From Acidobacteriaceae bacterium (GTDB taxonomy: Bacteria > Acidobacteriota > Terriglobia > Terriglobales > Acidobacteriaceae), in the NCBI GenBank assembly GCA_030040425.1, contig JASHTS010000044.1, positions 1 through 33,996 on the forward strand: a DNA stretch of 33,996 bases, given 5' to 3'. Shown here piece by piece: positions 1 to 33,996 of this stretch (position 1 is the first letter of the stretch; each line of letters opens with the position of its first letter). The notes beneath the pieces were generated by a model, which saw only the letters and a program-made list of their open reading frames with translations, made no database searches and was not told where the DNA came from. A program made the translations under genes and the position numbers.

Positions 1-188
1 CGGCTTGCGTTCCGGCAGCGAAGGCGTGAGCGTGACGCCCACCACCAGACCTTCGGGGGAACTGGTTGCATCCACGCCGTTTCGAAAGGGCACGGCTTCA
101 GCCGTGCCGCGAAGAGCCGTATCAACCGCGGGCTTCAGCCACTGGGGGAAGTTTTTGCATCACCACGGGGCCATGGATGCAACCAGCT
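1..188. other. Left-edge stretch without a confident gene
   Basis: No complete gene is visible between the window edge and the stop codon of the first gene. On the minus strand a frame reading off the left edge stays open from a GTG near 76 for about 25 codons with a moderately coding-like third-position bias. It could be the 5' end of a gene cut by the window, but it has no Shine-Dalgarno and begins inside a repeat, so I do not call it. The rest is the inverted-repeat element at 62-186. Confidence 0.5.
62..186. repeat. 125-bp palindromic element with 13-bp inverted ends
   Basis: The 13 bases at 62-74 (CTGGTTGCATCCA) recur as their exact reverse complement at 174-186. Inside lies a perfect palindrome at 89-108, GGCACGGC-ttca-GCCGTGCC, preceded by GAAAG. 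The same palindrome with CTTTC on the other side, in inverted orientation, occurs at 33328-33347 near the opposite end of the window. A 13-bp perfect inverted repeat within 125 bp is unlikely by chance. The element ends 2 bp before the stop codon of the trans-sulfuration gene, so it may also act as that gene's 3' structure. It resembles the short dispersed palindromes common in Acidobacteriota; whether it was mobile is an inference. Confidence 0.6.
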
Positions 189-1337
189 CTACACGGCGGC
201 GAGGGCCTGGTCGAGGTCGGCGATGAGGTCTTCCTTGTCTTCAATTCCTATCGACAGGCGGATGCGGCCGTCGTTGATGCCCATGCGGCGGCGCACCTCT
301 TCGCTCACCGAGCCGTGGGTGGTGGTGGCCGAGTGCGAGGCGAGCGACTCGACGCCGCCGAGCGACTCGGCATTCAGAAAGATTTTGAGGGCCTTGAGGA
401 AGCGCGCACATTCGTCGCGCGACTTGAGCTCGAAGCTCATCATGGAGCCGAAGCCCTTCTGCTGGCGGCAGGCGAGCTCGTACTGAGGATGGCATTTCAG
501 GCCGGGATAAGCGAGCTTCCGTACCTTGGGATGCGTGGAAAGGAATTCCGCCACGGCGCGGCCATTTTCTTCGTGTTTCTGCACACGCAAAGGGAGGGTC
601 TTGATGCCGCGGAGAACGAGGAAGCACTCGAAGGGCGACATGACCGCGCCTTCGGCCTTCTGCACGAGGATGAAGCGCTCTTTCTGCTCCTGCGTGGAGG
701 TGATGAGCGCGCCGCCCAGGCCGTCGGAGTGGCCGTTGAGGTATTTCGTGGTGGAATGCATCACGATATCGGCGCCGAGCGCAATGGGACTCTGCAGCAC
801 CGGCGAGAGAAAGGTGTTGTCCACGCTGACTTCGGCGCCGTGGGCGTGCGCGATCTTCGCAATGGCGCCGATATCGGCGAGCACCATGAGCGGGTTCGAG
901 GGCGTCTCGAGATGGATGAGCTTGGTATTCGGCTTGATGGCGGCTTCGACGGCGGCGAGATCGCTGGTGTCGACGTACTCGATCTCGATGCCGGAGCGGA
1001 CGACGATCTCGTCGAAGAAGCGGACGGTGCCGGCATAGACGTCAGCCGAGCAGAGGAGATGGTCGCCGCAGCGGAGCATGGCGACAAGGCCGCGGATGGC
1101 GGCCATGCCGGAGGTAAAGGCGTGCCCGCTCACGCCGCCTTCGAGAGCGGCGAGCGCGGTCTCCAGGCGGTCGCGGGTGGGGTTTCCGGCGCGGGAATAG
1201 TCCCAGCCGCGGTCGGTGCCCACGCCGGTGAGCTCAAAGGTGGAAGAGAGATAGACGGGGACGTTGACCGCGCCCGTGAGGGGATCGGGATGCTGGCCGG
1301 CATGGACGGCGAGTGTCGGGTACTTGTACTGGGCCAT
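189..1337 (-). CDS. Trans-sulfuration PLP enzyme (cystathionine gamma-synthase/lyase type)
   Basis: This 382-aa protein belongs to the Cys/Met-metabolism PLP family. It handles sulfur transfer between cysteine, homoserine esters and homocysteine in the cytoplasm. Visible family marks are the N-terminal TLAVHAGQHPDPLTGAV stretch, the YSRAGNPTRDRLE segment, the VDNTF motif and HSTTKYLNGHSD, whose lysine should bind PLP; the C-terminal SIGIED motif is also typical. Length is normal for the family. Sequence alone does not separate cystathionine gamma-synthase, gamma-lyase and O-acylhomoserine sulfhydrylase, so no symbol is given. The ATG at 1337 starts the conserved N-terminus, but no Shine-Dalgarno is visible before it. 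It stands alone: no sulfur gene is adjacent, and a palindromic element follows the stop. Confidence 0.93.
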   Translation of the reverse strand: MAQYKYPTLAVHAGQHPDPLTGAVNVPVYLSSTFELTGVGTDRGWDYSRAGNPTRDRLETALAALEGGVSGHAFTSGMAAIRGLVAMLRCGDHLLCSADVYAGTVRFFDEIVVRSGIEIEYVDTSDLAAVEAAIKPNTKLIHLETPSNPLMVLADIGAIAKIAHAHGAEVSVDNTFLSPVLQSPIALGADIVMHSTTKYLNGHSDGLGGALITSTQEQKERFILVQKAEGAVMSPFECFLVLRGIKTLPLRVQKHEENGRAVAEFLSTHPKVRKLAYPGLKCHPQYELACRQQKGFGSMMSFELKSRDECARFLKALKIFLNAESLGGVESLASHSATTTHGSVSEEVRRRMGINDGRIRLSIGIEDKEDLIADLDQALAAV

Positions 1338-1625
1338 GAGTGGTTTGCTGCGTGCTCCGGTCGGGGAATGGTGCCGTTCTTAGATTAACGTGCCCAGCAG
1401 CATAGGTGCGCCGCGCGGGTCTAAGCGGACGAAATCAGGGCGCGGAGTGCGGTTATAGGCAGACGAATGGAGCCGGCGATGTTGGCGGAGGGTGTTCGCC
1501 TGCCTTTGGACGGACTGTCATGGCGGACCTGGGCGTTACGGGCAGAGCAAACGCGCGAATGCAGGCAAGAAATGGTGAAAGTTGGCGCGTTTTTTGCACG
1601 CTCTTGCGAGCTGTGCGCTCCAAGG
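1338..1625. other. Intergenic stretch upstream of the trans-sulfuration gene
   Basis: I see no gene, RNA gene or clear promoter here. A short minus-strand open stretch ending at 1380 has no usable start codon. No SAM- or SAH-type riboswitch pattern was recognised by eye upstream of the trans-sulfuration gene. Confidence 0.4.
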
Positions 1626-1736
1626 CTACAAATGCCTCGACGGGTCCCCGTAGATGGCGTCGTAGGCCTTCTCGGCCAGGCGGCGAAGGCGGGCGGGGTT
1701 TTCGAGGTCTTCAGGGCGCGGCTCGGGGTCGGGCAT
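1626..1736 (-). CDS. Possible small protein, 36 aa
   Basis: An ATG at 1736 opens a 36-codon frame ending in TAG at 1626. The product is very charged: MPDPEPRPEDLENPARL at the start, then RRLAEKAYDAIYGDP, which could form a short helix. Codon use (GCC, GAG, AAG, TAC, GAC, CGC) matches the real genes around it, with C or G at most third positions, which random intergenic DNA here does not show. Against it, there is no good Shine-Dalgarno and the family is not one I recognise. Function unknown. A 6-bp GC hairpin with a TTC loop lies upstream at 1787-1801. Confidence 0.4.
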   Translation of the reverse strand: MPDPEPRPEDLENPARLRRLAEKAYDAIYGDPSRHL

Positions 1737-1827
1737 GATCGCAGGGATTCTGGAGAGATTTTAGCGGAAACACGGTAAATTCTTTCGCCCCCTTCGGGGG
1801 CTTCCGGTCATGAATGGAGGCGAGAAC

Positions 1828-1986
1828 CGGCAGGTGGCGCGGTCAAGTTCGCCACTCTGACTTCTCCCCAATGGACTGTGCCCCATTCAAAACGCGCATT
1901 TTGCGTTTTGAGTGGGAAAGCGCGTAGGACTCAGCCTAGACCGATACCGCCCGCTCATCGCAAAGAACGCGATGAACGGGGCACAG
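1828..1986. repeat. REPIN-like element: transposase-less copy of the RAYT unit
   Basis: The core at 1876-1986 is bounded by 9-bp perfect inverted ends, CTGTGCCCC (1876-1884) and GGGGCACAG (1978-1986). Each end carries a hairpin: 1882-1895 pairs with 1903-1916 (14 bp with one G.T, 7-nt loop), and 1950-1961 pairs with 1969-1980 (12 bp, one mismatch). Read from the outside, both ends share TGAAYGGGGCACAG, so they are two REP sequences in inverted orientation, the arrangement called a REPIN or BIME. Bases 1862-1924 are identical to 2652-2714, and 1949-1986 differ from 3269-3306 at one base, so this is the neighbouring transposase element with its gene missing. Weaker similarity extends left to about 1828. 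Confidence 0.85.
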
Positions 1987-2039
1987 CCGGTTCCAACCCA
2001 GTGTCTCAGGACGGCCCTTGCCCGGGCACCTGCCCGATT

Positions 2040-2606
2040 CTAGGACTTGAGAAAATGTCTCCGCCATAGCCATACCATCGTCAGAATAATAATGCCCGGG
2101 ATTGTCGTGACGGCAGCCCGCTCCGCCGCCAGTGGATATGCTCCCTCAGCCAGTTCCAACCCAACCTCCGGAATTCCGATTTCGAGTCTTGCTTCTCTGG
2201 CTGGACCGTTCACCTCGTGGTTTACGTCAACGATAATTCTTTGTCGCATGCCTCGCTGAGGGTGGTAGTCAGTCAGCTTAATAATGTTGGCACCATCAAG
2301 TTCTCTGTTATATGCTCCTTGATCAATTACTACGTCTTGGCTATCAACGATTCGCCAGTCCAAATCTACTTGCGTATCTCTGCTCGGAAATTTAGGCCAA
2401 TAGAGGGTCACTTGGTAGGTGCCATCCAGTTCGGGATCAAAGTAAGCCGACACAAATTGGCCCCGTTGGAGGACGATCTGCTCCGATATCGGCTGAGAAT
2501 CATGCGTTCGCGCCCAAAGAAAGAGGCCGACAAATGGGAGCAGGCCCAAACCGACTAAGACCCATCCGAAACCGATTACAGTTCTTGTGGACAGCCATGC
2601 CTTCAT
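2040..2606 (-). CDS. Hypothetical membrane-anchored protein, 188 aa
   Basis: I do not recognise the family. There is one hydrophobic segment at about residues 9-30 and a second at about 162-182 followed by WRRHFLKS. The stretch between them, about 130 residues and rich in beta-type sequence (QVTLYWPKF, VDLDWRIVDSQDVVID), would lie outside the membrane, so the protein is probably anchored at both ends with an extracytoplasmic beta domain. The ATG at 2606 has a strong AGGAG 7 nt upstream. The gene is visibly less GC-rich than its neighbours, with more A/T at third positions. It lies between two direct copies of the REP/RAYT element: one ends about 50 bp after the stop, the other begins about 13 bp before the start. 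Recent acquisition is plausible. Confidence 0.8.
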   Translation of the reverse strand: MKAWLSTRTVIGFGWVLVGLGLLPFVGLFLWARTHDSQPISEQIVLQRGQFVSAYFDPELDGTYQVTLYWPKFPSRDTQVDLDWRIVDSQDVVIDQGAYNRELDGANIIKLTDYHPQRGMRQRIIVDVNHEVNGPAREARLEIGIPEVGLELAEGAYPLAAERAAVTTIPGIIILTMVWLWRRHFLKS

Positions 2607-2618
2607 GACCGCTCCTTT

Positions 2619-3306
2619 CGGCAGGTGGCCGGGTCACGTTCTTTCACCCTGTTCTCCCCAATGGACTGTGCCCCATTCAAAACGCGCATTTTGCGTTTTG
2701 AGTGGGAAAGCGCGATCTCTCGCCTTTCTTCCACCGTACTCCCTCGGGGAGCTGATTGCCGCGCCGAAACGCCGTCCACTGCGATTCGATTTCGACCGTC
2801 CCCCGCAGGCCAGTCGCGTAGTGCCGGTAGCTCGACCATGGCCAGTCTTCGGGTTTTGCAACCAGCCCGCGCACCACCGGATTGCGATGGATATAGCGGA
2901 TCACCTCAGAGCGAGCCTCTTCTCCGTGGACGTTGCTGTCGTAATAGCGGTCTTGCCAGAACTTCTCGCGGCGCCCTCTCAGCTTGCGCGAAGTGATCTG
3001 CTTAAGCGCCTTGAGAAATTGCGCAAGCAGAATACCCCTCGGCTCGTTGACCAGCAGGTGAACGTGCTCGGGCATCAAAACGTAAGCATAAACCCGCGCC
3101 TGATGCCGTGCGCGCGCCTGCTCCAGCACGGCTTCGACTGTCTCCCTGGCTCCCGGCACCTCCAGCAGCGGGATACGGTGAAAACAACTGAAGGTGACGA
3201 AGTGCAACGACTCGGCCGTCTGGAACCGCTTCAAGCCGCTCGGCATGGACCCATCTTAGCCCCACAGCGCCCGCTCATCGCTAAGAACGCGATGAACGGG
3301 GCACAG
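2619..3306. mobile_element. RAYT unit: Y1 transposase gene flanked by REP ends
   Basis: The unit has the same two ends as the element at 1828-1986, in the same orientation: a left REP hairpin at 2672-2706 with CTGTGCCCC at 2666-2674, and a right REP hairpin at about 3270-3300 with GGGGCACAG at 3298-3306. Between them, in place of the short spacer of the solo copy, lies the transposase gene. This matches the known RAYT system, in which a single-copy tyrosine transposase is bracketed by the REP sequences it is thought to process. The left boundary at about 2619 is taken from the start of similarity to the solo copy and is approximate. Confidence 0.8.
2677..3246 (-). CDS. REP-associated tyrosine transposase (RAYT, IS200-like Y1 family)
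   Basis: This 189-aa HUH/Y1 single-strand DNA nuclease is expected to cut and join REP hairpins. The HUH metal site is His61-Val-His63 (MPEHVHLL), and the likely nucleophile is Tyr118 in the RYIHRNPV helix. It is followed by the family signature PEDWPWSSYRHY. The N-terminal HFVTFSCFHRIPLL strand is also typical. Length fits RAYTs (about 150-250 aa). The reading frame runs into the left REP hairpin, so the last ten residues (PTQNAKCAF region) are encoded by the repeat and the stop lies in its stem. The start at 3246 lies close to the right REP. It is transcribed toward the 188-aa gene 70 bp downstream. All key residues are present, so it may be active. Confidence 0.93.
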   Translation of the reverse strand: MPSGLKRFQTAESLHFVTFSCFHRIPLLEVPGARETVEAVLEQARARHQARVYAYVLMPEHVHLLVNEPRGILLAQFLKALKQITSRKLRGRREKFWQDRYYDSNVHGEEARSEVIRYIHRNPVVRGLVAKPEDWPWSSYRHYATGLRGTVEIESQWTAFRRGNQLPEGVRWKKGERSRFPTQNAKCAF

Positions 3307-3373
3307 CTTTTATAGCTCTACGCGCTGGCGATGACCGGGCCAACTGCCCTGAAGGCCACTGCTCCCTCCGCGA

Positions 3374-4480
3374 TTACTGGGCGACCTGGGCGGTTTGCTT
3401 GGGGCGGCGGGTTACGGGGAAATATCCGGTGCGGGTGCGGACGGTGAGCGGGCCCAAGCCTTTGGCTTCAGCCTTGACCTCGATGCGGCGAAAGCCGGGA
3501 TCGGACATGGGCTTGGTGGAGCGGTAGCCGAGAGTGTACTGGCTGCGGATGTCGCGGGCGACCTCGGCGGCGATCTGATCGACTTCTTCAATGGATTTGG
3601 GGAAGAAGGCCATGCCGCCGGTCTCCGTGGAGAGCATTTCGAGAGCGCGGCGGGCGTGGCGGACCTCGGCGCGACTCATCTCATCGCCGAAGAGAAGGCC
3701 GATGGAGTAGATGACCGGGCCGGAGAGCTCCTGCACGCGGTGGATGGTCTGCTCGAGGTTCAGCGTGGAAGCATTGTCTTCGCCGTCGGTGATGAGGACG
3801 AGAACCTGCTTGGGACGGCTGCCCTCTTCGACGAGATGATCGGCGGAGGCGACGACGGCGTCGTAGAGAGCGGTGCCGCCCTTCGAGTCAATGTGGGCGA
3901 GCCCGTCTCGCAGCTTGGCCGGATCGGAGGTGAAGTCGGCGTCGATAAAGGCTTCATCAGAGAAATTGACGACGAAGGCCTGGTCCTGGGGATTGGAGGC
4001 AAGGACGAGATCGAGGGCGCTCTTGTTGACCGAAGGACGCTTGCGGTACATGGAGCCTGAGTTGTCGATCACGAGGCCGATGGAGACGGGAAGATCGGTG
4101 TGCTGGAAACTCAGGAGGGTTTGTTTGACGCCGTCTTCGTAGACCTGGAAATCGTCCTTGGTGAGATTCTGGACGATCCTGTTGCCGGCGAGGACGGTGG
4201 CATTGAGGACCACTTCGTCGACATCGGTTCGCAGGACGTAGCCCTCTTTGCCCTGTTTCGGCAGAGGCGCGGCCGCAGCAGGCTCGACGCCGTCGGGCGA
4301 GCGGACGGGATCGGCGTCGTGCGGAAGAGTGGGCGCCTGGGACCCGGACTGGGCGGAGACGGGCGCCTGCGCGGCGAGCGGAAGCGCGGGCGCGGAAACA
4401 GAGGAAAACGCAAGCGCTGCCGCAGCGAACAGAGCCAACCTGAAGATGTTCGGCGGCGGAACGTTATTGCAAGGGCGCAT
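3374..4480 (-). CDS. Secreted VWA-domain protein, acidobacterial type (1)
   Basis: With the ATG at 4480 the protein has 368 aa: a signal peptide (hydrophobic LALFAAAALAFSSVSAPAL ending near AAQA), a Pro/Ala-rich linker, a beta segment (LNATVLAGNRIVQNL, DFQVYEDGVKQ) typical of the 'VWFA-related Acidobacterial domain' family, then a von Willebrand A domain. The MIDAS motif is intact, DNSGSM from Asp139, with the later VLITDGEDN strand. The C-terminus ends in VRTRTGYFP, shared with the gene upstream. Function in the family is unknown; extracytoplasmic metal-dependent protein binding is an inference. Its start overlaps the end of the upstream VWA gene by 17 bp, so the two form an operon. A longer start at 4498 is possible; neither has a clear Shine-Dalgarno. 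Confidence 0.88.
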   Translation of the reverse strand: MRPCNNVPPPNIFRLALFAAAALAFSSVSAPALPLAAQAPVSAQSGSQAPTLPHDADPVRSPDGVEPAAAAPLPKQGKEGYVLRTDVDEVVLNATVLAGNRIVQNLTKDDFQVYEDGVKQTLLSFQHTDLPVSIGLVIDNSGSMYRKRPSVNKSALDLVLASNPQDQAFVVNFSDEAFIDADFTSDPAKLRDGLAHIDSKGGTALYDAVVASADHLVEEGSRPKQVLVLITDGEDNASTLNLEQTIHRVQELSGPVIYSIGLLFGDEMSRAEVRHARRALEMLSTETGGMAFFPKSIEEVDQIAAEVARDIRSQYTLGYRSTKPMSDPGFRRIEVKAEAKGLGPLTVRTRTGYFPVTRRPKQTAQVAQ

Positions 4481-5618
4481 AGTAACCGGTGCGAGCATAT
4501 ACAGAGAGTGGAGGCAGCCCCGGAGGAGGATTTACCTTCACTTTCACTTTACGCCACTTGCCATCCTTGGCCATATCGGAAGGGTTGTAACCGATGACGT
4601 ACTGATTCCGCAGCTCGGTGGAGATCTTTTCGGCGATGTCGCTCATCTCGTCGACGTCGTCGACGCGGAACATGCGGCCTCCGGTGGAATCGCTGAGGTC
4701 TTCGAGCAGCTGCGGTCCGGCGCGCTCCTCAGGGGTGGGAGCATAGGGATCGAAGATGCCGATGGAGTAAATTTCGACGTCGGACTCGCGGACCTGGGCG
4801 CGGACTTCACCTTCGGTGTAGCGGGAGCGGTTGTCGCCGCCGTCGGAGACGACGAGCAGCGCCTTGCGCTCATGGCGGGCGTCTTTCATCTTGGCCACGC
4901 CGTAATAAATTGCGTCAAGAAGCGCGGTGCGATGGCCGGCGTGCACAGTGGCGAGGCGCGCCTCAATATCGTCAGCAGAGCTGGTGAAGTCTTCGATGAG
5001 CTCGGGGCGATCATTGAAGCCGATGACGAAAAACTCGTCCTGGGGATTCGCAGTTTTGATGAATTGCAGAATGGCATCTTTGGCGCGCGCGAGCTTGGAA
5101 GTCATGGAGCCGGAGAGATCGAAGATGATGCCGATGGAGACGGGCGCGTCTTCACAGGCGAAACTGGTGATCTTCTGCTCGGAGTTGTTTTCGAAGACCT
5201 GGAAGTCATTCTGCTCGAGGCCGGTGACGAGGCGGTTCATGGGATCGGTGATGGTGACGGGGACGAGCACCAGGTTGACGTCCATACGGATGAAGGAACC
5301 CGGGTGAACCCGCAGGGCCTTGATGCCGGTCTCCGGAGGCGCTTCGGCGCCCTTGGGCTCGGTGGTGGACGAGGTGGCCGTGGCGGGCGGCTGGACGTGC
5401 ACACGGTTCAACTGGTCGTCCTGGGCCCGGATTTGCGGCGCAAGGCAGAAGAGAGCCGCGAAAGCGCAAAGGAGAGCGAAGATCAGGGTGAGCTGGGCAG
5501 GAATTGCTTGCCACACGGAGGAACGAGCAGGTGCGAGACAGGAGAGCATTCCCGGGCGGACCAGATTCAGGTTGCCGCCCCCTTGCGGCGATACCCTCGG
5601 TCGGGAATGCGTAGTCAT
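4464..5618 (-). CDS. Secreted VWA-domain protein, acidobacterial type (2)
   Basis: From the ATG at 5618 the protein has 384 aa. About 40 residues precede a strong hydrophobic segment (LTLIFALLCAFAALFCLAP, then QIRAQ), which may be a signal peptide with a long n-region or a signal anchor. The beta segment VNLVLVPVTITDPMNRLVTG with DFQVFENNSEQKI marks the acidobacterial VWA family. The VWA domain follows with an intact MIDAS, DLSGSM from Asp167, and LLVVSDGGDN. The end, VYARTGYYAP, closely resembles that of the downstream partner, so the pair probably arose by duplication. The frame is open up to 5750, but 5618 leaves room for the TGC-TACTAT promoter-like site at 5645-5653. A start at 5549, nearer the hydrophobic segment, is the alternative. 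Confidence 0.85.
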   Translation of the reverse strand: MTTHSRPRVSPQGGGNLNLVRPGMLSCLAPARSSVWQAIPAQLTLIFALLCAFAALFCLAPQIRAQDDQLNRVHVQPPATATSSTTEPKGAEAPPETGIKALRVHPGSFIRMDVNLVLVPVTITDPMNRLVTGLEQNDFQVFENNSEQKITSFACEDAPVSIGIIFDLSGSMTSKLARAKDAILQFIKTANPQDEFFVIGFNDRPELIEDFTSSADDIEARLATVHAGHRTALLDAIYYGVAKMKDARHERKALLVVSDGGDNRSRYTEGEVRAQVRESDVEIYSIGIFDPYAPTPEERAGPQLLEDLSDSTGGRMFRVDDVDEMSDIAEKISTELRNQYVIGYNPSDMAKDGKWRKVKVKVNPPPGLPPLSVYARTGYYAPLQ

Positions 5619-5644
5619 GGAGGAGCACCTAGACGTTGGACGCG

Positions 5645-5653
5645 ATAGTAGCA
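5645..5653 (-). promoter_or_regulatory. Candidate extended -10 promoter for the VWA operon
   Basis: On the minus strand this reads TGC-TACTAT, an extended -10 pattern. It would place the start of transcription near 5637, about 20 nt before the ATG at 5618. No good -35 is visible, and extended -10 promoters need little of one. The 5619-5843 region separates this operon from the divergent DUF1015 gene, so a promoter is needed here. Confidence 0.3.
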
Positions 5654-5843
5654 CGATTGGCGCTTTCCCTGCGTAACCAGATTGTAATTCCCGGGTTCCG
5701 AATCCCGGTATGTTGGTGACGGAGGCCCATCGAGGAGGCTCGCGATACAATCGATGCTAAGCGATCCGGTGTCCCGATTCTCCGGGAGGAGTAGGCCGGC
5801 GGCTGAAAAATCAAGCGATTTAGAGCGGAGCACGACCTATCCG

Positions 5844-7247
5844 ATGGCTCGCATATATCCGTTTCGCGCCTGGCGCTACAATCCATCAACCGTTCGTCTG
5901 GACGAGGTGGTCACCCAGCCTTACGACAAGATATCTCCTGCAATGCAGCAGGCTTATTATCGGCGCAGCCCCCATAACCTGGTCCGCATCATCCTCGGAC
6001 TGCCTGAACTCTTCGATGCCGACGGGCGCGAAAATGTGTATACGCGCGCCGGCCGGGATTTTCGCGCCTGGCGCGACGAGGGCGTGCTGATCCAGGAGAA
6101 GGAGCCGTGCGTAATGGCGTACGCTCAGCGGTTTACGGTTCCCGGAAGCACGACGGTGAAGGAGCGGCGGGGCTTCATCGCGCTGGGCAAGCTGCAGGAG
6201 TATGCGGACCGGGTGGTCTTCCGGCACGAGCAGACGCTTTCCAAACCGAAGAGCGACCGGCTGAACCTGTTGAAGGCGACGCGGGCGCACTTCGGGCAGA
6301 TCTTCATGCTGTATTCCGATCCTTCGGCCGCGGTGGAGCGGATTCTGTTCGATGAGTTTCCTTGCGGATCTTACAGCAGAGGCGAATGCGGCGAGCAGAC
6401 TTACTACCAAGGCAAGAGCGGGCCAGCGGATGCCGAGGTGACGGACGAGTACGGCGTGCTGCACCGGATCTGGCGGATCAGCGACGCGGCGACCATCAAT
6501 CTGCTGACGACGGCGATGGCGGACAAGAAGCTGATCATTGCCGACGGGCACCATCGCTACGAGACGGCGCTCAACTATGCAAAGGAGTTCGACGAGCACC
6601 GCGGGGAACGCGCGGAGCACAGCGCGCAGCGCCTGCCGCAGCCAGCGTACCCCGAAGCGGCGGCGATGATGACCTTCGTGAACATGGACTCGGACGGGCT
6701 GGTGATTCTACCCACGCACCGCGTAGTGCACAGCCTGGAGGGGTTCGACGCGGCCAGGTTCCGCAATGCAGCGGAGGAGTTCTTTTCGACGGAGATGCTG
6801 GCCGGCACGGATGCCGCCGATTACGTGAAGACGCTCGCCGAACAGAAGGGCACGGCGTTTGTGGCGGTAACGCAGGAGGGCGCTTTGCTGCTGAAGGCCC
6901 GTCCGGATGCGGTGGCAAAGGCGCTCAAGGATGTTCCGGAGCGGCAGCGGCAACTGGATCTCACGCAATTGCACGCCATTCTTCTCGACAGGCTGCTGGG
7001 CCTCGATGCCGAGAAAGTGCGCGAGCAGACGAACATCCGCTATCTGCGCGACGCAAACGAGGCGGTGGAGCAGGTGCAGCCCACCACGGCCGGCGGGCGC
7101 GGCGAAGCCAATGTGACCTTTCTCACCAATCCCGTGACCATGGAGCAATTGAAAGAGGTGGCTTTTGCCGGCGAGGTGATGCCGCAGAAGTCGACGGATT
7201 TTTATCCCAAGCTTCTGAGCGGGCTGGCGATTTATGCACTGGAGTGA
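5844..7247 (+). CDS. DUF1015 family protein
   Basis: This 467-aa protein belongs to the DUF1015 family, found in many bacteria and archaea and of unknown biochemical role. The ATG at 5844 gives the family's usual beginning, MARIYPFRAWRYNP, followed by VVTQPYDKISPAMQ and the YYRRSPHNLVRI block. The central IADGHHRYETAL motif, with paired histidines and an acidic residue, is the best candidate for an active or metal site. FLTNPVTMEQL and MPQKSTDFYPKL close the protein as usual. Length is normal. The frame extends 30 codons upstream, but that part is not conserved. A GGAG lies about 14 nt before the start. It is divergent from the VWA pair, and a 50-bp gap separates it from the amidase operon. 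Confidence 0.93.
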   Translation: MARIYPFRAWRYNPSTVRLDEVVTQPYDKISPAMQQAYYRRSPHNLVRIILGLPELFDADGRENVYTRAGRDFRAWRDEGVLIQEKEPCVMAYAQRFTVPGSTTVKERRGFIALGKLQEYADRVVFRHEQTLSKPKSDRLNLLKATRAHFGQIFMLYSDPSAAVERILFDEFPCGSYSRGECGEQTYYQGKSGPADAEVTDEYGVLHRIWRISDAATINLLTTAMADKKLIIADGHHRYETALNYAKEFDEHRGERAEHSAQRLPQPAYPEAAAMMTFVNMDSDGLVILPTHRVVHSLEGFDAARFRNAAEEFFSTEMLAGTDAADYVKTLAEQKGTAFVAVTQEGALLLKARPDAVAKALKDVPERQRQLDLTQLHAILLDRLLGLDAEKVREQTNIRYLRDANEAVEQVQPTTAGGRGEANVTFLTNPVTMEQLKEVAFAGEVMPQKSTDFYPKLLSGLAIYALE

Positions 7248-7297
7248 AGAACAGTAGTCGGTGAACAGTGGTCAGTGAGCCGACGAGCGGACGTCTG

Positions 7298-8071
7298 ATG
7301 TCATCAACACAGTTTGGGAAGAGTACTGGGTTTCGTAGGGTTGGAACGCCAAATCTCTTCCCCCGAGTCGCTGGCGCTATCAGCATCTTCCTCGCTTTTG
7401 CGCCTTTGGAGCTTGCAGGTCAGGCGCCTGCCGGCCTCCCCGGTGCGGCGCCGCCGCAGTTCGTGGTGGTGCTGGACGCGGCGCATGGCGGAAATGATAC
7501 CGGCGGGCACAGCGTCAACTGGGCGGAGAAGAATTTCGCGCTGGCTCTGAGCGTGCGGCTGCGCTCGCTGCTCGAGGCGCGGGGCATGGATGTGGTGACC
7601 ACGCGGGAGCAAGACGTAACGCTGGAAGCGGAGCAACGCGACGAGATTGCGAACCACGCAAACGCGCAGGCGTGCCTGAGCCTGCATGCCTCGCTGAGCG
7701 GAAACGGCGTGCATCTGTTTGTCTCCTCGCTTCAGCCGGCCGAGGCGGCGCGGTTGGTGCGGTGGAAGACCGCGCAGGCGACTGCGATTACGCGCAGCCT
7801 GGGACTGGCGGGGGTTCTGAACTCAGCGCTGAGGCAGGCCGGATTGAATGTGACGCTGGGACGGGCGGCGCTGCCGGTGGTGGACAGCATGACGTGCCCG
7901 GCGGTCGCCCTGGAGGTGGCTCCGGATGCGAACTCGGGGCAAACCGCGACGGACTCTTTGAGCGACGCCGGCTACCAGGCGAAGGTCGCCGAGGCGGTGG
8001 CGGCGGCGCTGGTGGAGTGGCGATCGGAGGGGCTGAGCGGCGGTTCGCATAAAGGAGCGCGCGAGCCGTGA
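7298..8071 (+). CDS. N-acetylmuramoyl-L-alanine amidase (amidase_3 family)
   Basis: This 257-aa zinc hydrolase is expected to cut the bond between muramic acid and the stem peptide of peptidoglycan in the periplasm. Expected zinc ligands are visible: His63 in LDAAHGG, Glu77 in WAEKNF and His130 in LSLHAS. A glutamate in CPAVALEVAPD sits where the catalytic acid is found. A hydrophobic stretch at about residues 24-40 (VAGAISIFLAFAPLELAG) looks like a signal peptide. The ATG at 7298 is preferred over a GTG at 7268, which lies inside a degenerate GTCRGTGA-type repeat. The stop overlaps the GTG of the next gene, so it heads a three-gene operon. No SPOR or LysM wall-binding domain is present, and the match to classical AmiC is loose. 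Confidence 0.85.
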   Translation: MSSTQFGKSTGFRRVGTPNLFPRVAGAISIFLAFAPLELAGQAPAGLPGAAPPQFVVVLDAAHGGNDTGGHSVNWAEKNFALALSVRLRSLLEARGMDVVTTREQDVTLEAEQRDEIANHANAQACLSLHASLSGNGVHLFVSSLQPAEAARLVRWKTAQATAITRSLGLAGVLNSALRQAGLNVTLGRAALPVVDSMTCPAVALEVAPDANSGQTATDSLSDAGYQAKVAEAVAAALVEWRSEGLSGGSHKGAREP

Positions 8072-8739
8072 TTCCGCGCTACCAGACGGTACTGTTTTTC
8101 GTGCTGCTGGCCGCCTCCGTCATCATGGGCGCGGTGCTGTGGCAGTTGCGCGACCGCGCCGAACAGCGGCGGCTGCAGGCGCAGGCATCGACGCCGACGC
8201 GAGCACCGCAGGTGGCTCCGGCGGTGCAGGCGACTCTGCTGGTGGCCAACGACGCGGACGATTCGATGGCCGAGCGGATTTTGAGCCTGCCGCTGCCGCC
8301 CAGCGCAGGCGCGCGGGCGCGGGCGATTCTGGGCAAGCTGCTCGACCTGTACGCGGCTCCGGGTGCGGCGCATCCCGTGCAGGGCGGGGCAAGCGCCATT
8401 ACGCAGGTGTTTCTGATGCCGGTGAGCGCGGGAGAAGCCGCAGTTGCGGGTCCGCGGGGGAAGACAAGCGCCGGCGCGAATGAGGCGAAAAACGGGCCGG
8501 AGATGGCGGTCGTGAATCTGACCGGCGCATTTGCGGCGAGCCATCCCTCAGGCATCGAGACCGAAAGCCTGACAGTGCTTTCGATCTGCGCGACGCTGCA
8601 CGCGAACCTGCCGCAGGTGACGGAGGTGCGCTTTCTGGTGGATGGACAGGAGCGGGAGACGCTGGCCGGGCACGCGGATTTGACGCGGACGTACTTGACC
8701 TCAGAGGCGGAGCCAGCGGTGGTGGGAGCACAGCCGTGA
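8068..8739 (+). CDS. GerMN-domain membrane protein
   Basis: This 223-aa protein has an N-terminal membrane anchor (residues about 7-25, TVLFFVLLAASVIMGAVLW), a polar linker, and a C-terminal GerMN-like domain. The domain is marked by ITQVFLMP, VVNLTGAFAASHPSG, TESLTVLSICATLHANLPQVTEVRFLV and the DG following it. In spore formers GerM is a germination and engulfment factor; in non-spore-formers such as this one the domain is thought to act in the envelope. It starts at GTG 8068, overlapping the amidase stop as GTGA, with AAGGAG about 10 nt upstream. Its end overlaps murI in the same way. The context points to peptidoglycan work, which is inference. Confidence 0.82.
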   Translation: MIPRYQTVLFFVLLAASVIMGAVLWQLRDRAEQRRLQAQASTPTRAPQVAPAVQATLLVANDADDSMAERILSLPLPPSAGARARAILGKLLDLYAAPGAAHPVQGGASAITQVFLMPVSAGEAAVAGPRGKTSAGANEAKNGPEMAVVNLTGAFAASHPSGIETESLTVLSICATLHANLPQVTEVRFLVDGQERETLAGHADLTRTYLTSEAEPAVVGAQP

Positions 8740-9587
8740 AGGACGCGCGCACGATCGGCGTTTTCGACTCCGGTTTTGGCGGATTGACGGTGCTGCGCGC
8801 CCTGGTGGAGCGGATGCCGCAGGCGCGCTTTGTGTTTGCGGGCGACACGGCGCGGTTGCCGTATGGTTCGAAGTCGCGGCGGACGGTGGCCCGGTATGCA
8901 GCCGAGAGCGCGCAGTTTCTGGTGCGCGCGCAAGGGGCCGAGTCGCTGGTGATTGCGTGCAATACGGCAAGCGCGCTGGCGCTCGATGCGATTCAGGACG
9001 CGGTGCCGGTGCCGGTGCTGGGTGTGATCGAACCTGGCGCGCAGGCGGCGCGCGCGGCCACGGCCACCGGCGACGTGCTGGTGATGGCCACCGATGCCAC
9101 GGTGCAGAGTCATGCGTACCGGGCTGCGTGCAGCGGTCAGGGGCTGCGTTCGCTCGAAAAGGCGTGCCCGCTGCTGGTGCCGCTGGTGGAAGAGGGATGG
9201 ACGGAGCACGCGGTAACAGAAGAGGTGGTGCGCATTTACCTGAACGAACTGCGCGGCGAGGCCGAGGCAAAGGGGATGCTCGCGGACACGCTGGTTCTTG
9301 GATGCACGCACTATCCGCTGCTGCGGCCGGTGATCGAACGGGTAATCGAGCAAATGCCCAGAGACCGATCGGCGATAGCAATGCGGGTGATCGATTCGGC
9401 GGAGTCGACGGCGGAGGCGGCGGTGCGGCTGTTCGATGCAGATGGGCGCGCGCAGGCAGGCGCGGCGGGCGCGGAGACGGAGATTCGCTGTTTTGCGACG
9501 GATTCGGTGGAGAAGTTTGAGCGGTTGGGATCGAGATTTCTGGGCAGACCGGTGGGAAAGGTGGAGCTGATCGACCTGGGCGGGTGA
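8736..9587 (+). CDS. murI: Glutamate racemase
   Basis: This 283-aa enzyme makes D-glutamate for peptidoglycan by two-base racemisation. Both catalytic cysteines are present, Cys75 in ACNTASA and Cys190 in LGCTHYPLL, with Asp11-Ser12 in FDSGFGGL and His192 beside the second cysteine. LPYGSKS, the usual substrate-binding stretch, is also intact. Length is normal. The start is the GTG at 8736 that overlaps the stop of the GerMN gene. Clustering with a wall amidase fits a shared role in wall growth and recycling. It ends 138 bp before fabI. Confidence 0.96.
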   Translation: MKDARTIGVFDSGFGGLTVLRALVERMPQARFVFAGDTARLPYGSKSRRTVARYAAESAQFLVRAQGAESLVIACNTASALALDAIQDAVPVPVLGVIEPGAQAARAATATGDVLVMATDATVQSHAYRAACSGQGLRSLEKACPLLVPLVEEGWTEHAVTEEVVRIYLNELRGEAEAKGMLADTLVLGCTHYPLLRPVIERVIEQMPRDRSAIAMRVIDSAESTAEAAVRLFDADGRAQAGAAGAETEIRCFATDSVEKFERLGSRFLGRPVGKVELIDLGG

Positions 9588-9725
9588 ATCGTCCTCCCAC
9601 CTTAAAGGCAGAGAACGCGTTTAGGATGGGAAACCAGATGAAGGGAAATGCTTTGCCGCCCTGAACGTCCGCAGCAGACATATAGGATGGGGCAAACGGT
9701 ATGCTTGGCGGAGGAGATGGGCGGC

Positions 9726-10493
9726 ATGATTGATTTGAAAGGCAAGACGGCGGTGATCTTCGGGCTCGCGAACAAGCGGTCGATCGCGTGGGGAATCGCG
9801 GCCAAGCTGCACGCCGCAGGCGCGACGTTGGCCATCTGCTACCAGAACGAGCGCATGAGGGCGGAGGCCGCAGACCTGATCAACGAGCTTGCGGGTGCGA
9901 GCGGTTTCCAATGCGACCTGTCGAACGACGGCGAAATCGCGGCGCTTTTTGGGGCGCTCAAGGAGCAATACGGAAAGATCGACGTGCTGGTGCACGCGGT
10001 AGCCTTCGCGCCGCCCGAAGATCTCAAGGGCGCGTTTCTGAACACCAGCCGCGAGGGGTTCCGCGTGGCGCACGACGTGAGCGTGTACTCGCTGATCGCG
10101 GTGAGCCGCGCGGCGGCGCCGCTGATGAGCGAAGGCGGCAGCATCATGACGATGACCTACTACGCAGCGGAGAAGGTGGTGCCTCATTACAACGTGATGG
10201 CGCTGGCAAAGGCGTCGCTGGAGGCGACGGTGCGCTATCTCGCCTATGAGTTGGGGCCGAGGAACATCCGCGTGAACGCGATCTCCGCGGGGCCGATCAA
10301 GACGCTGGCGGCGCGCGGCATTGGCGCGCTGGGCGACATGATGAAAGTACACGCGGAACGAGCGCCGCTGCATCGCAACGTGGATCAGCTCGAAGTGGGC
10401 GGGACGGCGCTCTATCTCGCCAGCGAACTCTCGAGCGCGGTGACGGGCGAGACCATCTACGTGGACTGCGGCTACAACATCATGGGCTTCTAG
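9726..10493 (+). CDS. fabI: Enoyl-[acyl-carrier-protein] reductase (NADH), FabI
   Basis: This 255-aa short-chain dehydrogenase performs the last reduction in each round of fatty acid elongation. The nucleotide-binding start is the FabI-type GLANKRSIAWGIA. The active site has Tyr145, Tyr155 and Lys162 (MTYYAAEKVVPHYNVMALAK), with the exact spacing of E. coli FabI. The ISAGPIKTLAARGI segment forms the substrate-binding loop. The ATG at 9726 has GGAGGAG 9 nt upstream; a longer frame from 9648 is not conserved. It is the classical triclosan-target type of enoyl reductase. The 138-bp gap after murI suggests its own promoter, though none stands out. It converges on the adenosine deaminase gene with only 3 bp between the stops and no visible terminator. 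Confidence 0.96.
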   Translation: MIDLKGKTAVIFGLANKRSIAWGIAAKLHAAGATLAICYQNERMRAEAADLINELAGASGFQCDLSNDGEIAALFGALKEQYGKIDVLVHAVAFAPPEDLKGAFLNTSREGFRVAHDVSVYSLIAVSRAAAPLMSEGGSIMTMTYYAAEKVVPHYNVMALAKASLEATVRYLAYELGPRNIRVNAISAGPIKTLAARGIGALGDMMKVHAERAPLHRNVDQLEVGGTALYLASELSSAVTGETIYVDCGYNIMGF

Positions 10494-10496
10494 CTT

Positions 10497-11504
10497 TCAG
10501 ACCTTCTCGGCCAGCGCGCCATAACTTTCAGCAAGCCGCGCGCGCAGACCGGCTTTCACTGCCGATGTTGCAAACGCAGCGTCCAGAGCCATTCGATTCG
10601 TCTCAAGGAACTGTTCCCTGCCCCAACCGAAGACGCGCTGCAGAGATTCGTATTCGCCGGTGAGCGTGGCGGGTGTGAGCATGCGTGTATCCGTGCTCAC
10701 GCTGAGCGGAACCCCGGCCCGATAGAGAAAATCGATGGGGTGGTCAGACCAGCTCGCGATGGAGGGAACGATCTGCACGTTCGAAGACGGGCAGAGCTCG
10801 AGATGGATTCTCTCGCGGCGAAGATGCTCGACGAGGGCCGGGTCCTCGTAACTGCGCGTTCCGTGGCCGATGCGCTGCGGCTTGAGCAGGCGCAGGGTTT
10901 CCCAAACACTTGCGGGGCCGCAAGCCTCGCCGGCATGCGCGGTGCGGAAGAGACTGTGGTCGCGCGCATAGCGGTAGGCGGCGATATGCGCATCGAGGGG
11001 AAAGCCGGCTTCGTCGCCGGCAATGTCGAGGGCCACGATGCGGCTCTCCCGATACTTCTCCACGACCTCTGCGGTCAAGAGGCTCTGCGCGGCGGTGAAG
11101 TGGCGCAGGGTGCAGAGGATCACGCCGGCTTCGATTCCAGTGGCCCGGATCGCTTCGTCAACGGCGCGCTCGACGATGGCGACGACGCGCTCCGGAGCAA
11201 GGCCCTGCGCCGTGTGCAGGAGGGGCGCAAAGCGAAGCTCGGCGTAGACAACGCCGTCTGCTGCGAGCTGCTCGAAGAGATCGTCGACGACGAGGCGCAG
11301 AGAATCCTCGGTCTGCATGAGGCGGAAACCAACGGGCGCGCGGGCGAGGAAGTCGGCGAGATTGGTGCAGCGCGCCGGGGCGATGTAATCACGCTGATAC
11401 TCTTCACGCGTGACTGCAGGTACGAGGCGAGCCACGGCCTTGTAGCTCAGCGAGCAATCGAGATGCAGATGGAGCTCGAGCTTGGGGAGAGTGCGCAGAT
11501 CCAT
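10497..11504 (-). CDS. add: Adenosine deaminase family protein
   Basis: This 335-aa zinc hydrolase should deaminate adenosine or a related 6-aminopurine nucleoside. Metal and catalytic marks are the His12-x-His14 pair in KLELHLHLD, LDIAGDEAG, the TAHAGEACGP histidine and glutamate, and RIGHGTR. The last metal aspartate lies in STDTRML, where animal and E. coli enzymes have TDDP. A similar TDNR-type motif occurs in actinobacterial deaminases, so this is a known sub-branch rather than a damaged site. The glycine usual after HLHLD is a cysteine. Substrate could be adenosine or aminodeoxyfutalosine. The ATG at 11504 gives the conserved start; it lies 14 bp after the dlgD stop and ends the four-gene operon. 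Confidence 0.88.
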   Translation of the reverse strand: MDLRTLPKLELHLHLDCSLSYKAVARLVPAVTREEYQRDYIAPARCTNLADFLARAPVGFRLMQTEDSLRLVVDDLFEQLAADGVVYAELRFAPLLHTAQGLAPERVVAIVERAVDEAIRATGIEAGVILCTLRHFTAAQSLLTAEVVEKYRESRIVALDIAGDEAGFPLDAHIAAYRYARDHSLFRTAHAGEACGPASVWETLRLLKPQRIGHGTRSYEDPALVEHLRRERIHLELCPSSNVQIVPSIASWSDHPIDFLYRAGVPLSVSTDTRMLTPATLTGEYESLQRVFGWGREQFLETNRMALDAAFATSAVKAGLRARLAESYGALAEKV

Positions 11505-11518
11505 GGAGAAAGCATAAA

Positions 11519-12523
11519 TCACATGGACTGAATCGCGGCCCAGACGGCGGGATCGACGAGAAGGCCGAGCTCGCGATTCTCGGCGCGGATGCGCAGAGTT
11601 TCCTCGCCGGGATAGCGGACGCGCGTGCCGGTTCGCGCCGGCTTGGCGCTGTGCAGCGAGGCGACGATCGAGCCGGCGATCTCTTCGGTTCGCGGCTCGC
11701 CGCCGAGCGCCGCGGGTTCCATGGCAAGGAACATTTGCGAGAGACCGCATTCGAATTCCGGATCATGGGAGAGCTGATGCGTGGCCCGGCCGAGAGTCAT
11801 CATGGCGGCGATCATGTCGAGGACTATGGAGAGGCCGGAGCCTTTCCAGTAGCCGGCGGGGAGAGGGCGCCAGGATGCCTCGATGGAAGCGGGATCGCGG
11901 GTGAGATTGCCCAGTGCGTCGAAGCCGCCCTCAACGGGAAGCAACTCGCCGCGCTTGCGATAACCCTCGAGGGCGCCATAAGAGAACTGCGACATGGCCA
12001 TATCGAGGACAACGGGGCCGGCGGCGCGCGGGACGGCGATGACGAGAGGATTGTTGCCGATGACCCGCTCGGCGCTGCCCCAAGGCGGCAGATTGGGCAT
12101 GGTGTTGGTCCAGCAAATGCCGATGAAGCCGGCTTCGGCTGCGCGCCAGCCGTAGGCTCCTCCGCGCATCCAGTGGTTGGTGTTGGCGAGGGCGACGCAG
12201 CCGATGCCGTGCTCGCGACTGAGGGCGAGAGCGCGATCCATGCCGGCGAGGGCATTGAGATTGCCGGGACCGCGGCGGCCGTCCCAGCGCTCGAGTGCGC
12301 CGTGGGCGGCGAGACGACGGGGCTCGGCGTCGACGAGGACGCTGCCGTTGCGAATGGTGGCGACAAAACGAGAAAAGCGGTTGATGCCGTGCGAGTAGAC
12401 GCCATCGCAGGTGGCTTCAGCGAAGAGGCGCGCGCAGGCTTCAGCGCGATCGGCCGAGAAGCCGAGCTTGCGCAGAATGGACGCGAGCTGCGCGAGAACT
12501 TCGTCGAAGGGGATGCGGAGCAT
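11519..12523 (-). CDS. dlgD: 2,3-diketo-L-gulonate reductase-like (DlgD/YiaK) oxidoreductase
   Basis: This 334-aa NAD(P)H oxidoreductase of the malate/L-lactate dehydrogenase family closely resembles E. coli YiaK, which reduces 2,3-diketo-L-gulonate. Shared blocks are DGVYSHGINRFSRF with the catalytic histidine (His45), NHWMRGGAYGWRAAE, GFIGICWTNT, PPWG, FSYGALE and the end PAGYWKGSGLSIVLDMIA. Length is normal. The gene lies between tsaE (9-bp gap) and add (14-bp gap), not in a sugar-acid pathway cluster with yiaQRS-type genes, so its physiological substrate here is uncertain. A role in keto-acid or ascorbate-type metabolism is inferred from similarity only. Confidence 0.9.
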   Translation of the reverse strand: MLRIPFDEVLAQLASILRKLGFSADRAEACARLFAEATCDGVYSHGINRFSRFVATIRNGSVLVDAEPRRLAAHGALERWDGRRGPGNLNALAGMDRALALSREHGIGCVALANTNHWMRGGAYGWRAAEAGFIGICWTNTMPNLPPWGSAERVIGNNPLVIAVPRAAGPVVLDMAMSQFSYGALEGYRKRGELLPVEGGFDALGNLTRDPASIEASWRPLPAGYWKGSGLSIVLDMIAAMMTLGRATHQLSHDPEFECGLSQMFLAMEPAALGGEPRTEEIAGSIVASLHSAKPARTGTRVRYPGEETLRIRAENRELGLLVDPAVWAAIQSM

Positions 12524-12532
12524 GGGGCGCCG

Positions 12533-13006
12533 CTAGTCTTTGAGCGTGACGGTGATTTTACGCGTGTCCCCGCCTTCGGCGGTGATGAGGATTTCGCCGG
12601 TCGAGCGCTTCTTGATGCTTTTGAATTTCTCGCCCCACTCGACCAAGACAAGGGCATTGGGCGTGAGAAGCTCGTCGAGGCCGAGAGTTTCGAGCTGGCG
12701 CTCGCTTTCGAGGCGGTAGACATCGAGGTGGTAAAGCTTGATGGGATCGCCGTCGCGCGTGCCGTCGTACTCGTGGATGAGGGTAAAGGTGGGGCTGGTG
12801 ACTTCGTCGGGCTCGGCGGCGTCGAGGGCCTGGGCAATGCCCTTCACCAGCGTGGTCTTACCAGTGCCGAGGTCGCCGCGCAGCAGCAGGAGCTGCGGGG
12901 GCTTGAGCAGCGCCGCCAGCTTGCGGCCGACTTTGACGGTATCGGCACCGCTCTCGGTCTTGAACTCGTGAATGCGGCCTTCGGCAGCTGGCGCCGTGTC
13001 AGTCAT
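12533..13006 (-). CDS. tsaE: tRNA threonylcarbamoyladenosine biosynthesis protein TsaE
   Basis: This 157-aa P-loop ATPase works with TsaB, TsaC and TsaD to make N6-threonylcarbamoyladenosine at position 37 of ANN-decoding tRNAs. The Walker A loop GDLGTGKTT lies at residues 44-52. The family blocks VTSPTFTLIHEYDG, LYHLDVYRLES and LVEWGEKF follow, and length is typical. The ATG at 13006 overlaps the stop of the upstream hydrate-repair gene as ATGA, which decides the start over the 16-codon longer frame. Pairing of tsaE with nnrE/nnrD is widespread in bacteria. No tsaB is seen next to it. Confidence 0.96.
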   Translation of the reverse strand: MTDTAPAAEGRIHEFKTESGADTVKVGRKLAALLKPPQLLLLRGDLGTGKTTLVKGIAQALDAAEPDEVTSPTFTLIHEYDGTRDGDPIKLYHLDVYRLESERQLETLGLDELLTPNALVLVEWGEKFKSIKKRSTGEILITAEGGDTRKITVTLKD

Positions 13007-14664
13007 GATGCGGCCTCGCAGGGGGCCGCGTCGGGCGGCAACCCTTGTATCCAAACATACCCGTTTGCACGCCGCGAGTAAAAGCGAAAAGCCTGTGAAA
13101 GAGTGACGAGAGTGTCGGTGGCGAGCAGGGTGTGCTCATCGCCCGCGCGGACGGCGAAGTCGGCGGAAAGGCCGTGGAGGTAGACGGCGGCCTCGACGGC
13201 GCGCGCGGAATCGGAGGGAAACTGCGCGAGAAGACCGGCAATGAGGCCGGTCAGCAGATCGCCGCTGCCGCCCTTGGCCATGCCGGGATTGCCGGTGGTG
13301 TTAACGGCGACGCGGCCGTCGGGATGAGCGATGAGCGTGCGTGCGCCCTTGAGCACGAGCGTGACGTGATGCCGCTGCGCGAAGCTGCGGGCGGCTTCGC
13401 GGCGGTTGGATTGGATTGCGGCGACGGTGGTTTCCGCCAGGCGGGCCATCTCGCCGGGATGGGGCGTGAGAACGAGCGTGCGCGCACCGTTGCGGGCGAA
13501 CTGGGCAAGCTGATCGATGTGCGCGGCGAGGATGTTGAGGGCGTCGGCGTCGATGAGAGCGGGAAGGCTGGTTTTCTCGAGGACGCCGAGGACGAATTGC
13601 GCGGTTTCCGGAGATTGGCCGAGGCCGGGACCGAGGGCGAGGAGGGTTTTTCCATGCATGAGCGCGTCAAGGCGATCGGAGGCGAGATTTTCCTGGGAGA
13701 CAGCTCCGGAATCGGTAGCTGCGAGGGGCCAGGTCATGAGCTCGGGCGCGAGCGAGGATACGACAGCGAGCGCGGGCGCGGGAACAGCGGCGGTGACGAG
13801 GCCGGCGCCGGCGCGCAACGCGGCAAGCGCGGTCATGGCGGGCGCGCCGGCTTTGCCGCCTGCGGAGCCGAAGGAACCACCAGCCACAAGTACATGGCCG
13901 AAGTTGCCTTTGTTGGAGGCTGCGGCGCGAGGCGCGCGGGTGAGCGCAGCCGCAGACCCGGCCCATTCGAGCTGGAGCGAAGAGACGATGGCTTCCTGGG
14001 GCGATCCGATGGGCGCAACGACAACGGGCTGATGCCAGTGACGCGTAAGCTGGCCAAAGACATGCGCCGGCTTAGGCGCGGTGAAGGTGATGACGGCGTC
14101 GGCGGGGAAAACCGGGCCCGAAATGGCGGCGCTGGCTTCGTCGGCCGGCCAGCCGGAGGGCAGATCGATGGCGAGGACGGGAGTTTTCGGTGCGGATTCG
14201 CAGAGCCCGGCGAGGAGATCGAGGGCGAGGCCGCGCATGGGGGGCTTGAAGCCGGTACCGAGAAGAGCGTCGATAAGGAGATCGCAGGCAAGGGCGGATT
14301 TGTGCTTTTGGAGATCTGCGGGCGCGGCGACGACGAACACCCGACCGCGTTCTGGCTGAGTCAACTCTTTCCAGGCTTCGGCGGGGTCGCCTTTCAGATC
14401 CGCGCTTGGGCCGAGCAGGAGCGTGGTGACGTCAAGGCCGGCGTCGGCGAGTAGGCGCGCGGTCATCATGCCGTCGCCGCCGTTGTTGCCGCGGCCGCAG
14501 AGGACGGTGATGCGGCGGGCGGAAGGAAACTGACTACGCGCAAAAGACACGACGGCGGATGACGCGGCGCGCATGAGCTCGATAGAAGGAATGCCTAAGC
14601 ACTCCGTTGTGGCGCGGTCACAGGCCTGCATTTCGGCGGCGGAGAGAATGCGCATCGAGTTCAT
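13003..14664 (-). CDS. nnr: Bifunctional NAD(P)HX epimerase / ADP-dependent NAD(P)HX dehydratase
   Basis: This 553-aa fusion repairs hydrated NADH and NADPH. The N-terminal half is the epimerase (YjeF_N): SAAEMQACDRAT at the start and the phosphate-binding CGRGNNGGDGM at about 57-66. The C-terminal half is the ADP-dependent dehydratase of the ribokinase-like fold: NKGNFGHVLVAGGSFGSAG near 250, ALGPGLGQS, LTPHPGEMARL and the catalytic GMAKGGSGDLLTGL. The two-domain layout and length match E. coli Nnr (YjeF). The ATG at 14664 gives MNSMRILS; the second Met, at 14655, is equally possible. It is the first gene of the operon with tsaE, dlgD and add. The region just upstream holds degenerate GGGAGCRA repeats and a dispersed 50-bp repeat. 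Confidence 0.96.
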   Translation of the reverse strand: MNSMRILSAAEMQACDRATTECLGIPSIELMRAASSAVVSFARSQFPSARRITVLCGRGNNGGDGMMTARLLADAGLDVTTLLLGPSADLKGDPAEAWKELTQPERGRVFVVAAPADLQKHKSALACDLLIDALLGTGFKPPMRGLALDLLAGLCESAPKTPVLAIDLPSGWPADEASAAISGPVFPADAVITFTAPKPAHVFGQLTRHWHQPVVVAPIGSPQEAIVSSLQLEWAGSAAALTRAPRAAASNKGNFGHVLVAGGSFGSAGGKAGAPAMTALAALRAGAGLVTAAVPAPALAVVSSLAPELMTWPLAATDSGAVSQENLASDRLDALMHGKTLLALGPGLGQSPETAQFVLGVLEKTSLPALIDADALNILAAHIDQLAQFARNGARTLVLTPHPGEMARLAETTVAAIQSNRREAARSFAQRHHVTLVLKGARTLIAHPDGRVAVNTTGNPGMAKGGSGDLLTGLIAGLLAQFPSDSARAVEAAVYLHGLSADFAVRAGDEHTLLATDTLVTLSQAFRFYSRRANGYVWIQGLPPDAAPCEAAS

Positions 14665-14736
14665 GGTACGACAGGGGTCAGGGAGCGAGGGAGCAAGGGA
14701 GACGGTGGTGTCCTGACGTAGGACCGAAAGGCAACC

Positions 14737-14786
14737 GCAGATGCTTCGACTCCCTCGCGCTACGGGCTCGGTCGCTCAGGATGACA
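14737..14786. repeat. Dispersed 50-bp intergenic repeat, copy 1
   Basis: This stretch (GCAGATGCTTCGACTCCCTC at its start, CTCGGTCGCTCAGGATGACA at its end) matches 18762-18811 at 43 of 50 positions in the same orientation. Both copies lie between genes: this one after the membrane-protein stop and before nnr, the other upstream of mntR. It looks like a small dispersed repeat family. Degenerate GGGAGCRA units lie next to it at about 14674-14702. Confidence 0.7.
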
Positions 14787-14811
14787 AGCAAAAAGAATCG
14801 GAGGCAAGGGC

Positions 14812-15981
14812 TCAGTGCACGAGGCGGGCGGAAAGAGAAACGGGAGAGTCGGGGCGGGTGAGGACGCAGTTGGATTTGGTGTCGCAGTGGAAGTGAATGG
14901 CGGCGGGAAACACTTCCCAGCCGGCGTGACCGATGGTTCCGTGGACGCCGATGAAGAATGTGCGGCCGGCGCGGGTGGTGACGGTACCGCGCGAGGGATT
15001 GTCGGAGACGATGACGTCGTCGGCATCAATGGGCGAGGCGATGCGCAGACTGCGGGGGATGTTGGCGTTGGCTCTGGCTTGCGCGGCCCTGCGGCGCAGC
15101 TCGGCGATCACCGACTGCTGCTGGCGGAGCCAGTCTTGCTGATCGGCGACGGAAGGAAAGCTCGAAGTAAATTGCCAGATGGCGAAGGCGCGATAGGCTT
15201 TCGCGGGACAGGTAAGCGGACCGCTCATGACGATCTCCTCGATGTGGCCGTCGGCCCCGGCGACGTTTTGCACCGTGTCGCCGTCGAAGGTCTTCTGCGG
15301 TTCGAACTCCTGCGTGAGGGCGTCGTCCGGGTCTTGGACGGGATTAAATGGAATGACGATTTCCTTCTGGCAGAGAAGCGCGCCCGAATCGCTGGTGATG
15401 CGGAGGTCGATGGTGAGCGGGTGAGGAGGGTTGACGGCGACAGCGGCGAAACCGGCAGCCTGCTGCGGGCTCAAGGGGTCGATGTGGAGCTCGTATTGGG
15501 CGGCGCCGTCCCACTTGGCGATGAGGCGCCCGGCGAGGCCCGCGGAAGCGATGTTGGTCTGGCCGAGATCGACGAAGGGAGCGATGGGTTCCTGCTTGTT
15601 GGCGGCCAGGTAGATGAGGAGGGCGATGAGCATGAAGCCGATACCGCCCACGCCGGCGAAGAGGAGGAGTTTTTTCTGGTCGAGTGGGAGCTTGGCGGCC
15701 ACGCTCAAGGCGGCAAGCTGCGCAGGATCGACAGGCTGGCCAGGCTGAGCGGGCGCTGCGGACGGTGCTGACGCTTGCGTGGGTTGAGCCGCGGTTTGGG
15801 CGGGCGGCTGGCCGGGCGCGCGCGAGGGCAGGAACTGCGGCATCGCGGAGCGGAAGGAGTAGAGGTCGGCTTCGTTTCCAGTTTCCTTGGTGGGAACGAT
15901 CTCGTAACGGCTGACAGGTCCAGCCTGCGCATTTTCGTCCTGAGTCTGTGCGCCAGGCTCCTGCCGGTCCGCATCGCTCAT
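14812..15981 (-). CDS. Hypothetical single-pass membrane protein, 389 aa
   Basis: I do not recognise a family. From the ATG at 15981 there is a polar, probably cytoplasmic region, rich in Pro, Ala and Gln at residues about 52-90, then one membrane segment at about 105-126 (LLLFAGVGGIGFMLIALLIYLAA). The outer domain of about 260 residues contains beta-type stretches (YELHIDPLSP, LTIDLRITSDSG), an acidic stretch (PVQDPDDALTQEFEPQ), a short helical Arg/Gln-rich segment (RQQQSVIAELRRRAAQARA) and a C-terminal half with scattered cysteines (LLCQKE, LTCPAK, HFHCDTKSNC). Pairs of these could form disulfides outside the membrane. The frame is open for 30 more codons upstream. A GGGG lies shortly before the chosen start. 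Transcribed alone. Confidence 0.75.
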   Translation of the reverse strand: MSDADRQEPGAQTQDENAQAGPVSRYEIVPTKETGNEADLYSFRSAMPQFLPSRAPGQPPAQTAAQPTQASAPSAAPAQPGQPVDPAQLAALSVAAKLPLDQKKLLLFAGVGGIGFMLIALLIYLAANKQEPIAPFVDLGQTNIASAGLAGRLIAKWDGAAQYELHIDPLSPQQAAGFAAVAVNPPHPLTIDLRITSDSGALLCQKEIVIPFNPVQDPDDALTQEFEPQKTFDGDTVQNVAGADGHIEEIVMSGPLTCPAKAYRAFAIWQFTSSFPSVADQQDWLRQQQSVIAELRRRAAQARANANIPRSLRIASPIDADDVIVSDNPSRGTVTTRAGRTFFIGVHGTIGHAGWEVFPAAIHFHCDTKSNCVLTRPDSPVSLSARLVH

Positions 15982-16131
15982 CGGGTAACCCCAACAACTG
16001 GAGGGAGTGGAAAACGGGCCCCAAAGGATCAATGTCATTGAACCATGACCGAGGCGGAGCGGCAACAGCACAAAAGTGAAGTGGGGTGACGAGGAGTGTT
16101 CGGATTGGGACAGAGAGCCGCGAGTGAGCGA

Positions 16132-16185
16132 GTCAGCGGAGTTGGCGGGGCTAGTGGAGTTAGCGGAGTCAGCGCGGCTAGCGGC
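16132..16185. repeat. Minisatellite: six 9-bp units overlapping the mntH stop
   Basis: Six back-to-back 9-bp units occupy 16132-16185, with consensus close to GTTAGCGGA: GTCAGCGGA, GTTGGCGGG, GCTAGTGGA, GTTAGCGGA, GTCAGCGCG, GCTAGCGGC. A seventh, damaged unit may precede them at 16124. The last two units cover the stop codon of mntH (16178-16180). Because 9 is a multiple of 3, the tract stays open on the minus strand beyond that stop, encoding a Leu/Thr/Pro/Ala-rich repeat. Such tracts can change length by replication slippage. Confidence 0.85.
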
Positions 16186-17509
16186 CGAGGAATGTCTGAA
16201 TGAGGAGCCAGGCGTTGAGGGCGGCGATGAAGACGGCGGTGATCCAGCCGAGGGCCTTCAGCGCGCGGCCGTTCACGAACTCGCCCATGCGCTTGCGGTC
16301 GCCCGTGAACTGCACCAGCGGGAAGACGGCGAAGCTGAGTTGCAGCGAGAGAATGACTTGGCTGAGGATGAGCAGCTTTTCGGTTCCGCGCTCGCCGGTG
16401 ACGGCAACAACGACGATGGTGGGAATGATGGCGAGCGAGCGCGTGACGAGCCGGCGCAGCCACGGCTTGAGCCGAATGTGGATGAAGCCCTCCATCACGA
16501 CCTGACCGGCAAGCGTTCCAGTGATGGAGGAGTTCTGGCCCGAGGCGAGGAGGGCGACGGCGAAAAGGGTGCTGGCTCCGGCTGCGCCGACGAGCGGCGA
16601 GAGGAGCCTGAAGGCGTCCTGGATGGCCGCGACGTTGAACAGGCCGTGGCGATGGAAGACGGCGGCGGCGACGATGAGGATGGCCGCATTGACGAAGAGA
16701 GCGATGGTGAGGGCGAAGGCGGAGTCGATGTTGGCCATGCGGATGGCCTCGCGCTTGCCTTCGGTGGTGCGCTTGTAACTGCGGCTCTGCACCAGCGAGG
16801 AGTGCAGATAGAGGTTGTGCGGCATGACCGTGGCGCCGAGGATGCCGATGGCGATGTAAAGCATGCCGGGATCGGTGACGATGGCGGCCGAGGGCACGAA
16901 GAGCGCGCGGAGGGCGGGCCAGTAGTCGGGACGGGAGAAGAACATCTGCAGGCCGAAAAGAGCGATGATGGCGCCGATGAGGGCGATGACGAGCGCTTCG
17001 ACGTAGCGAAATCCCCAACGCTGGAGCAGGAGGATGAGCAGGACGTCCAGGCCGGTGATGAGTACGCCTGTGAAGAGCGGGATGTGAAAGAGGAGCTCGA
17101 GGGCGATGGCGGAGCCGATGACTTCGGCAAGGTCGCAGGCGGCGATGGCGATTTCGGCGAGGATCCAGAGGGCAAAGCTCGCGGCGCGGCTGTAGGACTC
17201 CTGGCAGAGCTGGGCGAGATCGCGCTCCGTGGCGACGCCGAGCTTGAGCGACAGACTCTGAAGCAGGATGGCCATGAGATTCGAGGCCATGACGACGAAG
17301 AGGAGAGTGTAGCCAAAGCGCGAGCCGCCGGCGATATCCGTGGCCCAGTTGCCTGGATCCATGTAGCCAACAGAGATGAGAAAGCCGGGCCCCAGAAACC
17401 CGAGAAGACGCAGCCACAAGCGAGTCGAGCGGGTGAGGCGGACGCTCGCGTGCACCTCAGGGAGCGAGGGCTCAGCGAGCGTGACACGGGATATGGTTTC
17501 AGAAGACAT
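16178..17509 (-). CDS. mntH: Nramp-family divalent metal (Mn2+) transporter MntH
   Basis: This 443-aa inner-membrane protein imports Mn2+ (and possibly Fe2+) with protons. The two metal-site motifs of the family are intact: DPGN at residues 51-54 in the first membrane helix and MPHNLYLHS from about 229 in the sixth. Eleven or so hydrophobic segments fit the known fold, and length is normal. The ATG at 17509 is chosen over a TTG at 17530. It lies 220 bp downstream of a DtxR/MntR-type gene in the same orientation, and the AT-rich region between them probably holds its promoter and operator. The last codons and the stop lie within a 9-bp minisatellite. Confidence 0.95.
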   Translation of the reverse strand: MSSETISRVTLAEPSLPEVHASVRLTRSTRLWLRLLGFLGPGFLISVGYMDPGNWATDIAGGSRFGYTLLFVVMASNLMAILLQSLSLKLGVATERDLAQLCQESYSRAASFALWILAEIAIAACDLAEVIGSAIALELLFHIPLFTGVLITGLDVLLILLLQRWGFRYVEALVIALIGAIIALFGLQMFFSRPDYWPALRALFVPSAAIVTDPGMLYIAIGILGATVMPHNLYLHSSLVQSRSYKRTTEGKREAIRMANIDSAFALTIALFVNAAILIVAAAVFHRHGLFNVAAIQDAFRLLSPLVGAAGASTLFAVALLASGQNSSITGTLAGQVVMEGFIHIRLKPWLRRLVTRSLAIIPTIVVVAVTGERGTEKLLILSQVILSLQLSFAVFPLVQFTGDRKRMGEFVNGRALKALGWITAVFIAALNAWLLIQTFLGR

Positions 17510-17540
17510 GGGCGACGGGGAAGCGCGCAACCGGCAATCA

Positions 17541-17602
17541 GCTATAGTATGGCATAGATGTTTAATTGTAGTTAATAAAAATAATTACTGTGTATTATAA
17601 AG
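17541..17602 (-). promoter_or_regulatory. AT-rich candidate promoter/operator of mntH
   Basis: About 60 bp upstream of mntH are strikingly AT-rich against the surrounding GC-rich DNA. On the minus strand they include TATAAT at 17599-17594 and, nearer the gene, CATACTATAG. Between them lies AGTAATTATTTTTATTAACT, an imperfect dyad. With a metal-dependent DtxR/MntR-type regulator encoded just upstream, this is the natural place for its binding site. I cannot match it to a known box, and no clear -35 is visible. Confidence 0.4.
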
Positions 17603-17678
17603 CTCGTTGCGCCATAAAGATGTCTGGGGCCCGGTTCTTCATGCTTGGATTCAAGAGCTCTATGAATGGTTTGGCGAG

Positions 17679-17716
17679 TCGCGGGACGGCCGGGAAGCAA
17701 GCGCAGAGTCCCGCGA
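17679..17716 (-). terminator. Hairpin after the mntR-type gene
   Basis: TCGCGGGAC at 17679-17687 and GTCCCGCGA at 17708-17716 form a perfect 9-bp GC-rich stem with a 20-nt loop. It lies 13 nt after the stop of the DtxR-type gene and before the mntH control region. There is no U-run, so it could be a pause or partial terminator that separates regulator from transporter. Confidence 0.4.
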
Positions 17717-17729
17717 TGGCAACCAAAGG

Positions 17730-18410
17730 CTACGAAGCGGGGCGTAGCCAGACGGCTTCGGCGGCGGGCCGGCCAAGGATGGGGCGTTCGAGAAGGGAAC
17801 GGCCGGATTCGAGCTCGACCTGGACGGTCTGATCGTAATTCTGCGTGAGAACGCGCAGGCTACGGCCGGGGCCGATGCCGGATTTGTGGAGAAACTGCAG
17901 GAGACGCGGGTCGCGCTCCTGGAGGCTGGTGACGGTGTAGCGCTTCCCTTCCTGGGCTTCGGAGAGCCGGGTTTCGCCGCGGCGCTTGCGCTCGGCGGGG
18001 CGCTCAGGCAGGACGGCGTTGCCATGCGGGCAGGCGCCGCCCTCTCCGAGTTTCTCGCGCAGCTTGGCTTCGAAGGCAGGCGAGACGGCGTGCTCGAGGC
18101 GCTCGGCTTCCTCGTGGATCTGGTGCCACTCCATGCCGAAGAGCTCGCTGAGCATGCGCTCGATGAGGTGATGGCGGAGGGCGGTGTGGTACGCGGTTTC
18201 GCGGCCGCGGGCGGTTAGGCGGACGATACCGTCGGCGCCGACTTCGACCTCGCCGTCGCGCTTGAGGCGCTTGAGCGCCATGGTGACGGCGGGCGCGGAA
18301 ACCTCCAGCCAATGCGCGAGGACAGCGGGAAAGACTTCGCGGCCTTCGGCCTCGGCCTCGAGGATGGCCTTGAGGTAGTTTTCCTTCGAGACGTGGATGG
18401 AGTCTTTCAT
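17730..18410 (-). CDS. mntR: DtxR/MntR-family metal-dependent transcriptional regulator
   Basis: This 226-aa protein has the three parts of the DtxR family. The first is an N-terminal winged helix (SKENYLKAILEAE, then a helix-turn-helix around AVLAHWLEVSAPAVTMALKRL). The second is a metal-binding dimerisation domain (HHLIERMLSELFGMEW, then IHEEAERLEHAVS with the expected His/Glu ligands and ACPHGNAV). The third is a C-terminal SH3/FeoA-like domain from about 150 (YTVTSLQERDPRLLQFLHKSGIGPG). When loaded with Mn2+ or Fe2+ such proteins usually repress uptake genes; the mntH gene downstream is the obvious target. The symbol mntR rests on that neighbourhood, and an iron-sensing IdeR role cannot be excluded. 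The start at 18410 gives the conserved MKDSIHVSKENYL. Confidence 0.9.
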   Translation of the reverse strand: MKDSIHVSKENYLKAILEAEAEGREVFPAVLAHWLEVSAPAVTMALKRLKRDGEVEVGADGIVRLTARGRETAYHTALRHHLIERMLSELFGMEWHQIHEEAERLEHAVSPAFEAKLREKLGEGGACPHGNAVLPERPAERKRRGETRLSEAQEGKRYTVTSLQERDPRLLQFLHKSGIGPGRSLRVLTQNYDQTVQVELESGRSLLERPILGRPAAEAVWLRPAS

Positions 18411-18437
18411 GGCGGCGCTGGGAGACAGTGTAAAGCA

Positions 18438-18472
18438 GGGGTCAGGGATCAGGGATCAGGGGTCGGGGGTCA
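18438..18472. repeat. Five 7-bp tandem units upstream of mntR
   Basis: Units GGGGTCA, GGGATCA, GGGATCA, GGGGTCG, GGGGTCA run without gaps from 18438 to 18472, about 28 bp upstream of the regulator's start codon. Similar degenerate tracts lie in front of nnr (from 14674) and the amidase (about 7256-7278). They look like a simple-sequence family that occupies 5' gaps. Confidence 0.7.
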
Positions 18473-18603
18473 GTGAACCGGGGACCGAGGGAGCGGAGGA
18501 GTCGGATCAGAGTCATTTCATTGGAATTTTGAGATGCCGGCACGATCAATAACGGCTCTAACACCCCTTTGCGGGGGCTTGGGGCTTCAGTGGCAAACTT
18601 GTT

Positions 18604-18623
18604 CCCCAGGCTTGCGCCTGGGG
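18604..18623. repeat. Perfect 8-bp palindrome with TTGC loop
   Basis: CCCCAGGC at 18604-18611 and GCCTGGGG at 18616-18623 form an 8-bp stem around a 4-nt loop. It is GC-rich with no T-run on either side, so it looks like one of the dispersed short palindromes of this genome rather than a classical terminator. Confidence 0.6.
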
Positions 18624-18761
18624 CTACCGTCTTGCGCCGGCTGAAACTGGCGCACCACTCGCAGAGCGCCGGTGGAAGGGTTTTCCATCTTAGCTGCAAC
18701 AACGAAAGCGCAGTGCCCAGAGATCCTCAGGTAGAGGATTGGGGTCGCGTTCATGACAACT

Positions 18762-18811
18762 GCAGGTGCTTCGACTCTCTCGCGCGATGCGCTCGGTCGC
18801 GCAGGTTGACA
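18762..18811. repeat. Dispersed 50-bp intergenic repeat, copy 2
   Basis: Same repeat as at 14737-14786, with 7 differences in 50 positions and the same orientation. It begins GCAGGTGCTTCGACTCTCTC and ends CTCGGTCGCGCAGGTTGACA. Confidence 0.7.
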
Positions 18812-18867
18812 GAGATTTCTGTTTCCTGTTCCCGGTTCGCTATTCCCTGTTCCCTGTTCCCCCGCCT

Positions 18868-20097
18868 TCACTTCACCCAGACCTTGGGTTCGACGGAGAG
18901 GCCGGGCCGAAGCTCGTGGTTGGGGTCTTCCTTGGCCAAATTGGTGAAATCGATGCGTACGGGCACGCGCTGAACGACCTTCACGTAGTTGCCGGTGGCG
19001 TTTTCAGGCGGGAAGAGCGAGAGCACGGAGCCGGTGGCGCCGCCGATCTGGGTAACGTGACCGGTGTATTCTTTGCCGGTTGCGTCGACGTGAATGGTGA
19101 CCTTTTGTCCCTTTTCCATATGGCGGAGCTGGGTCTCCTTGAAGTTGGCGGTGATCCAAAGGTCTTCGAGGGACACGAGGGTCATGAGGTTCTGGCCGGC
19201 GGAGACGTTCTGATCGATCTCAACGCTCTTGCGGGTGATGATGCCGGAGACGGGCGCGAAGATTTTGCAGTAACTGAGGTTGAGTTTGGCCTGATCGAGT
19301 TGCGCCTGGACCTGCTCCACCTGGGCCTCGGCTTGCTTGGCGCGGGCGTTCTGGACGGCCACCTGCTGGGGCGCGGTCTGTGCGTATTTGAGCAGGGCCT
19401 GAGACTGCTCGAGGTGGTCGCGGGCAACGCGCACGCCTTCCTGCGCAGCGCGCTCGGTGGCCTGGGCATCATCGAGCGCGGCCTTGGCGGAATCGGCGGC
19501 GGCGACGGCGGCGTCAAACTGAAGCTTGCTGATGACGTCTTTCTCGACCAGCGGGCGATAGCGGTCGAGATCGGCCTGAGCCTTCACGTTGTTGGCCTGC
19601 GCCTGGGCAACGCGCGCAGTAGCAGCCTGCAACTGCTGCCCGGCCTGCGCCACCTGGGCCTGCGCGCCGCTGACGTCAGCGCCCGCGGAACTGAGATTGC
19701 TGCCGGTATTGACGGTCGTGATGGGCACGTTGACGCTGGCCACGGCAGCGGCGGCTTTGGCGCTATCGAGCGCGGCCTGCGCGTTTTCGACGGCGACCTG
19801 GTAGTCCCTGGGGTCGAGCTCGGCGATGGGTGCTCCGCGCTGGACGAACTGGTTCTCGTTCACATCGACGTGGATAACCTGGCCGGCGATGCGCGAGCTG
19901 ATCTGGATGATGTGGCCGTTGACCTGCGCGTCGTCAGTGTCTTCGCTGTAGGTGGAACGCCACCAGAAACCGAGCGCGATAAGAACCACCAGCACAATCA
20001 CGGCAATGATGATGCCGCGGCGGCGCCGGGGCGGCGGCGCGACCTCAGTGTCTGCGCGGTGCTCTGCGTTTGCGGGCATTGTGTTTGTCTGCGCCAC
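18868..20097 (-). CDS. EmrA/HlyD-family membrane fusion protein
   Basis: This 409-aa periplasmic adaptor has an N-terminal anchor at about residues 28-46 (IIIAVIVLVVLIALGFWW) after a basic PPPRRRR stretch. The barrel/lipoyl half-motif DTDDAQVNGHIIQISSRIAGQV and LDPRDYQVAVENAQAALDSAKA follow, then a long Ala/Gln-rich coiled coil (about 80-260). The returning lipoyl half is LSYCKIFAPVSGIITRKSVEIDQNVSAGQ, with LWITANFKETQLRHM behind it. This is the EmrA type, which joins an inner-membrane MFS exporter to TolC. The GTG at 20097 is 2 bp after the tolC-like stop and has GGGAGG at a suitable distance. No EmrB-like pump gene is adjacent, so the inner-membrane partner must lie elsewhere. Substrate unknown. 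Confidence 0.92.
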   Translation of the reverse strand: MAQTNTMPANAEHRADTEVAPPPRRRRGIIIAVIVLVVLIALGFWWRSTYSEDTDDAQVNGHIIQISSRIAGQVIHVDVNENQFVQRGAPIAELDPRDYQVAVENAQAALDSAKAAAAVASVNVPITTVNTGSNLSSAGADVSGAQAQVAQAGQQLQAATARVAQAQANNVKAQADLDRYRPLVEKDVISKLQFDAAVAAADSAKAALDDAQATERAAQEGVRVARDHLEQSQALLKYAQTAPQQVAVQNARAKQAEAQVEQVQAQLDQAKLNLSYCKIFAPVSGIITRKSVEIDQNVSAGQNLMTLVSLEDLWITANFKETQLRHMEKGQKVTIHVDATGKEYTGHVTQIGGATGSVLSLFPPENATGNYVKVVQRVPVRIDFTNLAKEDPNHELRPGLSVEPKVWVK

Positions 20098-20099
20098 GA

Positions 20100-21569
20100 T
20101 TACTTCCCTCCCAGATAAGTCTTGTAGTTTTGACCGGCTCCGAGCGCGCGGGCGAGGCTGAGTTTGGCCACATTGTCGCGATAAAGGCTAACGACATACT
20201 GATTGTCGGCCTGGGCGAGGGATTGCTGCGCCTCACTTACGGCGAGGTTGTCGCTGACGCCGTTGGCATAGCGCTCCTGCGCCTCCTTGAGAGCTTCTTT
20301 CGCCAAATCGACGCTGGAGCGGGCCACCTCGACTTGCTTCTGCGCCGACTCGATGTCCAGCAGCGCGTCGCGCACGTCGGCATCGACCTGGGCGTTCTTG
20401 TCGCTCAGCTGCGCCTGCGCGATGTTGAGTTGCGCCTGCGCCTGCTGGGCTTCCCCGCGGAACGCGAATTCCTTGAAGACGGGAACGCTGAGAGTGCCCG
20501 TGGCGTCGACGGTGCCGTGCGAGTGCGCGAGGGTGGTGCCGATGTCGCCGTAATCGGCGTCGGCCTTGAGCGTGGGCAGGCGATCGGCGGTTGCGGCCTT
20601 GCGCTGCTCCTCGGCGGCCCTGGCCTGCTCCACCAGTGCAGCGAGATCTTTGCGGTTGGCGTGGGCCTGGGCGATGAGCGCCTGCACGTCGAGCTGATCG
20701 AAGACGGCGTAGGGCTCCTGGTCTGTGAGCGTGAACTGCTGCGCCAGGGGCAGGCCAATGGTGCGCGCCAGAGCAAGCTCATCTTTGGCGAGCGCATCTT
20801 GCGCGGAGATCAACTGCTGCTGGAGAGACTGATAGTCGACACGGGCGCGGAGCTCGTCGAGCATGGGCGCGGTGCCGGCGTTGTGATTGGCCACGGCCTG
20901 ATCGAGGGAGACTTTGGCGGTATCAACTTGGGCCTGCACGCTCGCGATCTGTGCCTGGTCGGCGAGGACGAGGAGATAGGCGTTGCCGACGGTGAGCACC
21001 ACCATGTCGCGGGCGTCTTCGGCAGTCAGTTGCGCGGCGGCGAAGTTATGGCGCGCGGCCATATAGTCGCGCAGCGAAGCAAGATCGACGAGGGACCAGC
21101 TGAGCGAGGCGCGCACGTCTGTGTAGCCGAAGGGACCGATGATTTTGGGAAGGCCGGGAAGACGCAGGCCCTCGGCAGGCAGATCGACCTGGGAGACGGT
21201 CTCTTTCGCGTTGAGATCGACCGAAGGCAAGAGCGATTGCAACTGGCTGAGGCGCTCGGCGCGGGCGGTGGCCGCTTCAGCGCCGTTGAGGATGATGCCG
21301 AGGTTGGTATTGAGGCCGCGGGCGATGGCATCATCGAGCGAAAGCTCGAGCACCTGCGGCGAGGCCTCGCCCTTGACCACGCTGCCTTGAAAGGAGCCGG
21401 CATTGGGCGCGGCGGCCTGCGGCGCGGTTTGGGAGGGCGCCGATACGGCGGCGAGCACGACACCCAGGCCGAAGACGGCGCCAAGCATAGGGGCACGGAC
21501 AGGGCCAAAAAAAAGGCAGGGTGTCCGGGCATGAATTGCGTTCTTGTGTTTGGAATTGGACAAATTCAA
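20100..21569 (-). CDS. TolC-family outer membrane efflux protein
   Basis: This protein, 489 aa from the TTG at 21569, has the two repeated helical halves of the outer membrane efflux family. Each half has long Ala/Gln-rich helices (around LSQLQSLLPSVDLNAKETV and LNIAQAQLSDKNAQVDADV) and a paired RYANGVSDNLAVSEAQQSLAQA / HNAGTAPMLDELRARVDYQ motif. It should form the outer-membrane tunnel of a tripartite exporter. A signal peptide lies near residues 28-46 (MLGAVFGLGVVLAAVSAPS). The start is uncertain: the TTG keeps a basic n-region, while the ATG at 21488 begins right at the hydrophobic core. A run of eight T's on the coding strand lies between these two starts. It is followed at once by the EmrA-like gene; together they form an operon. 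Confidence 0.9.
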   Translation of the reverse strand: MNLSNSKHKNAIHARTPCLFFGPVRAPMLGAVFGLGVVLAAVSAPSQTAPQAAAPNAGSFQGSVVKGEASPQVLELSLDDAIARGLNTNLGIILNGAEAATARAERLSQLQSLLPSVDLNAKETVSQVDLPAEGLRLPGLPKIIGPFGYTDVRASLSWSLVDLASLRDYMAARHNFAAAQLTAEDARDMVVLTVGNAYLLVLADQAQIASVQAQVDTAKVSLDQAVANHNAGTAPMLDELRARVDYQSLQQQLISAQDALAKDELALARTIGLPLAQQFTLTDQEPYAVFDQLDVQALIAQAHANRKDLAALVEQARAAEEQRKAATADRLPTLKADADYGDIGTTLAHSHGTVDATGTLSVPVFKEFAFRGEAQQAQAQLNIAQAQLSDKNAQVDADVRDALLDIESAQKQVEVARSSVDLAKEALKEAQERYANGVSDNLAVSEAQQSLAQADNQYVVSLYRDNVAKLSLARALGAGQNYKTYLGGK

Positions 21570-21843
21570 CCTGGCTCAAAAGGCGACGGGCGATGCCGCC
21601 GGAAAATCGGCTATTAGTGAATGGATGCGTCGATCGTGAAACGCGGTTCTAAATGTGACCGCGCGGCGACCGTATGAGCCTCACTTTAAACCAGTCAAGT
21701 GGCTGATTTGAGGAAAAGTGCGGGCACCGCTGGGACCGGCGCCACCGGGCCGGGCGCGCGAAGGGGAAGGGAAAAAATCCGCACCCGCGCCTCCACAGGC
21801 CCGAAGCCCGCCGACGACACGCGCAAACGGGCCGCTCAAGGCG

Positions 21844-22527
21844 TCAGCGCGCCGCGGAGGCGTGGAGCAGCTGGGACGCCAGCGAACAGAGCCCCTGGCG
21901 AAAGACGGCACGCACGGATTCGCGAGTCCAGCGGGCGGCGGTTGAGCCGGCGCTTGCGGCTATCAAGGCAGCGGTTTCGGGAGCGGTGAAGCCAGCCACG
22001 GCGCGCAGAACGAAGACGGTGCGGACAGCGGTGGGCAACTGGGCGAGCCAGTCGCGGAAGAGGTCGCGATCGGGCCCGGCGAGCATGTGCTCAAGCTCCT
22101 CCGCGGAGGTGCCTGCGGCCTCGAGGTCGTCGTCTTCCATGCACGAGGAGCGGATCGCACTGGAAGCCGGCGCGGTGAGGCTGCCGGGATGGCGGCGCTC
22201 GATGGCGGCGATGGCGGCCCGGGCGAGCGCAAGGCGGCTGCTCTTGCGGCCTTCGAGCGGGCTCGAGCAGGAGCCGATGTCCGCAGTGGCGATGGCGGTT
22301 TCCACCAGGCGCACGCTCTCTTCGCCTTCACCCACGAGCATGGAGGCGAGGCTATAAAGGCTGGCAGCAATGCGGTCGAACAGGGCGTCCATGCCTTCGA
22401 AGGCGCGATTGACGGAGGCTTCATCTTTGGGTTGGCCGTCGAGCAGCGTGTGCACCTGGCGAGAGAAGGCTTCCGCGCCCTCGGGGAGGGGTTGCGGTGG
22501 GAAGAGGCTGGAGGGATCGTGCGCCAT
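21844..22527 (-). CDS. Sigma-70 region 4-like protein
   Basis: From the ATG at 22527, which has AGGAGA about 9 nt upstream, this is a 227-aa protein. Its last 75 residues resemble ECF sigma factor region 4: LAQLPTAVRTVFVLRAVAGFTAPETAALIA, then a helix-turn-helix-like ASAGSTAARWTRESVRAVFRQGL. The first 150 residues do not show the usual region 2 that binds the -10 element and core polymerase; instead there are helical stretches around FEGMDALFDRIAASLYSLASMLVGEGEESVRLVETAIATAD. The part from SLYSLASMLVGEGEESVRLVETA loosely echoes the start of region 2 (LARRLLGDEEDAEDLVQEV type). It could be a divergent ECF sigma factor or a DNA-binding protein derived from one. It is divergent from ppk. Function uncertain. 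Confidence 0.72.
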   Translation of the reverse strand: MAHDPSSLFPPQPLPEGAEAFSRQVHTLLDGQPKDEASVNRAFEGMDALFDRIAASLYSLASMLVGEGEESVRLVETAIATADIGSCSSPLEGRKSSRLALARAAIAAIERRHPGSLTAPASSAIRSSCMEDDDLEAAGTSAEELEHMLAGPDRDLFRDWLAQLPTAVRTVFVLRAVAGFTAPETAALIAASAGSTAARWTRESVRAVFRQGLCSLASQLLHASAAR

Positions 22528-22962
22528 GGAGCCATCTCCTTTCCGGCCGGGTGCGGGGCCGACCGTACTTTCATGGTCGCAAGGGTAAAGAGAGACGTCA
22601 ATCTGTGAATTGCGATTTTCCCAGGTTTGTGATGAAGGGATGGGAGAACGATTTTCTGGCGACTGAGGAGATTCAATCACGCGGGGAAGCGGCGGGTTGG
22701 CCGGCGATCGCGATCTGTTGTCCTGATCGCGCGTGACTTCCCTTCTCTTTTTTGCCGGGTGTTCATACTTCTTAGCTGGTTGGTGCGGTATCCGTTCCGA
22801 GAGGGGTTTCGACTGAAACTCAGGGGCGCTCAAACTCCCATTTCTCTCGGCACGCAGCGGCACAACTGAAGTCGCACCCCGATACAAAACCCGGCCGCAA
22901 AACTGTGCGAATTCGAAAGGGACGGGGTGTAGACTGCCAACACGGCGCAGGGAACGAAATCG
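22528..22962. other. Divergent intergenic region (sigma-4-like gene / ppk)
   Basis: These 435 bp separate two divergent genes and must hold both promoters. The DNA is less GC-rich than the genes. A GTGTAGACTG stretch ahead of ppk (near 22927) could be an extended -10. No Pho-box-like direct repeat, tRNA or riboswitch was seen. The minus-strand frame that crosses the region is not conserved-looking and starts well upstream of the good Shine-Dalgarno at 22527. Confidence 0.45.
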
Positions 22963-25113
22963 ATGGCCAGGGCGATCCAAAAAGTGAAGCTGTTCAACGG
23001 CCGGGACCACTCCTGGATGCAGTTCAACCGGAGGGTGCTGGAGGAGGCCGAGGACGCGACCAATCCGTTGCTGGAGCGGGTGAAGTTTCTTGCGATTACA
23101 GGATCGAACTTAGATGAATATGTCGAGATCCGGCAGGCGGGGCTGATGCAGCGGATCGAGGATGGATACCGCGAGCCGGGGTACGACGGGTTGCGGCCGG
23201 GCGAGAGCCTGAGCGCGCTGACGGCCGACATGCACGAGTTTGTTGCGGCGCAGTACCAGTGCTGGAACAAGCATCTGCTGCCGGAGTTGAGAAAACAGGG
23301 GATCCGGCTGCTTGAGTGGGCAGAGCTAAGCGAGAACGCGAGCGCGTTTGCGAACAGCTACTTTCAGCGCGAGGTGGATCCGCTGCTAACGCCCATTTCC
23401 ATTGACCCGGCGCATCCGTTTCCGCGCGTGCTGAACAAAGCCCTGTGCCTGGCGCTTCTGCTCCGCGCCAAGCGGCGCAGCTCCGGGCCGCAGGTGCTGG
23501 GCGTGGTCACGGTGCCGCGGGCGCTGCCCAGGTTTGTGCGGCTGCCTTCCGAGGAGGGCCATCACGATTACCTGCTGCTGCAGGACCTGATTGCGCAGCA
23601 CCTGGCGGGGATGTACCGCGGTTATGAGGTGCTGGCGCACGCGTCCTTCCGGGTGACGCGCAACTCGAACCTCTACTTCGAGGAGGAAGAAGCGCGGTCG
23701 CTCGTGGAGACGATCCGCGTGGAGCTGCACAACCGGCGCAAGGGCGACGCGGTGCGGCTGGAGATCGAGGCGGGCGCGGATCCCGAGATCATCGAGCGGC
23801 TGCGGGTGAACTTCGAGCTCGATGAGGGGCAGGTGTTTCGCGGTGAGGGTCCGGTGAACTTGTCGCGGGTGATGTTCCTCTACGAAGACGTGCACCGGCA
23901 GGACCTGAAATTCCAGCCGTTCACGCCCAAGCCCCTGCTGCTGAGCCGGAAGTCGACGGGCATCTTCGACGAGCTGCGCCATCACGACATCCTGCTGCAT
24001 CATCCGTACGACTCTTACGACGCGGTAGTGGAGTTTGTGCAGCAAGGCGCGCAGGACCCGGCGGTGGTGACGATGAAGCAGACGCTCTACCGCACCAGCA
24101 ACGACTCGCCGATGTTCCAGGCGCTGACGGAAGCGGGCGCGACCAAGGAAGCCACGGTGGTGGTGGAGCTGATGGCGCGCTTCGACGAAGCAACGAATAT
24201 CCGCTGGGCGCGGAGCATGGAAGATGCGGGGGTGCAGGTATTCCACGGGGTGGTGGGGCTGAAGACGCATTGCAAGCTGGCCCTGCTGGTGCGGCGCGAC
24301 GAGGATGGGCAGACGCGGCGGTATTGCCACCTGGGCACGGGCAATTACAACCCGATCACGGCGCGGTTTTATACCGACTTGAGCCTGCTGACCAGCGATC
24401 CGCAGATTACCGAGCGCGTGCACATGGTGTTCAATTATTTGACGGCGCATGCGGAGATTGACGACTACAGCCCGCTGCTGGTGGCGCCGCTGACCATGGC
24501 GGAGAGTTTCCTTCGATTGATCCGGCGCGAGGCCGAGCACGCAAGCGCGGGAAGGCCGGCGCGGATTGTGGCCAAGATGAACGCGCTGCTGGAGCCTTCG
24601 GTGGTGGAGGCGCTCTACCAGGCATCGCAGGCGGGGGTGGAGATCGATCTGATCGTGCGTGGGATTTCGATTCTGCGGCCCGGGGTGAAGGGATTGTCGG
24701 AGCGGATCAGGGTGCGCTCGATTGTGGGAAGGTTCCTGGAGCACTCACGGATCTTTTACTTTGCCAACGGCGGCGAGGACGAAATCTACGTGGGGTCGGC
24801 GGACTGGATGCCGCGCAATTTGTTCGAGCGGTGCGAAGTGGTGTTTCCGGTGCGGGACGCGGCGGCGATCGTGCGGATCGAAGAGGAGATTCTGCCGGCA
24901 TACCTGGCGGACACGACCAAAGCGCGCTTGCAGCAGCCGGATGGGAGTTATATGCGCGCGAACAAGGCGGCCAACAAGACGGATAAGGATGCGCCGGCAT
25001 TCTCGAGCCAGGATTTTCTGATTCAACTGGCTGAGGGCAAGACCGATCTCGAGGCGATTCCGCAGCGGCAGCGGTTGCGGGCCGCGGCCAAGAAGGCGAA
25101 CGCCGCGGATTGA
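22963..25113 (+). CDS. ppk1: Polyphosphate kinase 1
   Basis: This 716-aa enzyme reversibly makes inorganic polyphosphate from ATP. The four parts of PPK1 are visible: the N-terminal domain (FNGRDHSWMQFNRRVLEEA), the head domain (DPAHPFPRVLNKALCLALLL), and two phospholipase D-like catalytic domains. The autophosphorylated histidine is His436 in VGLKTHCKLALL, followed by YCHLGTGNYNP. The second catalytic histidine is His594 in LEHSRIFYFANGG. SADWMPRNLFERCEVVFPV is also typical. Length is normal. The ATG at 22963 has AGGGA about 10 nt upstream. A 61-bp gap separates it from the membrane-protein gene downstream. Confidence 0.97.
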   Translation: MARAIQKVKLFNGRDHSWMQFNRRVLEEAEDATNPLLERVKFLAITGSNLDEYVEIRQAGLMQRIEDGYREPGYDGLRPGESLSALTADMHEFVAAQYQCWNKHLLPELRKQGIRLLEWAELSENASAFANSYFQREVDPLLTPISIDPAHPFPRVLNKALCLALLLRAKRRSSGPQVLGVVTVPRALPRFVRLPSEEGHHDYLLLQDLIAQHLAGMYRGYEVLAHASFRVTRNSNLYFEEEEARSLVETIRVELHNRRKGDAVRLEIEAGADPEIIERLRVNFELDEGQVFRGEGPVNLSRVMFLYEDVHRQDLKFQPFTPKPLLLSRKSTGIFDELRHHDILLHHPYDSYDAVVEFVQQGAQDPAVVTMKQTLYRTSNDSPMFQALTEAGATKEATVVVELMARFDEATNIRWARSMEDAGVQVFHGVVGLKTHCKLALLVRRDEDGQTRRYCHLGTGNYNPITARFYTDLSLLTSDPQITERVHMVFNYLTAHAEIDDYSPLLVAPLTMAESFLRLIRREAEHASAGRPARIVAKMNALLEPSVVEALYQASQAGVEIDLIVRGISILRPGVKGLSERIRVRSIVGRFLEHSRIFYFANGGEDEIYVGSADWMPRNLFERCEVVFPVRDAAAIVRIEEEILPAYLADTTKARLQQPDGSYMRANKAANKTDKDAPAFSSQDFLIQLAEGKTDLEAIPQRQRLRAAAKKANAAD

Positions 25114-25174
25114 TGGCGCGTAACCCAGATGAGCCCGGGATGCGCGCGCGCTCACTCCGGTACAATCGAAATCA

Positions 25175-26203
25175 GTGGCGCTGAGCTTTCCCCATTTTCC
25201 GGCGCAAGAGACGCGAACTTCCCTACCCTTTCCAGAGACAATCGAAGCACGGCGCGCGCGACGGACTCCGGGGCGCATGCGCGCGGCGGCGAGGCGCTGC
25301 CTGGTGGTGTGGCATCTGACCAGTGTCGACGCGGCCACCGTCGCGGTGGTGTGGTCGGCGGCACTGGCGTGGGCCGCGGGAGTTCCCGTGGCAACGTGGA
25401 GGGTAGCGCTGCAGGGGCTGGCGGTCTGGACCGTCTACGTGATCGATCGACTGCTCGATGCGCGCACCGCGCTGGGCGCCGGCGATATGGAGCGGCTGAG
25501 AGAACGGCACTTTTTCCATTGGCGTCACCGGCGGGCATTGGCGCCGATGGCCGCGGCGGCAGCGGTTGCTATCGCGGGCGTGATGATGACGGCTTTTTCC
25601 CCGGGGGCGCTGGCGCGCAGCGCCGTGCTCACCGGCGCCGTCGTAATTTATTTTGCGCGGGTGCACTGGTTGGCGCTGATCCATTTTGGCCAAACGAAGA
25701 GGCGGGGCACGGCGCAATGCGCGGGGCCGTATCGGGTGCAACATCTGCGCCTGCGAGCATCCCGGCGCGGAGTGCAGACGAAGGAGATGGTGGTGGGTGT
25801 GCTGTTCGCCTCAGGGTGCGCGCTGCCCGAGACGGGGTGGATAGGGATGGGAATATCCGGGATCCTGTTATGCGTGGTGGGATTCCTTGCTCTGCTGGCC
25901 TGGCTGAATTGCCGTTCGATCGAGAAGTGGGAGAGCGAAAGATACGAAGAGAATCCGGCGCACCGGAAGCGACGGCTCTGCGCGGGATGGATCGTGGCCG
26001 GCGCAGGAGCGGCGCTGGCGGCGGGAATGGCGGCGCACCCAAGGGCGGCGTTGCTGCTCTTCGCGGGAGCGGCGAGCGCGGCGCTGCTGGGAATGCTCGA
26101 GAGAGAACGGCATCGACTGCACCTGGTGGTTCTGCGTGCAGCCGCAGACCTGGCGCTGCTGACGCCGCTGTTGCTGCTCCCGTTTCGATGGGTGGGGCGG
26201 TGA
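25175..26203 (+). CDS. Hypothetical polytopic membrane protein (possibly UbiA-like)
   Basis: This protein of up to 342 aa has about seven or eight hydrophobic segments, two of the clearest being AATVAVVWSAALAWAAGVPVA and ALAPMAAAAAVAIAGVMM. After the second segment comes VYVIDRLLDARTALG, followed by RLRERHFFHWRHRRAL. An Asp-rich loop after a helix, followed by a basic His-rich stretch, is reminiscent of UbiA prenyltransferases, but the canonical NDxxDxxxD is absent, so this is a loose suggestion. The GTG at 25175 follows a TACAAT by only 8 nt. The ATG at 25277 (MRAAARRCLVVWHLTS) is a good alternative start, just before the first hydrophobic segment. The stop overlaps the next gene, so the two are co-expressed. 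Confidence 0.72.
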   Translation: MALSFPHFPAQETRTSLPFPETIEARRARRTPGRMRAAARRCLVVWHLTSVDAATVAVVWSAALAWAAGVPVATWRVALQGLAVWTVYVIDRLLDARTALGAGDMERLRERHFFHWRHRRALAPMAAAAAVAIAGVMMTAFSPGALARSAVLTGAVVIYFARVHWLALIHFGQTKRRGTAQCAGPYRVQHLRLRASRRGVQTKEMVVGVLFASGCALPETGWIGMGISGILLCVVGFLALLAWLNCRSIEKWESERYEENPAHRKRRLCAGWIVAGAGAALAAGMAAHPRAALLLFAGAASAALLGMLERERHRLHLVVLRAAADLALLTPLLLLPFRWVGR

Positions 26204-26934
26204 GTTCCCAGCCTGGCGGCACCGGCGGAGCCATCGGCGCGGTCGCAGCCAGCGAGGCTGGGAAGGGCAGATCAGGCTCGGGCCGCGCGGCGAGCTTCGA
26301 CCGGCTGGCGCGGATCTACCAGTGGATGGAATATGCGACGTTCGGTCCCTGGCTCGGGCGCTGCCGATGCGCATTTTTTCCCGAGATGGAAGACTGCCGG
26401 CGCGGGCTGGTGATCGGCGACGGCGACGGGCGATTTACGATGCGCCTGCTGGCTCTCAATCGGGAGATCCGCGTGGATGCCGTGGACGCGAGCGCGGCGA
26501 TGCTGCGCGCGCTCGAGCGGCGTGCGGGGGCGCATCGAAACCGGCTTCGCGTTGCGTGCATGGATGCGCGCGCATGGCGGGCGCGGGACGTGCAGTACGA
26601 CCTGGTGGTGACGCACTTCTTTCTCGACTGCCTGACGACGGAAGAGGTAGGCGAGCTGGCCCGGCGCATTCGCCGCAGGACTGCCGGTGGAGCGCGTTGG
26701 GTGATCTCCGAGTTTGCCGTGCCTGAAGGATGGTTCGGCCGGCTGGTGGCGCGTCCGATCGTAGGGTTGCTCTATGGGGCCTTTGGCGCCTTGACCGGAT
26801 TGCAGGTGCGCGCGCTGCCGGAACACGCCGCGGCTTTGCGCGCGTGCGGGTTCGTGCTCGAGAAGAGGCGTGCCTGGCTGAGGGGGCTGCTGGCAAGCGA
26901 GATGTGGAGAGCAGGAGCGGATCGCTCATGCTGA
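26200..26934 (+). CDS. Class I SAM-dependent methyltransferase
   Basis: From the GTG at 26200 this is a 244-aa protein. The GTG overlaps the upstream stop as GTGA and has a GGTGGGG stretch just before it; an in-frame ATG at 26188 is the alternative. The SAM-binding start is VIGDGDGRFTMRLLALN, with the acidic end of the next strand at VDAVDASAAMLRAL. The later VACMDARAW and YDLVVTHFFLDCL match motifs II and III. After VISEFAVPEG comes a helical segment (LVARPIVGLLYGAFGALTG) that could touch the membrane. Substrate unknown. Tight coupling to the polytopic membrane protein suggests a lipid or quinone-type substrate, as an inference. Confidence 0.88.
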   Translation: MSSQPGGTGGAIGAVAASEAGKGRSGSGRAASFDRLARIYQWMEYATFGPWLGRCRCAFFPEMEDCRRGLVIGDGDGRFTMRLLALNREIRVDAVDASAAMLRALERRAGAHRNRLRVACMDARAWRARDVQYDLVVTHFFLDCLTTEEVGELARRIRRRTAGGARWVISEFAVPEGWFGRLVARPIVGLLYGAFGALTGLQVRALPEHAAALRACGFVLEKRRAWLRGLLASEMWRAGADRSC

Positions 26935-26939
26935 CCGTG

Positions 26940-26966
26940 TCCCGCACTTTTCCCTGGAAAGCGGGA
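26940..26966. terminator. Bidirectional hairpin between convergent genes
   Basis: TCCCGC at 26940-26945 pairs with GCGGGA at 26961-26966, and TTTC/GAAA inside extends the stem after a small bulge. It begins 6 nt after the methyltransferase stop and 35 nt after the VWA stop on the other strand. No T-run follows on either side, so it may act as a weak two-way terminator or a 3'-end stabiliser. Confidence 0.5.
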
Positions 26967-27000
26967 GGGACGGAGTACCGCAACCGGATGCGCGAGCCGT

Positions 27001-28134
27001 CTATTTCGGGTCAGGATCGGAAGCGGCGGCCGGGTCGGGGTCCGAAGACGGGGCGGCGTCCGCAGGCGGACCGGCGTTGCTGGCGTCGTTGACCTCGACG
27101 TGCTGCAGGAGTCGATAGCCGTCGCGAGTGCGAATGTGGTATTTCTGCATCTCCTTGCCGTTTAAGGTGACGCGGATGGACCGCCAGCCGCGATTGGGAT
27201 TAGGCTGCGGGTAATAGCTGAGCGTATAGAGATGGCCGAGGTCTTCGCGGATGGAGGTGAAGGCCTGATGCTCTTCGCGCCAGTTGCCGGCGAAGTAGGC
27301 TTTGCCGCCGGTAGCTTTGCTCATGCGCTCGAAGGCCGCGGCGGAGACGGGCGTGTTCTGCGCCTCGTGGGTGCTGATGATGTAAATGATGGTGCCGGTG
27401 GACTGGGCGAGCTCGGCCACATCCTCGGGAGGAACGGAGCTGGCATTGTCGGGACCGTTGGAGAAGACGACGATGGCCTTGCGGCCTTTGAGCTGGGCGG
27501 CGTCTTCGACAGTGAGAAGAAGCGAGTTGTAGAGCGCGGCATCATCGCCGGCCACGGTCGAGCGCACCCCGCGAACGACGCTGAAGCGGTCAGAAGTAAG
27601 CGTAGCCGCGCGAGAGAGATTACGGCTGTAGGAGTAGAAGGCGATCTTGCTGGCATCATCGAGGGAACGGACGAACTGGGTGATGGCGTCCTGGGCGAAC
27701 ACGAAGCCGCGGTACATGTAATTGCTGGTGTCGAAGAGGATAAAGACGTTGGCGCCTCCGACATGGGAGATGCGCACGCCATTCTTGTCGACGGTGGCTT
27801 CCGGTTCTGCATCGGGCTGGGCGGTGTCGCCGCCGGAGGGCGGGGCCGCGCTCGCGGAGGGAGGCATGTCCACCTCGGTGGTGGTGCCGCTGCCTTCCTC
27901 GAAGGTGGCGATCTTTTGCGGAATCCTGTCCTCGGTGACGGTGAAGTCTTCGGGGTGCAGGCCGGCGACGTAATTTCCCTTGTGATCGGTGACCGCGACA
28001 TTGAGCTGCACCAGCACCACGTTGACGCGCAAGCGGGTGGATTCATCCTGTGCCGAGGGGCGCGGCGCGGCAAGCAGGAGGAGCAACCCCGAACCGATGG
28101 AGACGAGAGCGACGGATTTCCTTTGAATGGCCAT
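27001..28134 (-). CDS. Secreted VWA-domain protein, acidobacterial type (3), altered MIDAS
   Basis: This 377-aa protein has a signal peptide (VALVSIGSGLLLLLAAPRPSAQ), the beta segment VNVVLVQLNVAVTDHKGNYV with DFTVTEDRIPQKI typical of the acidobacterial VWA family, a Pro/Ala linker, and a VWA domain (VFILFDTSN, AIVVFSNGPDN). Here the metal-binding DxSxS motif reads Asp135-Thr-Ser-Asn-Tyr, so the second serine is replaced by tyrosine and metal binding may be weak or lost. The other two VWA proteins in the window have intact motifs. The C-terminus is an acidic Asp/Pro tail with DPDP repeats. The ATG at 28134 has GGGAG about 12 nt upstream and follows the 1040-aa gene by 29 bp, so they are co-transcribed. 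Confidence 0.86.
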   Translation of the reverse strand: MAIQRKSVALVSIGSGLLLLLAAPRPSAQDESTRLRVNVVLVQLNVAVTDHKGNYVAGLHPEDFTVTEDRIPQKIATFEEGSGTTTEVDMPPSASAAPPSGGDTAQPDAEPEATVDKNGVRISHVGGANVFILFDTSNYMYRGFVFAQDAITQFVRSLDDASKIAFYSYSRNLSRAATLTSDRFSVVRGVRSTVAGDDAALYNSLLLTVEDAAQLKGRKAIVVFSNGPDNASSVPPEDVAELAQSTGTIIYIISTHEAQNTPVSAAAFERMSKATGGKAYFAGNWREEHQAFTSIREDLGHLYTLSYYPQPNPNRGWRSIRVTLNGKEMQKYHIRTRDGYRLLQHVEVNDASNAGPPADAAPSSDPDPAAASDPDPK

Positions 28135-28163
28135 TGCGGTACGAACTCCCAGGTCGTGCGTTC

Positions 28164-31100
28164 TTACTGTCCGTGAGCCAGGTCTGCGGCGGTCTGCACC
28201 GCAAGCCTGCCCTGTTTGAATTCCTCGCCGGTCTGCTGCATGGCCCTGTATAGCGCCGGCCAATCGTCGATATTGGTGGCGAAGATGTTGACAATCATCT
28301 GGCGCGTCAACTGGGGCACAAGAATGTTGAGCGCCACCGGGGAGTAGCCCATCTCATCGGCGAGACGCGCCCAATAGAGATTGGTGGATTGCCAAGACTC
28401 GCCGAACAGACGGCTGGTGTAGCCGCCGGAGACGGGGAAGAGACCGGCGTCGATCAGGCCGCAGGCGTCACTCTGCTCCATCTCCGGGTGAGGGACGCCG
28501 AAATCGCGGGCGATGCGCTCGGAATCGGCAGCCTTGGGGTTGCGCCGGGCAAGGTCATCGAGTTCCTTGCCGGCGGGTCCCCAGGCGGCGGCCTGATCAG
28601 GAAACTTGCTGCGGTAGACAGAGGCCAGGTAAAAGGTGACCGCGGGAAGAGCTTCGGAAGGAAGCGCAGAGGTGTCTGCAGGCCGGCTGAAAGACGATTC
28701 CATGCGATCCAGCGTTTGAGGATCGATGCGCTCGGCAAGAATCGAGAGCACCTGCCGGCGCAGGTCGGGATGAGTCTGCGCGGCAGCCAGGAGCTCTTCG
28801 CCGGCGCGCTGATAGAGAGCGGCGGCATGCATCTCGGCGGCGCTGATATTCCACCAGCGGGGAATGACGGCGTCGATCAGCAACTGCGGCACGGTCTCTT
28901 TCCAGATGAGCGCCTGGACGTTGTCCGGAGCGATGAAATCCTGCTCCACCGAGGCGAGAGCGTAGGGCAGGTCAGCGAGCGAACCCATGAGATAGGCGCC
29001 GCCGCCCGCGGTAACGCCGATGCCTATCAGCTCGGGCGGACCCCAGATCTCTTCGACGCCCTGCACGGAAACGGTGGAGAAGTCGTGGGAGCGGACGAAG
29101 AGCGGATTGTTGTGCAGCACCTGCGCGCCGGGGGGCTCGTAGTAGGCGTAGTTGAGGCCGACGAGGGTATCGCGAAGAAACGGGGTGAGGCGGCCGCGCG
29201 CGGCTTCAAGCTGGGCCGGCGTGCCCGGCGTGCGAATGACACTGGTGAGATCGGTGCGAATCTGCAGCTCGGCGTGGCGATTGGTATAGATCACGGGCGA
29301 CCAGGAGGTCTTTTCGCCCTCGGTGAAGATGGGCCGGGGAAGCTCGAACTCGCGCAGATCGCCGGCGAGCAGCAGGAGATTGTCGCCGACATGGGCGCCA
29401 TGAGCGAGCTGATTCAAGCCATCGTAGAGGCCGAAGAGGGCGTCGAGAGAAACCAAACGCTGATCGTCGAGAACGGCGGCGATGCGGTGCGCGAGCTCCT
29501 GGTGCACGCGGCGGCCTTCCGGAGTGGTCTGGGCGGGACCGGCGAGCAGATCGACGAGCTGGTCCTGGCCAAAGCTGGGGCCGCCGCCGGCGGCCACGAC
29601 AATGGCGGTGAGAGAACCGCGGGCCGCCTCAAAGAGCTCCTCCGAGGTGGCGACGGCCGTGAAGGGATGGACGGCATCCTGCCAGGAAGTATTGAGGCGC
29701 TTTTCGGGAATCTGGCCCTGCCGCGCGACGATCTGCCACAGACCGATGTCGGCCTGAAAGGAGCCCAGGGCATTGGCACGCAAGGCCTGGTTCGAAATCT
29801 TGTCAACGCGATCCGCAGCCTCAATGAAATTGCCGATGGAGTTGTCGTCGAGCGAAGGAAACTCAGAAAAAATGGCGAACCAGTTATTGAAGCGGACGAA
29901 ATTATTGGCGAGCAGGCTCACTGCAGCGACGGAGAGCCGCTTGCCGGGCTGGCGGCCGGAGTCAATGGCGCTCAGCGAAAGATAAACCTGCAGCGGGCCG
30001 ATGTCGGTTTCGATATTGGAGGCGGCGACCAGCCCTTCCAGCAGTTCTTCCGGCGAATCGACAGGACGCATGTGCCTGGACCATTCGCGGAGGGCGGCGG
30101 ACTTTTTCTGTTGTTCGAAGATCTCCTTCCAGACGCCGGAATCGCCGGGGACGAGAAGTTCGCCGCCTGCGTCCCACTGGAGGCGGGTGAAGAGCAGGAG
30201 GAGCTCGGCGTTTTTGGGAAAGACGCCGGCGTAGGCGAACTCATTGGGGACGGCGGAACGATAGGCGGTGTAGAGAGAGTGGAGACGGGGGCCTTGCGTG
30301 AGCAAGCTCTGCTGGGCCGGACTAACGCGCGCCAGAGCGTCGAAGTAAGCCGCGAGCCAGCCGCGATCGCGCTCGAAAAGATGCCAGGCGAATTCGCCGG
30401 GCTCAGACGGGCTGGCGCCGGCGAGCTCTGCCCAGGCTTTCTCTGCGCCTGATCCGCCGGGCACGTCGACATGGCCGGAGCGAATGGTGAACTGGCTGCC
30501 GTAAAAATCCACCGTGGAAGCAACCGTCAACAGCCTTCTGAGGCCGGGCGAATGCAACAACGCTTCCCTGGTCTGCGGATCGAGGTGCCACATGGCCGTA
30601 TACAGGCGGTCGACGTCGGCGTCGTGCAGCAGCATGTCGAGAATGTCGCCGGCACCCTTGTGCCTGGTTCCGGCCAGGGCGATCCAGTCCTTCTGACTGA
30701 AGAGGACGGGCACAGCGGTGCCGGGGTACGTGAAAGAGAATGGGATATGTCTCTCGAGGTCCTGCTCGAGCGTGGTGAGCGGGAACCCGGAGTCGAGGGT
30801 GAGGAACGCACGCTCGGCATTGCCGGTGATGAGCGATGCGCCGGGGGTTCCGCAAGTTTCTTCAAACTGGTAGCCGAGGATGGGCAGCAGGCGAGCCGCA
30901 TCGCCGCAGTTGGCAATTTGGATGGTACCGTCAGGGCCGGCAAGAGCTGCAAGCTCGCGGGCGAATTGCACGTAGCGCGAGAGCAGGATCAGGTATTCGG
31001 TTTCCCTTCCACTCTCGTGGCCCCAGAGAGCGACGTTGCGGGCCAGCATGGGCAGCACGTCCTGATTGGAAACCTGCTGGCTGATGGCGGCCATGCGCAG

Positions 31101-31286
31101 GAAAGACCGCAGCGGCCCGGGAATCGTAATGGTTTCAGGAGGCGGAGCCGGTGAAGACTCGAGCGCGGTTGCCGGCGGCTGAGAATCCTGCGGAGGCGAA
31201 CCGGATGGGTGCGCGGCAAACGCGCTTCCGAGACAGCAGAAAACGATGAATGCGAAGACGGCCGGCGGACGAAGAGCATATCTCAT
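28164..31286 (-). CDS. Large secreted protein of unknown function, 1040 aa
   Basis: I do not recognise the family. The first 25 residues form a clear signal peptide (PPAVFAFIVFCCLGSAFAA, cleavage near AHPSG), followed by a Pro/Ser linker. The mature part of about 990 residues looks globular and mostly helical, with no further membrane segment. Landmarks are IANCGDAARLLPILGYQFEETCG with two cysteines 17 residues apart, DVPGGSGAEKAWAELAGASP, EVVVAAGGGPSFGQDQLVDLL-like stretches around 620, and YAYYEPPGAQVLHNNPLFVRSHDF. The end holds CGLIDAGLFPVSGGYTSRLFG. The ATG at 31286 has AAGGGG upstream. It heads an operon with the altered VWA protein, so both are probably exported partners. Possible roles (wall, adhesion, scaffold) are guesses. 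Confidence 0.85.
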   Translation of the reverse strand: MRYALRPPAVFAFIVFCCLGSAFAAHPSGSPPQDSQPPATALESSPAPPPETITIPGPLRSFLRMAAISQQVSNQDVLPMLARNVALWGHESGRETEYLILLSRYVQFARELAALAGPDGTIQIANCGDAARLLPILGYQFEETCGTPGASLITGNAERAFLTLDSGFPLTTLEQDLERHIPFSFTYPGTAVPVLFSQKDWIALAGTRHKGAGDILDMLLHDADVDRLYTAMWHLDPQTREALLHSPGLRRLLTVASTVDFYGSQFTIRSGHVDVPGGSGAEKAWAELAGASPSEPGEFAWHLFERDRGWLAAYFDALARVSPAQQSLLTQGPRLHSLYTAYRSAVPNEFAYAGVFPKNAELLLLFTRLQWDAGGELLVPGDSGVWKEIFEQQKKSAALREWSRHMRPVDSPEELLEGLVAASNIETDIGPLQVYLSLSAIDSGRQPGKRLSVAAVSLLANNFVRFNNWFAIFSEFPSLDDNSIGNFIEAADRVDKISNQALRANALGSFQADIGLWQIVARQGQIPEKRLNTSWQDAVHPFTAVATSEELFEAARGSLTAIVVAAGGGPSFGQDQLVDLLAGPAQTTPEGRRVHQELAHRIAAVLDDQRLVSLDALFGLYDGLNQLAHGAHVGDNLLLLAGDLREFELPRPIFTEGEKTSWSPVIYTNRHAELQIRTDLTSVIRTPGTPAQLEAARGRLTPFLRDTLVGLNYAYYEPPGAQVLHNNPLFVRSHDFSTVSVQGVEEIWGPPELIGIGVTAGGGAYLMGSLADLPYALASVEQDFIAPDNVQALIWKETVPQLLIDAVIPRWWNISAAEMHAAALYQRAGEELLAAAQTHPDLRRQVLSILAERIDPQTLDRMESSFSRPADTSALPSEALPAVTFYLASVYRSKFPDQAAAWGPAGKELDDLARRNPKAADSERIARDFGVPHPEMEQSDACGLIDAGLFPVSGGYTSRLFGESWQSTNLYWARLADEMGYSPVALNILVPQLTRQMIVNIFATNIDDWPALYRAMQQTGEEFKQGRLAVQTAADLAHGQ

Positions 31287-31929
31287 TGCGAATGCCCCTT
31301 GAAAATCAGCTCAAGACCAGCGTGGACTAAGGATTGGATCCATGCGGGATGCGGAGCCCGAACGGAAGATTTCTCCCGGGCGGACAAAAGACGCATCACG
31401 TGCTGCTTTTGCTACTTAATCGCCAAAGTTCGAACTACAAGCTAAAGTTTTCGTTGCGGCCTGAGCCTCGTTAGTTGCTTTTTCACCGACTGCGCGGGGG
31501 CCTCGAAAAAATAAGGACGGACCGGTGGGCAATTGTCGCAAATCCAGAAACCGCGGGCAAGCATTTTCCGCGGGTGATTTCACCGCTGCGCGAAGACCGG
31601 GACAGACACGTGGAACCTTCCCGTTCGCCGCGGCGTCCCGGGAAACAGACTTGGGCGCAGGTGAGGCGAAAGCGTACCCATCTTACTCCTTTCCTGAGAA
31701 AGCGCAACGCGGATCAAGGATGGGATCGACCGCCACCGGCGGCTTTATCGCCAGTAAACGGCGTAATCTGCGGTTTGACGGCTCATGCGCGGGCAGCGCT
31801 TGAAGAAACGGCAGACATTGCGATGACAATCTGCTGACATTTCGCGGATTGACTGCGTACCGGACACAGGGAGATTCCCTAGGTACGCGAACGAAGGTAA
31901 CGGGTCGAAATGATCCTGGCGCGGAGCGG
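31287..31929. other. 643-bp intergenic region, nothing certain
   Basis: I see no supported gene, tRNA or known RNA here. The DNA is less GC-rich than the coding parts. A minus-strand frame of 74 codons at 31483-31707 is rich in Arg and Ser, lacks a Shine-Dalgarno and does not look like a protein. CCGCGG occurs twice, 11 nt apart, at about 31551-31573 and could form a weak stem. The promoter of the 1040-aa gene should lie just right of 31286. A long 3' region or an unrecognised small RNA is possible. Confidence 0.4.
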
Positions 31930-32607
31930 TTAAGCAGCCGGTTGGGCGTGGCGGTTCCGGCGCGCCTGAGCCAGGATCTCGATGACCTCTGCGTCGGGGG
32001 TGGGATCGAAGTTGCGATAGAAGCGGCCGACGGCTTCGAAGGGATCGGGCTTTGCGAAGGCGATGACGCGATCGACTTCAGCGAGAAGGGCGCGGCAGGT
32101 CGAGGGAGCAGCGACGGGGACGGCAACGATGACCTCGCGGGCGCGGGAACGGACAGCGCACCCGGCGGCGCGCATGGTGGCGCCAGTGGCGAGACCGTCG
32201 TCGACGAGAAGGACAGCGCGGCCGGCGAATTCGAGTGGAGGACCGCCGCCGCGAAAAATGCGCTCGTCTTCCGCAAGCTGGAGCTGCTCCATGCGGCCGA
32301 GATCGCGCACGGTCTCTTCCGGGATGCGCAGGGCCTGGATCACACCGGCGTTGAGGACGAGCGTGCCGCCGCCGGCGATGGCGCCCATGGCCAGTTCCTC
32401 CTGGTCCGGCGCGCCGAGCTTGCGCACGGCGAGAATATCAAGGGGAAGATGGAGTGCGGCAGCAACTTCATAGGCGACGGGAACGCCGCCGCGGGGTAAG
32501 GCGAGGACGATGGAATCCGGGGGTGGGGGCAGCTCGCGGAGGGTTTGCGCCAGGATACGGCCGGCGTCTCTGCGGTCGTTGAAGAGGACGTGGCTTTCGC
32601 GGAACAT
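31930..32607 (-). CDS. Phosphoribosyltransferase-domain protein
   Basis: This 225-aa type I phosphoribosyltransferase has the PRPP-binding loop AVLLVDDGLATGATM at residues 131-145 and the earlier ALPRGGVPVAYEVAAAL and LDILAVRKLGAP blocks. The family is common next to stress and erythromycin-esterase-type genes. It is annotated as a phosphoribosyltransferase of unknown substrate, not one of the named purine or pyrimidine salvage enzymes. Length is typical. Acidic Glu70-Glu71 and MGAIAGGG form the usual insert. The ATG at 32607 lies 14 bp after the sufT stop, so it is probably in the same transcript, although no functional link to Fe-S assembly is known. Confidence 0.9.
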   Translation of the reverse strand: MFRESHVLFNDRRDAGRILAQTLRELPPPPDSIVLALPRGGVPVAYEVAAALHLPLDILAVRKLGAPDQEELAMGAIAGGGTLVLNAGVIQALRIPEETVRDLGRMEQLQLAEDERIFRGGGPPLEFAGRAVLLVDDGLATGATMRAAGCAVRSRAREVIVAVPVAAPSTCRALLAEVDRVIAFAKPDPFEAVGRFYRNFDPTPDAEVIEILAQARRNRHAQPAA

Positions 32608-32621
32608 GGCAGTCTCTGTCT

Positions 32622-33212
32622 TCAGAAGCGCGGGATTCCGCCGATCTGGACGAAGCCGGATCCGGAGCCGCCGTCGAGCTCCATGCCCAGTTGCAGACGC
32701 GCGGCTTCCGACATGCGGCTTGGGCTCCAGGGAGGGTCAAAAACGACCTCAACCTGGGCTTCGGCGACCTGGGGCAGGCGGAGGAGCTTGCCCTCCACGT
32801 CGGCCTTGAGCACGTTGCTCATGCCGCAGCCAGGCGAGGTCATGGCCATGCGGACGGCGATGTTGTTGCCGGCAGGCGTGGGCGTGATGCCGACAGAGTA
32901 AACAAGGCCGAGCTCGACGATGTTGACCGGCAGCTCCGGATCGTAAACGGTTTTGAGCGCGTCCCAGACGAGGGATTCGGTTAGGGTTTCTTGCTGGTTT
33001 TGGTCAAGAGGTTCGGTTGGGGTTGCGAGACCAAGGGTGTCCGCATCTTCGGCGGCGATGCGGAAGATGGCGTGGATCTCATTCGAAACGGTGAAGGCGC
33101 CGCCACGTTGCTGGACGATGCGCACGGCTGTGCCCTTAGGGAGGGTCTGGCGCTGGCCGCTGGGAACGGCGATGACGGCGCAATCGCGGGTGAGGTGGAT
33201 GGGATCGGCCAT
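32622..33212 (-). CDS. sufT: Fe-S cluster assembly protein SufT (MIP18/DUF59 family)
   Basis: This 196-aa protein has an N-terminal extension of about 85 residues (the SufT-specific part, LTRDCAVIAVPSG, GTAVRIVQQRGGAFTVS) and a C-terminal MIP18-like domain. The domain runs from ALKTVYDPELPVNIVELGLVY, through the conserved cysteine in MTSPGCGMS, to VFDPPWSPSRMSEAARLQLG. SufT helps maturation of Fe-S proteins in bacteria that use the SUF system. The ATG at 33212 has GGGAG about 9 nt upstream and is preferred to an ATG eight codons earlier. It lies 222 bp after sufU, with a cluster of palindromes in the gap. Confidence 0.93.
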   Translation of the reverse strand: MADPIHLTRDCAVIAVPSGQRQTLPKGTAVRIVQQRGGAFTVSNEIHAIFRIAAEDADTLGLATPTEPLDQNQQETLTESLVWDALKTVYDPELPVNIVELGLVYSVGITPTPAGNNIAVRMAMTSPGCGMSNVLKADVEGKLLRLPQVAEAQVEVVFDPPWSPSRMSEAARLQLGMELDGGSGSGFVQIGGIPRF

Positions 33213-33238
33213 TGAAAAAAACTCCCAGACATTCATCC

Positions 33239-33347
33239 GGGGCTAAAGCCCCGTCGTCTTTCTGCTTTCAGCCGCCCGCTCCTTCCGGCGGGCTAAAGCC
33301 CGCTTCTCCCTTTAGACGGCCGCGTTCGGCACGGCTGAAGCCGTGCC
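33239..33347. repeat. Cluster of perfect palindromes between sufU and sufT
   Basis: Three perfect palindromes lie in about 110 bp: GGGGCT-aa-AGCCCC (33239-33252), GCGGGCT-aa-AGCCCGC (33288-33303) and GGCACGGC-tgaa-GCCGTGCC (33328-33347). The first two share the core GGCTAAAGCC. GCCCGC at 33274-33279 could also pair with GCGGGC at 33288-33293, giving a competing fold. The third is the inverted counterpart of the palindrome at 89-108, including the adjoining CTTTC. These are dispersed repeat units; in the suf transcript they would form strong hairpins between two genes. Confidence 0.75.
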
Positions 33348-33434
33348 CTTTCAAAGCCGATCCCGTAGCCGCCTCATTTCGACGGTGACGGCTCGCGATC
33401 GCCAGTCGCTTTCAAAGCCCAACTTGTAACCGCC

Positions 33435-33884
33435 TTATTCGGTGGTGACGGGCTCGCCTTCGCCGTGGAGCGCGGCTTCAAAGGTGTGCCAGGCGAGCGT
33501 GGCGCATTTGACGCGGGCGGGAAACTCCGAGACGCCCGCAAAGACCTCAAGTTTGCCCAGGGAGGCGCGGTCGCCGTTGGCATTCTGGCCGGTGACCATC
33601 GAGTGAAAACTCTTGAAGAGCTTTTCGGCCTCGGCGGTGGTTTTGCCTTTGAGCGCCTGCGTGAGCATGGAGGCCGAGGCGCGGGAGATGGCGCAGCCGT
33701 TGCCCTGAAACGCGATGTCCTCGATCACGTCTCCCTGGGTGGCGAGATAGATGGTGCAGCGGTCGCCGCAGAGGGGATTGAAGCCCTCGGCCTTGTGCGC
33801 GGGCGGCGCGAGCGCGCGGTAGTTGCGCGGCGACTTCGCGTGCTCGAGGATGACCTCCTGATACATGTCGCGCAGATCGGCCAT
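33435..33884 (-). CDS. sufU: SufU-type Fe-S assembly protein (NifU/IscU family)
   Basis: This 149-aa protein has the three conserved cysteines of the family, Cys39 in NPLCGD, Cys64 in GCAIS and Cys127 in VKCATLAW, with Asp41 after the first. The insert of about 20 residues between the second and third cysteines marks SufU rather than IscU. It binds zinc and accepts sulfur from the SufS desulfurase, passing it to cluster assembly. The start codon overlaps the stop of sufS by one base (TGATG), so the two are translationally coupled. Length is normal. Confidence 0.95.
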   Translation of the reverse strand: MADLRDMYQEVILEHAKSPRNYRALAPPAHKAEGFNPLCGDRCTIYLATQGDVIEDIAFQGNGCAISRASASMLTQALKGKTTAEAEKLFKSFHSMVTGQNANGDRASLGKLEVFAGVSEFPARVKCATLAWHTFEAALHGEGEPVTTE

Positions 33885-33996
33885 CAGCCCAGCACCTCCC
33901 GCACTTTCTCGATACCGCGGGCGAGGGCGTCGATCTCTTCGAGCGTATTGTAGGCGGCGAAGGAAGCGCGCACGGTGGCGGGAATGTTGAAGCGCT
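33884..33996 (-). CDS. sufS: Cysteine desulfurase SufS, C-terminal end (cut by the window)
   Basis: Only the last 36 or so codons are present. They encode RFNIPATVRASFAAYNTLEE and then a helix ending KVREVLG before the TGA at 33884-33886. This is the usual C-terminus of SufS-type desulfurases (the R-x-S-xx-xYNT segment carries a conserved active-site arginine). SufS frees sulfur from cysteine for SufU. It is followed directly by sufU, as in many Gram-positive and acidobacterial suf operons. The rest lies outside the window. Confidence 0.85.
   Translation of the reverse strand, partial: RFNIPATVRASFAAYNTLEEIDALARGIEKVREVLG

Follow-up and report, generated by a model that had tools for sequence, protein, structure and literature searches.

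In the stretch of DNA analysed here (the window, 33,996 nt from an Acidobacteriaceae bacterium), the segment 1829-3348 is most likely a lineage-specific island composed of a RAYT (REP-associated tyrosine transposase) unit, an accessory membrane-protein gene on the 3′ side of the RAYT and a REPIN/MITE with ends of the same kind. We tentatively favour, with a probability of roughly 0.4, the reading that the island is a RAYT-driven composite and that the membrane-protein gene would have arrived as cargo between element ends. This reading is plausibly slightly ahead of an independent landing of the parts, which is nearly as likely. The window lies in a 4.56-Mb assembly of 312 contigs that is 75% complete. 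All genes concerned are on the minus strand, in the order VWA gene, RAYT, 188-aa gene, ORF remnant and CGS gene (Table 1), and the VWA protein belongs, as judged from a profile match, to the acidobacterial family TIGR03436.

Table 1. Features of the island and of its neighbours in the window
Feature	Position	Strand	Basis and remarks
CGS: Cys/Met-metabolism PLP enzyme, cystathionine gamma-synthase type	189..1337	-	downstream neighbour in gene order; profile match
36-codon remnant of an ORF of ~83 aa	1626..1736	-	read from the sequence, compared with relatives
RAYT-less REPIN/MITE (A1-B1), oriented like the RAYT unit	1829..2034	.	terminal motif and hairpins
A1 REP hairpin, identical to the A2 hairpin	1878..1916	+	repeat comparison
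B1 REP hairpin	1950..1984	-	hairpin scan
188-aa gene: N-terminal TM-like helix, beta-sandwich of ~95 residues, C-terminal TM-like helix	2040..2606	-	ORF, homologues, AlphaFold2 model
Shine-Dalgarno-like GAAAGGAG and spacer, the sole DNA between RAYT unit and ATG	2607..2619	-	read from the sequence
Complete RAYT unit (A2 end - RAYT - B2 end), inverted terminal motifs GGCAGGTGGCC / GGCAGTTGGCC	2620..3348	.	terminal motif and hairpins
A2 REP hairpin, GTGCCCC-ATTCAAAACGC...GCGTTTTGAGTGGG	2668..2706	+	RNA fold z -5.0
RAYT, uninterrupted 189-aa ORF, stop inside the A2 hairpin	2677..3246	-	ORF and profiles
B2 REP hairpin, GTGCCCC-GTTCATCGC...GCGATGAGCGGG	3270..3304	-	RNA fold z -5.5
VWA protein (TIGR03436)	3374..4498	-	upstream neighbour in gene order; profile match

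A preliminary description of this DNA had stated that the 188-aa gene fills the space between two copies of an element, and the fit is even tighter than claimed: the two elements are 585 nt apart, made up of the gene (567 nt), 5 nt behind its stop codon and 13 nt ahead of its ATG. The right element indeed begins 13 nt before the ATG, at 2620, but the left one, said to end about 50 bp after the stop codon, ends at 2034 and only 5 nt after it. The deviating base composition is confirmed as well. The gene has a GC content of 0.510 and a GC3 of 0.524, compared with 0.644 and 0.849 for CGS and 0.636 and 0.792 for VWA1, the neighbours ranging overall from 0.60 to 0.64 in GC. When the whole 34 kb were scanned in 669 segments of 567 nt (step 50; mean 0.638, sd 0.033), the minimum of 0.511 fell on the gene, so that no part of the window is richer in AT. 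Near both contig ends, at 81-109 and 33327-33355, there is an inverted repeat of 29 nt (97% complementary) which contains a short palindrome.

Since distant homologues exist, we regard the ORF as a gene. The single-sequence AlphaFold2 model of the protein consists of helix, beta-sandwich and helix and is of low confidence (mean pLDDT 64.5), and a fold search with this model returned generic Ig-like sandwiches only (best E 1.2e-3). Known domains were considered and rejected, Golvesin_C being matched only at E 0.11 and NF006749 at E 0.016 with 15 bits against a cut-off of 119. The assignment as a defence gene was likewise dropped, as neither the 188-aa protein nor any of nine ORFs on the 3′ side of RAYTs was matched by PADLOC at E 0.01.

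The RAYT scores above the cut-offs of both profiles used (NF047646, 106 bits versus 80; Y1_Tnp, 51.5 versus 23), and its translation contains MPEHVHLL and VIRYIHRNP, which we take to be the HUH motif and the downstream catalytic Tyr motif of RAYTs. All four bulged hairpins, A1, B1, A2 and B2, have the head GTGCCCC[A/G]TTCA and the tail TGAG[T/C]GGG in common. The ends of the elements were set by the terminal motif GGCAGGTGGCC or close variants, found about 50 nt outside each hairpin; this motif recurs at many, though not all, elements of this kind in the genus and we infer that it is the physical end of the element. As GGCAGGTGGCCC with up to 2 mismatches also arises by chance (up to 5 times in 11 kb), bracketing is claimed here only for loci which have a hairpin too; the distal end of one locus (L213) is the terminal motif alone.

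The two direct copies which had been described are real insofar as 63 nt are 100% identical between A1 and A2 (1862-1924 and 2652-2714) and about 97 nt are 91% identical, but they differ in kind, the right one being arm A2 of a complete RAYT unit and the left one arm A1 of a RAYT-less pair. Towards the outer ends A1 and A2 drift apart, and B1 and B2 share 87% identity over 61 nt, beyond which they diverge. Because both pairs differ outside the hairpins, the MITE does not represent a new copy of the ends of this RAYT. A1-B1 is a pair of inverted REPs without a transposase and is present in more than one copy in related genomes, as a MITE in genome G050 is 82% identical to it over 158 nt and poorer relatives are found in G072, G062 and others. 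In its own assembly, an A element is found at this locus only, along with three B-like pieces elsewhere (E <= 0.01), and four of the 6 exact REP heads of the whole assembly are at this locus. The three B-type pieces are located at C32:13256, C27:1891 and C45:13275, and two of them adjoin DNA similar to that just outside B2.

We compared the VWA site with the corresponding sites of the relatives. VWA matches were obtained in 77 of the 80 genus genomes, including the own one, and the loci of 69 of the 76 other genomes were inspected, of which 64 were informative (the sequence extending 1.4 kb or more past VWA). Neither the 188-aa gene nor a RAYT lies beside VWA at any of the 69 loci, the 64 informative ones included. 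Given the absence in 64/64 informative loci, a gain of the island on this lineage is probable. It had been asked whether relatives have the locus without the block, and with respect to gene and RAYT these 64 loci do; a homologue of the 188-aa protein at this position without REPs, which had been named as the refuting case, was not found among the VWA loci of the relatives. One genome per species was used, and neither the order of the gain events nor a single-event arrival of gene, RAYT and MITE can be read from this comparison.

The CGS gene follows within reach in 35 of the 64 loci and is out of reach in 29. Its distance from VWA is at most 250 nt in 19 of these 35 loci, 250-900 nt in 7 and more than 900 nt in 9, six of the nine long gaps holding an ORF which is presumably cysteine-synthase-like. 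In several relatives the small ORF, of about 83 aa, comes directly after VWA, at a distance of about 13-70 nt in G029, G061, G006, G038 and G064; the window keeps only 36 codons of this ORF, so that the VWA-CGS site has been disturbed beyond the insertion itself. The two relatives that share 87% identity with the window in VWA differ here: G029 has no insert after VWA, its contig ending before CGS, and G050 has a different neighbour.

Besides the own genome, six further members of the genus have homologues of the 188-aa protein with 31-38% identity, which makes 7 of the 199 genomes, and a profile search matched 12 of 249 genomes of the order, several of them weakly. The preliminary description had proposed to look for RAYT/REP units beside such homologues. 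There are none: ten homologue loci (flanks of about 1.5 kb in four cases and of up to about 6 kb in six, L044 among the latter being near a contig end; six weaker profile matches were left out) gave no RAYT hits and no REP heads, and a hairpin scan of six of these ten loci found no REP. The sparse family together with the result of 0/10 rules out that the protein is a dedicated partner or passenger of RAYTs. AT-richness is not a constant property of the family either, because the GC content of the matched homologue parts spans 0.44 to 0.61. At L044 (G036:C176, 379-918) there is an array of Rhs tips, and the homologue directly follows an Rhs-repeat ORF within it; immunity genes are usually located behind Rhs tips. 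This context and a Rap1a-like cargo protein in G017 are suggestive, and no more than suggestive, of an immunity-type role of the 188-aa protein.

RAYTs are frequent in the genus, with matches at E 1e-30 or better in 53 of 79 genomes and up to seven per genome. In named genomes we obtained 66 RAYT relatives, 48 of them from Acidobacteria by title, including the 43 best-listed, and the rest mostly from Planctomycetota. Many related RAYTs are likewise flanked by inverted REP hairpins such as A2 and B2, and at many loci extra REPs are found near the RAYT. Moreover, the layout of RAYT, AT-rich same-strand ORF and further element arm with hairpin recurs, with other genes, at several related RAYTs. 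On the 3′ side and ahead of the arm there are AT-rich same-strand ORFs of 122 and 70 aa in G004, a frame-broken lipoprotein-like ORF in G050, AT-rich same-strand ORFs in Acidicapsa dinghuensis, Rap1a-like and Sel1 proteins in G017 and a 323-aa ORF in REEB336, whose RAYT has no typical A end. At one locus (L217) the cargo is situated between two RAYT units; a resemblance of this cargo to the 188-aa protein (hhalign probability 36, E 3.7e-4; blast E 0.004) is too weak to be claimed. In Acidicapsa dinghuensis we also observed a RAYT ORF that holds an in-frame REP element (L227, 4001-4603).

We then asked whether the AT-rich DNA prefers one side of the RAYT, a flank being called AT-rich when its GC content is at least 0.05 below background. 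In addition to the window, the first set contained 43 of the 48 loci from Acidobacteria. An initial test over all RAYT loci, unsplit, gave AT-rich 3′ flanks in 14 and AT-rich 5′ flanks in 6 of 35 (p = 0.059), and only after this value had been seen were the loci split by end type. A GGCAGG-type A end is present in 21 of the 44 loci, and in the 18 testable ones the 3′ flank is AT-rich in 12 and the 5′ flank in 1 (Wilcoxon 2.1e-4, window included), compared with 5/17 and 3/17 in loci without this end. A second set of 40 further loci, analysed by nearly the same rule (slightly wider end-distance limits), gave 15/20 versus 1/20 with the A end (3.4e-4) and 6/17 versus 4/17 without it. Four loci occur in both sets (L393/L233, L387/L234, L397/L236 and L403/L238); with these removed from the second set the counts are 15/19 versus 1/19 (3.6e-4) with the end and 5 versus 4 of 14 without. 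The first set minus the window, under the rule of the second, yields 10/13 versus 1/13 (1.2e-3) and 6 versus 3 of 20, respectively. In both sets taken together and deduplicated the 3′ side is AT-rich in 27 of 37 loci with this A end, the base rate being 25 equally AT-rich among 328 overlapping 600-nt windows farther off.

The element arms are distributed in the same manner. REP arms with hairpin and end motif occur at 0.689 per kb near the 3′ side, 0.055 per kb near the 5′ side and about 0.02 per kb farther off, i.e., about 12 times more densely near 3′ than near 5′ (14 in 20.3 kb versus 1 in 18.2 kb; window included in all these values); counted by locus, there are arms near 3′ in 7/18 and near 5′ in 1/17 (Fisher 0.041). 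As the AT-rich flank is one-sided, a process tied to the right end of the RAYT is favoured. The asymmetry might also be a composition effect, if RAYT units inserted behind stop codons in gene direction and the 3′ side were AT-rich spacer. A coding-like same-strand ORF does end at most 350 nt upstream of the RAYT at 12 of the 22 loci scanned, and some AT-rich flanks (e.g., L221, L224 and L255) have no same-strand ORF; since RAYT units thus often start just behind such an ORF, intergenic DNA may account for some of the GC asymmetry. As an explanation of the wider pattern, however, we consider the composition effect very improbable: an ORF heuristic finds same-strand ORFs of at least about 110 aa, with GC1 above GC2, in many AT-rich flanks, and the asymmetry is absent from RAYTs that lack this end type.

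Two further sites at which a RAYT is accompanied by cargo could be compared with relatives. In G013 a RAYT with cargo lies between DUF2127 and mraZ, which are 2921 nt apart. The other loci returned for this gene pair, 29 in number, all lack RAYT and cargo, and 23 of them have the two genes at a distance of about 380-810 nt (measured between alignment edges). In G017 the distance from ubiD to the next gene is 3006 nt with a RAYT and two cargo genes. The 29 other ubiD loci returned all lack this cargo, the next gene following after about 10-115 nt in 15, after about 1 kb in two and being out of reach in 12. The two cases of about 1 kb, G037 (L340) and G065 (L365), contain other AT-rich small ORF pairs without a RAYT, and the ubiD site of G057 has a RAYT remnant without cargo. 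Possibly the site downstream of ubiD is an integration hot spot. The kbl-glnD site of G004 and the recX site of G050 decide nothing, because their flanking genes are not adjacent in the relatives.

How could the gene have come to lie between the elements? On the composite reading the RAYT, a single-strand HUH/Y1 enzyme, would occasionally pass over its own A end and pair its 5′ (B) end with the outer end of a MITE lying downstream, and the DNA between these two ends would be carried along with the RAYT. In this way the 188-aa gene would have been delivered as cargo to the site between VWA and the small ORF. A single joint movement of gene and elements, by this route, is what we infer from the common absence of gene and RAYT, the gaps in G013 and G017, the one-sided AT-rich flanks and element arms, the cargo between two RAYT units in L217 and the scarcity of the elements in this genome, all of which make the composite plausible. 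The passenger gene in a composite module that had been proposed thus gains from the co-absence in 64 loci and from the recurring layout; no cargo, however, was found at two RAYT loci. Among 81 non-redundant 3′ flanks there was no cargo common to different loci. Matches between flanks were mostly short and REP-derived or RAYT-derived, L235 and L236 are relatives at the same locus, and a 55-aa match between L400 and L401 (E 4e-18), about 1 kb or more past the RAYT, lacks an explanation. Because of the absence of shared cargo and because the homologue loci examined are free of RAYTs and REPs, the movement as one composite is unproven.

The same absence of common cargo, together with the RAYT-free gene gains at the ubiD site, favours independent events at a permissive site, which we hold to be a close competitor. 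The AT-rich gene would have come by horizontal transfer and recombination, and RAYT unit and REPIN would have landed on either side of it, selection sparing the coding DNA; as REPINs multiply near their RAYT, a neighbouring gene would end up bracketed. The homologues without REPs fit this course of events, as do the extra REPs near the RAYT at many loci, for which PMC8266576 offers a parallel in the local REP concentration of Marinomonas, and the element abutting a start codon elsewhere too (recX in G050). Independent landing alone, however, does not predict AT-rich DNA and further elements almost only 3′ of the RAYT, and the co-absence at three sites counts against it.

The bracketing might instead matter for expression, the RAYT unit having replaced the promoter of the gene and the A2 hairpin in the RAYT-gene mRNA shielding or insulating the gene downstream. 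At most 13 nt upstream of the gene are its own, and it is for this reason probably read from transcription of the RAYT unit or from further upstream; judged from the sequence, the A2 hairpin would lie in the RAYT-gene transcript. The short distance from unit to ATG on the same strand, the RAYT stop codon inside a stable hairpin and the absence of a sigma-70-type site on the strand of the gene in a scan of 1700-3420 agree with this idea, the scan covering sigma-70-type sites only. We nevertheless judge it quite improbable, since at several related RAYTs the 3′-side ORFs start 100-300 nt after the unit.

To return to the composite, it would be a bolder step to regard the Acidobacteriaceae RAYT group with GGCAGGTGGCC ends as an active, directional gene-capture transposon which passes its own right end and proceeds to the next REP-type end. 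This we think rather unlikely; if it were true, AT-rich accessory genes would be spread, and a transposase thought to be domesticated would build genomic islands.

The island resembles the REPtron, i.e., a RAYT with REPINs (TnpA-REP), in its Y1 HUH transposase, in the flanking inverted bulged REP hairpins and in the RAYT-less pairs elsewhere in the genus, and also in the crowding of REPs near the transposase, as reported for Marinomonas in PMC8266576. Unlike there, the hairpin foot is GTGCCCC, with CTGTGCCCC in four of four copies, and does not conform to GTAG (GT[AG]G); REP classes without the GTAG tetranucleotide are described in PMC6006769. Further differences are the several RAYT copies per genome (up to 7), the three tested sites which are empty in relatives and the AT-rich accessory ORFs on the 3′ side of the RAYT. 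TIRtrons (TIRYT) are known from the same phylum (T. saanensis, K. versatilis, A. capsulatum and G. mallensis), and there too inverted repeats, some of which form families, flank a tyrosine transposase (PMC3733652), as the inverted terminal motifs at 2620 and 3348 flank the transposase gene here. Their motif GGGGWSAS, which is given for some, not all, TIRs in that paper, is not matched by GGGGCACA beside each hairpin. The TIRtron description consulted (PMC3733652) mentions neither cargo genes nor one-sidedness, the comparison with the present elements being one of descriptions.

With the composite transposon (IS-gene-IS) the island shares suitably oriented elements with common ends that bracket a gene, and L217 has cargo between two RAYT units. 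It differs in that the bracketed block is not found at more than one site (own genome, 81 flanks) and that its movement is putative. Cargo carried by a RAYT was not found in the open-access literature searched. PMC8266576 describes RAYTs as mostly single-copy and housekeeping-like and sees no evidence of tnpAREP mobility; against this description of a RAYT without mobility of its own stand the RAYT units at three tested sites which are empty in relatives. Should RAYT and cargo move together, they would represent a class of transposon that moves genes by a Y1 single-strand enzyme; should the RAYT only mark landing sites, it would still serve as a flag of recently gained genes in these genomes. 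The recurrence of AT-rich DNA on the same side of related transposases hints that a transposase family regarded as tame either marks accessory genes or moves them.
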